Of a stretch of 64,000 bases of DNA, positions 1-64,000 are shown one piece after another. The number at the start of each line of letters is the position of its first letter. Positions within the stretch are counted from its first letter, which is position 1. This DNA comes from Actinoallomurus bryophytorum (GTDB lineage Bacteria > Actinomycetota > Actinomycetes > Streptosporangiales > Streptosporangiaceae): assembly GCF_006716425.1 (NCBI RefSeq), contig NZ_VFOZ01000001.1, forward strand, positions 2,480,001 through 2,544,000, read 5' to 3'. A model generated the notes under the pieces. The model was not told where the DNA came from and did not search any database. It saw only the letters and a list, made by a program, of their open reading frames with translations. Position numbers and translations under genes: made by a program.

Positions 1-185
1 GCGGGCTCGATCTTGCGGAACCGTCCGCGCGCGTCCCTGGGCTGGAGGCGGCGCGGCCGGCCGGCGGCCCGCTCGACCGTGGCCGGACGATCGTGCTCGC
101 CGACCGAGTCCTTGGACCGCCGATGCCGCCCGCGGCTGTCGGTGGCCGAGACCTCGACCTGACGGCGGTTCCCCCGGTAGCGCAT
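1..185 (-). CDS. Arg-rich hypothetical protein, N-terminal part only
   Basis: An open frame on the minus strand starts with ATG at 185 and runs off the left edge without a stop, giving about 61 residues. It begins MRYRGNRRQVEVSATDS and is very rich in Arg, Asp and Ser, with the segment DARGRFRKIEP at the edge. I do not recognise a family. It is accepted only because the frame is open to the edge, faces away from the next gene, and no better frame covers this stretch. High GC makes chance open frames common, so this may not be a gene. Confidence 0.3.
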   Translation of the reverse strand, partial: MRYRGNRRQVEVSATDSRGRHRRSKDSVGEHDRPATVERAAGRPRRLQPRDARGRFRKIEP

Positions 186-409
186 CGAACGCCCCCTCAG
201 CACCTCCGTGCCCCGCGCACGCCTGCCCGGGGCTGGTGTCTGTTTCATACGCCGGTGCCCTACTGCGCTGCGGGCGAGGCTTATGAGACGGACCTAGGCC
301 GTAGCGTAAGCCGGATTCTCGGACTCCGTCACCCACCGCCCCCGCGTACGAACGGCCCGCACTGGCCATGCGACGTCGGCGCTTGCAGGCCCGAGCTACG
401 CTGCGAAGC

Positions 410-754
410 ATGCTCGTCCTTGCCGCCGTGCTCATCCTGGTCGCACTCGGCGTCTGGCTTTTCTGCCTCTTCGAGGTGCTGTCCATCACTGAGGGCGATG
501 CCCGTCATCTGCCAAAATTCGCCTGGTTCATGATCGTGCTGCTTCTCTTCGATCTCGGCGCGATCGCCTGGCTCGTCTTCGGACGCCGTCGCGGGTACGT
601 CACCGCCGACGTCTCCGCCTGGCCCCCGGACTTCCTCATGTCCGGAGACGGCGGCCCACAGGAGCCGGACGCACCGCTTCCCGTGGGACCCGACGACGAT
701 CCGGAGTTCCTCCGTCAGCTCGACCGCCGCCTGCGAGGCGACGACCAGGGCTGA
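410..754 (+). CDS. PLDc_N domain small membrane protein
   Basis: A 114-residue protein with two hydrophobic segments (about residues 1-23 and 37-60), the second ending in IAWLVFGRRRG. This is the pattern of the cardiolipin-synthase N-terminal (PLDc_N) family, which anchors in the membrane; its biochemical role is unknown. The acidic tail contains GPDDDPEFLRQLDRRL, also common in actinobacterial members. An ATG at 368 would add 14 Arg-rich residues. I prefer 410 because a -10-like TACGCT (397-402) lies 7 bases upstream, which would make the transcript start at or near the ATG (leaderless). A perfect 38-base palindrome follows the stop. Confidence 0.75.
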   Translation: MLVLAAVLILVALGVWLFCLFEVLSITEGDARHLPKFAWFMIVLLLFDLGAIAWLVFGRRRGYVTADVSAWPPDFLMSGDGGPQEPDAPLPVGPDDDPEFLRQLDRRLRGDDQG

Positions 755-771
755 CCTGAACCGCTTTGCAA

Positions 772-809
772 CGACCGGGGAGGAGGGCCGCGGCCCTCCT
801 CCCCGGTCG
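772..809. terminator. perfect palindrome after the PLDc_N gene
   Basis: Two 19-base arms, 772-790 and 791-809, are exact reverse complements with no spacer. The stem is GC-rich and starts 18 bases after the stop codon. There is no T tract, which is usual for actinomycete terminators. Confidence 0.65.
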
Positions 810-1239
810 AAGCGCCAGCCTCGCCACGCCGCCACCACGCCGTACGGCGGCCGCGACCCCGCGTGGGGCAACCGGCCCCGGTCGACCGGCACCGGCCCCC
901 GGTCGACCGACACGGGGCTTCCAGCGGCATCGCCGCCTCAGGAAGCCCTGCCGGACCAGGCATGCGCCCACCACATCCGGTCGGGCGCTCGCGTCCCCAC
1001 CGCGCGGCGCCGACTCATGGCGGCGCCTTCCTCCGTGACCACGACCGCCACCAGGAACACGCACCTGCGCCAGATCACGAACGCCCTGACGAGCCAAACC
1101 GGGCGCGCCCGGCCATCGGCCTCGGCACCTGACACCCACCCGCATCTCGCTCCGCTCCGCAGAGGGCGAGAACCACGTAGGTGGGTGTCAACCACGTAGG
1201 TAGAGGCATGAAGGAACCGCATCGGCCATCGACAGGGTC
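810..1239. other. intergenic stretch with no supported gene
   Basis: Only overlapping Arg/Pro-rich chance frames occur here. A 12-base direct repeat AACCACGTAGGT occurs at about 1171 and 1189, around a GTGGGTGTC that also appears inverted near 1132. This may be a regulatory site for a transcript entering the repeat field, but no gene start with a ribosome binding site follows. An 11-codon ATG frame at 1208 has no support. Confidence 0.4.
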
Positions 1240-2050
1240 CTGACGGCTACCCCGGGACGGCCTCCGTCCACCGCCATCCCCGGAGGTCTCCGGTGCCGGG
1301 TGGCGGTTGGTGGCCGGTGGCGGGGTGGCCCGTCGTGGGTAGCGGGCGGCGGTTGACCGGTGAACGGTAGCGGGTGGCGGGTGGCCCACGGGCCTATGGG
1401 CCCGTGGGTGGGCCCATGGCCATGGCCGGTGGCGGGCGGGCGGTGACCCGTAGCCGGGACGGCCTGTCGTGGGTAACCGGCGGCGGGGCCCCATGGTCGA
1501 CGGCGGAGGGCCGATGAGCGTTAACGAGTAGCCCGTGGCCCGTGGCCCGTGGCCCATGGCCGGGGGCCGGGGGCCGGGGGCCGGGGCCGGTAGCGGGCGG
1601 GCGGTGACCCGTAGCGGGGACGGCACGTCGTAGGTAACCGGCGGCGAGACGCCATGGTCGGCGACGGTTGGCCGGTAAGCGGTAACGGGTGGCCGAGGCC
1701 AGGGGGCCGGGAACCCATGGCCCATGGCCCATGGCCCATGGCCCATGGCCCGGGGTCAGTGGCCGGGAGGCCATGACCGGTGACCTATAGCCCGTGGCGG
1801 GCGGCCGGTGACCCGTAGCCGGGAAGGCGTGTCGTGGGTAACCGGCGGCGGGGCGCGCATGGTCGACGGCCGGAGGCCCGGTGAGCGGTAGCGGGTGGCC
1901 GGTGGCCCATAACCCGGGGCGGACCCGGTGGCGAGTGGCCCGTGACCTGCAGTCGGGGCGGGTGGCGGAAGGTGGCTTTCCGCCGAGAGGCCGGGCCGGT
2001 CTCGGGCCGGGATGCCGGCTTTGGTCGGCCGCTGCTGCCCGCGTACGTGA
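1240..2050. repeat. degenerate tandem repeat field of GGCCCATG / GTAGCGGGTGGC words
   Basis: About 800 bases are built from short G-rich words (ggtggcgg, cccgtggc, ccatggcc). A longer unit starting GTGACCCGTAGC recurs at 1443, 1604 and 1808, each time followed by a GTCGT(G/A)GGTAACCGGCGGC block and then a CATGGTC word; a weaker copy lies near 1331. Five consecutive CCATGGCC octamers occupy about 1714-1750. The minus-strand translations are Met-Gly-His-Pro repeats with no domain character, so I read the region as non-coding. CCATGGCC and GGGCCC words are palindromic, so strong secondary structure is likely. Confidence 0.7.
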
Positions 2051-2051
2051 G

Positions 2052-2088
2052 AACGCCCCGGTGGTGCTCGGGGCACCATCGGGGCGTT
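2052..2088 (-). terminator. hairpin downstream of the first L,D-transpeptidase gene
   Basis: Arms AACGCCCCGGTGGTGC (2052-2067) and the matching strand ending in GGGGCGTT (2088) pair with one mismatch. It lies 30 bases beyond the stop of the minus-strand gene. Confidence 0.65.
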
Positions 2089-2117
2089 GTCGGCGTAGGC
2101 CGGGTGGCCGGGTCGGC

Positions 2118-3284
2118 CTAGTGCAGCGCGCTGCCCTTGACCCAGCTGGTCCAGGACTGGTTCCAGAAGGTCCAGCCGTTGCCCGGCTCCAGCTTGCGGT
2201 CGGTGCCGGTGACGTTCACGGGGTCGCCGCGCTGGGCGATGTTGTAGAACCAGCGGGCACCGGTCGGCGACGTACGAACGCAGCCGTGGCTGATGTTGCT
2301 GTGGCCCAGCGCGTAGAACTGGCCGGGGCTCTCGTGGATGTACTCGCCGCGGTCGCTGATCCGCACCGCCAGCGGGATGTCCTCGGAGTAGTAGCCGGGG
2401 TCGCCCTTCTTACGCCCGGGCGACACCATGTGCACCATCGTCGCCTTTTCCTTGGTGAGATGGATGCCGCTGGCGGTGGTGTACTCCCGCGTCGTCCCCA
2501 TGCCCGTGCTGATCGGGAACTTCTTCACCGTGCCGTCGTGGTTGACCTTCATGTAGTGCGTCTTGCTGTTCGCGACGGTGATGTTCGACGCGCCGATCTT
2601 GAAGGACTTGGTGACGTCCTGCGTGCCGTAGACGCCCTTCAGCCCGCGTACGCCGGCCATGTGGGCGGTGAAGGTGATGTTCTGGTGCGGCTGCCAGTAC
2701 TTCTGGGTGCGGTAGACGACCTGCTGGTCCGAGATCCAGTGCCACGCGCCGACGTCGTTCTTGTCGGACTTGACCTCCAGGGCCTTCTCGACGTACGCCC
2801 GGTTGGCGATCGCCTTGTCGAAGGTCACGATGATCGGCATGCCCACGCCGACCTTCTCGCCCGGCATCGGCGTGACGTCGCTGATCGAGAACGTCTGAGT
2901 CGCCTTCTGCGCGGTGAACTTGCTCGTCGCGCTGACGGCCTTGCCCTCGGGGCTTTTGCCAGAGGCGTTGACGGCGTAAGCCGCGCCCGGCTTGAGCGTC
3001 CAGGTGGTCTTCCACTGCGTGTGGTCCGCGTTGAAGGCGCCGGGTACGGGCTTGTTGCCCGACACGACGCTGACCTGGTCGAGCTTGCCACCCTCCGCCG
3101 CGACCGTGATCCCCTGGTCCGGGCGTGCCTTGGCGGTACCGTCCACCGGCGTGATCCGTACCTGCGCGTCGGGCGCTTTCGTGCCGTTCTTACCGTTCGT
3201 GCCCGCCTCGCTGCTCGTGCATGCGCACGCGCCCGCCAGCAGTGCCGCCATGATCAACGCGACGGCCGACCGCCTATTACTCAC
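2118..3284 (-). CDS. L,D-transpeptidase with Ig-like domains (cell wall 3-3 cross-linking)
   Basis: A 388-residue exported protein of the YkuD/ErfK family. The order is a hydrophobic signal segment with an LLAGAC lipobox-like site, two bacterial Ig-like domains (about 40-240), and a C-terminal YkuD domain with the catalytic motif SHGCVR (Cys near residue 334). This is the architecture of mycobacterial LdtMt2-type enzymes, which make 3-3 cross-links in peptidoglycan outside the membrane. The GTG at 3284 is chosen because GGAGG sits 6 bases upstream; a GTG at 3308 would include that site. A paralogue with the same layout lies at 27665-28819. The residue before the lipobox Cys is Ala rather than Gly, so lipidation is likely but not certain. 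Confidence 0.9.
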   Translation of the reverse strand: MSNRRSAVALIMAALLAGACACTSSEAGTNGKNGTKAPDAQVRITPVDGTAKARPDQGITVAAEGGKLDQVSVVSGNKPVPGAFNADHTQWKTTWTLKPGAAYAVNASGKSPEGKAVSATSKFTAQKATQTFSISDVTPMPGEKVGVGMPIIVTFDKAIANRAYVEKALEVKSDKNDVGAWHWISDQQVVYRTQKYWQPHQNITFTAHMAGVRGLKGVYGTQDVTKSFKIGASNITVANSKTHYMKVNHDGTVKKFPISTGMGTTREYTTASGIHLTKEKATMVHMVSPGRKKGDPGYYSEDIPLAVRISDRGEYIHESPGQFYALGHSNISHGCVRTSPTGARWFYNIAQRGDPVNVTGTDRKLEPGNGWTFWNQSWTSWVKGSALH

Positions 3285-3361
3285 CCGAGTCCTCCCAGCT
3301 TTGCCCACAGCGGATGAGACGCACTAGGTGCGCAAAATGTTTGCCAGTTGGGGTTAGAAAA

Positions 3362-4339
3362 TCACCCGGCGTACGAGTGCAACCCTGAAACCAGATAGTT
3401 GATTCCAAAAAAGTTGAACAGCAGGCACCCGAACGCGATCAGCGAGACGATCGCCGCCTTCTTCCCTCGCCAGCCCGCGGTGGCGCGGGCGTGCAGGTAG
3501 CCGGCGTAGCCAACCCAGGTGATGAAAGACCAGGTCTCCTTGGGGTCCCAGCCCCAGTAGCGGCCCCACGCGGAGTCCGCCCAGATCGCTCCGGCGATGA
3601 TCGCGAAGGTCCAGATCGGGAACGCGAACATGATCGTCCGGTGTGCCAGGGAGTCCAGCACCGCGGGGCGGGGGACGCGGTCGAGCATCCCGCCCGGCTT
3701 GGCCGGAACATACAACTTGACCAGATAAAGGACAGTCGCGAGGCCGGCCACCGCGAACGTTCCCGTGGCGGTCACCGCGGCGGTCACGTGGATGGCGATC
3801 CAGTACGAGTGCAGCGCCGGGCGGAGCGGACCCGGGTCGTCGTAGAGCCAGATGGTGGCGACGCCGAGCGCGATCAGGACCGCCACCATGAGGTACGGGC
3901 CGAGCCAGCTGATCCGGTGGCGCCAGAGCATCACGAGGTAGACGGTGACCGCGGCGAACGTGATCGCGCACACGAACTCGTACATGTTGCCCCACGGCAC
4001 GCGGTCCGCGGCGATGCCGCGGGTGACGATCTCCGCGCCGTGCAGGCCCCACGCGATGACGTTCATGAGGATGGCGAAACGGCCCCAGTCGACCTTGCGG
4101 CGCTCCTCCGCCTCAGGCACGTCGTCCGCCTCAGGCACGTCGTCGGCCTCGACCTCACCGGTCTCCGGACCGCCCGCGCCGACCAGCACCTTGGCCTGCT
4201 CCGGTACGTCGGCCTCGGCACGACGGGCGAAGGCGACCTCCGCGGCGTACGCGACCATGGCCACGACGTAGACCAGCACGGCTCCGAGCATCAACTGGTT
4301 GCTCAGGTTCGCCAGATGGGTGTCGACCATGGTCGTCAC
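3362..4339 (-). CDS. ccsB: cytochrome c maturation protein CcsB (ResC)
   Basis: A 325-residue polytopic membrane protein of cytochrome c biogenesis system II, which with ResB carries haem across the membrane and attaches it to apocytochromes. It has about eight membrane segments, a charged acidic cytoplasmic loop (about 50-80), and the haem-handling tryptophan motif WGRYWGWDPKETW (about 255-267). The start is GTG at 4339, overlapping the resB stop by 4 nt (GTGA), so translation is probably coupled; an ATG three codons later is the alternative. It is the last gene of tlpA-ccdA-resB-ccsB. No terminator is obvious in the 77 bases before the next gene. Confidence 0.93.
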   Translation of the reverse strand: MTTMVDTHLANLSNQLMLGAVLVYVVAMVAYAAEVAFARRAEADVPEQAKVLVGAGGPETGEVEADDVPEADDVPEAEERRKVDWGRFAILMNVIAWGLHGAEIVTRGIAADRVPWGNMYEFVCAITFAAVTVYLVMLWRHRISWLGPYLMVAVLIALGVATIWLYDDPGPLRPALHSYWIAIHVTAAVTATGTFAVAGLATVLYLVKLYVPAKPGGMLDRVPRPAVLDSLAHRTIMFAFPIWTFAIIAGAIWADSAWGRYWGWDPKETWSFITWVGYAGYLHARATAGWRGKKAAIVSLIAFGCLLFNFFGINYLVSGLHSYAG

Positions 4340-5919
4340 TCCTCGTCAGGGGTTGTGGGAGCGGCCCCCGAGAGCCGCTCGGCGATCGCGTCGAACTCCG
4401 GTGTCGTGCCGCCTAGAGTCAGCCCGCCGATCTCGACCACCGTACGCCCGCCGTCTGTGGCCCGTGCACGGACCCACATCCTGCGGCGACGTACGAGGAA
4501 CGAGGTGACGATGCCAAGAATCGCGACGATGCCCGCGGCGAGCGCGGGGACGCGGCCGGGATCGTGGTTGACCTGGATGGTGATGTACTGCCGATAGCCG
4601 TCGAAGGTGACCGATCCGGCGCCGCCCGGCAGCGTCTCGGTCTGGCCGACGGCGAGCGGCTTGACCGCAGGCCCCATGATGAGCGGCTTCAGCTTGGCGG
4701 TGTCGAGCCGGTAGACCGACTGCGGCTCGCCGTTGGCCAGGCCGAGGTCGCCTTTGAACGCGAACAGCGCCACCTGGGGGTTCCACGGGGAGGGGAACGC
4801 CGAGGTGACCTTTCCCTGGGCGTCCGGGACGGCGGTCGGCCAGAACAGCCCGATGAAGCCGAGCTGGTCCGGCTGGGCGTCGGGGACCTTGATGACGCCC
4901 TCGGAGGCGTACGTCGCCTCGTTCGTCGGCAGGAACGGCACCGCGCCCTCGAAGGCGATCTGCCCCTTGCCGTCGCGGACGGTGAACCGCGGCGAGTATC
5001 CGTGACCGAGCAGGTAGACCCGCGCGCCGTCGATGTTGAGCGGGTGGTTGACCTGCAGGTCGTACGGGCGTACCGGCGCCTTGAGGTTCTTCTGGTAGCG
5101 GATCTTGGCGGCGAACTCCGTGGGCTGGCCCCGGTTGGCACCGGTGGAGAGGTAGGCCGCCTTGAACGAGTCGAGCCAGACGGTGAACGGCGGCAGCCCC
5201 GAGGAGGAGAAACTCCGGCCGCCCTTGAAGGCGTCGTAGGAGGTCAGCGAGTTCGAGAAACCCTCGCCCTCGGTCACCAGGACGTTGCCCTTGTAGCCGA
5301 AGGCCGCGCCGGAGCCGACCGCGAACAGCAGGACGAGCAGCGCCAGGTGGAAGACCAGGTTTCCGGTCTCCCGCAGGTATCCCTTTTCGGCGGCGACGTG
5401 GTCGTCGTGCACGTCGGTGCGGAACCGCCGGTCGCCCAATACCTTCGCGGCCTCGGCCAGCACCTCGCCGGGCGCGGCGTCGGTCTCGTAGGACGCGGTC
5501 TGCGGCAGCCGGCCAAGGTGGCGCGGGGCCTGCGGCGGCCTCGACCTGATGTGCTCGAAGTGCTGCCAGGACCGCGGCAGCACGCAGCCGGCGAGGGAGA
5601 TGAACAACAGGATGTAGATGGCCGCGAACCAGGGCGCCGCGAACACGTTGAACAGCGACATCCGGTCGAGCCAGGGCGCGATGGTCTTGTGGGCGTCGAA
5701 GAACGTGCTGACCTTCTCCGGCGCGATCGGGCGCTGCGGCAGAAACGACCCCGGCACGGTGCCCAGCGCGAGCATGAACAGCAGGACGAGTGCCGTGCGC
5801 ATCGAGGTGAGCTGCCGCCAGCCCCAACGGAGCCAGCCGACCAGGCCGATGCCCTCCGGCCGCTCCTTCGGGGCCTGAGGTGAGGTCTGCGCCTCTGGGG
5901 CGTCCGTGCTGGCAGTCAT
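4336..5919 (-). CDS. resB: cytochrome c maturation protein ResB
   Basis: A 527-residue membrane protein that partners with CcsB in system II cytochrome c maturation. Two membrane segments near the N terminus (about 45-65 and 105-125), a third near 200-220, a large extracytoplasmic domain, and a final membrane segment near 460 match ResB. The ATG at 5919 shares its first base with the ccdA stop (TGATG). The frame stays open upstream inside ccdA, but that extension is Arg/Pro-rich shadow sequence. The N-terminal 35 residues are polar and poorly conserved in such proteins. Confidence 0.92.
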   Translation of the reverse strand: MTASTDAPEAQTSPQAPKERPEGIGLVGWLRWGWRQLTSMRTALVLLFMLALGTVPGSFLPQRPIAPEKVSTFFDAHKTIAPWLDRMSLFNVFAAPWFAAIYILLFISLAGCVLPRSWQHFEHIRSRPPQAPRHLGRLPQTASYETDAAPGEVLAEAAKVLGDRRFRTDVHDDHVAAEKGYLRETGNLVFHLALLVLLFAVGSGAAFGYKGNVLVTEGEGFSNSLTSYDAFKGGRSFSSSGLPPFTVWLDSFKAAYLSTGANRGQPTEFAAKIRYQKNLKAPVRPYDLQVNHPLNIDGARVYLLGHGYSPRFTVRDGKGQIAFEGAVPFLPTNEATYASEGVIKVPDAQPDQLGFIGLFWPTAVPDAQGKVTSAFPSPWNPQVALFAFKGDLGLANGEPQSVYRLDTAKLKPLIMGPAVKPLAVGQTETLPGGAGSVTFDGYRQYITIQVNHDPGRVPALAAGIVAILGIVTSFLVRRRRMWVRARATDGGRTVVEIGGLTLGGTTPEFDAIAERLSGAAPTTPDEE

Positions 5920-6650
5920 CAGATCACCGTCTTGAAGCCGGATACCCAGCCTTGCATCTTGATCGTGAGGTCGGTCCAGGCACCGGTGACCAGGAGCACC
6001 CCGATCGTGACGAGCAACCCGCCGCCGACGCGCATCACCGCCTGGTAGTGCCGCTTGACGAAGCCGAACGCGCCCAGCGCCCTGCGGTAGGCCAGCGCGG
6101 TGATCAGGAACGGCAGTCCCAGGCCGAGGCAGTACGCGAACGACAGCAGCGCCCCGCGGGTCGCGCTCGCCTCGCTGTAGGCCATCGCCTGTACGGCGGC
6201 GAGCGTCGGCCCGATGCACGGCGTCCAGCCGAGCCCGAACAGCATGCCGAGCAGTGGCGCGCCGGCCACGCCCGCGGCCGGGAGGCGGCTGGACTTGACC
6301 GTGCGCTGCAGGCCGGGGACGAATCCCATGAACGCCAGGCCCAGCACGATGGTGATCGCGCCCAGCACCCGGGTGAGCACGGTGGCGTGCCGCTGCAGCA
6401 GCGCGCCGAAGCCGCCGAAGGCCAGCCCGGCGCTGACGAACACGACCGTGAAGCCGAGGACGAACAGCGCGACGCCCAGCAGCAGCCGTCCCCGTCGCTG
6501 CGCGGCCAGGTCGGCGCCGCTCATGCCGGTGACGTAGGACAGGTAGCCGGGCACCAGCGGGAGTACGCACGGGGACAGGAAGGAGACGAGGCCGGCCGCC
6601 GCCGCGACCGGGAACGCCAGCACCAGGGAGCCGTCGGTAACCGTGCTCAC
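5919..6650 (-). CDS. ccdA: thiol-disulfide carrier CcdA
   Basis: A 243-residue membrane protein with six predicted segments. It moves electrons from cytoplasmic thioredoxin to the extracytoplasmic thioredoxin TlpA/ResA so that apocytochrome CXXCH cysteines stay reduced. The paired cysteines are in [11 protein letters not shown] (first segment) and [10 protein letters not shown] (fourth). The start is GTG with a GAGGAG site about 9 bases upstream. It lies 25 bases after tlpA and overlaps resB by one base, so it belongs to the same operon. Confidence 0.93.
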
Positions 6651-6675
6651 CTCGTGTGCTCCTCGCCTGTCCGGA

Positions 6676-7248
6676 TCACTTCTCGGCCACGAGCCGGGTG
6701 ACGATGTCCTTCAGGGACGTGTACGACACGCTGCCGATGGTGCGTGCCGCGACGGTGCCCCGGCGGTCGATGACGAGCGTGGACGGCACGGCGTTGGGCG
6801 GAATGTCGCGGAACGACAGCGCGATCTGCCCCGCCTGGTCGAACAGGCTCGGGTAGGTGATCTTGAAGGTGCGGAGGAACGCCTGCGCGTTGTCCTTGCC
6901 ATCTTTGATGTCGACGCCCACGAACTGCACGCCGGAGGCCTTGGTCTCGTCGTAGACCTTCTGCATCGTCGGCGCCTCGGCGCGGCAGGGCGCACACCAG
7001 GACGCCCAGAAGTTGACCACCGTGACCTTGCCCTTGAAGTCGGCCAGGCCGAGCGGCGTGCCGTCGAGCGCGGTGCCCTTGACGGCGGGCGCGGGCTTGC
7101 GGTCCTTGATCAGCTCACTGGCGCCGTCGCCCGCGACGTACCGCGAGTCGCCCGGGCCACCGCTCTGCACTGCCGACGCGCCCGCACAGCCCGCGAGGGC
7201 GCCGGCGAGAAGGATCACGGCCGGCACGGTCAGAACACGACGGATCAC
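6676..7248 (-). CDS. TlpA/ResA-type thioredoxin lipoprotein
   Basis: A 190-residue secreted thioredoxin-fold protein that reduces apocytochrome c outside the membrane. It has a lipobox (LAGALAGC), a short linker, and a thioredoxin domain with the active site [11 protein letters not shown] (about 80-90) and a cis-Pro loop at VPSTLVID. The GTG at 7248 is chosen because AGGAG lies 8 bases upstream and the signal peptide begins there; longer in-frame forms would place soluble sequence before it. It is the first gene of the cytochrome c maturation operon, and a dyad operator lies just upstream. Confidence 0.92.
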
Positions 7249-7262
7249 GGGGAAGCTCCTAC

Positions 7263-7279
7263 TACTACAGGGCGTAGTA
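7263..7279. promoter_or_regulatory. BlaI/CopY-like dyad operator upstream of tlpA
   Basis: A perfect inverted repeat TACTAC-N5-GTAGTA lies 14 bases upstream of the tlpA start, between it and the histidine phosphatase gene. The shape matches the TACTAC...GTAGTA operator I recall for actinobacterial BlaI-type repressors. No BlaI gene lies in the window, so the regulator would act in trans. The dyad itself is seen; the regulator identity is inference. Confidence 0.55.
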
Positions 7280-7303
7280 CTTGGTCCTATTGTGCCCGAG
7301 GGG

Positions 7304-7936
7304 TCAGGCGCCAGGAACACTGGGGCGGCGCGACAGCTCCCCGGCCGGCTCGGCGTAGTCGACCTTGACCACCCGGCCGTCGTCGTAGGTGATGCTCGTG
7401 ACGCTGGCCAGGCCGCACTGACGCCGTGCCGGGTTGTGCCACAGCCTGCGTCCCTCGATCTTGCGGCGGGTCACCCAGATGGGCAGCTGGTGGCTGACGC
7501 ACACCGCTTCGTGCCCGGCGGCGGCTTCGCGTATGTCGGCCATGGCGGCCAGCATCCGGCGGGCGATCTCCTCGTAGGGCTCACCCCACGAGGGACGGAA
7601 GGGGTTCCAGAGGAAGGGCCAGTGCTCGGGGCGGCGCAGCGATCCGTCACCGACGCCGAAAGTATGGCCCTCGAAGTGGTTGGCGGCCTCGATCAGCCGC
7701 TCGTCGGTCCCGATCGGCAGCCCGAGCGTCGCGGCGATCGGCGCCGCCGTCTCCTGGGCGCGTTCCATCGGGGAGGAGTACAGCACGGTGATGTCACGCC
7801 CGGCGAACCACTTGGCCGCAGCGTCGGCCATCAGCCGCCCGTCATCGCTGAGGTGGTAGCCCGGCAGGCGCCCGTAGAGGACACCCTGCGGATTGTGCAC
7901 CTCGCCGTGGCGGAGGAGATGAACGATGGTCTTCAT
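7304..7936 (-). CDS. histidine phosphatase family protein
   Basis: A 210-residue cytoplasmic enzyme of the phosphoglycerate-mutase-like phosphatase superfamily. The catalytic LLRHGEV motif (His at residue 10) is at the N terminus, followed by YSSPMERAQETA (Arg and Glu of the pocket) and a second catalytic His in CVSHQLP. The substrate cannot be told from sequence. In many actinomycetes such a gene sits between hemL and the cytochrome c maturation operon; here hemL is about 6.8 kb away with a lanthipeptide locus and a metabolic cassette between. Confidence 0.88.
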   Translation of the reverse strand: MKTIVHLLRHGEVHNPQGVLYGRLPGYHLSDDGRLMADAAAKWFAGRDITVLYSSPMERAQETAAPIAATLGLPIGTDERLIEAANHFEGHTFGVGDGSLRRPEHWPFLWNPFRPSWGEPYEEIARRMLAAMADIREAAAGHEAVCVSHQLPIWVTRRKIEGRRLWHNPARRQCGLASVTSITYDDGRVVKVDYAEPAGELSRRPSVPGA

Positions 7937-8020
7937 GGCCGCCTCAGACTACCGGGCGGCCGGCACCGCGAAGCCAGGCGGGTGGAGACCGTCGGTGAAG
8001 ATTCGGCAGCGAGGACGTGA

Positions 8021-8048
8021 TCGGGGCCCTCGCGTGCGAAGGCCCCGA
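8021..8048 (-). terminator. hairpin after the lanthipeptide precursor gene
   Basis: Arms TCGGGGCC (8021-8028) and GGCCCCGA (8041-8048) pair perfectly around a 12-base loop that can extend the stem. It begins 14 bases after the precursor stop and would end the lanL-lanA transcript. Confidence 0.65.
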
Positions 8049-8061
8049 CCTGTCAGGGGTG

Positions 8062-8181
8062 TCAGCAGACGGTCGTCCAGGTGGGGACGCGGTCCGCCGC
8101 GGCGGGGATGCACGGCGTCCGGTCCTCGGCCACGCTCTCCTCGGGCAGCCGCTGCAGTTCGTCCAGGTTGCTGGTGATCAT
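8062..8181 (-). CDS. candidate lanthipeptide precursor (class III/IV type leader)
   Basis: A 39-residue ORF. The N-terminal leader MITSNLDELQRLPEES has the amphipathic LxxLQ / LPE-type signature of class III and IV lanthipeptide leaders. The C-terminal part TPCIPAAADRVPTWTTVC has two Cys (24 and 39) and four Thr (22, 34, 36, 37) available for dehydration and ring closure; there is no Ser in the core. The ATG overlaps the stop of the synthetase gene by 4 nt (ATGA), and AGGA lies 8 bases upstream. Leader and core match a lanthipeptide better than any other reading of this spot. The leader cleavage site is not visible; an Arg-Thr junction at 21/22 is one guess. The product and ring pattern are unknown. 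Confidence 0.8.
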   Translation of the reverse strand: MITSNLDELQRLPEESVAEDRTPCIPAAADRVPTWTTVC

Positions 8182-10940
8182 GGGGACTTCCTTTCGGGGG
8201 GATGGACTCGATCAGTGCGGCACGGCGCCGCACGTTCTGGCGGCCCGGCGACCGCGCCGGGGAGCGGGGGCATGAACAGCCGGAGCGGTACGCCGTTCAG
8301 CCGCAGCAGGGCGGCGACGGCACCCGCCGTGCCGACGCCCCAGCCGGGGAACACCTCGACGCCGCTGTGGTCCGGGGTGAGGAGCAGCCCGTCGCGGACG
8401 ACCGCGCGGGCGGCCATGGCCGAGACGGCCTCGCGGGCCCAGGTCGCGTGGCGTTCCTCCCCGGTCGCCTCGGCGACGTCCATCAGGTACTCGATGGAGC
8501 CTGCCGTGCCATGACAGTGGACCGGCCGCGACTGCCAGACGTCGTGGCGTACGGCGGCGGCCGCACCTCTGGCCGCGGCGAGGAGGTCCGCCTCACCGGT
8601 CACCCGCCACAGCCGCAGCAGGAACCCTCCGACGCCGGCGGCTCCGCTGCACCAGCCGGTCAGCGGGACCTGGTCGGCCGGACCGGCGCTCCACCGGGCG
8701 GTGCCGCCGTCACCCCACAGCGTGGCGGCGTGGAGCGTGCGGCCCGCGAGACGCGCGGCCGCCAGGCAGTCCGCCCGCCCGGTGACGATCGCGGCGTCGA
8801 GCAGGAAGGCGGCGATGCCCGCGGTTCCGTGCGCGAACCCGTGATGGGTGGCGCCGTCGGGCAGATGCGGAGGGTACGGGGGTACCGGCCAGGCGACGCC
8901 CTCGTCCCCGCGGACGGCCGCGCCGAGCAGCGCGTCGGCGCATTCGCCCGCCTGCCGCAGGAACGACTCGCGCCCCGTGTGCCGCCAGAACCGCAGGGCG
9001 GTCAGGCCCGACCCGGCGATCCCGTGGCTGACGTCCGGCACCGGACCGGCCACCGGAAGGCGCTCGGCGGCGTCGGCCGTCCGGGCGACGAGGTCCTCGT
9101 CGCCGAGCGCGATGCCCGCCTCCAGCAGCGCCCAGTACGTACCCGACCGTCCGAAGTGCAGGCCGGGCAGGACCTCGGGCTCCCGCGCGGCATGGCGCTC
9201 GAGCCAGCCTGCGGCGCGGATGGTGGCGGCGCTCAGTTCGGGGCCGGGCCGATATCCGTGTGCCGCCGCCAGCACACCGAGGATGCCGGCCGCGCCGTAG
9301 TAGACGTTGCACGGGTCGGTGGTGGCGCCGAACAGGTCGGCGGGCCACCAGCGCTCGGTCCCGGGCTCCGCCTCGCGGTCCGGATCCGTGCCGAGGCCAC
9401 CGGAGGCGATCAGGTGGGTGAGGCCGTCGTCGAGCAGGCGCCCGGTGTCGTCGTGCGTCCTCGCCGGAAGGCTCGTCCCCCCGTGGAGCGCCTCCCGTAC
9501 CGCGTCGAGAGGCGGACGACGGCCGGGATCTTCGTGGACCAGCCCGAGGATCAGCGGCCCGAGCTCGGCCGCCGTGGGGTTGTCGCGTGCGGCGCGCTCC
9601 AGCCAGCCGGCGACGCGGGACCGCGCGTCACGCTCGTCGTCGGCGGCGAGCAGGGGTTCGGCCCCCGTCGCCAGGGCGAACAGGATCGCGCCGAGGCTGT
9701 GAAGGTCGGCGGCCGGACTCGTACGGCGTCCGGTCCACTGCTCCGGCGCGGCGTAGCCGGGCGAACCACCGGGGACGGCGTCCTGGCCCGGTACGCCCGC
9801 CAGCTCCAGGTCGATCAGGCGCAGGCCGCCGTCCGGGAGCACCAGGACGTTGGCGGGGGTCAGGTCGCGGATGACGACGCCCTCGCGGTGGACGGCGGCC
9901 ACGAGGTCGGCGAGCCGTACCGCGGTCCGCCGTACCTCCTCGGGATCGGGCCGTCCGGCCCGTCCCCGGTGGAGCCGCTGCAGGTGGACGGCGAGCGACA
10001 CGCCCTCGATGGCCTCCACCACGAGGAAGGTGTGCTCGGGGAGTTCGAGCAGGGCGTGGACGCGGGGCACGACGCCGGTCGGGGCGAGCCGATCCAGAAC
10101 GCGGGCCTCGTTGCGCAGGAGGTCACGTACGTCCCCGCCGTCGGGGCGTACCTCGACGTACCGCCGGCCCTGCTTGACCACGACCTCCTCACCGGTCCGC
10201 TGGTCCGTGGCGCGGTAGACGCCGCCCTTGTTCGCGTGCCGGATCGCGCCGCGCAGCAGGAACCGGTCACCGACCAGCACGCCGCGCGGAGCGCCCGGCG
10301 CGCCCTGCGGGGGCTCGGGGAAGGGGTTGGCGGGCGCCCAGGACGGCGGATCGAACCAGGCCGCGCGGCGGTCGGCGACACACGTGCCGTCGGGCGCCGT
10401 CACCACCGGCTCGTAGACGCCGTTGGCGGCCAGCCGCAGCCTGCGTACGAAGCCGCCGAAGCGAAAGTGCACCAGGCTCCCGGTGCGAAAGGGGCGGTCG
10501 GACAGGATGCGCGGTCCCGGCAGGCCCTCGGTCGCCTCGTCCAGGGCGCCGGCCAGCTCCGGCAGGCCGTCGTCGTCCGGCGGGTAGACGGTGAGGAACT
10601 TGCCGGCCGCGCCCCGGTCGAAGTGCCGTCCGTTCAGCCGGGCGACCTCCCCCGGCGACGCGGCGAACTTGAACGGGCAGCCGGCCGCCACGAGCACGGG
10701 CGTGGCACGTTCCAAGACCTGCTGCGCGGAGGACGGCACGGCCGACAGGTGGATCTTCCAGCCCTGGGCCCGCAGCCCGGAGCCGGACGGGGCGACGCGG
10801 GTCCAGGTTCCGGCCCGGTCGATCCGCCAGCCGGACCGCAGGTGCGCGGCCACGACCTGGAAGAAGGGCGTGGGGTCGTCCTTCGAGGAGGGTTCCCGCC
10901 GCCGCGGCTGAGGCATGGACGAATGACGTAACGCCGACAA
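8178..10940 (-). CDS. lanthionine synthetase LanL type (lyase-kinase-cyclase)
   Basis: A 920-residue three-domain enzyme that would phosphorylate and eliminate Ser/Thr of a precursor peptide and close thioether rings. The N-terminal lyase-like region is about 1-225. The Ser/Thr kinase-like domain is about 230-500, with glycine loop KGGVYRA, catalytic loop RDLTPANVL (near 357), IDLE in place of DFG, and GSPGYAAPEQW. The LanC-like cyclase domain is about 520-900. All three zinc ligands are kept: Cys in GWCSG (near 763) and Cys-His in CHGTAGS (near 808). Retained ligands point to class IV LanL rather than class III LanKC. The TTG start at 10940 has GGAGGA 7 bases upstream; the ATG at 10916 has no such site. 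The precursor gene follows with an ATGA overlap. No transporter or leader peptidase gene is adjacent. Confidence 0.9.
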   Translation of the reverse strand: MSALRHSSMPQPRRREPSSKDDPTPFFQVVAAHLRSGWRIDRAGTWTRVAPSGSGLRAQGWKIHLSAVPSSAQQVLERATPVLVAAGCPFKFAASPGEVARLNGRHFDRGAAGKFLTVYPPDDDGLPELAGALDEATEGLPGPRILSDRPFRTGSLVHFRFGGFVRRLRLAANGVYEPVVTAPDGTCVADRRAAWFDPPSWAPANPFPEPPQGAPGAPRGVLVGDRFLLRGAIRHANKGGVYRATDQRTGEEVVVKQGRRYVEVRPDGGDVRDLLRNEARVLDRLAPTGVVPRVHALLELPEHTFLVVEAIEGVSLAVHLQRLHRGRAGRPDPEEVRRTAVRLADLVAAVHREGVVIRDLTPANVLVLPDGGLRLIDLELAGVPGQDAVPGGSPGYAAPEQWTGRRTSPAADLHSLGAILFALATGAEPLLAADDERDARSRVAGWLERAARDNPTAAELGPLILGLVHEDPGRRPPLDAVREALHGGTSLPARTHDDTGRLLDDGLTHLIASGGLGTDPDREAEPGTERWWPADLFGATTDPCNVYYGAAGILGVLAAAHGYRPGPELSAATIRAAGWLERHAAREPEVLPGLHFGRSGTYWALLEAGIALGDEDLVARTADAAERLPVAGPVPDVSHGIAGSGLTALRFWRHTGRESFLRQAGECADALLGAAVRGDEGVAWPVPPYPPHLPDGATHHGFAHGTAGIAAFLLDAAIVTGRADCLAAARLAGRTLHAATLWGDGGTARWSAGPADQVPLTGWCSGAAGVGGFLLRLWRVTGEADLLAAARGAAAAVRHDVWQSRPVHCHGTAGSIEYLMDVAEATGEERHATWAREAVSAMAARAVVRDGLLLTPDHSGVEVFPGWGVGTAGAVAALLRLNGVPLRLFMPPLPGAVAGPPERAAPCRTDRVHPPERKSP

Positions 10941-10985
10941 GGCCAGTCCTCCGCCCGCGGTCGCCGACAGGGGTCAAGCTCGGAC

Positions 10986-11000
10986 TTTACGGATGGTAAA
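10986..11000. promoter_or_regulatory. inverted repeat in the lanL promoter region
   Basis: TTTAC-N5-GTAAA, a perfect 15-base dyad 46 bases upstream of the lanL start. It lies in the most AT-rich part of the gap between lysR and lanL and could be an operator or promoter element for the lanthipeptide genes. No dedicated regulator is identified. Confidence 0.4.
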
Positions 11001-11064
11001 CCGGCCCGTCAGTTCGCGCAATAGCCCCATTTTGGGACATCCGATCGCCGAGAGAGGCCGGCGG

Positions 11065-11988
11065 TCAGCCGGCCTCGGCGAGGGGCTCGATCAGCATCGG
11101 AGCCGCGGCACGGAGAGCGGCGACCGCGGCGCGGATGGCCGGGCGGCGGGCCGCCTCGGCGCGCCAGATCGCGTACACGTGACGCGTGAGCGCCGGCCGT
11201 ACCGGGATGACGCGGACACCCTCCGGGATGTCGCAGCGCCCCAGCCGGGGAACGATCGAGACGCCCAGCCCCACGGCGACGAGCGCGAGCTGCGTGGCGT
11301 ACTCGTCGGCGGTGTGCGCGATCAGCGGCTCCAGATCGGCCGAGCGCAGCGTGTGGACCAGCCAGTCGCGGCAGATCGCGCCCGGTGACTGGGCGATCCA
11401 GGACTCGCCGTGCAGCTCGCCGAGGTCGATCACGGACCGCCCGGCGAGCGGGTGCCCGGCCGGCAGCGCCACGTCCGCGATGTCGTCGACCAGCGACGCC
11501 TTGACCAGGCCGTCCGGGATGGCCAGGGGGACGTTGAACCAGTCCTGCACGATGCCGAGGTCGATCTCACCGCGTACGGCCAGGGGCACGGCGGCGTGCG
11601 GCTCCTGTTCGCGCAGGCACACCCGCAGCCGCGGATGCTGCCGGGCGAGGGCGGCCAGGGCCGGGGGTACGAGGCCGCGCGCCGCGGTCGGGAACGCCGC
11701 CATCGCGAGCTCGCCGACGACCTCGCCGCGCTGGGCCTCCAGGTCGGACTCGGCCTCCTCGACCATCGCCAGGATGCGCTCGGCGTGCGTCGCGAGCAGC
11801 GCGGCCGCGTCGGTGAGGCGTACCCCACGGCCGTTGCGTTCGAGGAGCTTCTGCCCGGTCTCGCGTTCGAGCTTGGCCACCTGCTGCGAGACGGCGGATG
11901 TGGTCACGTGCAGCACGTCGGCGGCGGCGCTCACTGAGCCGTACGTCGCCACCGCACTGAGGGCGCGGAGTCGATCCAGATCAAGCAT
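11065..11988 (-). CDS. LysR family transcriptional regulator
   Basis: A 307-residue regulator with an N-terminal winged helix (LRALSAVATYGSVSAAADVLHVTTSAVSQQVAKLE, shown here as key features: recognition segment TTSAVSQQVAKLE at about 29-41) and a C-terminal LysR substrate-binding fold (about 90-300). It is divergent from an EamA exporter gene with a 73-base AT-rich gap, the classic arrangement for a LysR protein and its target. It also lies upstream of lanL on the same strand, so read-through into the lanthipeptide genes is possible, although a GAGGCCGG/CCGGCCTC hairpin spans its stop codon (11053-11076). The effector is unknown. Confidence 0.9.
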   Translation of the reverse strand: MLDLDRLRALSAVATYGSVSAAADVLHVTTSAVSQQVAKLERETGQKLLERNGRGVRLTDAAALLATHAERILAMVEEAESDLEAQRGEVVGELAMAAFPTAARGLVPPALAALARQHPRLRVCLREQEPHAAVPLAVRGEIDLGIVQDWFNVPLAIPDGLVKASLVDDIADVALPAGHPLAGRSVIDLGELHGESWIAQSPGAICRDWLVHTLRSADLEPLIAHTADEYATQLALVAVGLGVSIVPRLGRCDIPEGVRVIPVRPALTRHVYAIWRAEAARRPAIRAAVAALRAAAPMLIEPLAEAG

Positions 11989-12061
11989 GAAGTAATGCTA
12001 CATATACCCATTAAAAGATAGTCGCTTGTTCTTAACAGTGGACCAGGCCAGCATCGGCCAT
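11989..12061. promoter_or_regulatory. divergent LysR / EamA promoter region
   Basis: A 73-base gap, clearly richer in A+T than its surroundings (catatacccattaaaagat), separates the two divergent starts. LysR proteins normally bind such gaps at T-N11-A sites; several candidates exist and none can be singled out by eye. Confidence 0.5.
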
Positions 12062-12958
12062 ATGAAACCTCGCCACGTCGCCATCGCGGTGATGATCGCC
12101 GCGATCTGGGGCGTCAACTTCGTCGTGATCGACGTCGGCCTCGCCTCGCTGCCTCCGCTGTTCTTCGCCGGGCTGCGCTTCGTCGCCGCCGCCTTCCCCG
12201 CGGTCCTGTTCGTACGTCGCCCCGCGATCCCGTGGCGCTGGTTCCTGCTCGTCGGGCTGCCGCTCGGCGTCGGCCAGTTCGGGCTGCTGTTCATCGGCAT
12301 GCACATCGGCATGCCGGCCGGTCTGTCCTCGCTGGTGTTGCAGACACAGGCGCTGTTCACCGCGATGTTCGCGGCCGTGATGCTGCGCGAGCGGGCGCGG
12401 CGGACCCAGCTGGCCGGGATGGTCGTGGCGTTCGCCGGGATCGCGCTGATCGGACTGTCGCTCGGCCAGGGCAGCCCGCTGCTCGCCTTCACGCTGTGCA
12501 TCGCCGCCGCGGGCATGTGGGGGCTGGCGAACATCGGCCTGCGGAAGGCGCGGCCGCCGGACGCGTTCGCGTTCATGGTCTGGGTCAGCCTCGTGCCGCC
12601 GATCCCGCTGCTGACGTTGTCGATGGTGTTCGAAGGCCCGCGGGCCGATCTGCACGCGCTCGCGCACATCTCGGCCGGTGGCCTGGGCGCGCTCTTCTAC
12701 GTCGCCTACGTCTCGACACTGGTCGGCTTCGGGACGTGGGGCTGGCTGCTGCGCCGTTACGAGGCCGGCCAGGTCGGCATGTACTCCCTGCTCGTCCCCC
12801 CGTTCGGCATCTCCTCGGCGGCGCTCCTGCTCGGCGAGCCGATCACCATGACGGACACGATCGCGGCCCTGCTCATCGTGGGCGGAGTCGCCCTGGGCAG
12901 CATCCGCCGCCGGGCCGCCGCGCCCGCGCCCCTTCCGCAACTGGCAGGTACGCGATGA
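12062..12958 (+). CDS. EamA/DMT family transporter
   Basis: A 298-residue inner-membrane protein with about ten hydrophobic segments in two repeated halves of five, the EamA (drug/metabolite) exporter layout; the first half opens with AAIWGVNFVVIDVGL. Relatives export amino acids or other small metabolites. The ATG at 12062 starts directly before the first membrane segment; the longer frame from 12026 would add 12 residues. The stop overlaps the next gene by ATGA, so export and the following enzymes are co-expressed. The divergent LysR gene is the likely regulator. Confidence 0.9.
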   Translation: MKPRHVAIAVMIAAIWGVNFVVIDVGLASLPPLFFAGLRFVAAAFPAVLFVRRPAIPWRWFLLVGLPLGVGQFGLLFIGMHIGMPAGLSSLVLQTQALFTAMFAAVMLRERARRTQLAGMVVAFAGIALIGLSLGQGSPLLAFTLCIAAAGMWGLANIGLRKARPPDAFAFMVWVSLVPPIPLLTLSMVFEGPRADLHALAHISAGGLGALFYVAYVSTLVGFGTWGWLLRRYEAGQVGMYSLLVPPFGISSAALLLGEPITMTDTIAALLIVGGVALGSIRRRAAAPAPLPQLAGTR

Positions 12959-13824
12959 TCGGCGGCATCCACGTCCCGCTGGTGACCCCGTTCGCCGCGA
13001 ACGGCGCGGTGGACACCGCCACGCTGGAACGCCTCGCCCACCACGTCCTCGACCAGGGCGCCGCCGGCCTGGTCGCGCTCGGCACCACCGGAGAGGCACC
13101 GATGCTGACCGAGGACGAGCGCCTCACGGTCATCGCGACCTGCCGGAAGGTCAGCGACGCCCACCGCACACCGCTCACGATCGGCGCCGGCACCATCGGC
13201 ACCGACGAGTCGGTACGCCAGGCCGAGATGCGTGCCGAGGCGGCCGACCTCCTGCTCGTGCTCGTGCCGTACTACCTGCGCCCCTCCGACGAGGGCGTGG
13301 TCGAGCACTTCGCGGCCGTGGGCGCGGCGGCCGGGGTGCCGCTGATCGTCTACAACGTTCCCTACCGCACCGGGAAGACGCTGCGCGTGGAGACGCTGCT
13401 CAGGCTGCTGGCCGCCGACCACGTCGCGGGCGTCAAGCACTGCGCCGGAGCGATCGACGCCGACACCCTCACCCTGCTCGCGCACGCCGACGGCGTGCTC
13501 GGAGGCGACGACGCGTTCCTGTTCCCGATGCTGACGCTCGGCGCGGCCGGTGGCATCGCGGCGTCCGCCAATGTCGCCCCGGCCGCGTTCGCCGCGATGG
13601 CCGAGGCCGCAGCTGCGGGTGACGCCGGACGTGCCGGGAACCTGCACAACGCTCTTCTGCCGCTGACGCGCGCCCTGTTCGCCGAGCCGTCGCCGGGCGT
13701 CATCAAGGCGGTGCTGGCCGAAACCGGGCTGATCGAGCACCCCGGCGTACGCGCGCCGCTGCGGGCACCCGCTCCGGCCTCGCTCGGCGCGGCCATGGAC
13801 GCACTGAAAGGATTGGCGGCATGA
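12955..13824 (+). CDS. dihydrodipicolinate synthase family aldolase/lyase
   Basis: A 289-residue class I aldolase of the DapA/NAL family. The family landmarks are GTTGEAPML (carboxylate binding, about 42-50), the catalytic Tyr in VYNVPYRTG (about 131-139), and the Schiff-base Lys in AGVKHCAG (about 160). Family members condense pyruvate with an aldehyde or cleave 2-keto-3-deoxy sugars and N-acetylneuraminate. The location in a LysR-EamA-LLM cassette rather than with dapB or lysA argues against the housekeeping lysine enzyme, but the substrate is unknown. It overlaps both neighbours by 4 nt. Confidence 0.88.
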   Translation: MIGGIHVPLVTPFAANGAVDTATLERLAHHVLDQGAAGLVALGTTGEAPMLTEDERLTVIATCRKVSDAHRTPLTIGAGTIGTDESVRQAEMRAEAADLLLVLVPYYLRPSDEGVVEHFAAVGAAAGVPLIVYNVPYRTGKTLRVETLLRLLAADHVAGVKHCAGAIDADTLTLLAHADGVLGGDDAFLFPMLTLGAAGGIAASANVAPAAFAAMAEAAAAGDAGRAGNLHNALLPLTRALFAEPSPGVIKAVLAETGLIEHPGVRAPLRAPAPASLGAAMDALKGLAA

Positions 13825-14738
13825 AGATCGGATTCGGCGCCCCTGTGGCGGGCGCATGGGCAAGCCCGGAAAACCTCGGTTACTTCGCCGGCCGCGCCGA
13901 GGAGCTGGGATACGACTCCCTGTGGGCCTTCCACCGCCTGCTGATCCCGGCCGACAAGTCCAAGATGGCCCCGGTCTACCACAGCGTCCTCGACCCGATC
14001 GGCGCGCTGACCTTCGCCGCCGCGCGTACGTCACGTATCCGGCTCGGCGTCGCCCTGGTCAACCTGCCGTTCGTCTCCCCGGCCTACCTCGCCAAGCAGG
14101 CGGCCACACTGGACGTCCTGTCCGGCGGTCGCTTCGACCTCGGGCTGGGCACCGGCTGGCAGAGCGAGGAGTTTGTGGCCAGCGGAGTCTCGATGGAGCG
14201 CCGCGGGGCACGCGCGGAGGACTTTCTCGCCGCGCTGCACACGTTGTGGGCGGACGAGGTCAGCTCGTACGACGGTGAGTTCTACACGGTCCCGCCGAGC
14301 CGAATGGCGCCCAAACCGGTACGGAAACCGGGCCCACCCGTCCTCCTGGGCGGCGCGGTCGACGCCGCGCTGAAGCGCGCGGGCCGTCTCGCCGCCGGCT
14401 GGATGAGCCGCAGCGCCACCGACCTGACCAAGATCCACGAGCAGATCGGGATCGTGCGCGACGCCGCCGAGGAGGCCGGCAAGGATCCGGACGCCGTCCG
14501 CGTCGTCGTACGCGGGGTCGTACGCGCCGGCCAGGAGGCACGGGACGACTCGGGCGAGCGCAAGCGGCTGTCCGGATCGTACGAGCAGATCCGCGAGGAC
14601 GCGGCCTGGCTCGGCGAGCTGGGCGTCACCGAGCTGTACTACGACCTCAACTGGGACCCGCTCGTCGGCTCCCCCGACGTCACGACCGAGTCGGCGACCG
14701 AGCGCGCCAAGGAGATCCTCGAGGCGCTCGCGCCCTGA
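13821..14738 (+). CDS. LLM class (F420-dependent type) oxidoreductase
   Basis: A 305-residue luciferase-like monooxygenase fold protein. The opening MKIGFGAP, the FAGRAEELGYDSLWAFHRL segment and LDVLSGGRFDLGLGTGWQ (about 93-110) are typical of the F420-dependent TIGR03619-like group. It probably oxidises or reduces a small molecule with F420H2 or flavin. ATGA overlap with the upstream DapA-like gene makes a three-gene operon EamA / DapA-like / LLM. It converges on hemL with only 10 bases between. Confidence 0.86.
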   Translation: MKIGFGAPVAGAWASPENLGYFAGRAEELGYDSLWAFHRLLIPADKSKMAPVYHSVLDPIGALTFAAARTSRIRLGVALVNLPFVSPAYLAKQAATLDVLSGGRFDLGLGTGWQSEEFVASGVSMERRGARAEDFLAALHTLWADEVSSYDGEFYTVPPSRMAPKPVRKPGPPVLLGGAVDAALKRAGRLAAGWMSRSATDLTKIHEQIGIVRDAAEEAGKDPDAVRVVVRGVVRAGQEARDDSGERKRLSGSYEQIREDAAWLGELGVTELYYDLNWDPLVGSPDVTTESATERAKEILEALAP

Positions 14739-14748
14739 CCGAGGGCTC

Positions 14749-16065
14749 TTACTCCGCCTCGGCGGCGGCTCGCGCCGCGTGCGGGAGCGCCTCGGCGATG
14801 CGGCCCAGTGCCGCGTCGTCGTGGGCCGCCGAGAGGAACCACGCCTCGTACGCGGACGGCGGGAGGTACACCCCTCGGTCGAGCGCGGCGTGGAAGAACG
14901 CCGCGTAGCGGCGGGTGTCCTGCTGCTGCGCGCCGTCGAAGTCGCGGACCTTCCCCGGTGCGAAGAAGATCGAGAACAGGTTGCCGGCGACCTGCAACCG
15001 GTGCTCCACGCCCTCCTTGGTGAGGGCGTCGGAGGCGAGCTCGGCCACCGTGGCCGCGGCGCCGTCGATCCTTGCGTAGACCTCGTCGGTCGCGCCCCGC
15101 AGGGTGGCGAGGCCGGCGGCGGTGGCCAGGGGGTTCCCCGAGAGCGTGCCGGCCTGGTACACCGGACCCGCCGGGGCGAGCCTGGACATGATCTCGGCCC
15201 GGCCGCCGAAGGCCGCGGCGGGCAGCCCGCCGCCCATGACCTTTCCGAACGTGCACAGGTCACCGGCCACACCGTCGATGCCGTACCAGCCGGAGCGGGA
15301 CACACGGAAGCCCGTGAGCACCTCGTCCATGATCAGCAGTGCGCCGTACTGCGCGCAGATCGCCTTGAGCCGGAGGTTGAAGTCGTCGAGCGGCGGCACG
15401 ATGCCCATGTTGGCCGGGCACGCCTCGGTGATGACGCAGGCGATCTGGTCGCCCTGCTCGGCGAATACCTCCTCGACGGCGGCGAGGTCGTTGTAGCCGA
15501 GCACGAGGGTGTCGGCGGTGGCCGCGCCGGTGACGCCGGGCGAGTCCGGCAGGCCGAACGTCGCGACGCCCGACCCGGCCGCGGCGAGCAGCCCGTCGGA
15601 GTGGCCGTGGTAGCAGCCGGAGAACTTCACGATCTTGGGTCGGCCGGTGAAGCCGCGGGCCAACCTGATCGCGGACATGGTCGCCTCGGTGCCCGAGCTG
15701 ACGAGGCGTACCTGCTCCACCGGGGTACGCGCGACGATCTCCTCGGCGAGCGTGACCTCACCCTCGGTCGGGGTGCCGTAGGAGGTGCCGAGCGCGGCGG
15801 CGCGCTGCACGGCCTCGACCACGGCCGGGTGCGCGTGGCCGAGGATCATCGGCCCCCACGAGCAGATCAGGTCGACGTACTCGTTGCCGTCGGCGTCGGT
15901 GAGGTACGGGCCACGGGCGGAGGCGATGAACCGGGGGGTGCCACCGACGGCACCGAAGGCGCGCACGGGGGAGTTCACTCCGCCGGGTATGACCGCGCCG
16001 GCCCGCTCGAACAACGCTTGGGAGATCTGGTCCGAAGTCACGCCTTCGAGTCTTTCAGAAGTCAT
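14749..16065 (-). CDS. hemL: glutamate-1-semialdehyde 2,1-aminomutase
   Basis: A 438-residue PLP enzyme that converts glutamate-1-semialdehyde to 5-aminolevulinate, the second step of C5 haem synthesis. Landmarks are VNSPVRAF near the N terminus, [15 protein letters not shown] (about 122-136), [12 protein letters not shown] (PLP Asp, about 248), and the PLP Lys in [10 protein letters not shown] (about 277). Length and motifs are standard. Its ATG overlaps the stop of the prim-pol gene by 4 nt, so the two are translated together. The other haem genes lie just upstream on the same strand. Confidence 0.95.
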
Positions 16066-16718
16066 ACGCAGACGTCCGCGAGGATCTCCAGGATGCGCAC
16101 GGGGTCGGGCAGCGTCGCGTTTTCGGGCAAGTTGACCCAGGTCACGGCGCGGCCGAGGGGCAGCACCGACGGCGGGGCGACCACATAGCTGTCACGGCAG
16201 TGCCAGCGCATCCCAGGGGTCTCCACGACGCTCTCGGGCACGGTGTCCAGGTGGCAGGACCACCACTCGTCCTCGTCGACCGGCGCGCCGCGGGTGGCGA
16301 CGAAGAACAGGTAGCGCTCGTCACCCATCGCGGCCACCGGGCCGACGGGCACACGATCGCGCTCCATGCGGGCCAGCGCGAGCCGTCCCGCGGACGCCGG
16401 CACGTCGAAGACGTCGAAGACCCGGCCGGTCGGCAGGATGATGTTGGCGTCCGGATCGCCGGCCCACCACTGGCCGACGCGGTCCGCGTCGATCGTGGCC
16501 TGCAACTGCCACACCTGTGACGACGGGTGCGCACCCGGAGACGGGCAGCCGACGCGGTCACACGAGCAGGCTCGCGTGCCGTCGGTGGTCGAGTGCGCGC
16601 CAGGACAACAGGGCCAGCCGAGGGCCGCGTACTCCTGAGCCGCGGCCCCCATTTGCACTTTTTGACGCTTTGTGACGGATGTTCCCAAAGTGTCCGCTCC
16701 CCCTCCACCTCTTACCAC
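16062..16718 (-). CDS. stand-alone prim-pol (bifunctional DNA primase/polymerase) domain protein
   Basis: Up to 218 residues with the prim-pol signature [17 protein letters not shown], the Cys cluster [15 protein letters not shown], and [17 protein letters not shown]. Full members are replicases of plasmids and phages; chromosomal single-domain versions of this size occur in actinomycetes with no known role. The catalytic hhhDhDh motif is not clearly kept: the equivalent stretch is [11 protein letters not shown], so activity is doubtful. The start is uncertain. GTG at 16718 is listed; a TTG at 16688 has GGGGGAG 8 bases upstream, and an ATG lies at 16652. It is coupled to hemL by a 4-nt overlap. 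Confidence 0.72.
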
Positions 16719-16902
16719 CGATGATGGCGCGCCGGTGGGCGGCGGATCGCAACAACCCCGGGATAGCGGCGAACACGTGACCTAGGCGTGTCCCCGGTCC
16801 ACACGCCGTCGCCGCGGAGACGTGTGTTTCATAGCGGCTTGAGAGTGACGTGATAGAGGCGTGGGACAGGATGGACACAACGCTATGAGTTCGGGTCGCA
16901 CG

Positions 16903-16919
16903 GAGGCCGGCCCGGCCTC
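16903..16919 (-). terminator. short hairpin after hemB
   Basis: GAGGCCG and CGGCCTC (7 bp stem, 3-base loop) lie 24 bases beyond the hemB stop. The 16719-16942 gap otherwise holds no gene. Confidence 0.5.
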
Positions 16920-16942
16920 TCAGCGGTCGTTCGCGCTCTCCG

Positions 16943-17929
16943 TCAGTGCGCGAGCGAGCGCGCGACCTCCGTGGCCCAGTAAGTCAGGATGATGTCCGCA
17001 CCCGCGCGGCGGATCGAGGTCAGGGTCTCGTCGATCATGCGCCGCCGGTCCACCCAGCCCTGGGCCGCCGCCGCCTCGACCATGGCGTACTCGCCGCTGA
17101 CCTGGTAGGCCGCCACCGGCACCTGCACCGAGTCGCGGACCCGCCGGACGATGTCGAGGTAGGTCATCGCCGGCTTGACCATCACCATGTCGGCGCCCTC
17201 GTCGATGTCCAGGGCGGCCTCGCGCATGGCCTCCTCGGCGTTGGCGGGGTCCTGCTGGTACGCCGCCCGGTCACCGAACTGCGGTGCGCACTCGGCGGCC
17301 TCGCGGAACGGCCCGTAGAAGGCCGAGGCGTACTTCACGGCGTAGGCCATGATCGACACACCGGAGTAGCCGGCGCCGTCGAGGGCGGAGCGGATCGCCG
17401 CCACCTGCCCGTCCATCATGCCGCTCGGCGCGACGACCTCGGCGCCCGCCGCGGCCTGTGCCGCCGCGATCGAGGCGTACCGGTCCAGCGTCGCGTCGTT
17501 GTCCACCTCGCCGGAGGAGGTGAGGATGCCGCAGTGCCCGTGGTCGGTGTACTCGTCGAGGCACAGGTCGGCCATGAGCACCGTGGCGTCGCCGACCTCC
17601 GACGACAGGTCGCGCAGAGCCTTCTGCACGATCCCGGCGGGATCGTCGGCGCCCGAGCCGCGGCCGTCCTTGACGGCCGGGATGCCGAACAGGATCAGCC
17701 CGCCGACCCCGGCCTCCGCGGCATCGTACGCGGCCTTCCGCAGCGTGTCCCTCGTGTGCTGCACCACGCCCGGCATGGACGTGATCGGCTGCGCCTCGGA
17801 GATGCCCTCCTTGACGAAGAGGGGCTGGACGAGGTCCGCCGGCCGCACCTGGCTCTCGGCGACCAGGCGGCGCATCGCGGGAGTGCGCCGGAGCCGCCGA
17901 GGACGTACGACGGGGAACTTCGCGGTCAT
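16943..17929 (-). CDS. hemB: porphobilinogen synthase
   Basis: A 328-residue enzyme that condenses two 5-aminolevulinate molecules to porphobilinogen. The two active-site lysines are in AVKYASAFYGPFREA (about 195) and MVMVKPAMTYLDIV (about 250); the metal-site region reads LMADLCLDEYTDHGHCG. AGGAGG lies 5 bases before the ATG at 17929, which decides this start over the longer frame reaching 17998. It is 90 bases after hemD on the same strand and is probably the last gene of the rex-hem operon. Confidence 0.95.
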   Translation of the reverse strand: MTAKFPVVRPRRLRRTPAMRRLVAESQVRPADLVQPLFVKEGISEAQPITSMPGVVQHTRDTLRKAAYDAAEAGVGGLILFGIPAVKDGRGSGADDPAGIVQKALRDLSSEVGDATVLMADLCLDEYTDHGHCGILTSSGEVDNDATLDRYASIAAAQAAAGAEVVAPSGMMDGQVAAIRSALDGAGYSGVSIMAYAVKYASAFYGPFREAAECAPQFGDRAAYQQDPANAEEAMREAALDIDEGADMVMVKPAMTYLDIVRRVRDSVQVPVAAYQVSGEYAMVEAAAAQGWVDRRRMIDETLTSIRRAGADIILTYWATEVARSLAH

Positions 17930-18019
17930 GTGGCCTCCTGCGTCGGGGGAAGTGACCAGGGGACTGTGCTGTCTGATTCCCTCGCCCCGCTCGGTCACGG
18001 CAAAGACTCTCTTTTTCGG

Positions 18020-19618
18020 CTATTTGCGGCGCCGGGCACCGCGGCGCATCTCGCTGGGCTTGCGAAGCGGATCACCGGCCTCGACCTGAGCCGCCCGGCG
18101 GTTGGCACCGTACTCCGAAAGCGCCTCGGCGAGGGCACTGGCCGACGGTTTGTCCGCCATGACGTCCACGCGCAGGCCGTACTCCTTCGCCGTCTCGGCG
18201 GTCTGCGGGCCGATCACCGCGATGACCGTCACGTTGTGCGGCTTGCCGGCGATGCCGATGAGGTTGCGCACCGTCGAGGACGACGTGAAGAGCACGGCGT
18301 CGAAGCCGCCGCCCTTGATCGCCTCGCGGATCGGCTGCGGCGGCGGCGCGGCGCGTACGGTCCGGTAGGCCGTGACGTCGTCGCACTCCCAGCCCAGGTC
18401 GGTCAGGCCGGCCACCAGCGTCTCGGTGGCGATGTCGGCGCGGGGCAGCAGCACCCGGTTGATCGGGTCCAGGTCCTTGTCGTAGGGCGGCCAGACCTCC
18501 AGCAGCCCCTCGGAGGACTGCTGGTCGGCCGGCATCAGGTCGGGCCGTACGCCGAACTCCACCAGTGACGCCGCGGTCTGGTCGCCGACGGCGGCGACCT
18601 TCAGCCCGGCGAAGGCCCGGGCGTCCAGGCCGTACTGCTCGAACCGCTCCCGTACCGCGCGCACGGCGTTGGTGGAGGTGAAGACGACCCATTCGTAACG
18701 CCCGGTGACCAGGCCCTTGACGGCACGTTCCATTTGCTGCGGAGTGCGAGGGGGCTCGACCGAGATGGTCGGCACCTCCTCGGGCACCGCGCCGTACGAG
18801 CGGAGCTGTTCGGACAGCGAAGCGGCCTGCTCCTTGGTCCGCGGCACGAGCACCCGCCAGCCGAACAGGGGCTTGGTCTCGAACCAGGACAGCTTGTCTC
18901 GCCAGTTCACGACGTCGCCGACCACGATCACGAAGGGCGCGTCGAGATGCTTGGTGTCCGGGCCCACGCGGCCCAGGGTGGACGAGACGGTGTACTGCTC
19001 GGTCGTGGTGCCCATGGAGGTGACCGCGACCGGGGTGGCGTCGGGGCGGCCGGAGGCGACCAGGCCCTTGGCCACCTCGCCGATGGTGTTCTCGGCGCCG
19101 ATGATCACGAGAGTGGCCGCGCCGGTGTAGGCGCTCCAGTCGACGCCGCCCTCCTGCGCGTCGACCACCATGACGTCGCGGTGCTTGCCGTCGGTCAGCG
19201 GAATGCCGGTGTAGGCGGGCACTCCGGTGACGGCCGAGATGCCGGGGACGATCTCGAACTGCACCCGTCCCTTGGCGCAGGCCTTGGCCTCATCGGCCAA
19301 CGGCGACCCGATTCCGGGGTCACCGAGGAACACGCGGGCCACGAGTTTGCCCGAACGGGCCAGTGTCACCGGGTTGACCGTGCCGGGCGCGAGGACCTCC
19401 GCGTCCGGGTTGAAGTACGGGTAGAACAGCGAGGCCGTCGCCTCCTGCACCACGATGACATCGGCCGCGCCGAGCAGTCGTATGGCCCTCAGCGTAAGCA
19501 GCTCCGGATCTCCCGGGCCGACACCGACAAACGCCACTCTGCCCGGCCGGCCGGACGGCTTCTTGGCCGGCCTGGCCGTGCCGCTCGCGGCGGCAGGGCT
19601 CTTGCTCGCGGGGCTCAA
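18020..19618 (-). CDS. hemD: uroporphyrinogen-III synthase fused to a divergent CobA-like methyltransferase domain
   Basis: A 532-residue two-domain protein. Residues about 25-255 have the tetrapyrrole methylase fold (FVGVGPGDPELLTLRAIRLL and a VPGISAVTGVPAY segment). However, the usual CobA loop LxGDPFIFGRGGEE is replaced by RVFLGDPGIGSPLADEA, so methylation of uroporphyrinogen is doubtful. Residues about 265-500 are uroporphyrinogen-III synthase, which closes hydroxymethylbilane (VFTSTNAVRAV, FTSSSTVRNL). The start is TTG at 19618 with GGGGGAG 8 bases upstream and a 4-nt overlap (TTGA) with hemC. Such fusions are normal in actinobacteria. Confidence 0.92.
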   Translation of the reverse strand: MSPASKSPAAASGTARPAKKPSGRPGRVAFVGVGPGDPELLTLRAIRLLGAADVIVVQEATASLFYPYFNPDAEVLAPGTVNPVTLARSGKLVARVFLGDPGIGSPLADEAKACAKGRVQFEIVPGISAVTGVPAYTGIPLTDGKHRDVMVVDAQEGGVDWSAYTGAATLVIIGAENTIGEVAKGLVASGRPDATPVAVTSMGTTTEQYTVSSTLGRVGPDTKHLDAPFVIVVGDVVNWRDKLSWFETKPLFGWRVLVPRTKEQAASLSEQLRSYGAVPEEVPTISVEPPRTPQQMERAVKGLVTGRYEWVVFTSTNAVRAVRERFEQYGLDARAFAGLKVAAVGDQTAASLVEFGVRPDLMPADQQSSEGLLEVWPPYDKDLDPINRVLLPRADIATETLVAGLTDLGWECDDVTAYRTVRAAPPPQPIREAIKGGGFDAVLFTSSSTVRNLIGIAGKPHNVTVIAVIGPQTAETAKEYGLRVDVMADKPSASALAEALSEYGANRRAAQVEAGDPLRKPSEMRRGARRRK

Positions 19619-20520
19619 GATGTGCGCTCCCCCATCAACTGGTCGGCCCCCTCGGCGATCATCTGGGCCGCGAGATCGCGTCCCAGGCGCTCGGCCGTTT
19701 CCGGGTGGCCGCTTTTGGACAATCGGACCTGTCGTTCACCGTCGTACCCGGCAACGACGCCGATCAGATGCAGTGTTCGGTCTTCCAACGCAGCGTATGC
19801 GCCGACCGGAGCCGAACAACCCGCCTCAAGCCCGGCGAGCAGGGCACGCTCGGCCGTGACGGCGGCCCGGCTGGCGGGGTCGTCAAGCGTCGCGAGAATC
19901 TCTGTCAGGTCGGTACGGTCGGCCCGGCATTCGACCGCCAGGGCACCCTGACCGGGCGCCGGCAGCATCTGCGCCGGGTCGAAAACCTCCGAAACCGCCT
20001 CTACTCGGTCAATTCTCACCAGACCCGAGAAGGCAAGCACGATCGCGTCGAACTCCCCATCGGTCATCTTGCGCAGACGGGTGTCGGCGTTACCGCGGAT
20101 CGGCACCACGTCCACGTCGTGCCGGAGTCCGCGTAGCAGGGCCATCCGCCGTGGCGAGCCGGTGCCGATGCGGGCGCCGCGCGGCAGGTCGGCCAGCTTG
20201 GCCGTCCCGCACAAGGCGTCGCGCGGGTCGTCGCGCAGGGGCACGGCCGCGAGCGTGATGCCCTCGGCCGGCAGCGTCGGCAGGTCCTTCAGCGAATGCA
20301 CGGCGAAGTCCACCTCGCCGCTGAGGACCTTCTCGCGCAGCGCGCTGACGAAGACGCCGGTGCCGCCGATCTGGGCGAGGTCGGCCTTGGAGACGTCGCC
20401 TTCGGTGGTCACGCCCACGAGTTCGACCTCGTGGCCGGTACGGGCGGTGAGCGCGTCGGCGACGAGCCCCGACTGCGTCATGGCCATCAGGCTCCGCCGC
20501 GTACCCAGGCGGAGTTTCAT
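19615..20520 (-). CDS. hemC: hydroxymethylbilane synthase
   Basis: A 301-residue enzyme that joins four porphobilinogens. It begins MKLRLGTRRSLMAMTQS; it contains IGTGSPRRMALLR and the dipyrromethane cofactor cysteine region GLEAGCSAPVGAYA (Cys about 234). The ATG at 20520 is the first in the family-conserved frame; the upstream extension to 20610 is encoded by a GAGCGAG-rich spacer and is not protein-like. It is followed by hemD with a TTGA overlap. Confidence 0.95.
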   Translation of the reverse strand: MKLRLGTRRSLMAMTQSGLVADALTARTGHEVELVGVTTEGDVSKADLAQIGGTGVFVSALREKVLSGEVDFAVHSLKDLPTLPAEGITLAAVPLRDDPRDALCGTAKLADLPRGARIGTGSPRRMALLRGLRHDVDVVPIRGNADTRLRKMTDGEFDAIVLAFSGLVRIDRVEAVSEVFDPAQMLPAPGQGALAVECRADRTDLTEILATLDDPASRAAVTAERALLAGLEAGCSAPVGAYAALEDRTLHLIGVVAGYDGERQVRLSKSGHPETAERLGRDLAAQMIAEGADQLMGERTS

Positions 20521-20606
20521 GGGTCGCTCACCGCTCCTCACTCGCTCCGCGGCGGCATCGTTCCTCAGCCGCCACTCCGCTCGCTGCGTCGGGTTCGCTC
20601 CCGGTC
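20521..20606. repeat. GAGCGAG-rich spacer between hemA and hemC (REP-like)
   Basis: The 86-base gap is made of GAGCGAG / GCGAGCGGAG words (minus-strand sense), the kind of short palindromic intergenic filler common in actinomycetes. A related patch, CGCTCGCTGCGCTCACTC, lies at about 21914-21931 between rex and hemA. The role is unknown. Confidence 0.45.
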
Positions 20607-21872
20607 TCACAGGACGTCCTCCGCCCGGATGACGGCCTCGGGTGCCTTGGGGTCGAGGTCGAACAGCTCCCGCAGCGCCTCGGTGTAGGTGTCGCCGTCC
20701 GGCGAGGCCGCCAGCTCCTTGACGCGTACGGTCGGAGCGTGCAGCAGCTTGTCCACCACGCGGCGCACCGTCTGAGCGACCTCCTCGCGCGCCTTGTCGT
20801 CCAGTCCGGGCAGCCGGCCGCCGAGGCGGCCCAGCTCGGAGTCGACCACCTCGGCCGCCTTGCTGCGCAGCGCCACGACGGTCGGCGCGACCGTGGCCGC
20901 GATCAGCCCGAGCTGGAACGCCTGGACCTCCTCGCAGACGATCCGGCGTACGGCCTCGGTGTCGGACGCGGCAGGCGCGTCATCGGCGTCGCGCAGGTCG
21001 TCCAGGGCGACCAGGGTGACGCCCGGCAGTTCGCGTACGGCGGGGTCGACGTCGTGCGGCAGCGCCAGATCCAGCAGGAAGACCGGGCCCTCGATCATGT
21101 CGGGGGTGATCACCAGCCCGATGGCGCCGGTGCAGGAGACGACGATGTCGGCCTCGGCCAGCGCGGACGGCAGTTCTGAGAGTTCGATCGCCCGGGCCGG
21201 CACCTCCGCCGAGCGTGCCAGGTGCAGGCCGCGCTCGTGGGTGCGGTTGGCGATGACGACCTCGCCGATGCCTTCGCGGGCGAGTGTGGCGACGGCCAGG
21301 GCGCTCATCGATCCGGCGCCGACGACCAGCGCCCGCCGGCCCTCCAGGGAGCCGGCCCGGCCCAGCCCGACGCTGACCAGCGACGCGCCCGCGCGGTCGA
21401 TGCCGGTCTCGTTGCGGGCGCGCTTGCCGACCCGCAGCGCGTGCTGGACGACCTCGTTGAGTGCGCGGTCGACGGTGCCGTTCGCCTGGCCGATCTTGAG
21501 TGCGGTACGGAGCTGGCCGGCGATCTGACCTTCGCCGATGACCATCGAGTCGAGGCCGCACGCCACCGAGAAGACGTGCTGGACGGCGCGTTCTTCGTAG
21601 TGGACGTAGAGGTGCCGTGACAGCTCGTCCAGCGGCACCCCCGAATGCCGCGACAGCAGCTCGGAGATCGAGGACACCCCGGCGTGGAACTTCTCGACGT
21701 CGGCGTAGACCTCCAGCCGGTTGCACGTGGCGACGACGAGGGCGCCGGTGACACTGGAGGTCTGGTGCACGTCGTGCAGCAGCTTGGCGAGCTCGTCCGC
21801 GGTGACCGCGGTGCGCTCGAGCAGCGTGACCGGGGCGCTGCGGTGACTCAGCCCGACGACAAGGATGCTCAT
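20607..21872 (-). CDS. hemA: glutamyl-tRNA reductase
   Basis: A 421-residue NADPH enzyme that commits glutamyl-tRNA to tetrapyrrole synthesis. The catalytic Cys is in VVATCNRLEVYA (residue 50); GLDSMVIGEGQIAGQ, the Rossmann loop VVGAGSMSALAV and the C-terminal dimerisation helix are present. GGAGGAGAGCTC directly precedes the ATG at 21872. It is the second gene of the operon headed by rex. Confidence 0.96.
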   Translation of the reverse strand: MSILVVGLSHRSAPVTLLERTAVTADELAKLLHDVHQTSSVTGALVVATCNRLEVYADVEKFHAGVSSISELLSRHSGVPLDELSRHLYVHYEERAVQHVFSVACGLDSMVIGEGQIAGQLRTALKIGQANGTVDRALNEVVQHALRVGKRARNETGIDRAGASLVSVGLGRAGSLEGRRALVVGAGSMSALAVATLAREGIGEVVIANRTHERGLHLARSAEVPARAIELSELPSALAEADIVVSCTGAIGLVITPDMIEGPVFLLDLALPHDVDPAVRELPGVTLVALDDLRDADDAPAASDTEAVRRIVCEEVQAFQLGLIAATVAPTVVALRSKAAEVVDSELGRLGGRLPGLDDKAREEVAQTVRRVVDKLLHAPTVRVKELAASPDGDTYTEALRELFDLDPKAPEAVIRAEDVL

Positions 21873-22010
21873 GAGCTCTCCTCCGCCGGAGGAGTGATCA
21901 GCGCACGGTTTCGCTCGCTGCGCTCACTCATGCCGCCACCACCTCGCCCAGAGACACTGAGCAGCCTTCGGGGGGCCGTGCTCTCTTGGCTGCTGACGTG
22001 CTCGTTCGGC

Positions 22011-22715
22011 TCATGGGCCTTCTACCGCCTCGAGGTACTCCTGCTCCACGCCGCTCGGGCCACCGGCCTTGCGCTGCTCGTGGAACGCGAGGATCTGTAG
22101 CTCGATCGACAGGTCGACCTTACGCACGTCGACACCGTCCGGCACGGAGAGTACGACTGGGGCGAAGTTGAGAATGCTCGTCACTCCCGACGCCACCACT
22201 CGGTCGCACACTGCCTGTGCCGCGGCCGCGGGTACGGCCAGAACGGCTATTGATATCCCATTATCCTTGATGACCGTTTCGAGATCGTCGATGTGCTCGA
22301 CCGTGAGACCGGAGATCGGCTCACCGACGATGCCGGGCTCGGCGTCCAGGAGCGCCGCCATGCGGAATCCACGCGAGGCGAAGCCGCCGTATCCCGACAG
22401 CGCGCGTCCGAGGTTACCGATGCCGACGATGGCGACCGCCCAGTCCTGGGTCAGGCCGAGCTCGCGGGAGATCTGGTAGACGAGATACTCCACCTCGTAC
22501 CCGACCCCGCGTGTGCCGTAGGAGCCCAGATGTGACAGGTCCTTGCGGAGCTTGGCGGAGTTGACTCCGGCGGCGGTGGCGAGCTCTTCGGAGGAGACGG
22601 TGGCGACGCCGCGTTCGGCCAGAACGTGCAGGGCACGGAGGTAGACCGGCAGCCGGGCCACGGTCGCCTCTGGGATGCCGCGGTTCCGGTCACCGAGCGT
22701 CGATCGACGTGTCAC
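22011..22715 (-). CDS. rex: redox-sensing transcriptional repressor Rex
   Basis: A 234-residue repressor that binds DNA when NADH/NAD is low. The winged helix includes ELATAAGVNSAKLRKDLSHLG (key residues AKLRKDLS) and GTRGVGYEVEYL; the Rossmann loop is IVGIGNLGRALSGY. The GTG at 22715 places about 13 residues before the conserved RGIPEATVARLP, as in Streptomyces Rex; TTG at 22784 or GTG at 22742 are longer alternatives without clear ribosome sites. It heads rex-hemA-hemC-hemD-hemB, and a Rex operator overlaps its promoter, so it should repress itself and haem synthesis. Confidence 0.95.
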   Translation of the reverse strand: MTRRSTLGDRNRGIPEATVARLPVYLRALHVLAERGVATVSSEELATAAGVNSAKLRKDLSHLGSYGTRGVGYEVEYLVYQISRELGLTQDWAVAIVGIGNLGRALSGYGGFASRGFRMAALLDAEPGIVGEPISGLTVEHIDDLETVIKDNGISIAVLAVPAAAAQAVCDRVVASGVTSILNFAPVVLSVPDGVDVRKVDLSIELQILAFHEQRKAGGPSGVEQEYLEAVEGP

Positions 22716-22801
22716 GGGCCTGCTTTTCAGGGGTTTCGACACGCGGCCGGTAACGTATGGTCCCTGGGCCACACGGCGAACCAACCGCCTGGACTCAATC
22801 C

Positions 22802-22830
22802 AGGTTAAGCCCTTGTGAACACACGCACAA
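22802..22830 (-). promoter_or_regulatory. rex promoter with overlapping Rex operator
   Basis: On the minus strand, TTGTGC (22825-22830), a 17-base spacer and TAACCT (22802-22807) form a plausible sigma-70 promoter. Overlapping its -35 and spacer, 22813-22830 reads TTGTG-N8-CACAA, the 18-base outline of the Streptomyces Rex operator. Binding here would block RNA polymerase and autoregulate the haem operon. Confidence 0.75.
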
Positions 22831-23022
22831 AGTCGGGAACCCCGGCCGCGTGACCATCACCGGCCTCTTGGAGCCCGGATTCCCCTGCTCATGCGGGCCT
22901 CCGCAGACGCGCACATTTCTTTCAAGTCGTTCTCATCCGGACCGCGATGTGACCGAACAGACATCGACGGGCCGTTCCGCGGGCACCTGGACGTTGCGAA
23001 ACGGCCTCCTCGGGCGTCCTGG

Positions 23023-23271
23023 TCAGGCGGTGAGGGCGGCACGCAGGCGTTTCTCGTCGACTCTCCAGAAGTCGTGCTGGACACCGTCGACGAACGTGAC
23101 GGGAATCTGGTCCCAGTAGAGGCGGGTGTCCTCCTCGGACGCGGTGATGTCGCGCTCCTCCCACGTCACTCCGAGCTCACCGGCCACTCTGGTGACCACT
23201 TCGCGTGCGTCGTCGCACAGGTGGCAGCCCGGCTTGCCGAGCAGCAGGACGCGCGCCGTTTCGTCAGGCAT
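23023..23271 (-). CDS. glutaredoxin family protein
   Basis: An 82-residue protein of the short glutaredoxin-like (DUF836) family. The redox pair is in LGKPGCHLCDDAREV near the N terminus and the cis-Pro region is DQIPVTFVDG. It probably works as a cytoplasmic thiol carrier. The ATG at 23271 overlaps the stop of the upstream membrane-ABM gene by 8 bases, so the two are coupled. A longer frame reads through the neighbour's Gly-Pro repeat and is not used. It lies upstream of rex on the same strand. Confidence 0.9.
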   Translation of the reverse strand: MPDETARVLLLGKPGCHLCDDAREVVTRVAGELGVTWEERDITASEEDTRLYWDQIPVTFVDGVQHDFWRVDEKRLRAALTA

Positions 23272-24679
23272 GCGGCCAGCGTACGGGCTGTCCTGGCCCT
23301 GGCCCTGGTCCGTGGCCAGGCCCCGGTCCCGGCCCGTGCCCCGGTCCCGGTCCCGGTCCCGGTCCTTGACCGTGTCCAGGCCCCGGTCCGTGCCCCTGCG
23401 CCTGCGCCGGTCCGTCCGCCCGGGGGGCCTCAGGCTGTGCGATGTTCCCCGCACTGACCGTCAGCTCGATGACGTTGGTGCCGCTGACGTGCGCCCGTGC
23501 CTCGCGGGCGAACCGCTGGACGTGCGGCTGCCGGGTGTGCGCCTCGACGGAGTTCGCGTCACGGAACAGCTGGTAGAACAACCGCTGGTCGGGCGCGTTG
23601 TCCACGGTGTGGCAGGCGTAGACGAGCGTGCCGGGCTCGGCCTGGCGTACGGCGTGCGCGACCTCGGCCGCCAGCCGGTCGAAGGCGTCCCCGTGCCCGT
23701 CGAACAACGTGTAGATCATGATGCGGCCGTACTGGCCCATGAACGCCGGAAACTGTCCCATCGGCGGCTGGGCCGGGGGCGGCGCGAACGGCTGCCCTTC
23801 GCGCCCGTACGCCGGCCGGTCGTAGCCGCCCGTCTGCTGGGGGTTCTGCGGGCCGGTGTGCTGGGGACCCGTCTGCTGAGGACCCGGCTGCTGGGGACCG
23901 GGGTTCGGCCGCCGGGATTGCGGGCCGGGGTTGTACCGCCCGTCCTCGTCATATTGCTGCTTGCGAAAGCGCGACATGTCCTCGTACGGCTCCGGTTCTT
24001 CGTCGTCATGGTCGTGCGGCCGGCCCGACAGGAGCCGGGTGGCACCGAACCACACAAGGGTGGCGGCCCCGCCCAGCACCAGTGGCGCCAGAGGGCCGGG
24101 GAGAAGACTGCGCATCGCGGCGACCGTGAGCACTCCGGCGAGCGCGACCATGGCGAGAGTCACCATGGCATCGGACGCCTGCCGGTCACGCCTGTTGCCG
24201 CGCACCGCGGTGACGGCGACACACGAGACGAGCGAGACGACGGCGAAGATGTGCGCCCCGTCGAGCACCAGGCCGGGCAGCGACGAGTAGTGGCCGGTCA
24301 CCTTCGGCAGGCTCTTGCCGAAGGTGCCGATGATCGGGTCGAGCAGGATGATGACGACGGCCACGATCACGTACGACACGGCGATGAGCCGCGCGGCGAA
24401 ACGCGCCTGCACCGTACGGGCGATGAGTTCGACGACGCCCAGAGCCAGGGTCAGCGGTGCGATCAGCGAGCCGAACAGCTCCATGGAACGCAACAACGCC
24501 GGCCCGAAGCCCGCCGCGAAGCCGATCGTCATCGAGACGAGCGTGATCCCCAGAGCGAGAAGGGTGCCGCACCAGGCCAGCAGGTACATACGCCGGTCCG
24601 GAAGGGTGCGCGACAGCAGCAACCCGGCGCCTCCGAGGGCCGCGAGGGCTGCCAGAAGCGCCAGAGCGACGTTGACCAT
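23264..24679 (-). CDS. membrane protein with C-terminal antibiotic-biosynthesis-monooxygenase (ABM) domain and Gly-Pro repeat tail
   Basis: A 471-residue protein. Residues about 1-225 hold six to seven membrane segments. About 230-305 is a Pro/Gln-rich linker with NPGPQ / QQTGPQ repeats. About 306-410 is an ABM ferredoxin-like domain (GRIMIYTLFDGHG ... EPGTLVYACHTVD ... LFYQLFRDANSVEAH). The tail is a GHGPGPG repeat encoded by CCGGTC hexamers at 23298-23372, which probably vary in number. ABM domains oxidise quinols or polyketides or bind haem; fusion to a membrane part suggests work on a membrane-soluble quinone. The start ATG 24679 begins at the first membrane segment; ATG 24742 is an alternative. 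Confidence 0.75.
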   Translation of the reverse strand: MVNVALALLAALAALGGAGLLLSRTLPDRRMYLLAWCGTLLALGITLVSMTIGFAAGFGPALLRSMELFGSLIAPLTLALGVVELIARTVQARFAARLIAVSYVIVAVVIILLDPIIGTFGKSLPKVTGHYSSLPGLVLDGAHIFAVVSLVSCVAVTAVRGNRRDRQASDAMVTLAMVALAGVLTVAAMRSLLPGPLAPLVLGGAATLVWFGATRLLSGRPHDHDDEEPEPYEDMSRFRKQQYDEDGRYNPGPQSRRPNPGPQQPGPQQTGPQHTGPQNPQQTGGYDRPAYGREGQPFAPPPAQPPMGQFPAFMGQYGRIMIYTLFDGHGDAFDRLAAEVAHAVRQAEPGTLVYACHTVDNAPDQRLFYQLFRDANSVEAHTRQPHVQRFAREARAHVSGTNVIELTVSAGNIAQPEAPRADGPAQAQGHGPGPGHGQGPGPGPGPGHGPGPGPGHGPGPGPGQPVRWPHA

Positions 24680-24780
24680 CGTCCCCCATGGTGCCCGATC
24701 GTTCGCCCGGACGGGTAACGAAGAGCCATGGCATAACCGCAAAGAGCAGATAAAGGGGTCTGTTTACCCTGACATCACCA

Positions 24781-24809
24781 TTGCCAGCTTACTCACCAGT
24801 ATCTAGCAT
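24781..24809 (+). promoter_or_regulatory. promoter of the bldN-like sigma gene
   Basis: TTGCCA (24781-24786), a 17-base spacer and TAGCAT (24804-24809) fit a sigma-70 promoter; the predicted start is near 24816, giving a 38-base leader with GAGGAGG before the ATG. The spacer holds TTAC-N6-GTAT (24789-24802), which resembles a BldD box but with one extra base and mismatches. Confidence 0.55.
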
Positions 24810-24853
24810 GTTCCGACACGCCCTGTGACCGCGTCGTTCCCGAGGAGGACTGC

Positions 24854-25579
24854 ATGCGCAGCCTTACCCTCGATCCCCCTGCCCTCATGGGCAACGCGAC
24901 CACGCGACACCGGCCGGCCCCCCAGACCGCCCCGGCGCAGGGCGCGCGGCCCCAGACCTCCCAGCCCGCTGTGGTGCGGACCAGGTCCTCGCCCGCCGAG
25001 GCGCAGTCCGTACCGGCACAGGCCGACCCCGCCAGAGATGAGCTGCGCGACGTCGTCCTGCGCGCCCGCGACGGCGAGTCCGACGCCTTCGGTGTCCTCT
25101 ATGACCGGTACGTCGACCTGATCTACAGGTTCGTCTACTACCGGGTCGGGACGCACGCGCTGGCCGAGGACCTGACCAGCGAGACGTTCCTGCGGGCGCT
25201 GCGGCGGATGAGCCTGTTCACCTGGCAGGGCAAGGACTTCGGCGCCTGGCTGGTCACCATCGCGCGCAACATCGTCCTCGACCACTTCAAGTCCAGCCGC
25301 TACCGCCTGGAGATCTGCACCGCGGAGATGCTGGAGACCGACCGATGGGAGGAGGGCCCCGAGGGAGCCGTGCTCGACTCCTTCACCCACCGGGCCCTGT
25401 TCTCGGCCGTACGCCAGCTCGGCTCCGAGCAGAGGGAATGCGTGGTGCTGCGCTTCCTGCACGGTCTGTCCGTGGCCGAGACCGCCGAGGTCATGGGCAA
25501 GAACACCGGCGCGATCAAGGCACTTCAGTACCGCGCGACCAGGTCGCTGGCCCGCATCTTCCCCGCCGAGATCCGCTGA
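24854..25579 (+). CDS. bldN: ECF sigma factor, BldN/AdsA type
   Basis: A 241-residue ECF sigma factor. Sigma region 2 is at about 62-130 (GVLYDRYVDLIYRFVYYRVG, then AEDLTSETFLRAL) and region 4 at about 175-235 (RECVVLRFLHGLSVAETAEVMG). The 58-residue Pro/Ala/Gln-rich N-terminal extension matches the pro-sequence that is removed from BldN in Streptomyces. BldN controls aerial development and chaplin/rodlin genes there. Neighbours (glutaredoxin, rex-hem, HAD hydrolase, COX24, excisionase-like HTH) match what I recall around bldN in Streptomyces. The anti-sigma gene rsbN, which usually follows, is not seen here. Confidence 0.82.
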   Translation: MRSLTLDPPALMGNATTRHRPAPQTAPAQGARPQTSQPAVVRTRSSPAEAQSVPAQADPARDELRDVVLRARDGESDAFGVLYDRYVDLIYRFVYYRVGTHALAEDLTSETFLRALRRMSLFTWQGKDFGAWLVTIARNIVLDHFKSSRYRLEICTAEMLETDRWEEGPEGAVLDSFTHRALFSAVRQLGSEQRECVVLRFLHGLSVAETAEVMGKNTGAIKALQYRATRSLARIFPAEIR

Positions 25580-25725
25580 GGCGACTCTCCGGAAACCTCC
25601 CGCCACGGCTCACGGCACCACAACGCCTGGTCGCCGAGCGGCATCACGCACCGGACCGGACCCGCGACGCGCCGCGTACGGACCTGCCCGATCGCGGCGG
25701 GCGATTGCTGGTTAGTCTCGTCAGC

Positions 25726-26610
25726 ATGCGTCGACTGTGGCCATGGAGCGATGACGACGAGGTTGCCAACGAACTCGCGGGAGAGGCCGCCGCCGCCGCG
25801 GCCGCCGCCGAGGACGTGGTGCCGATCGTCCTGGACCCGAACGCCGCGGCGTTCTTCGACGTCGACAACACCCTGATCCGCGGCGCCTCGATCTACCATT
25901 TCGCCCGCGGCCTGGCCGCACGCAAGCTGTTCACCTTCCGCGACCTGGGGATGTTCGCCCTGGGCCAGGTCGCCTTCCGGCTGCGCGGCGCGGAGAACGC
26001 CGAGCACATCAGCACCGCGCGCGAGGCCGCCCTGGCATTCGTGGCGGGGCGCCGCGTCGAGGAGCTGGTCAGCCTCTGCGAGGAGATCTACGACGACAAG
26101 ATGGCGGACCGCATCTGGCACGGCACCCGCGCGCTCGCCCTCAAGCACCTGGACGCCGGCCAGCAGGTGTGGCTGGTCACCGCGACCCCGGTCGAACTGG
26201 CCCGCATCATCTCCCACCGCCTCGGCCTGACCGGCGCGCTCGGCACGGTCGCCGAGACGGAGGACGGTGTGTACACCGGACGGCTGGTCGGCCATCTCCT
26301 GCACGGCCCGGCCAAGGCGGGCGCGGTCCGCGCCCTGGCGAGGAACGAGGGACTCGACCTGTCCCGCTGCGCCGCCTACAGCGACTCCTTCAACGACCTG
26401 CCGATGCTCACGACGGTCGGCCACCCGCACGCCGTGAACCCCGACGGCGACCTGCGCGACCACGCTCGCGAACACGACTGGCCGATCCACGACTTCCGCA
26501 CCGGCCGCAAGGTGACGATGGTCGCCCTCCCCGCCGCCGCCGGCACCGGCGCCCTCGTCGGCGGCGTCGCCGCCGGAGTCGCCCTCCGCCGCCACCACCG
26601 CGGCCGCTGA
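25726..26610 (+). CDS. HAD-IB family hydrolase (SerB-like phosphatase)
   Basis: A 294-residue HAD phosphatase. Motif I is FFDVDNTLIRG (about 45-55), motif II is LVTATPVE (about 152), the motif III Lys is in GPAKAGAVRAL, and motif IV is YSDSFNDLPML (about 221). It probably hydrolyses a phosphate monoester in the cytoplasm. The last 25 residues are hydrophobic and end in RRHHRGR, suggesting a membrane anchor. Ala-rich low-complexity sequence precedes motif I. The ATG at 25726 is chosen because the frame upstream is the shadow of bldN. Confidence 0.87.
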   Translation: MRRLWPWSDDDEVANELAGEAAAAAAAAEDVVPIVLDPNAAAFFDVDNTLIRGASIYHFARGLAARKLFTFRDLGMFALGQVAFRLRGAENAEHISTAREAALAFVAGRRVEELVSLCEEIYDDKMADRIWHGTRALALKHLDAGQQVWLVTATPVELARIISHRLGLTGALGTVAETEDGVYTGRLVGHLLHGPAKAGAVRALARNEGLDLSRCAAYSDSFNDLPMLTTVGHPHAVNPDGDLRDHAREHDWPIHDFRTGRKVTMVALPAAAGTGALVGGVAAGVALRRHHRGR

Positions 26611-26613
26611 GAG

Positions 26614-26639
26614 CGTTCCTCACCGAGGTGAGGGGACGC
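26614..26639. terminator. convergent terminator between HAD hydrolase and aldo/keto reductase
   Basis: CCTCAC-CGAG-GTGAGG (26618-26633), extendable through GCGT/ACGC ends to 26614-26639. It is placed between two convergent stops and may serve both. Confidence 0.6.
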
Positions 26640-26655
26640 CCTCGCGACGCCGCGG

Positions 26656-27636
<981 letters not shown>

Positions 27637-27664
27637 CAGGCTGCACCTTCGAGTGCGCTCTAGG

Positions 27665-28819
27665 TCAAGCGGGCGAGCTCCCGTGGAGCGCGCTGCCGGC
27701 CAGCCACTGCGCCCACGACCGGGTCCAGAACTTCCAGTCGTCGGCGTACGGCTCGTCGGCGAACCTCCGCGTCGTGTGCGTCACGTCCACGATGTCACCA
27801 CGCTGGGAGATGTCGTAGAAGTAGCGGGCGCCCGCCGGAGACGTGCGGACGCAGCCATGGCTGGCGTTCTGCCGGCCCAGGTAGTAGTACTCGCCGACGC
27901 TCTTGTGCACGTACTCGCCACCGACGGTGATCCGCACCGCCAGCTCGACCCGCTCCCCCTCGTAGTAGTCGCAGCCCGGCGAGCCCTTCTTGCAGGTCGC
28001 CGTCATGGTCACCACGGGCCGTTTCTCCCGGGTCAGGTGGATGCCGTTGGTCGTGATGGTGTCGGCCGTCGTGCCCGCACCCGTACTGATCTTGAACCTC
28101 TTCACGGTGCCGTCGTGATCGACCGTCATGTAGTGGGTCCTGGCGTTCGCCACCGTGACGTTCGAGGCGCCGATGGTGAAGGACCGGGTGACGTCGCGCA
28201 CGCCGTAGGTGTCCTTGGCCGCTCGCACGCCGGTCAGGTGCGCGGTGAAGGCGATCTTCTGGTGCGGGTGCCAGTACTTCCTGGTGCGGTACACCACCCG
28301 GCGGTCGGAGATCCAGCTCCAGGCGCCCTCGTCCCCCTTGCCCGACGTGACCTCCAGCGCCTTCTCGACGTTCGCCCGGTCGGCCACCGGCCCGGTGAAG
28401 TCGACGATGACCGGCATTCCGACGCCGACCTTCTCTCCCGCGGCCGGCGTCACGCTCGCGATGCCGACCGTTCGTGGTGCCCTCTCCGTACGGAACGTGC
28501 TGCTGACCGTGCTGACCTTGCCTTTGGCGTTCTTCGCGGTGGCCGTCACCTTGTACGCGCTGCCGGGTTTCAGGGCCCAGGTCGTCTTCCAGGACGTACG
28601 GTCGGCGCTGAACCTGCCGATGGCGCCCGTGACGGCCTGCAGCGTCCCGCCCGACGCGGTCACCGTGACGCCCTGGTCGGGACGCACCTTCTGCCCGGAC
28701 GCGCTGATCCGCACGGTCGCGTCCACCGCGCCGGTGCCGGCTCGTGAAACGGCCTGACCATTTGAGCAGCCCGCCACCAGGGCGAACACGACGGCCACGG
28801 CCGGATATCTGATCTTCAA
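27665..28819 (-). CDS. L,D-transpeptidase lipoprotein, second paralogue
   Basis: A 384-residue lipoprotein (lipobox LVAGC, Cys 18) with two Ig-like domains and a YkuD domain carrying SHGCVR (Cys near 322). It aligns end to end with the protein at 2118-3284, sharing the SAYKV/AAYAV, GEKVGVGMP and GSALH segments. It makes 3-3 peptidoglycan cross-links outside the membrane. Unlike the first copy, it is the last gene of a sigma-factor operon: its ATG overlaps the CU044_5270 stop by 4 nt. An extra acidic insertion (CDYYEGER) precedes the active site. Confidence 0.92.
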   Translation of the reverse strand: MKIRYPAVAVVFALVAGCSNGQAVSRAGTGAVDATVRISASGQKVRPDQGVTVTASGGTLQAVTGAIGRFSADRTSWKTTWALKPGSAYKVTATAKNAKGKVSTVSSTFRTERAPRTVGIASVTPAAGEKVGVGMPVIVDFTGPVADRANVEKALEVTSGKGDEGAWSWISDRRVVYRTRKYWHPHQKIAFTAHLTGVRAAKDTYGVRDVTRSFTIGASNVTVANARTHYMTVDHDGTVKRFKISTGAGTTADTITTNGIHLTREKRPVVTMTATCKKGSPGCDYYEGERVELAVRITVGGEYVHKSVGEYYYLGRQNASHGCVRTSPAGARYFYDISQRGDIVDVTHTTRRFADEPYADDWKFWTRSWAQWLAGSALHGSSPA

Positions 28820-29724
28820 GGACGTTCTCCAGGTCGTGCGACGGGCTGGGCGGACAGTCGCGCCACCCAGTAGATGACCTCTTCGGGCCGGCCGTGTCCG
28901 CGGGTGAGGACGTCGCGGAGTCCCAGGTAGCGGTAGGTCCGGGGATCGAGGATCAGCTCGAGCCGCGAGTCGTCGCTCGTGGCGATGTACAGGACGACGC
29001 CGTGGCGGCCTGCGGCGTCCTGCGCGTCCGGTAGCACCCCGACGCCGGGCAGCCGGGACAGCGCACCGTAGAGCGCGGCCTGCACGCGTGGTGTGACGGG
29101 GTAGGAGTCGAGGAGCCCGGTGACGAAATCGAACACCGCCGTGTCACGTGGCACGCCGAGGATCCCGGCGGCGTACTCCGTCACGCGGCCCTTCGGCTCG
29201 GGCTTCGCCCGGATGCGGTCCACCTCCGCGTAGATCCGGGCGAGCGCCGCAGCCGGGTCTTCGGGCATGCCGGCCAGCACGGTGCCGTGTACCGCGAGGG
29301 GCAGCCGGCTCGCCGGCGATCGCCTGCCGTCCATGCGGATCCAGGACTCGACGACGCGCCGTTCGGGCCTGCTCCCGGTGTCGCGCCGCATGGTCCGTAC
29401 GTAGATCCACTGATGCGGGCCCATCGTCACCAGCGGTTCGCTTCGCGCCACCGTCTCGGCACGCTGGGCGAGCCGGAGCGCCGGGCTGCCGGCCGGTGCG
29501 GTGCCGCGGTCCCGGTCCCGGTCCGGCACCGCCGAGAGTCCGGCCACGAGCGCCACGGCGGCGGTCGCGACCGCCGCGAGGCGCAACACGACCCGGCGAC
29601 CGCCCGGCGCGCGCCCCGTCGCGTTCATGGCAGCGAGCAGCCGCTCCTGACCGGAGTCGAGCACGCCCGGCCGGGGCGCCGCGATGCGCTCGTACCTGCG
29701 CTCGATCAGCTCAAGCTCGTCCAC
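28816..29724 (-). CDS. CU044_5270 family membrane protein, candidate regulator of the adjacent sigma factor
   Basis: A 302-residue protein with a cytoplasmic N terminus (about 1-42), one membrane segment (VVLRLAAVATAAVALVAGL, about 43-63) and an extracytoplasmic domain of the actinobacterial CU044_5270 family. Such proteins commonly follow ECF sigma genes, and the layout suits an anti-sigma or sensor role, but no zinc-binding anti-sigma motif is present. The GTG at 29724 has GGAGG 6 bases upstream and overlaps the sigma stop by 14 bases; it also overlaps the L,D-transpeptidase start, so all three are coupled. Confidence 0.82.
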   Translation of the reverse strand: MDELELIERRYERIAAPRPGVLDSGQERLLAAMNATGRAPGGRRVVLRLAAVATAAVALVAGLSAVPDRDRDRGTAPAGSPALRLAQRAETVARSEPLVTMGPHQWIYVRTMRRDTGSRPERRVVESWIRMDGRRSPASRLPLAVHGTVLAGMPEDPAAALARIYAEVDRIRAKPEPKGRVTEYAAGILGVPRDTAVFDFVTGLLDSYPVTPRVQAALYGALSRLPGVGVLPDAQDAAGRHGVVLYIATSDDSRLELILDPRTYRYLGLRDVLTRGHGRPEEVIYWVARLSAQPVARPGERP

Positions 29725-30379
29725 CGCGCACCTCCAGCGTCGCGCGCATCTTCTTCCGGGCACGGAACAGGCGTGACGAGACGGTTCCGACGGATATCCC
29801 CAGTGCCTGCGCGACCTCCTCGTAGGCGAAACCGCTCCCCGCGACCAGGACGAGCACGTCGCGCTCCCCCTGGTTGAGGCGGGCCATTCCGGCCGCGAGG
29901 TCGCCACGCATGCTCTCGGCGGAGAGCCGGTCGATCACCGGCTCCATCGGCTCGATCGACGGGTCCATGCCGGTCCGCACGATGGCGCGGTAGAAACGGA
30001 TCTCGGAGCGGCGCTGGCGGCCGATGAGGTTGGTGGCGATCCCGTAGAGCCAGGGTCGTACGCCGGCGCGCTCGGGGTCGTATCGCCCGCGGTACCGGAA
30101 CGCCTGCAGAAAGGTCTCGGCCATCAGGTCGTCGGCCATGTCCGGGCCGAGACGACCGGCGACGTAGCGGTGGATCTCGCCGGCGTACCGCTGGTACAGC
30201 GTCGTGAACCGCTCGGGGTCGGTAAGGGAGGCGGTGATGACCTCGGCGTCGGGGAACGCCTCGGTGATCACCACTGACTCGTGTTCGTCATGGAGCTCTT
30301 CTGCGAGGAGGGGTGCGTCCTCTTCTGGTTGCCCGAACAGAGGTCCCTTGTTCCCAGATTTTTTGCCGGCCCTGAGCAT
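29711..30379 (-). CDS. ECF RNA polymerase sigma factor
   Basis: A 222-residue sigma factor. Region 2 is at about 55-120 (TTLYQRYAGEIHRYVAGRLG, ADDLMAETFLQAF) and region 4 at about 160-215 (GERDVLVLVAGSGFAYEEVAQALGIS). The first 45 residues are a charged extension (EEDAPLLAEELHDEHES) that may be non-native; internal starts such as GTG near residue 36 are possible. The downstream, overlapping CU044_5270 and L,D-transpeptidase genes suggest a cell-envelope stress response. Confidence 0.9.
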   Translation of the reverse strand: MLRAGKKSGNKGPLFGQPEEDAPLLAEELHDEHESVVITEAFPDAEVITASLTDPERFTTLYQRYAGEIHRYVAGRLGPDMADDLMAETFLQAFRYRGRYDPERAGVRPWLYGIATNLIGRQRRSEIRFYRAIVRTGMDPSIEPMEPVIDRLSAESMRGDLAAGMARLNQGERDVLVLVAGSGFAYEEVAQALGISVGTVSSRLFRARKKMRATLEVRGGRA

Positions 30380-30424
30380 CGGGATGCGCTCACCCGCGCG
30401 CGGCGTCTCCGAGCGCGCTTCGGA

Positions 30425-31372
30425 TCAGGCGCGGAAGAAGGCCGGACCGCGCCGGCGGAGCACGTCGTAGAGCATGTTCTGGATCGTCTCGCGTACCTGG
30501 TCGGTCAGGTTGAAGACGGTCATGTGGTCCTCGGCCTGCGCCGGGTCGTACTCATCGGTGCGGATCGGCTCCCCGAAGGCGATGAGCCACTTGGACGGCA
30601 GCGGCAACAGGCCGAGCAGCCCCAAGTGCGGCCAGGTGGGGGTCACCGGGAAGTACGGCAGGCCGAGCAGCCGGGCCAGCGGCTTGAGGTCGGCGATCTT
30701 CGGATAGATCTCCTCGGCCCCGACGATCGCGCACGGGATGATCGGCACCTGGGCGCGCAGCGCGGTCGCCACGAACCCGCCGCGGCCGAACCGCTGGAGC
30801 TTGTAGCGCTCGCTGAACGGCTTGCCCACGCCCTTGAACCCCTCGGGGAAGACCCCGACCAGCTGGTCCTTGGCCAGCAGCCGCGAGGCGTCGGCCTGGC
30901 AGGCGAGCGTGTGCCCGCTCTTGCGGGCCAGGTGGGCCAGCACCGGGATCTGGTAGACGAGGTCGGCGCCGAGCAGCCGCAGGTTGCGGTGCGCGGGGTG
31001 GTGGTCGTGCAGACCGACCTGCAGCATCACGCCGTCGATCGGCAGTGTGCCCGAATGGTTGCCGACGATCAGCGCGGGTCCGGTGTCCGGTACGTGGTCC
31101 AGCCCGATCATCTCGGCGCGGAACCAGCGCTCGTAGAGCGGCCGCAGTGCCGGCAGCAGAACACCCTCGTTGAGCTCGGGGTCGAAACCGAACTCGTCGA
31201 CCTCGTACTCCCCGCTCAGCCGGCGGCGGAGGAACCGCAGGACGGATGCGACCTTGTCGTCGAAACCGCTCTGTTCTTGGGCGAGACGATCCGCGGCGTC
31301 GGTGTTAAGGGGGATTACCTGCGCTTCTGGCCGCATTTCCGGTCTCGCCTCCTCCGCGGGGTCGTGGTTCAC
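30425..31372 (-). CDS. 1-acylglycerol-3-phosphate acyltransferase-like protein (PlsC family)
   Basis: A 315-residue acyltransferase of the PlsC superfamily in a form common in actinomycetes. Motif I is IVGNHSGTLPIDG (His near residue 104), with the spacing typical of this subgroup, and motif III is VGVFPEGFKGVGK (near 175). It probably acylates a glycerolipid at the inner face of the membrane. The stop of the upstream epimerase gene overlaps its start by 4 nt. The N-terminal 40 residues are polar and variable. Confidence 0.87.
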   Translation of the reverse strand: MNHDPAEEARPEMRPEAQVIPLNTDAADRLAQEQSGFDDKVASVLRFLRRRLSGEYEVDEFGFDPELNEGVLLPALRPLYERWFRAEMIGLDHVPDTGPALIVGNHSGTLPIDGVMLQVGLHDHHPAHRNLRLLGADLVYQIPVLAHLARKSGHTLACQADASRLLAKDQLVGVFPEGFKGVGKPFSERYKLQRFGRGGFVATALRAQVPIIPCAIVGAEEIYPKIADLKPLARLLGLPYFPVTPTWPHLGLLGLLPLPSKWLIAFGEPIRTDEYDPAQAEDHMTVFNLTDQVRETIQNMLYDVLRRRGPAFFRA

Positions 31373-32421
31373 CTCTTGCCCCCTATGGCACTGGTCAATC
31401 GATCAAAAAGGCTGATGGGCAGACCCTGACCGAGACCTTGCGAATCGACGAAATCGGCAAAGGCTTCGTCCGAGCTGTATTTCGGACGCCAGGAGAGCTC
31501 CCCGGCCAACTGCTCGGTGTCGAGCACCCGGCCGTACGTCAGCCAGCGGAGCAACTCGGGTGAGAAACCCTTCAGCCCACCGAACCTGCGGCCGAAGTCG
31601 CCCAGCGTCTGCACGGCGGGCGCCGGGAGACGGAGGATCGGCCGGCCGGCGCGTCGCAGTGCCTGCGAAAGGAGCACGACGCCGTCGCCGGCCACGTTGA
31701 ACGTGCCGGGGTGGTCCTCGGTCGCCATGCGGCGCAGCACCTCGACCCCGTCGTCCTCGTGGATGAACTGAAGCCTCGGGTCGAACCCGAGCACCGTCGC
31801 CGCCACCGGCATGTGGAAGTACCGGCTGAGCGGTGAGTCGACGTGCGGTCCGAGGAAGTTCGCGAAGCGCAGCACGGAAACGGTCAGGTCGGAGCGCCGC
31901 CGGGCGAGGCCGCGGACGTACCCCTCGACCTCGACCGCGTCCTTGGCGTAGCCGGACGACGGCGGCAGCACCGGCTCGTCGGTCTCGCTGAAGACGGCCG
32001 GATCGTGCCCCGACGAGCCGTAGACCGCCGCGGACGAGCGGACCACGACCTTGCGCATCGCCGCCGACCGCTGGCAGGCGGCAAGCAGCTGCATCGTGCC
32101 GATGACGTTGAGTTCTTTCGTCTTCATCCGCGCTGCGGACGTCATCGTCACGAGGTTGAGGTGCACGACCGTGTCGACCTCGGCCGCGTTAATGATCTTG
32201 GCGATACTCGGCGTGCGGATGTCGATACGAACGAACTCCGTACGCCCAAGCGGCATCGTTGGCGCGACGGTATCCACGCCGATGACCCGTTCGATGCTGG
32301 GATCGGCCTGGAGAGTGTCCGCGACCCGTGCCCCTAGAAAACGCGAAACGCCGGTGACCAGGACCACCCGGGCCGTACCTGAGGTGCGTGATCCGCTCGC
32401 CGAGGGACGCATGGTTGACAC
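31369..32421 (-). CDS. NAD-dependent epimerase/dehydratase (extended SDR)
   Basis: A 350-residue Rossmann protein with VVLVTGVSRFLGARVADTL (NAD loop TGVSRFLG), HLNLVTMTSA, and the catalytic YAKDAVEVEGY (Tyr-x3-Asp rather than the usual Tyr-x3-Lys). That change may affect activity. The C-terminal SWRPKYSSDEAFADF helix is typical of sugar epimerases. It is coupled to the acyltransferase (ATGA), and this pair recurs in actinomycetes. GTG at 32421 and ATG at 32412 are alternative starts. Confidence 0.85.
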   Translation of the reverse strand: MSTMRPSASGSRTSGTARVVLVTGVSRFLGARVADTLQADPSIERVIGVDTVAPTMPLGRTEFVRIDIRTPSIAKIINAAEVDTVVHLNLVTMTSAARMKTKELNVIGTMQLLAACQRSAAMRKVVVRSSAAVYGSSGHDPAVFSETDEPVLPPSSGYAKDAVEVEGYVRGLARRRSDLTVSVLRFANFLGPHVDSPLSRYFHMPVAATVLGFDPRLQFIHEDDGVEVLRRMATEDHPGTFNVAGDGVVLLSQALRRAGRPILRLPAPAVQTLGDFGRRFGGLKGFSPELLRWLTYGRVLDTEQLAGELSWRPKYSSDEAFADFVDSQGLGQGLPISLFDRLTSAIGGKR

Positions 32422-32458
32422 AATGCCCCACAGCCCTTACGGCTACCTCAACTCGACG

Positions 32459-32557
32459 TTACTTCTTGTTACGGCGCTGCACCCGGGTCTTCTTCAGCAG
32501 CTTGCGGTGCTTCTTCTTGGCCATGCGCTTACGACGCTTCTTGATGACAGAGCCCAC
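32459..32557 (-). CDS. AURKAIP1/COX24 domain protein (32 residues)
   Basis: A very basic 32-residue protein, [20 protein letters not shown] followed by TRVQRRNKK, with the exact length and composition of the actinobacterial AURKAIP1/COX24 family. It is thought to bind ribosomes or RNA. The GTG at 32557 is preceded by GAGGG 4 bases upstream. It lies between the epimerase and the excisionase-like regulator, the same order as in Streptomyces as far as I recall. Confidence 0.93.
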
Positions 32558-32688
32558 GAAACCCTCACTAGGTGATCGGCAGGAGACAGGCGATCAGCAC
32601 CCTTGGCGGGCACAGCCCGAAGCCCAAGGGTACCGCCGCCAGAACGCCCGTCGTTCGCGGGCTCGGCAACCCCCGTTGCGGTTGGAGG

Positions 32689-32892
32689 TCAACCCGCTTC
32701 GATGAACGCGTCTCGCAGATAGTCGTGGACAGCCTGCTCCGGTACGCGGAACGAACGTCCCACGCGTATTGCCGGTAGTTCTCCTGAGTGAACGAGGCGG
32801 TATACGGTCATCTTGGACACCCGCATCACCGCAGCCACCTCGGCCACAGTCAGGAACCTGACCTCGCTGAGAGGTCGCTCGCCTGAGCTCAT
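32689..32892 (-). CDS. excisionase-type helix-turn-helix DNA-binding protein
   Basis: A 67-residue MerR/excisionase-like winged helix: FLTVAEVAAVMRVSKMTVYR (about 14-33) followed by the GELPAIRVGRSFRVPEQAV wing. The SinR/Xis-type fold of this size is a general DNA-binding module. In Streptomyces an equivalent gene beside COX24 is a target of BldD (BdtA, from memory). No phage integrase or attachment site is nearby, so it is a chromosomal regulator, not a prophage excisionase. Confidence 0.9.
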   Translation of the reverse strand: MSSGERPLSEVRFLTVAEVAAVMRVSKMTVYRLVHSGELPAIRVGRSFRVPEQAVHDYLRDAFIEAG

Positions 32893-33000
32893 CGGACGCC
32901 CTCTTCCACACGCCGCGCGTCAGACCTTTGCGGTGACTTTGATCACGGCCGTGTACTTTCTCCAGCGTAAATCGTGAATCTGTAGTCGCAAGAGGGGAGT

Positions 33001-33804
33001 TCAATCAATCAGGCCCGAACGTGCCAAAAGATACACAGTAAGCGGCGTGTAGTAGTGCGGCGGCACGTTGTCGTCCAGTGGTACGACGACATGGACCTTG
33101 CCCTCTGCCTCCCCCGCGAACAGCGCCGGATCATTGCAGTCGGCGAACCCGACCGTTGCGACCCCCGCCTGTCCGGCGGCGCCCGCCCAACCATGGTCCG
33201 CTATGGCCAGATCCGGCCATACACCTGAGTTTACTCTGACTTCTTCCAGTATCGCTCGCATCGGGTGTGGGTCGTGTGTATGGTGCAGCGCTCCATCCCC
33301 AGAAAGCACGGCCACATCGTCGATGTAGCGAATCTGCCGGGTCCGCGATCCCTGCGGCGTGTCGACCTCGTACGACCATCCTGCCGCCGGTGTGATCACC
33401 CGGCAGCCGCGTTCGCGCAGTTCGCGGGCGACCGCCAGGTAGACCGGCAGCAGGCCCGAGGGGTGCCCGGTCGCGAGCAGCACGGTCTCCCGGCCCGCCG
33501 CCGCCTCGCCGATCCGCTCGCCCATCGCGTCCAGCGCGTCGATCGTCAGGTCCGGGTCGATCGTGTCGTCGCCGTAGACGTGGGACGTGTCCGGGTCGAT
33601 CCCGCACTTCTTGACCATCAGCGCGAAGATGTCCTCGAAGGTCCACTCACGCTCCAGCTCCAGGCCGAACTGGTAGTACGGACGGCCCGCCGCCATCCGC
33701 CGGAAGTGCAGGAGGTTGACCTGCCGCGGCGTCGCCACCTCGCCGGCGATGAGCGTGCGTACGAGCTGGTCGCGCAGCTCCGTTCGCGTGGGTACCGGGG
33801 TCAT
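33001..33804 (-). CDS. conserved actinobacterial phosphatase-like protein
   Basis: A 267-residue cytoplasmic protein conserved in actinomycetes and often labelled phosphatase, without a proven substrate. Visible segments are LLHFRRMAAGRPYYQFGLELE (key residues RRMAAGRPYYQFG), LLATGHPSGLLPVY, SGDGALHHTHDPHPM and IADHGWAGAAGQAGV. The His/Asp-rich segments could bind metal. The ATG at 33804 overlaps the acuC-like stop by 4 nt, so the two are coupled. Confidence 0.8.
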   Translation of the reverse strand: MTPVPTRTELRDQLVRTLIAGEVATPRQVNLLHFRRMAAGRPYYQFGLELEREWTFEDIFALMVKKCGIDPDTSHVYGDDTIDPDLTIDALDAMGERIGEAAAGRETVLLATGHPSGLLPVYLAVARELRERGCRVITPAAGWSYEVDTPQGSRTRQIRYIDDVAVLSGDGALHHTHDPHPMRAILEEVRVNSGVWPDLAIADHGWAGAAGQAGVATVGFADCNDPALFAGEAEGKVHVVVPLDDNVPPHYYTPLTVYLLARSGLID

Positions 33805-35015
33805 TGCATCGGGTCCAGGCCGTGCTCCGGGAACACCGCCTTGCGCGTCGCCAGAACCGCCCGATCCACCGGATTCGCCGGGTCGTACCCGCTCGCCCAC
33901 GTCCATACCTCCACGCTCGCTCCGTCACCCGAAAGGTCGCTCATGCGCTCCGGCGCCCGCGCTCCGGTACGTTCGCGCACGTAGTCACGCCAGGTCTGTG
34001 GAGTGAGCGTCTCCGGTGCGATCGGCCGCTCCGACGCCTCGGCCAGCAGATGGGTCCACGCTCGTGGCACCACCTGGACCAGCTCGTACCCACCGCCGCC
34101 GACGAGGACCCAGCGGCCGCCGGCCGTCTCGTGGGCCAGCCGGTGCAGCGCCTGGTACGCGGCGCGCTGCCCGTCCACGCTCAGCCTCAGGTGGGCGAGG
34201 GGGTCCAGCTCGTGGCTGTCACAGCCCTGCTGCGTCACCAGCACCTCCGGCGCGAACGCCCGCAGCAGCGGCGGGACGACCGCGTCGAAGGCACGCAGCC
34301 AGTGCCTGTCGTCGGTACCCGGCGGCAGCGCCACGTTGACCGACGTACCCAGAGCGGAACCCGCTCCGGTCTCCTGCGGCAGGCCGGTGCCGGGAAACAG
34401 CGTCCGCGGCGTCTCGTGCAGGCTGATCGTGAGCACCCGTGGGTCGTCGTAGAAGGCCGCCTGGACGCCGTCGCCGTGGTGGACGTCCACGTCGACGTAC
34501 GCGACCTTGCGCGCGCCCTGTTCGAGCAGCCAGGCGATCGCGATGGCCGGGTCGTTGTAGACGCAGAACCCCGACGCGGCGTCCCGCATGGCGTGGTGCA
34601 GTCCGCCGGCGATGTTGGCGGCGTGTGCCGTTGTACCGCTCCAAACCGCGCGCGCGGCGGCCACCGTCGCGCCCGCGACCAGCGCCGACGCGTCGTGCAT
34701 GCCCGGGAAGACCGGATTGTCGGCCAGGCCGATGCCCCGTGCCGGGTCGGCCCGCTCGGCGCGTACGGCGTCGATGTAGGCGGGGTCGTGGACGAGCCGC
34801 AGCAGGGCGTCGTCGGCCGGCTCGAACTCCTCGAGTGACACCCCGGGAGTGTCGAAGACCCCGAGGTCGCGGGCGAGCGCCATCGTGAGGTCGACGCGTA
34901 CGGGGTTCATCGGGTGCTCGAGGCCGAAGTCGTACGACGTCAGGCGCTCGTCCCAGAAGACCTGGAGCGAGGCTGTCGTGCCGGCCGGATCGATCTGCTC
35001 GCTCCGTTCGTCCAT
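33801..35015 (-). CDS. AcuC-like histone deacetylase family protein
   Basis: A 404-residue zinc amidohydrolase of the HDAC/AcuC superfamily. Catalytic features: GGLHHAMRDAASGFCVYND (the His-His pair near 140), VDVDVHHGDGVQ (zinc Asp and His, near 176), and QGCDSHELDPLAHL (second Asp). It removes acetyl or acyl groups from protein lysines or polyamines; AcuC in Bacillus controls acetyl-CoA synthetase. The ATG at 35015 follows a -10-like TACCGT by 7 bases, suggesting a leaderless transcript. The C-terminal 65 residues extend beyond the deacetylase fold. Confidence 0.9.
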   Translation of the reverse strand: MDERSEQIDPAGTTASLQVFWDERLTSYDFGLEHPMNPVRVDLTMALARDLGVFDTPGVSLEEFEPADDALLRLVHDPAYIDAVRAERADPARGIGLADNPVFPGMHDASALVAGATVAAARAVWSGTTAHAANIAGGLHHAMRDAASGFCVYNDPAIAIAWLLEQGARKVAYVDVDVHHGDGVQAAFYDDPRVLTISLHETPRTLFPGTGLPQETGAGSALGTSVNVALPPGTDDRHWLRAFDAVVPPLLRAFAPEVLVTQQGCDSHELDPLAHLRLSVDGQRAAYQALHRLAHETAGGRWVLVGGGGYELVQVVPRAWTHLLAEASERPIAPETLTPQTWRDYVRERTGARAPERMSDLSGDGASVEVWTWASGYDPANPVDRAVLATRKAVFPEHGLDPMQ

Positions 35016-35046
35016 GTTGGTCACGGTACCGGTAGGCTCCGCGGCC

Positions 35047-35220
35047 ATGGGGCTGGAGATGCGTACCACCTGCGAGCGCTGCGACACGCCGCTGTTCGCC
35101 AATGGCCTGGCGTACATCTGCAGTTACGAATGCACGTTCTGCGCGTCGTGCACCCGGCAGCTGTCCCACAAGTGCCCCAACTGCGACGGCGAGCTGGCCC
35201 GCCGCCCGACACGCGTCTGA
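35047..35220 (+). CDS. DUF1272 zinc-ribbon protein
   Basis: A 57-residue protein with seven Cys arranged as CERC, CSYEC, CASC and CPNCDGEL, a two-site zinc ribbon typical of DUF1272. The function is unknown. The ATG at 35047 lies 8 bases after a -10-like TAGGCT (35033-35038), so it may be leaderless; its promoter would overlap that of the divergent acuC-like gene, only 31 bases away. Confidence 0.88.
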   Translation: MGLEMRTTCERCDTPLFANGLAYICSYECTFCASCTRQLSHKCPNCDGELARRPTRV

Positions 35221-35268
35221 CGGTCCGGCTCGGCGGTTCTCCGGGCGAGCGTCGCACGGGAGCTCGGG

Positions 35269-35790
35269 CTACACGGCCCCCGGGTCCGTGCGCAGGATGC
35301 CGTACGTCACGCCGTCGCGCCAGGCGCCGTCCCGCCAGCCGAACCCGCGCATGACGCCCTCGCGGCTGAACCCGGCCTTCTCCAGCGCCCGGCATTCCGC
35401 GACGTTGCCCACCTCGGTGTCGGCCTCGATCCGGTGCACCGTCGTGTGCGCGAACAGGTAGCGGCTCAGCAGCCGGTGCGCCTCCGTGCCGTACCCGTGA
35501 CCGCGCGTCTCCGGCAGCATCGCGATGCCCATGACGAAGCAGTACGACCGCCGGCCCGTCCGCCGGCTGGTCCAGGACACGAACCCGAGCCGCTCCTCGC
35601 CGCGCGCCACGATCAGCGTGCCGCCGTCGTCGCCGAGCAGGCCGTTCTCGGCCCAGCCACGGCGGTACCGGTACGGGTCGTGCCACCCGAACCAGGCGAA
35701 CTCCCCGGTCGAGTCCGGATCCTGCGTCAGCCGCTCCAGGACCGCGAGGTCGGCCTCCCGGACTGGGCGCAATGTGAGGTCTGTACCCAT
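35269..35790 (-). CDS. GNAT family N-acetyltransferase (RimJ/RimL-like)
   Basis: A 173-residue acetyltransferase. It opens LRPVREADLAVLERL; the acetyl-CoA loop is LPETRGHGYGTEAHRLLSRY (about 98-117), and the C-terminal part is EADTEVGNVAECRALEKAGFSREG, as in ribosomal-protein or antibiotic acetylating GNATs. The acceptor is unknown. It stands alone downstream of the MFS gene on the same strand. Confidence 0.9.
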   Translation of the reverse strand: MGTDLTLRPVREADLAVLERLTQDPDSTGEFAWFGWHDPYRYRRGWAENGLLGDDGGTLIVARGEERLGFVSWTSRRTGRRSYCFVMGIAMLPETRGHGYGTEAHRLLSRYLFAHTTVHRIEADTEVGNVAECRALEKAGFSREGVMRGFGWRDGAWRDGVTYGILRTDPGAV

Positions 35791-35867
35791 ATCGCGATCA
35801 TGCAGTACCGGTCCGGCCGCCGGTAGGTGTCACCGCGATCGCCGCCGCCGGAGCCAGGACATCGCGC

Positions 35868-37058
35868 CTACGCCGCGGCGTGTTCCGCGTCCCGGGCGGG
35901 CTCCTCGCCGATCGTACGGTCGCGGCCGGCTCCCAGGCCGGGCACCAGCAGCACGACGGAGACGACGAGCATGAGCACGGCGGGCGCGCTCCAGCCATCG
36001 GTCGCGTCGTGGACCGCCCCGACCGCCAGCGGTCCGAGGGCGGCGATGACGTACCCGAGCCCCTGAGCCATCCCCGACAGCTGCGCCGTCACGTGGGCGT
36101 CGGAGGCACGCAGGCCGATGAACGACAACGCCAGCGCGAACCCGACGCCCTGGCCCAGGCCGAGCACGACGGCCGATGCCCAGATCGCGCCGACCGGGGC
36201 CCAGACGACGCCCGCGAAGCCGGCCAGGCACAGCACGGTGACCAGCACGACGATCGGCCGCTGGTCGCGCAGCCGGCGGACGATCACCGGGAGGAGGAGG
36301 GCTCCGGCGGCCTGGAACAGGCTGCTCACCCCGAACGCGTAGCCGCCCGCGGCCTCGCTCAGCCCACGGTCCTGGCAGATGGTGGGCAGCCAGCCCGACG
36401 TGATGTAGGCGAGCATCGACTGCAGGCCCATGAACCCGGTGACCTGCCAGGCGAGAGGCGACCGCCACACCTGCGGCGAGGCGCCCTCCGGCGCGGGAGT
36501 GGCCGCGGTGCCGCTGCGCAGCCGGGGCAGCCAGGCGGCGCCGGCCACCGCTGCGGGGATCGCGAGCAGGACGAGCGGCACCGACCAGTCCGAGGACATC
36601 ACGTGCTCCAGCGGCACCACGACGCTGGACGAGACGGCGGCCCCGGCGGTGATCGCGACGGTGTAGATGGCCGTGACCGTGGTGATGGCCTGCGGATGGT
36701 CGCGCTTGATGATCGAGGGAACGGCGATGTTGCCGATACTGATCGCTATACCGGCCAGGAGGGCTCCGCCGAACAGCGCCGCCTGCGCCGGGATCACCCG
36801 AAGGAGCAGCGCGACGACGAGCAGTCCCATGCTCGTGACGAGGAGGACCTCGCCACGCAGGCTGCGTCGGAAGAGCGGCGCCACCAGGCCGAATGCCCCG
36901 AAGAACAGCACCGGCAGGGTCGTCAGCGCGCCGGCGGCGAGGTCCGACATACCGAGATCGTTTTGGATCTGCCGGAGCAGCGGCCCGACCGCCACGACAG
37001 CGGGCCGCAGATTGAGCGCGACCAGAACGATCAGGATGACACCGGCATGTCGCCTCAA
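35868..37058 (-). CDS. MFS transporter, CynX/NimT (cyanate permease-like) group
   Basis: A 396-residue protein with twelve hydrophobic segments. The motif ALNLRPAVVAVGPLLRQIQ near the N terminus is diagnostic of the CynX/NimT group. It would import or export a small anion or drug. The TTG start at 37058 is supported by GGAGG 7 bases upstream and by the TTGA overlap with the FadR-type regulator gene, so the two are coupled and probably controlled by that regulator. Confidence 0.9.
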   Translation of the reverse strand: MRRHAGVILIVLVALNLRPAVVAVGPLLRQIQNDLGMSDLAAGALTTLPVLFFGAFGLVAPLFRRSLRGEVLLVTSMGLLVVALLLRVIPAQAALFGGALLAGIAISIGNIAVPSIIKRDHPQAITTVTAIYTVAITAGAAVSSSVVVPLEHVMSSDWSVPLVLLAIPAAVAGAAWLPRLRSGTAATPAPEGASPQVWRSPLAWQVTGFMGLQSMLAYITSGWLPTICQDRGLSEAAGGYAFGVSSLFQAAGALLLPVIVRRLRDQRPIVVLVTVLCLAGFAGVVWAPVGAIWASAVVLGLGQGVGFALALSFIGLRASDAHVTAQLSGMAQGLGYVIAALGPLAVGAVHDATDGWSAPAVLMLVVSVVLLVPGLGAGRDRTIGEEPARDAEHAAA

Positions 37059-37732
37059 AGCAGCGCCTCCAGCGCTTGAAGTGTGGGCACCACGACACAC
37101 TCGGCGGCGTGCCCTGCCGCCTCCGGGTCGCGCGCGGCGATCGCGTCCACCACCGCACGGTGCGCGGCCGGCCCGGCGTCGGGCAGTTCGCGGTCCAGCC
37201 GAACGGCGCTCAGCGACTCGCGCAACCGGCTCTGGAAGTAGCGGAACGCCTCCAGGAGCAGCGAGTTGTGCGCGGCCTCGGCGACCCCGGCGTGGAAGCG
37301 CACGTCCGCCTCACCGAACTCCTCCGGGTCGCACGCGGCGTCGCGGTCCTCCAGGAGGGCGCCCAGGCGCACCAGGTCATCGCGCGTACGGCGCCGCGCC
37401 GCGAGCCGCGCCGCCTGCACGTCGTAGGCCTGCTGCAGCTCGAACACGTCACGGAGCGTGGCCCGCTCCACGCGCCGCAGCAGAGGCCGGGGATCGACCG
37501 CGCTGCGGACGTACGTGCCGTCTCCACGGCGGACCTCCAGGACGCCGATGTGGCTCAGCGCCCGGATCGCCTCCCGCACGGCGGACCGGCTGACCTGCAG
37601 CCGGGCGGAGAGGTCGTACTCGCCGGGGATCCGGTCCCCCACCGACCAGGTTCCCGAGGTGAGCTGCCCCTGCATCTGGTCGATCACCGCCTCTACGGCC
37701 GAAGACCGCGGAACCGGTTCAAGTGTGGTCAC
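37055..37732 (-). CDS. FadR subfamily GntR transcriptional regulator
   Basis: A 225-residue regulator. The winged helix is at about 12-75 (GDRIPGEYDLSARLQVSRSAVREAIRAL, key residues SRSAVREAIR) and a helical FCD effector domain at about 90-220 with metal-binding His/Asp (DVRFHAGVAEAAHN). It probably represses itself and the coupled MFS transporter through the dyad upstream. The ligand is unknown; FCD proteins often bind small carboxylates. Confidence 0.9.
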   Translation of the reverse strand: MTTLEPVPRSSAVEAVIDQMQGQLTSGTWSVGDRIPGEYDLSARLQVSRSAVREAIRALSHIGVLEVRRGDGTYVRSAVDPRPLLRRVERATLRDVFELQQAYDVQAARLAARRRTRDDLVRLGALLEDRDAACDPEEFGEADVRFHAGVAEAAHNSLLLEAFRYFQSRLRESLSAVRLDRELPDAGPAAHRAVVDAIAARDPEAAGHAAECVVVPTLQALEALL

Positions 37733-37747
37733 ACCTTGTGATCATGC

Positions 37748-37780
37748 CAGATGTCAGGCATGTTAAACGTCTGACATCTG
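37748..37780. promoter_or_regulatory. long dyad upstream of the FadR-type gene
   Basis: CAGATGTCAG (37748-37757) and CTGACATCTG (37771-37780) are exact inverted 10-base arms separated by 13 bases, 16 bases upstream of the regulator start. The spacer is AT-rich. This is the best operator candidate for the regulator. Confidence 0.6.
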
Positions 37781-37866
37781 ATAACTCAACCGAGTTGTGA
37801 CGTGACGACCCGGAAGGTCGGGGCATCTAACAAGGTAGGTGACTCCTGGCCCAGGAGGCGGTTGCG

Positions 37867-38874
37867 GTGGATTCTGCGAAAGAAGTGAACATCCCCCCGT
37901 TCGTACGGACCCCGAGCTCGCAAAGCCGAGTGCTGACCACGGCCGTGCGCCTTGGGGTCAGGCCGTTCGCCGGGCGGATCAAGGGCCGGTCGGCCACCAT
38001 CCGGTTCTGGCGCACCCTGCTGGGAGCCGGTTCGCGATGTCTGCGGCCGGACTCCCGCGTGAGCGTGGAGCCGATCATCGACCCCTGCATCGAGGACCCG
38101 GACGTCAAGCGCCCCGTACGCGGCGAGTGGCTGCGCCCCCCGGGCAGCTCGAACCGGGAGGGCGCGATCCTCTACCTCCACGGTGGCGGCTACGCCATCT
38201 GTTCCCCGCGTACGCATCGCGTGATCACCGCCCGGCTGGCGGCGGAGACCGGGCTGCCGGTGCTCGTCCCCGACTACCGGCTCGCGCCCGAACACCCGTT
38301 CCCCGCGGCGTTCGAGGACACGCTCGACGCGTACCGGCTGCTGATCGCGCGCGGTGTCCCCCCGGAGCGGATCATCATCGCCGGCGACTCGTCCGGTGGC
38401 CATCTCGCTACCGCCCTGACCGTCGAGGCCTGCCGTACGGGCCTGCCGGCACCCGGCGGCGTCGTGCTCTTCTCCCCCTGGGTCGACCTCACCGGCGAGC
38501 TGGCCATGGCCTCGACGATGCGCCGTCGCGACCCGTACATCGACCCGGCGGTGGCGACGAGGTTCGGGCGGCTCTATGTCGGCGCCGGCGATTGGAGCGA
38601 TCCACGGCTTTCCCTGCTGACCTGTCCGAGTGAGGAGCTGCCCCCCTTTCTCATCCAGGTGGGCGGCATCGAGGTGCTGCGGGCCGAGGCGGAGGCTCTC
38701 GCCGCGGTGCTCGAGCAGGCGGGCAGCCCCTTCGACCTGCAGATCTGGCCGGGACAGATGCACGTCTTCCAGATCTTCAACCGGATGCTCCCCGAAGCGG
38801 ACGAGGCGATGCGCGAGGCGGGCCGCTTCATCCGCAAGGTCGTCGGCGACGACTCGGTGACCGAGGCCGCCTGA
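37867..38874 (+). CDS. alpha/beta hydrolase, hormone-sensitive-lipase family esterase
   Basis: A 335-residue serine esterase. The oxyanion motif LHGGGYAI is at about 103, the nucleophile elbow GDSSGGHL (Ser) at about 175, the acid in GGIEVLRAEAE (about 270), and His in GQMHVFQ (about 299). It hydrolyses short-chain or lipid esters. The GTG start at 37867 has AGGAGG 8 bases upstream. There is no signal peptide. It lies just upstream of the trpS leader. Confidence 0.9.
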   Translation: MDSAKEVNIPPFVRTPSSQSRVLTTAVRLGVRPFAGRIKGRSATIRFWRTLLGAGSRCLRPDSRVSVEPIIDPCIEDPDVKRPVRGEWLRPPGSSNREGAILYLHGGGYAICSPRTHRVITARLAAETGLPVLVPDYRLAPEHPFPAAFEDTLDAYRLLIARGVPPERIIIAGDSSGGHLATALTVEACRTGLPAPGGVVLFSPWVDLTGELAMASTMRRRDPYIDPAVATRFGRLYVGAGDWSDPRLSLLTCPSEELPPFLIQVGGIEVLRAEAEALAAVLEQAGSPFDLQIWPGQMHVFQIFNRMLPEADEAMREAGRFIRKVVGDDSVTEAA

Positions 38875-38885
38875 CCCTCCCCTGA

Positions 38886-38986
38886 TATTCTGAGCGCATG
38901 CGAGGACCGCGATTCGGCTGGCGTGCCGCCTGACGGCGGTCGCCCCTTCCTCGTTGCCCACAACGGCCGCCGCCTCGGCGGCCGTT
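38886..38986 (+). promoter_or_regulatory. tryptophan attenuator of trpS
   Basis: A -10-like TATTCT (38886-38891) lies 6 bases before the ATG of an 11-codon leader peptide. Around the leader stop, CCGCC (38926-38930) and GGCGG (38935-38939) can pair (arms 1:2). The CGGCGG of arm 2 can instead pair with the CCGCC of arm 3 (38967-38971). Arm 3 AACGGCCGCC (38962-38971) and arm 4 GGCGGCCGTT (38977-38986) form a 10-bp terminator. Ribosome stalling at the Trp codon would favour 2:3 and let trpS be transcribed. This is the logic reported for the auxiliary trpS of Streptomyces coelicolor. Confidence 0.72.
38898..38933 (+). CDS. trpS leader peptide (11 residues, one Trp)
   Basis: MRGPRFGWRAA, with a single TGG at 38919-38921 and a stop placed in the loop of the first leader hairpin. 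It has no ribosome binding site; the distance from the TATTCT box suggests the transcript starts at or next to the ATG (leaderless). It should act as the sensor of charged tRNA-Trp for the attenuator. Confidence 0.68.
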   Translation: MRGPRFGWRAA

Positions 38987-39027
38987 CTGCGTGCGCCCGC
39001 CGAGCGGCCCTGCCCAAAGGAGTCGCC

Positions 39028-40068
39028 ATGACCGAGCCGCGCGAAAGAACCGGCAAGCGCGGTCCCCTCGCCGCCTCGCCGACGGAGGAGGGCCCGCCCT
39101 CGCGGGTGCTCAGCCTCTTCACACCGTCCGGCCGCCCCACCCTCGGCAACCTGCTGGGGGCGCTGCTCCCGTCCGCGCGGCTGCTGCCGACGGCGGACTG
39201 TGTGTTCGGGATCTCGGACCTGCACGCCCTCACCAGCGAACACGACCCCGCGCGACTGCGCGAGCGCTCACTCGAACTGGCCGGGCTGGCCATCGCGGCC
39301 GGCATCGACCCGGCACGCTGCGTCCTGTTCCTGCAGAGCAATGTGCCCGCCCATGCCGAGCTGTCCTACCTGCTGGAGAGCACCGCGCACTACGGCGAGA
39401 TGCAACGGATGATCCAGTTCAGGGAAAAGTCGGAACGGCAGTCCGCCGTACGGCTGTCGTTGCTCACCTACCCGGCGCTGATGGCCGCCGACATCCTGCT
39501 CTACCAGGCGACGGACGTACCGGTCGGCGCCGACCAGGCGCAGCACGTCGAGCTGACCCGCGACCTCGCGGCGCGTTTCAACCGGCGGTACGGGCCGGTG
39601 TTCACCCTCCCCCGCGCCGTCCATCCGCCGATGGCCGCCCGGGTCATGGACCTGTCCGACCCGGGCGCCAAGATGAGCAAGTCGGTCGACTCTCCGGGGA
39701 CGATCTTCCTGCTCGACCCGGTCGACGTGGTCCGGCGCAAGATCATGCGAGCGGTCACCGACTCGGGCACCTCCGTGGCGTACGACTCCGAGGCCAAGCC
39801 CGGCGTCTCGAATCTCCTCGCGATCCTGTCCGCCACCACCGGGACCCCGGTCGCGGAGCTGTCGCCCGGCTCGTACGGGGCGCTGAAGAAGGAAACCGCC
39901 GACGCGGTCATCGCCCTGCTCGAACCCCTGCAGCGGCACTACGCCACGCTTTCCGCCGACCCCGCGACGCTGGAGACGGTCCTGCGTACGGGCGCGGAGC
40001 GGGCTCGCGAGCGCGCCGCGAGCACCGTCACCGCGGCGAAGGAGGCGATGGGACTGCTGGCGGCTTGA
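39028..40068 (+). CDS. trpS: tryptophanyl-tRNA synthetase, probably auxiliary TrpRS1 type
   Basis: A 346-residue class I synthetase that charges tRNA-Trp. The signature motifs are PSGRPTLGNLLGAL (TxGN form of HIGH, about 34-47) and KMSKSVDSPG (about 215); the Trp pocket has FGISDLHALTS and LTYPALMAADILLYQATDVPVGADQ (key residues MAADILLY). The residue before PSG is Thr where most bacterial enzymes have Gln; from memory, changes at this position go with indolmycin resistance. AAAGGAG lies 6 bases before the ATG. The attenuated leader and position near the bldN block match the S. coelicolor auxiliary gene rather than the housekeeping copy. Confidence 0.9.
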   Translation: MTEPRERTGKRGPLAASPTEEGPPSRVLSLFTPSGRPTLGNLLGALLPSARLLPTADCVFGISDLHALTSEHDPARLRERSLELAGLAIAAGIDPARCVLFLQSNVPAHAELSYLLESTAHYGEMQRMIQFREKSERQSAVRLSLLTYPALMAADILLYQATDVPVGADQAQHVELTRDLAARFNRRYGPVFTLPRAVHPPMAARVMDLSDPGAKMSKSVDSPGTIFLLDPVDVVRRKIMRAVTDSGTSVAYDSEAKPGVSNLLAILSATTGTPVAELSPGSYGALKKETADAVIALLEPLQRHYATLSADPATLETVLRTGAERARERAASTVTAAKEAMGLLAA

Positions 40069-40075
40069 AGGCCGG

Positions 40076-40116
40076 CTCGGCCGGACGCCGGTGCCCTCGC
40101 ACGGCGTCCGGCCGAG
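40076..40116. terminator. bidirectional terminator between trpS and a membrane protein gene
   Basis: Two 15-base arms (40076-40090 and 40102-40116), exact reverse complements with an 11-base loop, lie between convergent stops. Confidence 0.8.
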
Positions 40117-40118
40117 GT

Positions 40119-40535
40119 CTACACCCTGGCCGGGCTGCCGCGATGGGCGGCCGTCGACCCGGTCCGCGTGTACATGAAGCCGATCGCGGCGGCCACGGTG
40201 GCGACGGCCTCGGCCACGGCCGCCGTGACCTTGTCCGCGTACCAGACCGGTTCGTACATCTCCGGCAGCGGGCCGAGGGTACCGACGTCGACGTATCGGT
40301 AGAGGAGCACCGCGCCGAGCGCGCTGGCCGCGACCAGGAACGCGATGAGGTACGGCACGGGGCGAGGCCTGACGAGAACGAGGATGGCCACGACCGCGGC
40401 CAGCACGCCCTGAACCCAGAACAGCGTGGTGGCGGTGATCGTCCCGGTGTGGCCCGCGTCGGGGGCCAGGTGGATGTGGATGTATGCGTCCACGCCGAGT
40501 CCGGCGAAGACGGCCAGTCGAAGGAGAAGGCCCAT
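40119..40535 (-). CDS. small integral membrane protein of unknown function
   Basis: About 138 residues with four hydrophobic segments, opening GLLLRLAVFAGLGVDAYIHI and including the His-rich DAYIHIHLAPDAGH in the first loop. I do not recognise a named family beyond similar conserved hypothetical actinobacterial membrane proteins. An in-frame GTG at 40556 would add seven residues. No operon partner is evident. Confidence 0.72.
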   Translation of the reverse strand: MGLLLRLAVFAGLGVDAYIHIHLAPDAGHTGTITATTLFWVQGVLAAVVAILVLVRPRPVPYLIAFLVAASALGAVLLYRYVDVGTLGPLPEMYEPVWYADKVTAAVAEAVATVAAAIGFMYTRTGSTAAHRGSPARV

Positions 40536-40593
40536 ACTTCCGTTACGTCTCGGCACCTCGATCGGTTCAAGTCAACGGGCAAAAACGTAGAGC

Positions 40594-41388
40594 TCAGCCG
40601 CTGCCGAGCTCGCGCCCGCGGTCGCGTGCGGCCTCGATCGCCTCGATGACGGCGGCGCGCACGCCGTGGCGCTCGAGTTCGCGGATGGCCGAGATGGTCG
40701 TGCCGGCCGGTGAGGTGACCGCCTCGCGCAGCATGACCGGGTGGTCGCCGGAGTCGCGCAGCATGACCGCCGCGCCGACCGCCGACTGGATCACCATCTC
40801 CAGCGCGGCCGCCCGCGGCATGCCGAGCAGGATGCCGGCGTCGACCATCGCCTCGACCAGGTAGTAGAAGTACGCGGGACCGCTGCCGGACAGCGCGGTC
40901 GCGGCGTCCTGCAGCGACTCGGGGATGCGCAGCACCTTGCCGACCGGGGTCAGCAGCTCCTCGGTGAGCTTCAGGTGCTCCTCGGAGGCGTGCGTGCCGG
41001 CCGAGATGACGCTCATCGCCTCGTCGACGTGCACCGGCGTGTTGGACATGACGCGGACGACCGGCACGTCGTCCGGCAGCCGCGCCTCGATGAACGCCGT
41101 CGGGATGCCCGCCGCCATCGAGATCACGAGTCGTCCGGGCGTGACATGGCCCTTCAGCTCGTCCAGCAGCGCCCCCATGTCCTGCGGCTTGACCGCCAGG
41201 ACCAGAGTGCCGGCGGTGCGCGCGGCGTCGGCGTTGGTGGCGACCTCGACGCCGTACCGCTCGCGCAGCAGCGCGCCGCGTTCCTCTCGCCGTGCCGTGA
41301 CGATCAGGTCGGAGGGGCGCCGGCCGGCGCGCAGCACGCCGGACAGGAGCGCCTCGCCCATCTTGCCGGCACCCAGAATCGCGATCAT
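40594..41388 (-). CDS. proC: pyrroline-5-carboxylate reductase
   Basis: A 264-residue NAD(P)H enzyme for the last step of proline synthesis. The Rossmann loop is IAILGAGKMGEALLSG at the N terminus; VLAVKPQDM, VRVMSNTPVHVDEAM and the C-terminal signature TALSGSGPAYFYYLVEAM (about 165-182) with AVTSPAGTT are present. Length is standard. Proline dehydrogenase, the opposite pathway, is encoded 3.5 kb away. Confidence 0.95.
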   Translation of the reverse strand: MIAILGAGKMGEALLSGVLRAGRRPSDLIVTARREERGALLRERYGVEVATNADAARTAGTLVLAVKPQDMGALLDELKGHVTPGRLVISMAAGIPTAFIEARLPDDVPVVRVMSNTPVHVDEAMSVISAGTHASEEHLKLTEELLTPVGKVLRIPESLQDAATALSGSGPAYFYYLVEAMVDAGILLGMPRAAALEMVIQSAVGAAVMLRDSGDHPVMLREAVTSPAGTTISAIRELERHGVRAAVIEAIEAARDRGRELGSG

Positions 41389-41564
41389 TTGCGTCCTCTT
41401 CCGCTCACCTCACGAAGCGTATCGATCTCGGACGCCGCGAATGGGCCCCGGCCCTCACCTGCGTCCCTGCGCGAGCGGACCGAGTTGGCCGGATTCGGCA
41501 GGAAAGAAATCCCTCTTCGCGACAAATACCCCATGACCGCTGTCGTCGATGAGATGGACGTCGC

Positions 41565-44500
41565 ATGAGAAGACTCAGAGCAGGTCTCACCCTTGCTCTC
41601 ACAGGCCTGGTGATCGCCGGAGCACCGGCCGCCGCCCGTGCCGACACCCACCCCGCCTCCCCGCCCGCGTCCTCTCCCCCGGGCCGTTCGTACACGGTGA
41701 CCCTGCTGACCGGGGACGTCGTGCACCTGCGCACCCGGGCGGGCGGGCCACCGCTCGTGTCGGTGGACCCGGGGCCGGGACGGCGTTCCGTGCTCTTCCG
41801 CCGGGACATCCTCCCCGACGGGACCGTGCGGGTCATCCCGCTCGACGTCGCGGCCAAGATCGGCAGCGTCTATGACCCGGCGCTGTTCGACGTCACCGCG
41901 CTGATCAAGGACGGTGACGACGACGCGCACCGGTCCGACCTGCCGCTGATCGTGCAGCACGGCTCGGGCATGCGCGCCCTGGCCGCGGGCCGTACGCTCT
42001 CGAGCCTGGGCGCGACCGCGGTGCGGCAGCCGAAGAAACAGGCCCTCACGCCGAAGGCCACGAGCGCGGCCGGCGTACGCCACATCTGGCTCGACCGTAA
42101 GGTGCGCGCCACGGCGCTGGACCACAACCTCGACCAGATCGGCGCGCCCGCGGCCTGGAAGGCGTCCGCCACCGGGAAGGGCGTCAAGGTCGCCGTCCTG
42201 GACACCGGCGTCGACGCGACCCACCCCGACCTGAAGGGCCGGATCGCGGAGCAGAAGAACTTCAGCGAGTCCCCGGACACGGTCGACCGCTACGGGCACG
42301 GCACCCACGTGGCCGCGACGATCGCGGGCACCGGAGCCGCGGCGAACGGCGAGCGCCGCGGCGTGGCCCCCGACGCCGACCTGATGATCGGCAAGGTCCT
42401 CGGCGACGACGGCTACGGCGACGAGTCCGCGATCATCGCGGGCATGGAGTGGGCGGCGGCCAACGCGCCGATCGTCAGCATGAGCCTCGGCGGATACTCC
42501 GACGACCCGGCGAACGAGCCGATGACCAAGGCCCTCGACGACCTGACCGCCAAGGACGGCACCCTGTTCGTCGTGGCCGCCGGCAACGACGGAGAACGGG
42601 ACACCATCGAGGCCCCCGGCATCGCGGGTTCGGCGCTCACGGTCGGCGCCGTGGACGGCCAGGACCAGGTCGCCGGCTTCTCCAGCCGTGGCGGCCGCAC
42701 CGTCCTGAAGCCGGAGATCGCGGCACCGGGCGTCGGCGTCGTCGCCGCCCGCGCCGCGGGCACCACGATGGGCCACGCCGTCGACGCGAACTACACCTCC
42801 GCCGACGGCACCTCGATGGCCACCCCGCACGTCGCCGGGGCCGCCGCGGACCTGCTGCAGAAACACCCGTCGTGGGACGCCGCCCATCTGAAGGCCGCGC
42901 TCGTCTCCACTGCGGACGCGACGAGCGGCACCGTCTACCAGACCGGTGCCGGACGCCTCGACATCGGTACGGCGGCCACCGCGACGGTCACCGGTGACCA
43001 GGCGACCGCGGCGTTCGGATCGGTCCCGCACGGCTCGACCGCGGCTCTCACGAAGCAGCTCACCTGGACGAACACCGGAACGACGGCCGTGACCCTGCGG
43101 CTGTCCGCCACGCTGTCCGACGCCCACGGAAAGGCCGCGACGGCGCTCTCCCTGCCATCGGCGGTGAGCGTTCCGGCCGGCGGATCCGCCGGCGTCACGT
43201 TGTCGCTCGACCCGAAACGGCTCACGAGTGCCGGTGAGTACGGCGGTGTCGTGACCGCGAAGGCGGCGGGCGTCTCACTGCGCACGCCGGTCGGCGCGTT
43301 CGCCGAGCCCGAGACCCACACGCTGACGGTGAAGGCCACGGCGCTCCCGGACACGCCGGACGGCGCCATGAGCGGATGGGTCGGTGTGTCCGACCTGGAC
43401 GATTACACGCTGTTCTCGCAATCGGTCGCGTTCGACGCGGACGGCACCGCGAAGATCACCGTGCCCTCCGGGCGGTACATCGTCCTCGGCGAGATCGACG
43501 ACACGACCGCGGGCAAGGAGCGCGCGGTCCTCGCCGGGACCGCCGAGCTGACCGTGGACGGCGACCTGACGCTGCCACTCGACGCCTCACGCGCCGAGCC
43601 GCTCCGCATCTCGGCGCCGGGCATGACACCCGATCCCGACGCGGCGCAGGGCCTGCAGATCGAGCGGAGCGTCGGCGACGACACCTGGGTCGCCTCCGTG
43701 TACAGCTTCGGCGGCTCGCCGGCCGTCTACACGGTCCCGATCGCCGCCGTACGTACCGGCGTCCTACGGGCGTACGTATTCACCCGGCTGACCGACGGCG
43801 GCAAGACCGTCGAGGACGTGCTGCACGACCTCGACGGCAGCGTCCCGGCGTCGGTGGACTACCGGCCCGACCCGAAGAGCCTGGCCCGCATCGACCAGCG
43901 GTTCGGCGCGATCAACGGGGACGTCAAGGACCCGGTCGGCGAGATCCGGTACGGCATCGACCCTGCCGGGTTCCTGGTGTCCGAGGGCGACAGCCAGGCG
44001 CCGGCCGGCTCGACCCGTACCGACTACGTCACCACCGAGCCCGGCATCCAGTGGGCGGACGAGGCCGCCCCGCCGAACCTCGGCCGGGGGTTGTGGGTCA
44101 CCGAGCTGCCCGTGCGGCGGTACGCGGCGGGCAGCACGCAGACCAGTGAGTGGGTACGCCAGCCGTTCCGGCCGGGCCCCTACTCCGCGACGGGCGCGAC
44201 ACCGAGTGAATGCGCTCCGGGCGCGAGCACCCGCAGCCGCGGGAACATCCACGTCGAGCTGGTCGACCTGCAGGACCTTACTGACGGCTTCGACTGCCTG
44301 ACCGACATGCCGGAATGGGACGCCGTCAGCACCCGATCCATGAAGCTGTACGCGGGCGACACCCTCGAAGGCACCGTCGACCGGTCCTACGGCGACTTCA
44401 CCGTGCCGGCCACGGCCGGAACGTACCGCCTGGACTACGACCTGGACGCGTCGCGTGCACTGCCGATCTCCACGAAGACCTCGACCGAGTGGACGTTCCA

Positions 44501-44834
44501 CTCGAACCCGGTCGAGGAGCGGCTCCCGCTGCTGCTGGTGGACTACCGGCTGCCGCTGGACCTGCTCAACCGGCCCAACGGCGACACCGCGACGTTCACC
44601 GTCTCCCGCGTCGCGGGCGCGGCCTCGGCCAAGGCCACCGGCCTGAAGCTGTGGACCTCGCTGGACGACGGCACGACCTGGCAGGCCGCCGACGTGTCGG
44701 GCACGGGCGGGAAGTACTCCGCCACGCTGCCGCACGCCGGCAAGGGCCAGGCCGTCTCCCTGCGCGTCCAGGCCACCGACTCCGGCGGAAGCAAGATCGA
44801 CCAGGCCATCCTCCGCGCCTACTTCGGCGCCTGA
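41565..44834 (+). CDS. secreted S8 (subtilisin) family serine peptidase
   Basis: A 1089-residue exported protease. It has a signal peptide (ending near APAAARA, residue 26), a propeptide region (about 40-190), then the catalytic domain with Asp in VAVLDTGVD (about 214), His in GHGTHVA (about 247), the oxyanion Asn in VVAAGNDG, and Ser in GTSMATPHVAG (about 416). About 480-1089 is a long beta-rich stalk with repeats of an Ig-like kind. This size and order match large extracellular subtilases of actinomycetes used for nutrient proteolysis. There is no sortase or membrane anchor at the C terminus. A strong terminator follows. Confidence 0.93.
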   Translation: MRRLRAGLTLALTGLVIAGAPAAARADTHPASPPASSPPGRSYTVTLLTGDVVHLRTRAGGPPLVSVDPGPGRRSVLFRRDILPDGTVRVIPLDVAAKIGSVYDPALFDVTALIKDGDDDAHRSDLPLIVQHGSGMRALAAGRTLSSLGATAVRQPKKQALTPKATSAAGVRHIWLDRKVRATALDHNLDQIGAPAAWKASATGKGVKVAVLDTGVDATHPDLKGRIAEQKNFSESPDTVDRYGHGTHVAATIAGTGAAANGERRGVAPDADLMIGKVLGDDGYGDESAIIAGMEWAAANAPIVSMSLGGYSDDPANEPMTKALDDLTAKDGTLFVVAAGNDGERDTIEAPGIAGSALTVGAVDGQDQVAGFSSRGGRTVLKPEIAAPGVGVVAARAAGTTMGHAVDANYTSADGTSMATPHVAGAAADLLQKHPSWDAAHLKAALVSTADATSGTVYQTGAGRLDIGTAATATVTGDQATAAFGSVPHGSTAALTKQLTWTNTGTTAVTLRLSATLSDAHGKAATALSLPSAVSVPAGGSAGVTLSLDPKRLTSAGEYGGVVTAKAAGVSLRTPVGAFAEPETHTLTVKATALPDTPDGAMSGWVGVSDLDDYTLFSQSVAFDADGTAKITVPSGRYIVLGEIDDTTAGKERAVLAGTAELTVDGDLTLPLDASRAEPLRISAPGMTPDPDAAQGLQIERSVGDDTWVASVYSFGGSPAVYTVPIAAVRTGVLRAYVFTRLTDGGKTVEDVLHDLDGSVPASVDYRPDPKSLARIDQRFGAINGDVKDPVGEIRYGIDPAGFLVSEGDSQAPAGSTRTDYVTTEPGIQWADEAAPPNLGRGLWVTELPVRRYAAGSTQTSEWVRQPFRPGPYSATGATPSECAPGASTRSRGNIHVELVDLQDLTDGFDCLTDMPEWDAVSTRSMKLYAGDTLEGTVDRSYGDFTVPATAGTYRLDYDLDASRALPISTKTSTEWTFHSNPVEERLPLLLVDYRLPLDLLNRPNGDTATFTVSRVAGAASAKATGLKLWTSLDDGTTWQAADVSGTGGKYSATLPHAGKGQAVSLRVQATDSGGSKIDQAILRAYFGA

Positions 44835-44843
44835 CCCCTGACG

Positions 44844-44877
44844 CGGAGGACCGCCCCGGCTCCGGGGCGGTCCTCCG
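44844..44877. terminator. bidirectional terminator between the subtilase and proline dehydrogenase
   Basis: Arms 44844-44859 and 44862-44877 are exact 16-base reverse complements with a 2-base gap. It is placed 10 bases after the protease stop and 5 bases before the convergent gene's stop. Confidence 0.85.
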
Positions 44878-44881
44878 TCGT

Positions 44882-45808
44882 TCAGGACTTGGTCGCCAGC
44901 GACCTGAGGAAGAAGCCCAGGTTGGCGGGGCGCTCGGCGAGCCGCCGCATGAGGTAGCCGTACCACTGCTCGCCGTACGGCACGTAGACGCGCACCTGGG
45001 CGCCCAGCCGTGCCAGCCGCCGCTGCTCGTTCGGGCGGATGCCGTACAGCATCTGGTACTCGAAGCTGTCCGGCTCACGGCCGTGCAGGCCGGCCAGCGA
45101 GCCGCCGATCTCGATCAGGCGCGGGTCGTGTGTGGCGAGCATCGGGTACCCGCGCCCGCCCATCAGCACCTTCATGCAGCGGACATAGGACCTGTCGATC
45201 TCGTCCCGCCCGGTGAAGGCCACCGACTCGGGCGCGCTGTAGGCGCCCTTGCACAGCCGTACGCGCGAGCCCTCGTCGGCGAGCGCCGCGCAGTACTCCT
45301 CGGCGCGCCGGAGGTAGGCCTGGATGACCGCGCCGGTGGAGGGGAACTCCTCGCGCAGCTTCCGCAGGACGCGAAGGGTCGAGTCGACCGTCGTGTGATC
45401 CTCCATGTCGAGGGTCACCGTCGTGTTCGCGTCGCGCGCGGCCGCGCAGACGCGCCGGGCGTTCTCCAGCGCGATCTTCTCTCCGTCGTCGAGGAGCTGG
45501 CCGAGCGCGGTGAGCTTGACCGAGACCTCGGCGCGGGAACCGGAGCCGTTCTGGGCGAGCCGGCCGAGCAGCTCTTCGTACCGGCCGGTGATGGTCTCGG
45601 CCTGTGACGCCTCGACGGTGTCCTCGCCGAGATGGTCGAGGGTGATGAGCAGGCCGTCGGAGATGAGTTGTTCGGTGACGGCAAGGGCTCCGGCCACGGA
45701 CTCGCCCGCGACGAACCTTCTGACGACATTTCTGGTGTAGGGCGCGGTCTCAACGAGCCTGCGTACGCCGCCGCTGCGCGAGGCGGCCAAAAGGACCTGG
45801 CGGAGCAA
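44882..45808 (-). CDS. proline dehydrogenase
   Basis: A 308-residue FAD TIM-barrel enzyme oxidising proline to pyrroline-5-carboxylate. Segments VTLDMEDHTTVDSTL, YLRRAEEYCAAL, RLCKGAYSAPESVAF, YPMLATHDPRLIE and MLYGIRPNEQRRL are characteristic; the last holds substrate-binding Arg. TTG at 45808 is chosen: a GAGAGGGGG site lies just upstream and the protein then has the length of the single-domain actinobacterial enzyme. The frame is open much further upstream but reads antisense to the ABC genes. The partner P5C dehydrogenase gene is not in the window. Confidence 0.9.
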   Translation of the reverse strand: MLRQVLLAASRSGGVRRLVETAPYTRNVVRRFVAGESVAGALAVTEQLISDGLLITLDHLGEDTVEASQAETITGRYEELLGRLAQNGSGSRAEVSVKLTALGQLLDDGEKIALENARRVCAAARDANTTVTLDMEDHTTVDSTLRVLRKLREEFPSTGAVIQAYLRRAEEYCAALADEGSRVRLCKGAYSAPESVAFTGRDEIDRSYVRCMKVLMGGRGYPMLATHDPRLIEIGGSLAGLHGREPDSFEYQMLYGIRPNEQRRLARLGAQVRVYVPYGEQWYGYLMRRLAERPANLGFFLRSLATKS

Positions 45809-45867
45809 CCTTTCCCCCTCTCCCTGGGACCACACTGTCCCGATCGCTCCCCAGGTTAAGGCACCCT

Positions 45868-46602
45868 TCAGCCGGTCCGGCGCCGCAGGGTCGCGGCACC
45901 GAGTACCAGCGCCAGCAGCGCGCAGCCCGCGACGACGATCACGTCGCGTACGAGGACGCCCGTCAGCTCGCTGTGGCGGGTGAGTTCCTGCATCGCCTCG
46001 ACCGCGTACGACAGCGGCATCACGTCGGCGATCCACTGCAGCACGGTCGACATCTGCCCGCGCGGGACGAACAGCCCGGCGAGCAGCAGCTGCGGCAGCG
46101 CGAACGCCGGCATGAACTGGACCGCCTGGAACTCCGTACGCGCGAACGCGCTCGCGAACAGGCCCAGCGCCATGCCCAGCCACGCGTCGAGCAGCGTGAC
46201 GAGGAACAGCGTCCAGATGGGCCCTTGCAGGTTCAGGCCGAGCCAGGTGAGGGCGATGGTGCCGACGACCGCGGCCTGGACCAGCGCGGTGACGCCGAAG
46301 GCCAGGGCGTACCCCAGCAGGAGGTCGAGCTTGCCGAGCGGCGTGGTCATCAGGCGTTCGAGCGTGCCGCTGGTCCGCTCGCGCAACGTCCCGACGCTCG
46401 TGACGATGAACATCACGATGAACGGGAAGACGCCGAGCAGGATCGGCCCGAAGCGGTCGAAGACGCCGGGCTGGTTCAGGACGTACCTCAGCAGGATCAT
46501 CAGCAGGCTGGGCACCCCGATGAGGAGCCCGAGCGTACGGCGGTCGTGCCGGAGCTGCGCCAGGATGCGGCGCATCGTCGCCAGCGTGATCGTGAGGCTC
46601 AT
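45868..46602 (-). CDS. ABC-2 type transporter permease
   Basis: A 244-residue permease with six membrane segments and the ABC-2 signature region TSVGTLRERTSGTLERLMTTPLGK (key residues RERTSGTLERL, about 72-82) and the LFVPRGQMSTVLQWIADVMPLSYAVEA segment. With the adjacent ATPase it forms a DrrAB-like drug or metabolite exporter. It overlaps the ATPase gene by 4 nt. Confidence 0.92.
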   Translation of the reverse strand: MSLTITLATMRRILAQLRHDRRTLGLLIGVPSLLMILLRYVLNQPGVFDRFGPILLGVFPFIVMFIVTSVGTLRERTSGTLERLMTTPLGKLDLLLGYALAFGVTALVQAAVVGTIALTWLGLNLQGPIWTLFLVTLLDAWLGMALGLFASAFARTEFQAVQFMPAFALPQLLLAGLFVPRGQMSTVLQWIADVMPLSYAVEAMQELTRHSELTGVLVRDVIVVAGCALLALVLGAATLRRRTG

Positions 46603-47321
46603 GCCACCGTCTCCTGTCCCTGGATGACGCGCAGGAAGGCGTCTTCGAGGTCCTGCGTCCCGGTGGTGGCGCGCAGGGCTTCGGGAGTGTCGTCCGCGAG
46701 CAGCAGGCCGTCACGCATCAGCAGCAGCCGTTCGCAGCGTGCGGCCTCGTCCATCACGTGGCTGGAGATCAGGAGCGTCGCGCCGCCGTCGGCAAGCTCG
46801 TGGAACAGCTCCCACAGCTCACCGCGCAGCACCGGGTCGAGCCCGACCGTGGGCTCGTCCAGCACGAGCAGCTCCGGCTCGCCCAGCAGCGCGATGGCCA
46901 GGCTCGCCCGGTGCAGCTGCCCGCCGGACAGGCTGGACGCCGTCTGGTTCCGCGCGTCCACGAGCCCGACCTCCTCGATGACGCGGTCCGGGTCGCCGCG
47001 CGGCACACCCAGCACGTTCGCGAAGTATCGGAGGTTCTCCCGGACGGTCAGGTCGGCGTAGACGGCCGGGTTCTGCGTCGCGTACCCCACACGCCGGCGC
47101 AGCTCGCGGCCGCCCGCCGGGTGACCCAGCACGGTGACGGTGCCGCCCGCGACGATCTGTACGCCGACGACGGCCCGCATCACCGTTGTCTTGCCGCAGC
47201 CGCTCGGGCCGAGCAACCCGACGACCGAACCGCGGGGGACCTTGAAGGTCAGGCCGTGTACGACCTCGCGGCCTCCGCGTACGACCCGGAGGCCATCGGC
47301 CTCGATGGCGTAACTCATCAT
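46599..47321 (-). CDS. ABC transporter ATP-binding protein
   Basis: A 240-residue ATPase. Walker A is LLGPSGCGKTTVM (about 36), the signature LSGGQLHRASLAIAL (about 138), Walker B LLVLDEPTVGLDP (about 157), and the switch His is in LISSHVMDEA. The last 20 residues (TQDLEDAFLRVIQG) resemble the DrrA tail. The ATG at 47321 has no ribosome site and lies 6 bases after a TAAATT -10 box, so it is probably translated from a leaderless transcript controlled by the TetR protein upstream. Confidence 0.92.
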   Translation of the reverse strand: MMSYAIEADGLRVVRGGREVVHGLTFKVPRGSVVGLLGPSGCGKTTVMRAVVGVQIVAGGTVTVLGHPAGGRELRRRVGYATQNPAVYADLTVRENLRYFANVLGVPRGDPDRVIEEVGLVDARNQTASSLSGGQLHRASLAIALLGEPELLVLDEPTVGLDPVLRGELWELFHELADGGATLLISSHVMDEAARCERLLLMRDGLLLADDTPEALRATTGTQDLEDAFLRVIQGQETVA

Positions 47322-47327
47322 GTGTTG

Positions 47328-47368
47328 AATTTATGCCCGCGGCAGGACGCTCGTCAACGGGTCCGTTG
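47328..47368 (-). promoter_or_regulatory. leaderless promoter and TetR-type operator for the ABC exporter
   Basis: On the minus strand, TTGACG (47352-47357), an 18-base spacer and TAAATT (47328-47333) place the transcript start on the ATG at 47321. The palindrome CAACGGGTCCGTTG (47355-47368) overlaps the -35 box, a good place for a repressor. Confidence 0.65.
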
Positions 47369-47384
47369 GACTCCAGGCGCCAGC

Positions 47385-47420
47385 GCTCAGGCCGGGGTTG
47401 CTCAGGCCGGGGTGCTCAGG
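47385..47420. repeat. tandem copies of GCTCAGGCCGGGG
   Basis: Two copies (47385-47397 and 47400-47412) and a partial third that includes the stop codon of the tetR gene. The repeat probably arose by slippage and may alter the C terminus of the repressor between strains. Confidence 0.55.
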
Positions 47421-48000
47421 CGCCCAGGTAGCGCTGGATCGTCGGCGCGAAGAGAGCCACGAGCTCCTCCTCCGAGGCGGAGGCCAGCGGCTCCAGTTCG
47501 AGCACGTAGCGGAACATCACGACGCCGACCATCTGCGACGCCGCCGCGTTGAGGTTCATCCGGGGCACGTCGAGGGCCTCGGCGACCCGCGCCAGGAGCC
47601 TGGAGGAGATGAACTCCCGCAGCAGGGTGGCGCCCGTCTTGCTGGTGGTGGCGGACCGGATGATGCCGACGAACTGCGGACTCAGCCGCGGGTCCTGCCA
47701 GATCCGCAGGAAGGTGCGTACGAGGCGCTCGCCGATCTCCTCGCGCGGCCCGGTGAGGATGAGCGGCAGGATCGTCGCGGGGTCGATCGGGAACTCCATC
47801 GCGGCGGCGAACAGCTCGTCCTTGGTGCCGAAGAAGTGGTGCACCAGGGCCGGGTCCACACCCGCCTCGCCGGCGATCGCCCGGATGGAGGCCTTGTCGT
47901 AGCCGCGGTCACCGAACAGGACACGTGCCGCCGCGAGGATGTCGGCGCGCGACGACGACTGGCCGGGCCGGCGTCCGGGACGGCGTGTGGGCGCCGTCAC
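47416..48000 (-). CDS. TetR family transcriptional regulator
   Basis: A 194-residue regulator with an N-terminal HTH (ADILAAARVLFGDRGYDKASIRAIAGEAGVD; recognition part ASIRAIAGEAGV, about 38-49) and LVHHFFGTKDELF, then a TetR C-terminal ligand domain. It lies directly upstream of the ABC-2 exporter operon on the same strand and is its likely local repressor. The N terminus is Arg/Ser-rich. Confidence 0.92.
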   Translation of the reverse strand: MTAPTRRPGRRPGQSSSRADILAAARVLFGDRGYDKASIRAIAGEAGVDPALVHHFFGTKDELFAAAMEFPIDPATILPLILTGPREEIGERLVRTFLRIWQDPRLSPQFVGIIRSATTSKTGATLLREFISSRLLARVAEALDVPRMNLNAAASQMVGVVMFRYVLELEPLASASEEELVALFAPTIQRYLGA

Positions 48001-48022
48001 CTGCCGCGCTCCCGCGGGCCGG

Positions 48023-48904
48023 TCAAGAGGGCGAAACCTCGCCCTCGGAACTCACCCGCCAGGCGCCGTGCGGCCGGGCCGCCGCGAGGTGCAGCCGGGT
48101 GAAGGCCAGGGACTCGGCCAGGTCGTCGATCCGCTGGTCGCGCCCTGTCGCGCGGCGCGTGTTGATCTCGACGACCACCTGGCCGGAGTAGCGCTGCGCG
48201 GCGAGGCGCTCCAGCATCTCGCCGGCCGGCTGGTTGCCGCGCCCGGGCACCAGGTGCTCGTCGCGGTTGACCACGCCGATGCCGTCGGCCAGGTGCAGGT
48301 GGGCGAGCCGGTCGCCCAGCGCCTCGGCCATGGCGAGCGGGTCCGAACCGGACACGGCCGTGTGGGACAGGTCGATGGTGACGTTGGGGTACGGCTGGTC
48401 GACCGGGTTCCAGTGCGGGGCGTACATGCCGACCTCGGCCGTACGCGCGCGGACGGGGAACATGTTCTCGACCGAGAAGACGACGTCGGTCTCCTCCTGC
48501 ATGCGCGCGAGGCCCTGCTCGAACTCCCGCGCGTAGTCCCGCTGCCAGCGGAACGGCGGGTGCACCACGACGACCTTCGCCCCGAGCTTTTCGGCGGCGT
48601 CTTTGGAGCGTTGCAGTTTGCCCCACGGCTCACGGCCCCAGACCCGCTGGGTCAGCAGGAGGCACGGCGCGTGCACCGACAGAATCGGCACCTGGTGGTA
48701 GTCCGACAGTCTCCGGAGTACGTCGATGTCCTGGCTCGCCGGATCGGTCGTCACCATGATCTCGATACCGTCGTATCCGAGCTGGGCGGCCATCTCGAAG
48801 GCGGCAGGCGTCTTCTCCGGGTAGGTGGACGCCGTCGAGAGGACGATCGGCGCGTCGGGTACCTGGAGGACTTCTTCCACAATCGGCAAGCCTATGCGCT
48901 CCAC
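48023..48904 (-). CDS. sugar phosphate isomerase/epimerase (xylose isomerase-like TIM barrel)
   Basis: A protein of about 293 residues of the AP-endonuclease-2-like TIM-barrel family. Metal-site segments are visible: [50 protein letters not shown] and VVVEINTR, giving the usual His/Glu/Asp set. Such proteins isomerise sugars or inositol derivatives. The start is uncertain among GTG 48904, TTG 48889 and GTG 48880. It is divergent from the methyltransferase gene with about 45 bases between. Confidence 0.85.
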
Positions 48905-48948
48905 AGCCCCGCGCGTTGTGGGATCCCCCACCCGTTTACCGTGTAATA

Positions 48949-49641
48949 GTGATCGCCGCCGGAGCCGTACCCAGTCCGAACATCTGGAACGCCCCGCGCG
49001 TGTACGAGCTGGAGAACCTCGCGGCCGATCCGGACGGCCGCATCGAGGAGGCCATGCGCGCCGTCCGCACCTGGGATGGCGCCGACGTCCTCGACATCGG
49101 CTGCGGCACCGGTTTCCATCTCCCGCGCTTCGCACGTACGGCGTCGAAGGTCCTGGGCGTGGAGCCACACGAGGAGCTGGCCTCGGCGGCTCGCCGGCGG
49201 ATCGCGGGGACTCCGGGCGTGGCGGTACGCGTGGGCGCGGCGCAGTCACTGCCGCTGCGGGACGCGACGGTGGACGTGGCCCACGCGCGCTGGGCGTACT
49301 TCTTCGGTCCCGGCTGCGAGCCGGGTCTGGCCGAGCTCTCCCGCGTCATGCGGCGGGGTGGCGCGGCGTTCGTCATCGACAACGACGCGACGAGGTCGAC
49401 GTTCGGCTCGTGGTTCCGGCGCTGGCTGCCGGGCTATGACGCGAACGCCGTCGAGCGGTTCTGGGCACGGCACGGTTTCTCGCGTACGCAGGTCGACATG
49501 GACTGGCGGTTCGAGGACCGCGCCGACCTGGAGGCGGTGCTGCGGATCGAGTTCCCGGCGCGGCTGGCCGAGGAGTTCCTCGGCGAGGTCTCCGGGTGCG
49601 AGGTCGACTACGCCGTCAACCTGTGGTGGCGGCGCTACTGA
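48949..49641 (+). CDS. class I SAM-dependent methyltransferase
   Basis: A 230-residue cytoplasmic methyltransferase. Motif I is [18 protein letters not shown] (about 44-61), motif [17 protein letters not shown], and the post-motif segment [19 protein letters not shown] contains the usual acidic position. The acceptor is unknown. GTG at 48949 is preferred over GTG 48916 because the longer N terminus is not conserved-looking; neither has a strong ribosome site. Confidence 0.87.
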
Positions 49642-49650
49642 CCTTGCCGC

Positions 49651-49680
49651 GGTGTTACTGACCACGGTGTTACTGACCAC
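49651..49680. repeat. two exact 15-base tandem repeats at convergent gene ends
   Basis: GGTGTTACTGACCAC occurs twice in a row (49651-49665, 49666-49680); the related GGCGCTACTGACC just before contains the methyltransferase stop. The second copy supplies the TAA stop of the minus-strand SGNH hydrolase gene. Confidence 0.7.
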
Positions 49681-50638
49681 GGGCCGCGGCGGAACGGGCG
49701 GCGGCGAGTGTGGCCACCACCCGCCCGGCCACGACCCGCATGCCGAGCGCGTTCGGGTGTACGGGCATGGCCGCGTGGGTGATCAGGATCGGCTCGACCC
49801 AGCGGTGCGCCGAGCACATGTCGTGACCGGTGCTGCCACGGTAGTTGTCCACGAAGATCGCCCCACCCCGCCGCGCCTCGTCGGCGAGCATCCGGTTGAG
49901 CGATCGCTCCACCCGGTCGAGGTAGGGCACGTCACCCGCGGCGGCGGGCACTGACGGCCAGCACCCGGTGGCCGAGGGCAGGATCCGCAGGTAACCGACC
50001 ACGACGACGAGCGCGTGCGGCGCGCGCTCGTGGATGGTCCGCAGCACCGCCGTTATCCGTGGCGCGGTCGCGGTGACCCGGTCGGTGAGCGTGGCGCCGA
50101 AGTGCTTCATGCAGGGCGCGCCGGCCGGTGCGGTGAGGCTCAGCCCGGCACAGGAGTAGAGGGTCTTGCTGAACCCGACGTCGTTCCCGCCGATCCCGAC
50201 GGTCACCAGCGCGGTGTCGGGCGTGACCGCGGCCAGCTGCGCGGGGTTGTTCCCGAGCAGGACGTGCTGTGGCTTGAACAGGTCCGCCGTGGTGGCGGCA
50301 CTACAGCTCACGTCGGCGAACTCCCCGGCCCGCAACGCGTGCGCCACCAGCGAGGGATAGTTGTGGTCGGACCGCAGACAGGCGAACGGCTTGCCGTGCT
50401 GGCGAGGGATCAACGGCCCGGCGGTGAACGAGTCACCGAGCGCGACATACCTCCCGCCGGCCACCCGCTCCAGCGCCCGCGCCACCCCACGCTCCCCCGC
50501 CTCACCACGCCCCTCCGGGCTCGCCGTCTCGGGCCACGTCCGTACGAGCCTGGCGGGGCCGGATGCCGGGGCCGCTTGCGCGGGGGTTCCCGTGATGATC
50601 GTCGGAACTACCGCCGCGAGCGCGATCCACCTGCGCAT
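49670..50638 (-). CDS. secreted SGNH/GDSL family lipase/esterase
   Basis: A 322-residue exported hydrolase with a signal peptide (cleavage near AQAAPA, residue 23). The SGNH blocks are GDSFTAGPLIPRQ (Ser, about 69), Gly in the SCSAATTADLF region, GIGGNDVGFS (Asn, about 152), and THAAMPVHPNALGM (His, about 300). Six Cys suggest disulfides, as in the S. coelicolor lipase SCO1725-type enzymes. It hydrolyses lipids or esters outside the cell. Confidence 0.91.
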   Translation of the reverse strand: MRRWIALAAVVPTIITGTPAQAAPASGPARLVRTWPETASPEGRGEAGERGVARALERVAGGRYVALGDSFTAGPLIPRQHGKPFACLRSDHNYPSLVAHALRAGEFADVSCSAATTADLFKPQHVLLGNNPAQLAAVTPDTALVTVGIGGNDVGFSKTLYSCAGLSLTAPAGAPCMKHFGATLTDRVTATAPRITAVLRTIHERAPHALVVVVGYLRILPSATGCWPSVPAAAGDVPYLDRVERSLNRMLADEARRGGAIFVDNYRGSTGHDMCSAHRWVEPILITHAAMPVHPNALGMRVVAGRVVATLAAARSAAARGQ

Positions 50639-50798
50639 TCAAAGCCCTCCCCCGTGAACCCACCCACCGGCGAGCAGGCGACGGCGGTGGCCGAGCGGGC
50701 CGTCCGAGAGCCGCTCGTAGTCACATTTTTACCCAGCGCAACCGTCGCCACTCTGATGCCGCCCTGACCTGTCAGTGCGCCTGCGTACAGTCACCCCC

Positions 50799-52196
50799 AT
50801 GGCGAAGACCGTGAAACAGGCGTACCGCTGTGCCGAATGCGGCTGGCAGACCTCCAAGTGGGTCGGGCGCTGCGGCGAGTGCCAGGCGTGGGGCACCGTC
50901 GACGTCGCGGGCGCGCCAAAGCCGGCGCGCGTCGTCACGGCGGGCCCGGTCACCGCCCCGGCGCGGCCGATCGGCGAGGTCGACGTGAAGGCCGCGCAGA
51001 CGACCGCGACCGGCCTGGACGAGCTCGACCGGGTGCTCGGCGGTGGCCTGGTGCCGGGTGCGGTGATGCTGCTCGCCGGCGAGCCCGGCATCGGCAAGTC
51101 GACCCTGCTCCTCGAGGTCGCGGCCCTCCACGCCGCGCGCGGCCCCGTCCTCTACGTCACCGGTGAGGAGTCCGCCGAGCAGGTGCGCCTGCGCGCCGAC
51201 CGTGTCGATGCCATCGCACCCAAGCTCTACATCGCCGCCGAGACCGACCTGGCGGCGGTGCTGGGCCAGGTCGATTCCGTCGCGCCCGAGCTGCTCGTGG
51301 TCGACTCGATCCAGACGATCGGCTCGGCCGAGATCGATGGCGCGCCGGGTGGCGTGAGCCAGGTCCGCGAGGTCGCGGCCAACCTCATCCGGGTGGCCAA
51401 GGCACGCGGCATCACCACGGTCGTCGTCGGCCATGTGACCAAGGACGGCTCGATCGCCGGCCCGCGCGTGCTGGAGCACCTGGTGGACGTGGTGCTCTAC
51501 TTCGACGGCGACCGGCACAGCCGGCTGCGCATGATCCGCGCGGTGAAAAACCGCTACGGGCCCACCGACGAGCTGGGCTGCTTCGACCTGTCGGAAAGCG
51601 GCATCGTCGGGCTGCCCGACCCCAGCGGCCTGTTCCTGACCCGCCAGGAAAAGCCGGCGCCCGGCACCTGCGTGACCGTGACGCTGGAGGGCCGCCGGCC
51701 CCTCGTCGCCGAGGTGCAGTCCCTGGTGGCTCCCTCGCCGCTCGCCAACCCGCGCCGCATGACCTCCGGACTCGACTCGTCACGCGTGGCGATGATGCTC
51801 GCGGTGCTCCAGCGGCGTTGCGGGATCAAGCTGCACGACCGTGACGTGTACACCGCGACGGTCGGAGGCGTACGCCTCAGCGAGCCGTCCGTCGACCTCG
51901 CCGTGGCGCTCGCGGTCACCGGTGCGGCGAACGACCTCGCGCTACCCCCGGACATGGTGGCGTTCGGTGAGGTCGGGCTGGCCGGTGAGGTGCGCGGGGT
52001 GCAGGCGGCGAAGCGGCGGATGTCGGAGGCATCGAGGCTCGGATACCGCCGTGCGATCGTGCCGGCGGGGTCGCTGGATCCCGCCAAGAGGGCGACCGGC
52101 ACGATAGTGACGGATGAGGGTATGCAAGTGATGGAAACGGACGCCGTCTGGTCCGCACTAGACATCGCGTTTGCCTCGCGTGGTCCTGGAGCATGA
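50799..52196 (+). CDS. radA: DNA repair protein RadA
   Basis: A 465-residue RecA-like ATPase aiding branch migration in recombination. The N-terminal zinc finger is YRCAECGWQTSKWVGRCGEC (residues 9-28), Walker A is AGEPGIGKSTLL (about 92), the RadA signature KNRYGPTDELGCF is at about 250, and the Lon-like C-terminal domain ends near ASRLGYRRAIVPAGS. ATG 50799 begins at the conserved MAKTVKQAYRC. It is followed by disA, the standard radA-disA pair. Confidence 0.96.
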   Translation: MAKTVKQAYRCAECGWQTSKWVGRCGECQAWGTVDVAGAPKPARVVTAGPVTAPARPIGEVDVKAAQTTATGLDELDRVLGGGLVPGAVMLLAGEPGIGKSTLLLEVAALHAARGPVLYVTGEESAEQVRLRADRVDAIAPKLYIAAETDLAAVLGQVDSVAPELLVVDSIQTIGSAEIDGAPGGVSQVREVAANLIRVAKARGITTVVVGHVTKDGSIAGPRVLEHLVDVVLYFDGDRHSRLRMIRAVKNRYGPTDELGCFDLSESGIVGLPDPSGLFLTRQEKPAPGTCVTVTLEGRRPLVAEVQSLVAPSPLANPRRMTSGLDSSRVAMMLAVLQRRCGIKLHDRDVYTATVGGVRLSEPSVDLAVALAVTGAANDLALPPDMVAFGEVGLAGEVRGVQAAKRRMSEASRLGYRRAIVPAGSLDPAKRATGTIVTDEGMQVMETDAVWSALDIAFASRGPGA

Positions 52197-52289
52197 CTAA
52201 GAGCTGTTCACTTTGGGTCGAGGGGAGGAGGCTGGCCTAGTGGGTTCACCGATAAACTGACCGCCGTCCAAGCGACCTCCGGGGGTCAC

Positions 52290-53372
52290 GTGCCAGCACA
52301 TGACAAGGGTAAAGACGAGCGTCGGCGCGCCACCCTTGCCGCCGTCGCTCCTGGTACGCAGCTTCGCGACGGGCTCGAGCGCATCCTGCGCGGCCACACC
52401 GGTGGCCTGATCGTTCTGGGGTACGACAAGGTCGTCGCGGGCCTGTGTACGGGCGGGTTCCAGCTCGACGTCGAGTTCTCTTCGACGCGCCTGCGCGAGC
52501 TTGCGAAGATGGACGGCGCGATCGTGATCGACAGCACCTGCACGCGCATCGTCCGTGCCGGTGTTCACCTCATGCCCGACCCCACGATCCCGACCGAGGA
52601 GTCCGGCACCCGGCACCGCACCGCCGAGCGAGTGGCCCGGCAGACCGGTTTTCCGGTGCTTTCGGTCAGCCAGTCGATGCGCATAATCGCGCTTTATCTC
52701 GACGGCCAGCGCTATGTCCTGGAGGACTCCGCCGCGATCCTGTCGCGCGCCAACCAGGCGCTCGCCACCCTGGAGCGCTACAAGCTACGGCTCGACGAGG
52801 TCGCGGGCACGCTGTCCGCCCTGGAGATCGAGGACCTCGTCACCGTACGTGACGTGAGCGCGGTCATGCAGCGCCTGGAGATGGTCCGCCGCATCGCCGA
52901 CGAGATCAACGGCTACGTCGTCGAGCTGGGCACCGACGGCCGCCTGCTGTCCCTCCAGCTGGACGAGCTGGTCTCGGGCGTCGACGCCGACCGCGAGCTG
53001 ATCGTCCGCGACTACGAGCCCCAGGACCGCGACCCACGCCCGGTGTCCGGCGTCCTGGCCTCCCTCAACCGCCTGTCCGCCACGGAGCTGCTCGACCTGC
53101 CCACGGTCGCCGACGTCCTGGCGTTCTCGGGCAACGACCCGCTCGACATCCCGGTGAGCCCCAAGGGCTACCGCCTGCTGGCCAAGGTCCCGCGCATGCC
53201 GAGCCTGGTGGTCGAGCGGCTCGTGGAGCACTTCGGCGGCCTGCAAAAGCTCCTCGCCGCCGGCATCGACGACCTGCAGATCGTCGGCGGCGTCGACGAG
53301 GCCCGCGCCCGCAGCGTACGCGAGGGCCTGTCCCGCCTGGCCGAGTCCTCGATCCTCGAACGCTACGTCTGA
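52290..53372 (+). CDS. disA: DNA integrity scanning diadenylate cyclase DisA
   Basis: A 360-residue enzyme that makes cyclic di-AMP from ATP and scans DNA for damage. The DAC domain has the catalytic KMDGAIVIDS (about 74-83) and GTRHRTAERVA (about 106-116) motifs; a helical linker follows, and the C-terminal HhH domain includes VERLVEHFGGLQKLLAAGIDDLQIVGGVDE. The GTG at 52290 has GGGGG 4 bases upstream. It lies 93 bases after radA. RadA restrains DisA in other bacteria. Confidence 0.96.
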   Translation: MPAHDKGKDERRRATLAAVAPGTQLRDGLERILRGHTGGLIVLGYDKVVAGLCTGGFQLDVEFSSTRLRELAKMDGAIVIDSTCTRIVRAGVHLMPDPTIPTEESGTRHRTAERVARQTGFPVLSVSQSMRIIALYLDGQRYVLEDSAAILSRANQALATLERYKLRLDEVAGTLSALEIEDLVTVRDVSAVMQRLEMVRRIADEINGYVVELGTDGRLLSLQLDELVSGVDADRELIVRDYEPQDRDPRPVSGVLASLNRLSATELLDLPTVADVLAFSGNDPLDIPVSPKGYRLLAKVPRMPSLVVERLVEHFGGLQKLLAAGIDDLQIVGGVDEARARSVREGLSRLAESSILERYV

Positions 53373-53606
53373 CCAACGGCCCGAGCCTTCGATGAGCGCG
53401 GGATCCCGGCTCCTGCGTGGCCCGGCCGGGCGGGGGAGTTCTGCCCGCTCCCCGACCGCCCGGCCGAATGCGCCCGCTGGCCGGCCGCCGCGTACGAGGC
53501 GGCCGACGAGGGCCGACCCGAGCCGCCGCGGACGCGCATCCCGGTCAACGTGACCGTTCCCGCCGTCGGCACGGACGCCGCCCAGGCGCGAATCGGGATG
53601 CCGTAG
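53373..53606 (+). pseudogene. possible C-terminal remnant of a lost gene
   Basis: Directly after the disA stop, an 77-codon open frame without a start codon ends at TAG 53604-53606. Its translation has balanced, protein-like composition (for example EFCPLPDRPAECARW and RIPVNVTVPAVGTDAAQAR), unlike the surrounding chance frames. I do not recognise the family. It may be the tail of a deleted gene, or simply a lucky frame. Confidence 0.3.
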
Positions 53607-53683
53607 GGCGAAGGTGGCGGTTCAACCGGCACGGACCGCCCACGCGTGGAACCGGATTGCCGTACGGCGAAGGCGGCGGTTCA
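53598..53683. repeat. 27-base imperfect direct repeat
   Basis: ATGCCGTAGGGCGAAGGTGG...TTCA at 53598-53624 and TTGCCGTACGGCGAAGGCGG...TTCA at 53657-53683 differ at four positions. They lie between the possible remnant and a gene-free stretch, which fits a past rearrangement. Confidence 0.6.
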
Positions 53684-54002
53684 CTACTTGTCCCCCACCT
53701 TCGGCGTCAGCGTGTTGATCCATCGAACACCTGGCGCACCTCCTTCCCCATGCGCCACTGGACCGGGAGCCCGCATGGGCAGGATCGGGCCCGGCCGAGC
53801 GGCGATCTGGCCTCCACGATCACGCCGACTCGGCACTGACGGCCGCGCGGCGTTGTCATGGCTCGGCGCGGCCCGACGCAGCCCGGCTTGCAGGAAGGAT
53901 CCGGCAAGGCCTCGACGCCGTCGAGCCGGGTCCGTGCCGCCTGGCGCCGGCGCCCCGAAGTCCCGGCGGCGGAGCCGGGCCCTGTAAGGCGCGGAGAGGG
54001 CC
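53684..54002. other. gap of about 320 bases with no supported gene
   Basis: Only short Arg-rich chance frames on both strands occur here. A minus-strand frame at 53707-53907 (CRVGVIVEARSPLG) is not convincing. Confidence 0.5.
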
Positions 54003-54680
54003 TCAGCGGAGCCGGAAGACCTCACGGTGGGTCTTGATGCCAGGCGCGCCCACCGCGATGACATAGGTGCCCGGAGCCGCGTGAGTGTCGCTGTTGCAGC
54101 GCCTGCGGTCCCAGTCGAGGGTCGCGAGGTACGGGACGCCCCGCTGGAGCATCTGAAGGTTGGCGGGGGCCCCGCCCCCGCATCGCGCGGACGACCAGAC
54201 CGGGTCGGTGCCGGAGGAGATGCGGATCAGCAGGGCCTTCGGGCCCACGTCGAACGTGCAGGCCCGGCGGCCGGTGTTCACTACGCTCAGCCCGAACCTC
54301 GGGTGCTGCTTGCCCTTGAAGACGGTCCCGGTCGGCCGGACGCCGACGACGACGTCGCCGGCCTCGCACTGGTCGCCCGCGTGCTTCTTCTCGGCCAGCA
54401 GCGCCTTCGGCGTCGCGGTGACCGTCACGGTCGCGGTGGGACTGGGAGTCGCCACGGGTGCCGGGGTCGCCGCCGCGGGGCTCACCGTGGCGGCCGCGTT
54501 GCGCACCTGCGCCGTCGACTTCTTGTGACCCGACCCCGAACAGGCCCATGCCAGCAGGCCGATCAGGGTGATCCCGCCGGCCAGGACGTACACGCGCCGG
54601 CGCCAGTACGCCTCCACGTCGCCGTGCTCCAGCTCGATTTCGTGGTCCAGACGTTCGCTACGGTCGGTGTCTGAGTCCAT
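54003..54680 (-). CDS. single-pass membrane protein of unknown function, DUF4232-like
   Basis: A 225-residue protein. The acidic cytoplasmic start (about 1-28) and one membrane segment (YVLAGGITLIGLLAWACSG, about 31-49) precede a Thr/Pro/Ala linker and an extracytoplasmic domain with four Cys (DQCEAGDVVVGVRPTG, RRACTFDVG, ARCGGGAP, RRRCNSD). The layout resembles DUF4232-type secreted domains. A similar gene sits beside mutY in other actinomycetes as I recall. It is divergent from mutY with 66 bases between. Confidence 0.78.
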   Translation of the reverse strand: MDSDTDRSERLDHEIELEHGDVEAYWRRRVYVLAGGITLIGLLAWACSGSGHKKSTAQVRNAAATVSPAAATPAPVATPSPTATVTVTATPKALLAEKKHAGDQCEAGDVVVGVRPTGTVFKGKQHPRFGLSVVNTGRRACTFDVGPKALLIRISSGTDPVWSSARCGGGAPANLQMLQRGVPYLATLDWDRRRCNSDTHAAPGTYVIAVGAPGIKTHREVFRLR

Positions 54681-54746
54681 ACACTCAGTATGCTTTTTCG
54701 ATCATGGCGAGTTGTCGCGACCCGCCGTGCCAGGATCGATTGCGTC

Positions 54747-55622
54747 ATGCATGAGTCCAGATACACCGAACCCGTCCTGAGCTGGTACGCCGCGAATGCC
54801 CGCGATCTCCCATGGCGGCGTCCCGACGCCTCCCCCTGGGCCGTACTGGTCAGCGAGATCATGTTGCAGCAGACCCCGGTCGTACGCGTGCTGCCCAGCT
54901 ATGAGGCCTGGCTGGCCCGCTGGCCGGTGCCCGCCGCGCTCGCCGCGGAGCCCCCGGGCGAGGCCGTACGCGCCTGGGGCCGCCTCGGCTACCCACGGCG
55001 CGCCCTCAACCTCCACGCGAGTGCGCGGGCGATCGTGGACCGGCACGGCGGGGTGGTCCCGGCCGACTACGACGAGCTGCGAGCCCTGCCGGGTGTGGGG
55101 GCGTACACCGCCGCGGCGGTCGCGAGCTTCGCTTACCGGCGGCGGCACGCGGTGCTCGACACCAACGTGCGGCGCGTGCTGGCCCGCGTCGTGACCGGCG
55201 TCCAGTACCCGCCCAAGGCCCAGACGACCGCCGAGGTACGCCTCGCGGAAGAACTCCTGCCTCCGGATCCGCCGGTGGCCGCTCTCTGGTCGGTGGCGGT
55301 CATGGAGCTGGGCGCACTCGTGTGCACGGCCCGCGCGCCCCGCTGCGCCGACTGCCCGCTGTCCGGCGACTGCACGTGGCGGCTGGCGGGCAAGCCCGCG
55401 TACGACGGCCCGGCGCGCAAGGGACAGACCTACGCGGGTACCGACCGCCAGTGCCGCGGCCGCCTGCTGGCCGTCCTCCGGCACTCCAGCGGTCCCGTGG
55501 AGAAGGCCGCGCTGGACGACGTCTGGGACGACACGCTCCAGCGCGAACGCTCCCTGGCGACACTGATCGAGGACGGCCTGGTCGACCCCCTGGACGACGG
55601 CCGCTATGCCCTGCCGGGCTGA
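54747..55622 (+). CDS. mutY: A/G-specific adenine DNA glycosylase MutY, short form
   Basis: A 291-residue HhH-GPD glycosylase that removes adenine opposite 8-oxoguanine. VSEIMLQQTPVVRVLPSYEAW, the hairpin LPGVGAYTAAAVASFAY, the catalytic Asp in VLDTNVRRVLARV, and a 4Fe-4S cluster (Cys-x6-Cys-x2-Cys-x5-Cys in VCTARAPRCADCPLSGDC) are all present. The C-terminal MutT-like 8-oxoG recognition domain of E. coli MutY is missing, which is usual in actinobacteria. The ATG at 54747 begins at the conserved region. Confidence 0.93.
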   Translation: MHESRYTEPVLSWYAANARDLPWRRPDASPWAVLVSEIMLQQTPVVRVLPSYEAWLARWPVPAALAAEPPGEAVRAWGRLGYPRRALNLHASARAIVDRHGGVVPADYDELRALPGVGAYTAAAVASFAYRRRHAVLDTNVRRVLARVVTGVQYPPKAQTTAEVRLAEELLPPDPPVAALWSVAVMELGALVCTARAPRCADCPLSGDCTWRLAGKPAYDGPARKGQTYAGTDRQCRGRLLAVLRHSSGPVEKAALDDVWDDTLQRERSLATLIEDGLVDPLDDGRYALPG

Positions 55623-55631
55623 GGACTCCGG

Positions 55632-58550
55632 ATGACCGACATCGTGCTCGGCCTCGGTGCCGCCGTGGTGAAGGCGGCGTGCAAGGTGTGGTTGAAGGAC
55701 CACGCGTTCGCCGCCGACACGTCCGCCGCGGTGATCGACGTCATCAACGCGAGGGTGTCCGGCACGCGTGAGCGCAGGCGCGTCCAGCGGCTGTTCGAGG
55801 ACCTCGAGGAGACGGTCGCCGACAAGCTTCAGTCGACACTGAAGCACGAGTTCGGCGGCCTGCCCGTCAACGAGCGGAACGCCGCCGTCCTCGCCGTCAC
55901 CGACACGTTCGACGGCGCACGGCTGGTCGAGGACGACATCTTCGCCGCCGACCTGGACCCGCTCTTCCTGGAGCGGAACGTCCGCGCGGAGTGGCCCGAC
56001 GCCGTACGCGACCTCGCCCCGCCCGCGGCGGCCCTGTACGACCGGGTGCTGGGCGAGTGCTGCGCGTACATCATCGAGGTGGCTCGCGACCTGCCGGCGT
56101 TCGACGCGGGCGCGTTCACCGAGATCCTCCGGCGCCAGTCGCAGATCCTCGGTGGCGTCAGGGAGCTCCTGGACCGCGTGCCCGGCCTCGGCGCGACGAG
56201 CCCGGACGAGGCCTTCACCGGCCGGTATCGCTATCAGGTCGCGAACATCCTCGACCGCCTGGAGTTGTTCGGGGTCACGGCCGCGGACTCCGTACGCCGT
56301 TATCCGCTGAGCCTCGCCTACATCCGCCTCAGAGTGTCGAGCCCGGTCCCCGACCGCATGACCGGCCCCGTCACGGTCGACGACGCCCTGGCCCGCGGCT
56401 CGCGGCTCTTCCTTCGCGGCGACGCGGGGTCCGGAAAGACCACACTGCTCCAGTGGCTCGCCGTACGCGCCGCGACGGGCGACCTGTCCGGGCCACTCAC
56501 CTCGTGGAACGACTCGGTGCCGTTCCTCATCCCGCTCCGCCGCTACGTGGGCCGTGCCCTTCCGGCGCCGGAGGACTTCCTGAGCCAGGCCGGGCGCCAC
56601 ATCGCGGACGAGATGCCCGAAGGCTGGGTACGGCGACGGCTCGCCGGCGGCCGGGCGCTGGTCCTGGTCGACGGGATCGACGAACTCCCCGAGGCCGAAC
56701 GCGCCCCGGCGCGGGCCTGGCTGGGCGAGCTGACGGCGGCCTACCCGGCCGCCCGTTACGTGGTGACGTCACGCCCCACCGCGGCCGGCGAGGACTGGCT
56801 CAGCGCCGAGGACTTCGACTCGGCCGAGCTGCGGCCGATGTCATGGCCGGACATCGAGGAGTTCGTCCGGCACTGGCATTCGGCGGTCGGCGGCTCGCGG
56901 GTGGACGAGGACGAGCTGACACGGTTGCGCTCCTACGAGGAGGCGCTGCTCGGCGCGCTCCGCTCCCGTCGTCACCTGCGGGCGCTCGCCGTCACTCCCC
57001 TGCTCTGCGCACTGCTGTGCGCGCTCCACCTCGACCGGCGGACCCAGCTGCCGCGCGACCGGATGGAGCTGTACGGCATCGCGCTGGAGATGCTGCTCGA
57101 ACGCCGTGACGTCGAACGCCGCATTCGCGGCAACGGACCCGACCTGTCGTACACGGACAAGCTCCTCCTGCTGCAGGACCTCGCCTACTGGCTGATCCGC
57201 AACGGGATGAGCGACGCGCCCGTCGACCGGGCCGTCGAACGGATCGCCCATCGGCTCTCCTCGATGTACCGGCTGTCCGCCGACGCGTCGACCGTCTTCG
57301 GGCACCTGCTGGTCCGCAGCGGCCTGCTCCGCGAACCGGTCGCCGGCCGGGTGGACTTCGTACACCGGACCTTCCAGGAATACCTCGCCGCGCGTGCCGC
57401 GATCGAGGCCGACGACGTCGGCGCGCTGGTGAAGAACGCCCATCACGACCAGTGGCGGGAGGTCGTCGTGATGGCGGCCGGCCACGCACAGCCGCGCCAG
57501 CGCGAGGAGCTGCTGCGGATGCTCCTGGACCGCGGTGACAACGACGGCGACGGCTGGCAGGCCCTGCACGTCCTGGCGGTCGCCTGCCTGGAGACCTCAC
57601 CCCAGCTCGCCCCGGACACGTACGCCCGGATCCAGCAGGTGGCCGGCGAGCTCCTGCCTCCGCGGAGCAGGAGCGACGCGGACGCCCTCGCCAGGGCGGG
57701 CGAGTTCGTGCTCGATCTCCTGGCCGAGCGCCCGGTCACGACCAACCAGCACGCGGCGCCGACGATCCGGCTGGCCGCCGCGATCGGTGGTGACACCGCT
57801 CTGGAGGTGATCGCCCGGTGTGCGCGTTTCGTCGAGCCGCTGGCGGAGCTCGAGCTGAACGCGGCCTGGGATCGGTTCGACGCCGACCGGTTCGCACAGA
57901 AGGTGCTGGCCCACTCTCCCCACGCCGCGGAGCTCACGATCGGCGGAAACAGGATGGATCAGATCCGTGCTCTCAGGCATGTGACCGTCCTGAGGGCCCT
58001 CAATCTGACCAGCGTGCCGGAGGAACTCGACCTGGACGAGAACCTCCCCCGCCATTCGCTGACGAAGCTGAAGATCATCAACTGCGACTGGCTGACGCGA
58101 CTCCTGCCGGCGCTGGAGGCCGAACAGCTGCGCGACCTCGAGGTGCTGGAGATGATCGGGTGCGGGCCGCGATCCCTCCATGAACTGAGCCGCTGGGCCG
58201 GGACGCTCAGGGAGCTGGCCATCTGGCCCGCCGCCGTCTCCGATATCGGATCCCTTCCGCCGCTGCCGGAACTCCAGGACCTGTTCTGTATCGACGTGCG
58301 GGGATCCCTGGCTCCCCTGCGGGAGATGCCTGCGCTGCGGCGCCTCACCCTGGGCGCCGTCGAACCCATCGACCTCACGCCGCTTCAGGACCTGAAGCGG
58401 CTCGAACGACTCGAGCTTTACGGAAGCACCCTGTTCGATCACTCTCCGCTGATGGGCCGGGAAGGTCTGACGATCCATCTCAACGAGGACGGGCGGATTC
58501 GCGGGGCAACGGTCCCCCTGAGCTCCGCATGGCCACTGCGGCAGACTTGA
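55632..58550 (+). CDS. NACHT NTPase with helical N-terminal domain and LRR-like C terminus (candidate anti-phage NLR-like protein)
   Basis: A 972-residue STAND protein. About 1-200 is a helical N-terminal domain of the kind found before bacterial NACHT modules. The NACHT core has Walker A LRGDAGSGKTTLLQW (about 264), Walker B ALVLVDGIDELPEAE (about 345), sensor YVVTSRPTA, and winged-helix segments to about 600 (VDFVHRTFQEYLAARAA). A helical stretch follows, then about 770-970 holds six or seven leucine-rich units (LRALNLTSVPEELDL, LRELAIWPAAV, LERLELYG). Bacterial NACHT proteins of this type defend against phage. It starts 9 bases after mutY with GAGGA upstream, and sits between housekeeping genes. 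The effector activity is not obvious. Confidence 0.9.
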   Translation: MTDIVLGLGAAVVKAACKVWLKDHAFAADTSAAVIDVINARVSGTRERRRVQRLFEDLEETVADKLQSTLKHEFGGLPVNERNAAVLAVTDTFDGARLVEDDIFAADLDPLFLERNVRAEWPDAVRDLAPPAAALYDRVLGECCAYIIEVARDLPAFDAGAFTEILRRQSQILGGVRELLDRVPGLGATSPDEAFTGRYRYQVANILDRLELFGVTAADSVRRYPLSLAYIRLRVSSPVPDRMTGPVTVDDALARGSRLFLRGDAGSGKTTLLQWLAVRAATGDLSGPLTSWNDSVPFLIPLRRYVGRALPAPEDFLSQAGRHIADEMPEGWVRRRLAGGRALVLVDGIDELPEAERAPARAWLGELTAAYPAARYVVTSRPTAAGEDWLSAEDFDSAELRPMSWPDIEEFVRHWHSAVGGSRVDEDELTRLRSYEEALLGALRSRRHLRALAVTPLLCALLCALHLDRRTQLPRDRMELYGIALEMLLERRDVERRIRGNGPDLSYTDKLLLLQDLAYWLIRNGMSDAPVDRAVERIAHRLSSMYRLSADASTVFGHLLVRSGLLREPVAGRVDFVHRTFQEYLAARAAIEADDVGALVKNAHHDQWREVVVMAAGHAQPRQREELLRMLLDRGDNDGDGWQALHVLAVACLETSPQLAPDTYARIQQVAGELLPPRSRSDADALARAGEFVLDLLAERPVTTNQHAAPTIRLAAAIGGDTALEVIARCARFVEPLAELELNAAWDRFDADRFAQKVLAHSPHAAELTIGGNRMDQIRALRHVTVLRALNLTSVPEELDLDENLPRHSLTKLKIINCDWLTRLLPALEAEQLRDLEVLEMIGCGPRSLHELSRWAGTLRELAIWPAAVSDIGSLPPLPELQDLFCIDVRGSLAPLREMPALRRLTLGAVEPIDLTPLQDLKRLERLELYGSTLFDHSPLMGREGLTIHLNEDGRIRGATVPLSSAWPLRQT

Positions 58551-58553
58551 CCC

Positions 58554-59018
58554 GTGTCAGCCCCGCCGCTAATTCGCAAGGTCCGTTTCGACGTTCGCCC
58601 GTGGGGCGATGGACCGGACCCCGCCCGCGAGCTGGTGCCCTACATCGACAAGGTCAGCCTGGTGGACCTCGTCTCCGGCTTCGAGCACGCCGCCGGCCAT
58701 GGCGTACCGGGCGCGTACGCCGGCATCGTGCTCGATCATTTCGCCTTCGGCGACCTGACCGCCTACCTCACCGGACGGCCGGACTCCACCCACTGGGCGA
58801 AGCGCGGCGTGATCGCCCTGCTCGGCTGCACCTGCGGCGAGGTCGGCTGCCGGTCGCTCGAAGCCCGCGTGCTCATCGATGACGACCTCGTGACGTGGCG
58901 GGGCTTCGCTCGGCCCGACCGCCCCGGCGACTACGGGAGCTTCGGTCCCTTCACGTTCCGGCGCGGCCAGTACGAACGTGCGGTCCGTGAGGTGGCCGCC
59001 GTCATCTCCGGTTCTTGA
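58554..59018 (+). CDS. conserved hypothetical protein with CxC-GEVGC motif
   Basis: A 154-residue cytoplasmic protein. The recognisable part is LLGCTCGEVGCRSLEARVLIDD (Cys at about 92, 94, 99) and YGSFGPFTFRRGQYERAV near the end, a pattern I recall from uncharacterised actinobacterial proteins. The Cys trio could bind metal. The GTG start lies 3 bases after the NACHT gene stop, so they are probably co-transcribed, but a role in the NACHT system is only a guess from position. Confidence 0.75.
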   Translation: MSAPPLIRKVRFDVRPWGDGPDPARELVPYIDKVSLVDLVSGFEHAAGHGVPGAYAGIVLDHFAFGDLTAYLTGRPDSTHWAKRGVIALLGCTCGEVGCRSLEARVLIDDDLVTWRGFARPDRPGDYGSFGPFTFRRGQYERAVREVAAVISGS

Positions 59019-59067
59019 TCGCCGCAAGAGGTGGCGGAGGCCCCTGCTTCTCGAGCCGGGACATCGG

Positions 59068-59101
59068 AAGGCCCCGTGCTCCAGGTGGAGCACGGGGCCT
59101 T
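59068..59101. terminator. bidirectional terminator between the hypothetical gene and clpC
   Basis: Arms 59068-59083 and 59086-59101 are exact 16-base reverse complements (AAGGCCCCGTGCTCCA) with a 2-base gap, between convergent stops; the T-rich ends help in both directions. Confidence 0.85.
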
Positions 59102-59117
59102 CGGAGCCGTTCGTCTG

Positions 59118-61625
<2,508 letters not shown>

Positions 61626-61810
61626 CTCGTCGCTCCTCACAGAGCGGTAGGGCAGAGGTCGGCATGTCCGACCCTGTCCTTCCGCATGCTAGCCCGCCCG
61701 GCGTCCGCCGCCACTCGGTAGTCCCATCGGAAGACGTTCCCCGGGCCAAGGCCGTTCATCCTCATCCAACTACCGCGCGGGGCCGCGATGTTCCCCCTAC
61801 GCCGCAAGCG

Positions 61811-61849
61811 AACGGCCCGGCGCCCCCTAAGGCCGGGCGACGGGCCGTT
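61811..61849 (-). terminator. lsr2 terminator
   Basis: AACGGCCCG (61811-61819) pairs with CGGGCCGTT (61841-61849); an inner alternative stem GCCCGGC / GCCGGGC overlaps it. It begins 19 bases beyond the lsr2 stop. Confidence 0.65.
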
Positions 61850-61867
61850 CACCGGAGCTGTATTCGA

Positions 61868-62200
61868 TCAGTGTGCGCGCTCGTACTCCTCGACGACAGT
61901 CGCCGGGATGCGCCCGCGCTCGTTGACCTTGATCCCACGCGCCTTCGCCCACGCACGGATATCCGCGCTGCGCTCGCGACTCGACGCTGCACGACTGCGA
62001 CGCCGGCGGCCGCCTGCGGCCCCCCCGCCGGCCTTCCGCGCGTGCTCCACGAACGGCGCCAGAGAATCCCGCACCTTCTTAGCGTTGGTGCTGCTCAGAT
62101 CGATCTCATAGGGGACGCCGTCGAGAGAGAACTGAACCGTCTCCTCTGCCTCCCCCCCATCGATGTCGTCGATGAGGCGCTTAATGATCTGCTCTGCCAT
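61868..62200 (-). CDS. lsr2: nucleoid-associated protein Lsr2
   Basis: A 110-residue xenogeneic silencer that bridges AT-rich DNA. The N-terminal dimerisation part is LIDDIDGGEAEETVQFSLDG; the C-terminal DNA-binding part includes RERSADIRAWAKARGIKVNERGRIP with the AT-hook-like RGR. ATG 62200 is chosen for the conserved MAEQIIKRL start with AAAGG 9 bases upstream. Its length is typical. Confidence 0.96.
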   Translation of the reverse strand: MAEQIIKRLIDDIDGGEAEETVQFSLDGVPYEIDLSSTNAKKVRDSLAPFVEHARKAGGGAAGGRRRRSRAASSRERSADIRAWAKARGIKVNERGRIPATVVEEYERAH

Positions 62201-62244
62201 GGAGACTGACCTTTCACCGGAGCAAACTGCATTCGGTTGCCAAA

Positions 62245-62272
62245 GATATACCTCCATGGCTCCCGATGACAA
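62245..62272 (-). promoter_or_regulatory. lsr2 promoter
   Basis: TTGTCA (62267-62272), a 16-base spacer and TATATC (62245-62250) on the minus strand, in a locally AT-rich patch. This would give a leader of about 38 bases. The AT content could also make it an Lsr2 target. Confidence 0.55.
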
Positions 62273-62343
62273 TTCAAACACTGGAAGTTTAGCACGTGCG
62301 TTACGGTGCGTAATCACCGGCAATCGATCGGGCGGTGCAGAGC

Positions 62344-62487
62344 TTACTGACCTGCCCTGTGCTTCTCCTGAGCGTCTTGACGCCGACGCTTACCGCCCAT
62401 CTCTCTCCGCACCACCCAGAACACGCCCGCGAAGAACACGGCCGCCACCGTGAGAGGGGGGACGAGCGCCGCAAGGTCGTTCCACAT
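62344..62487 (-). CDS. 47-residue single-pass membrane protein
   Basis: MWNDLAALVPPLTVAAVFF begins a hydrophobic segment (about 5-28), followed by a strongly basic tail (RREMGGKRRRQDAQEKHR). The pattern is that of small conserved actinobacterial membrane proteins. AAGG lies about 9 bases before the ATG. It is upstream of lsr2 on the same strand, with 143 bases and the lsr2 promoter between. The function is unknown. Confidence 0.72.
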   Translation of the reverse strand: MWNDLAALVPPLTVAAVFFAGVFWVVRREMGGKRRRQDAQEKHRAGQ

Positions 62488-62961
62488 CGGCTCATGCCTT
62501 CCGTTCTCGCGTTATCGGACCTCGTCACCCAAGTCGGCTGGGCGGTCACGGCCCCCTGCACTTGAATTGTCTCGCATGGGCTCACGGCGTTCGCGTCGGC
62601 CCGGCTTTCCGGGCCGGTCGCCTCCCGACATCCGGTCCATACGGCCGTTGCGGCCCCCATCCGGCGGGCGCCGGCGACGGCATCGATACGCTGCGGCGAG
62701 TTCGCACGACGATCTCTATGACGGACCCGGACGTGACGGTCCGACGGCCGCGAGGCTGTCCGAAAAGTCGGGGTGGGTCACCTCACCACCAACACCCACG
62801 TATCGCTCGAATAACCCTCACGTACCGCCACTTAACAGTCAGCGACGACGACGGAATGCGCGACCGGGCGGGGGCTTCGAGGATGCCCGGGATCATGAGC
62901 AGCGAACATGCACCATGGATTCCATCGTTCGTCGCGATCCGGCGATCTTAAGACTCCGAGC
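62488..62961. other. intergenic region upstream of the endonuclease Q gene
   Basis: No frame here has gene-like composition or a ribosome site. It must contain the start of transcription for the EndoQ gene and for the small membrane protein gene. Confidence 0.5.
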
Positions 62962-64000
62962 ATGACAGGATCCAATGCGGCAGGCTGGGTGATCCGAGAG
63001 ACGACGGGCGACGACGTGACGTTCTACGCGGACCTTCATATCCATTCGAAGTACTCCCGCGCCTGCAGCAAGGACTGTGACCTAGAACACCTGGCGTGGT
63101 GGGCAGGGCGCAAAGGCGTCTCAGTCGTGGGCACCGGTGATTTCACACACCCCGCTTGGATGGACGAGCTACGCGAGAACCTCGTGCCCGCAGAACCCGG
63201 GCTGTTCCGCCTGCGCCCCGAGCTCGAACGCCGCGTGAGCCGAACACTACCGCCCGCCTGCCGTCAACCGGTTCGTTTTCTCCTCTCCGTAGAGATCTCG
63301 ACCATCTACAAAAAGGGTGAACGCACGCGGAAGGTGCACCACCTCCTTTATGCGCCGTCGTTCGAGGCCGCGGAACGCATCACGGCGGCCCTTGCGAAGA
63401 TCGGCAATCTGGCTTCCGACGGACGGCCGATACTCGGTCTCGACTCGCGCCATCTGCTCGAGATCACCTTGCAGAGCGACCCGGGTTCGTACCTGATTCC
63501 CGCACACGTGTGGACGCCATGGTTCTCGGTTCTCGGTTCGAAGTCGGGTTTCGACGCCGTCGCCGACTGCTACGACGATCTGGCCGGCCACATTTTCGCG
63601 GTCGAGACCGGTCTGTCCTCGGACCCCCTGATGAACTGGCGGGTCCCCTCCCTGGACGGCTACCGGCTCGTCAGCAACTCCGACGCACACTCACCACCCG
63701 CACTTGCACGTGAAGCGTCCATGTTCTCGACGGAGATGGACTACTACGCGCTGCGCGCCGCTCTGGAAACCGGACAGGGGTACGGCGGCAGCGTCGAGTT
63801 CTTTCCCGAGGAAGGGAAATACCATCTCGACGGACATCGCAAATGCGGCGTACGTCTCGATCCTGCGGAGACAAAAGCGCATGGCGGGCGTTGTCCGTCC
63901 TGCGGACGCCCGCTGACGGTCGGTGTGCTCAGCCGGGTGGACGAACTCGCCGCGCATCCCGAGGGGCGGCGGCCGGAGGGGGCGGCGAACTTTCGCAACC
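62962..64000 (+). CDS. endonuclease Q family protein, 3' end missing
   Basis: At least 346 residues, open at the right edge. The PHP-type N-terminal motifs are clear: TFYADLHIHSKYSRACSKDC (metal His-x-His, about 20-39), VVGTGDFTHPAWMDEL, FLLSVEISTIYKKGE, LIPAHVWTPWFSVLG (metal His) and LVSNSDAHSPP (metal Asp/His). A Cys cluster follows (HRKCGVRLDPAE, GRCPSCGRPLTVG). EndoQ nicks DNA beside deaminated or abasic bases. In archaea and some bacteria it acts with PCNA or mismatch repair proteins. There is no strong ribosome site; the ATG at 62962 is the only sensible start. Confidence 0.85.
   Translation, partial: MTGSNAAGWVIRETTGDDVTFYADLHIHSKYSRACSKDCDLEHLAWWAGRKGVSVVGTGDFTHPAWMDELRENLVPAEPGLFRLRPELERRVSRTLPPACRQPVRFLLSVEISTIYKKGERTRKVHHLLYAPSFEAAERITAALAKIGNLASDGRPILGLDSRHLLEITLQSDPGSYLIPAHVWTPWFSVLGSKSGFDAVADCYDDLAGHIFAVETGLSSDPLMNWRVPSLDGYRLVSNSDAHSPPALAREASMFSTEMDYYALRAALETGQGYGGSVEFFPEEGKYHLDGHRKCGVRLDPAETKAHGGRCPSCGRPLTVGVLSRVDELAAHPEGRRPEGAANFRN

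Follow-up and report, generated by a model that had tools for sequence, protein, structure and literature searches.

Do a synthetase gene and the 39-codon frame directly behind it make up a class IV lanthipeptide locus, and if so, how would the small peptide be produced and closed into rings? Both genes lie on the minus strand of a 64,000-nucleotide stretch of the Actinoallomurus bryophytorum genome, which is referred to as the window throughout. The two genes, lanL and lanA, very probably form a class IV lanthipeptide operon of a soil actinomycete of the Actinoallomurus type, with its catalysis predicted from sequence. The first-pass annotation had described a minimal class IV locus in which LanL is accompanied by its own precursor, and this description is supported by model scores, domains, zinc ligands and a peptide that is conserved in three species.

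The lanL gene (8178..10940, minus strand) starts with TTG, has GGAGGA ahead of it and encodes a predicted lyase-kinase-cyclase synthetase of 920 residues. The start position aligns in the two orthologues, where the start codon is GTG. Three Pfam domains were found in one chain, namely RamC_N lyase (residues 27-212), Pkinase (238-479) and LANC_like (542-881) in that order, and an alignment of 62 LanL proteins places Cys764 (GWCSG) and Cys809-His810 (CHG) in the zinc-ligand columns, in agreement with the three LanC zinc ligands described before. Both zinc cysteines occur in all 61 aligned relatives (61/61), in which the third ligand is a histidine in 58 and a cysteine in three (L138-L140). Near-invariant columns were defined as those at least 97% identical among the 59 LanL outside the window clade, and 102 of the 108 such columns are matched by the window LanL. 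Six near-invariant positions set the clade apart from the other 59 LanL, and two of these (692 and 695) are near the HG motif of the cyclase domain (704-705). The best solved relative of LanL is chain 8car_A, deposited as 'Serine/threonine protein kinase', with similarity over residues 36-895.

LanL reaches 937.7 bits against the class IV model NF038150, far over the cut-off of 650. A class III system, which would be labionin-forming and zinc-independent, has an identical domain order, and the class III model also scores with 483 bits; however, this is below the cut-off of 575 for that model and the zinc ligands are present, so that neither of the two marks of class III membership (a score above the model cut-off and absent zinc ligands) was found. 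Labionin formation also needs serine, and the core contains none. A class III system therefore has scarcely any chance of being the correct reading; on model scores and aligned residues LanL is a class IV synthetase with its sites intact, and the original class assignment holds.

The lanA gene (8062..8181, minus strand; ATG start) encodes the 39-residue precursor MITSNLDELQRLPEESVAEDRTPCIPAAADRVPTWTTVC, with a leader of probably about residues 1-23 and a core of about C24-C39. Its composition is as first claimed for the frame, with two cysteines, four threonines from position 22 onward and no serine after position 16. Conservation of the frame beside homologous synthetases had been proposed as a check, and an identical peptide type was found behind the LanL orthologue in two other species, on a contig of Actinomadura sp. 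DC4, taken to be G006, and in an Actinoallomurus metagenome-assembled genome, taken to be G005, each with 36 of 39 residues equal to those of the window. One of the three lanL-lanA loci is thus in a metagenome-assembled genome. The variable positions across the three species are 4, 5, 16 and 29; from Thr22 onward an Ala/Val exchange at position 29 is the sole difference, and both Thr22 and E8-L9-Q10 in the leader are invariant. Each species pair differs by 6 or 7 silent and 3 replacement codon changes in lanA (NG86 dN/dS about 0.16-0.21, over only 39 codons), and LanL is 72-76% identical among the three species with a dN/dS of about 0.28-0.34. Since the frame is conserved behind LanL in two further species and its silent codon changes exceed the replacements, lanA is, by this comparison, a real gene whose precursor is under protein-level selection. 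A chance open reading frame was ruled out on the same two grounds.

The distribution of the pair was examined at several depths. Three of the eight genomes of the genus, including that of the window, carry this LanL, and the precursor was found in the same three. An order-wide search with a profile of the three peptides, in which the best 25 candidates per genome were scored, matched 3 of 297 genomes, all of this genus (E 1e-28 to 1e-30). In a class-wide sample of 345 genomes, LanL at E <=1e-200 was present in two, the window's own and G093 (49% identity); the genomes of the two orthologues, G005 and G006, are absent from the matches in this sample. The lanL-lanA family is narrow as far as these genome samples reach. 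The precursor matches no named family in NCBIfam or Pfam, and TWTTVC, DELQRLPEE and PTWTTVC were absent from the published paper texts searched, supplements standing outside that search. As an operon it belongs to an established kind, class IV, but its precursor family is new, newness being judged apart from published supplement lists. For scale, the available part of PMC7268733 gives totals, as of 2020, of 815 listed clusters and 401 listed precursors of class IV, and that of a review (PMC8358304) describes the products of classes III and IV as quite rare.

The same genome holds a second class IV cluster with another LanL, two precursors and an S9 gene, and the 39-residue frame could accordingly be real and yet not be the substrate of the neighbouring LanL, which would then act on other precursors, such as the two in the second cluster. 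This is a highly improbable reading, as the frame was not found apart from this LanL clade, in whose three species it immediately follows the enzyme gene, it is absent from the five genomes of the genus without this LanL (best 25 candidates per genome) and it has a leader like those of other class IV precursors. LanA thus stays the favoured substrate.

For the wider comparison, 250 genomes of the GTDB family were searched for LanL at E <=1e-150 with the best three candidates per genome scored, and at least 61 LanL places were found in 47 of them. Together with a Micromonospora rosaria locus (L013), 62 loci were examined. A leader profile, which is partly circular because it was built from 20 precursors of these same 62 loci, found a precursor, on the same strand as LanL, in 45 of them at E below 0.15 and none in the other 17. 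All 45 recognised precursors are downstream of LanL; none was seen on its upstream side, the stretch covered reaching up to 4.5 kb before LanL and 6 kb after it where the loci extend that far. Two plausible candidates in L152 (E 0.44 and 0.57) were over the limit and left out of the count. The placement of the precursor after the synthetase was hence correctly seen, but it is the normal order among the loci with a recognised precursor. A FastTree phylogeny of all 62 LanL groups the window protein with its two orthologues in a single clade (support 100) on a long branch; this clade joins L098/L100 with an SH-like support of 92, flagged as a long-branch join.

No transporter or peptidase was found among the neighbouring ORFs with Pfam matches (two sets of ten ORFs, LanL and LanA included), and an S9 peptidase profile, made from eight such genes of which three were confirmed as Peptidase_S9 by Pfam, had no match in positions 3001-15000 of the window. 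Several neighbouring ORFs gave no Pfam match and are probably not genes. An S9 peptidase gene adjoins 35 of the 45 precursor-bearing loci and is absent from ten, including the window clade of three. The locus might therefore be a decaying remnant that has lost its peptidase and transporter and no longer makes a product. We consider this very unlikely, since both proteins of the pair are intact and evolve under purifying selection in the three species, seven loci outside the window clade also have a precursor with no recognised S9 gene, and the available part of the venezuelin report (PMC2843593) likewise describes a cluster without a protease. Venezuelin (VenL/VenA, Streptomyces venezuelae) further resembles the preferred functional two-gene locus in its lyase-kinase-LanC enzyme and a short precursor nearby; it differs in a VenA core with four Cys and four Ser/Thr and in its ABC transporter venTH, whereas the window core has two Cys and Thr only, with no transporter recognised adjacent to it.

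Within the family, loci with the order LanL-S9 peptidase-LanA (for example L102, L105 and L113) share the leader motif, the downstream precursor and the zinc ligands with the window, but their LanL is at most 49% identical to that of the window and the S9 peptidase is present. The L098/L100 and L167/L169 loci have no recognised S9 gene and a precursor directly behind LanL, and the L167/L169 cores also have two Cys; their cores are nevertheless unrelated to that of the window.

The surroundings of the pair indicate a unit of two genes. A LysR-type regulator gene (11065..11988, minus strand; Pfam), probably outside the pathway, flanks it upstream and is found in 7 of the 8 genomes of the genus, and a histidine-phosphatase gene (7304..7936, minus strand; Pfam), outside the pathway, flanks it downstream and is found in 8 of 8. 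Beyond the phosphatase gene are thioredoxin-like, ResB and cytochrome-c assembly genes for cytochrome-c biogenesis. In G001, which is without this LanL, the LysR and phosphatase genes are about 140 bp apart and represent the empty site. The two genes are spaced by about 12.7 kb in G007, 11.4 kb in G002 and 23.1 kb in G003, with other open frames between them (in G003 for part of the interval), and the LysR match is absent from G004. Because the flanks are shared across the genus, adjoin in G001 and are spaced apart elsewhere, lanL-lanA is, judged by gene order, a two-gene unit complete in itself that occupies a variable site. LysR was set aside as a regulator of the pathway, being also present where this lanL is absent.

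How is a precursor encoded behind its enzyme to be made in excess of it? The lanL and lanA genes share four bases, ATGA, and the first-pass annotation took this overlap to tie the precursor to enzyme production. The overlap does exist, but it occurs in only two of the three orthologous loci, the LanL stop of the third being 28 nt ahead of the precursor start, and overlap-based coupling was rejected as the conserved design on this count. What is conserved instead is an intercistronic element of 33 nt (8205..8237, minus strand), upstream of the lanA ribosome-binding site GAAAGGAAG (8187..8195, minus strand). This element, GAACGTGCGGCGCnnTGnCGCACnGATCGAGTC, is common to the three species, and GAAAGGAA, likewise aligned in all of them, comes after it. 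Counted from LFMPP, the last LanL residues that are conserved, the interval to lanA spans 74-94 nt. The LanL tails read the element in different frames, as PERAAPCRTDRV in the window and RTCGAMSHRSS in G006, while the tail of G005 uses the G006 frame and ends inside the element; the protein identities of the two tails to that of the window are 36% and 50%. Since the tails cross it in two different frames, the element is non-coding in its conservation, kept as nucleic acid and not as protein.

A hairpin GTGCGGC-N5-GCCGCAC is possible within the element. Folded alone, the element can form this 7-bp hairpin in all three species (-11 to -14 kcal/mol), and in a context of 74-75 nt the hairpin is part of the best structure for the window and G005, but not for G006. 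The element may be a DNA element instead of an RNA one because the hairpin is missing from the best longer-stretch structure of G006. It occurs once per genome in the three lanL genomes and was not found in the other five genomes of the genus with up to 3 mismatches allowed; a genome-wide operator was rejected in view of these counts. The probable role of the intercistronic element is to set how abundant or how stable the short lanA message is relative to lanL.

The limits of the transcript may also be marked by conserved features. A strong hairpin after lanA (8019..8050, minus strand), seen by RNA folding and lacking a T run, is the likely transcription end; it is kept in the three species although the stem sequences differ, with fold z values of -2.9, -2.2 and -2.6, and a consensus scan reported no terminator of the T-run type after lanA. 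On the other side, the three-species alignment contains a conserved element TACC(A/C)TCCGTAAAG upstream of lanL (10985..10998, minus strand), for which a promoter -10 region with the transcript start is a possible reading; a sigma-70 consensus scan found no site at this element. Transcription would thus probably run from the conserved element just before lanL to the hairpin just after lanA.

Once made, the precursor would be bound by LanL through its DELQRLPEE leader. The kinase domain would phosphorylate threonines of the core, the N-terminal lyase domain would eliminate the phosphate and the zinc LanC domain would add the two cysteines across the resulting dehydrobutyrines. This scheme follows VenL: in vitro its kinase and lyase modules operate one after the other, and no free thiols remain once the full enzyme has acted, according to the available part of PMC2843593.

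The ring pattern depends on where the leader ends. By our own reading of the precursor alignment, the leader consensus of the relatives is about DI.AL..LPAEES.L.PC, and their leaders align with DELQRLPEESVAEDRTPC in such a way that S16 counts as a leader residue and Cys24 sits at the border to the core. The leader profile also matched the window precursor, one of its seeds being an orthologue. Proline stands directly ahead of the first core cysteine in 35 of 73 related precursors and is missing there in the other 38. Thr22-Pro-Cys24 therefore probably straddles the leader/core border, with Cys24 at or near the core start, and the leader would end at or just before Cys24. With 38 of the 73 precursors lacking this proline, the border is not firm. 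Comparison with the relatives favours a leader position for Ser16, and the earlier statement that both rings are methyllanthionine is valid only if Ser16 belongs to the leader; it does not stand unconditionally. The cores of 65 of the 73 precursors have 3 to 5 Cys and seven precursors have two or fewer, and Ser is absent from the stretch counted as core in 18.

These positions also bear on the topology suggested at first, with separate N-to-C rings formed by Thr22-Cys24 and by one of Thr34, Thr36 or Thr37 with Cys39, for which the leader would be cleaved before Thr22. Thr22 is indeed kept in all three species, and the class IV product SflA is reported with non-overlapping rings in the available part of PMC8358304. 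The aligned relatives, on the other hand, place the first cysteine where the leader meets the core, and the proline directly before the first core cysteine in 35 of the 73 precursors makes a Thr22-Cys24 ring unlikely. A Thr-Pro-Cys ring would also have to close over a single proline, which is a steric argument against it. Taken together, the topology of two separate rings is unlikely.

If the leader ends at Cys24, the only partners would be Thr34, Thr36 and Thr37, with Thr22 added if cleavage is earlier, and Cys24 and Cys39 would both pair with threonines of this group. Cys24 would then attack a threonine C-terminal to itself, a direction (Cys before Dhb or Dha) that is proposed for the bonds Cys34-Dhb39 and Cys45-Dha49 of venezuelin in the available part of PMC2843593. 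Tentatively, and with the odds well against it, we put forward a combined plan with a ring pattern new for a class IV product, in which Cys24 closes back onto a C-terminal threonine, 13 residues off if this is Thr37, and Cys39 onto a neighbouring threonine, giving a compact overlapping macrocycle, and in which a lanA message bounded by two hairpins, one ahead of its ribosome-binding site and the other past its stop codon, lets the product of the second gene exceed the enzyme.

Removal of the leader and export would rely on genes encoded elsewhere. According to the available part of the review PMC10885120, prolyl oligopeptidases can take off the leaders of class III and IV products, and so can unlinked AplP-like M1 proteases, which cut after E-(I/L)-(L/Q). 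SflA (Streptomyces sp. NRRL S-1022) resembles the present case, by review description only, as a class IV product of a cluster without a protease, whose leader is cut by an AplP-like enzyme encoded elsewhere (available parts of PMC8358304 and PMC10885120). The leader of LanA could correspondingly be cut at ELQ by an AplP-like M1 peptidase, the genome holding eight M1-peptidase matches, or by the S9 peptidase encoded in the second class IV cluster, and an unlinked transporter would export the product.

The pair is small and easily expressed, consisting of one enzyme and a 39-residue substrate with two cysteines and at most four core threonines, so that its ring topology can be approached with a few variants. 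The core is nearly unchanged, with a single Ala/Val difference, while the enzyme has diverged by a quarter, which suggests a specific target for the product. The parts most worth testing are the two-Cys, Thr-only core and the conserved intergenic element, which offers a testable answer to how an excess of precursor is made when it is encoded behind its enzyme.

The genome that carries the window also encodes a second class IV LanL at locus L097 (L097 8021-12700, which covers G000:C1:2722143-2724713 and the sequence downstream of it), and this protein is 41% identical to the LanL of the window. The genes found 3' of the L097 synthetase encode an S9 peptidase, two near-identical precursors and ABC transporter components, and the twin precursors read VIELQALPEDLPTL...CGGTCKTN.

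Six residues of the window's LanL (68, 159, 173, 393, 692 and 695) were found to deviate from the residue common to 58 or all 59 of the 59 other LanL proteins, with positions 692 and 695 lying near the HG (704-705) of the cyclase domain. The CHG that supplies zinc ligands two and three of this domain is replaced by CCG in three related LanL proteins, at loci L138, L139 and L140. A precursor reading (M/V)EIDIMALDTLPAE... occurs shortly 3' of LanL in these loci, and a match to the S9 profile lies near the synthetase.

Two other open frames were noted around LanL genes. At locus L106, an ORF that follows LanL and its precursor, about 300 nt past the LanL stop, contains a CxxxCxxC motif of the kind typical of radical SAM enzymes. 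Antisense to nearly all of lanL in the window runs a 909-codon open frame (8202-10931, + strand), which probably results from the G+C-rich codon usage.

The interval between the LysR-type regulator and histidine-phosphatase genes (window 7936-11065; loci L125, L126, L127 and L128) differs in content across the genus. It is empty in one genome (G001), holds lanL-lanA in three and comprises 11-23 kb in three others, in which the scanned ORFs match HTH/DUF5753, YkuD, luciferase-like, aldo/keto reductase and MFS families.
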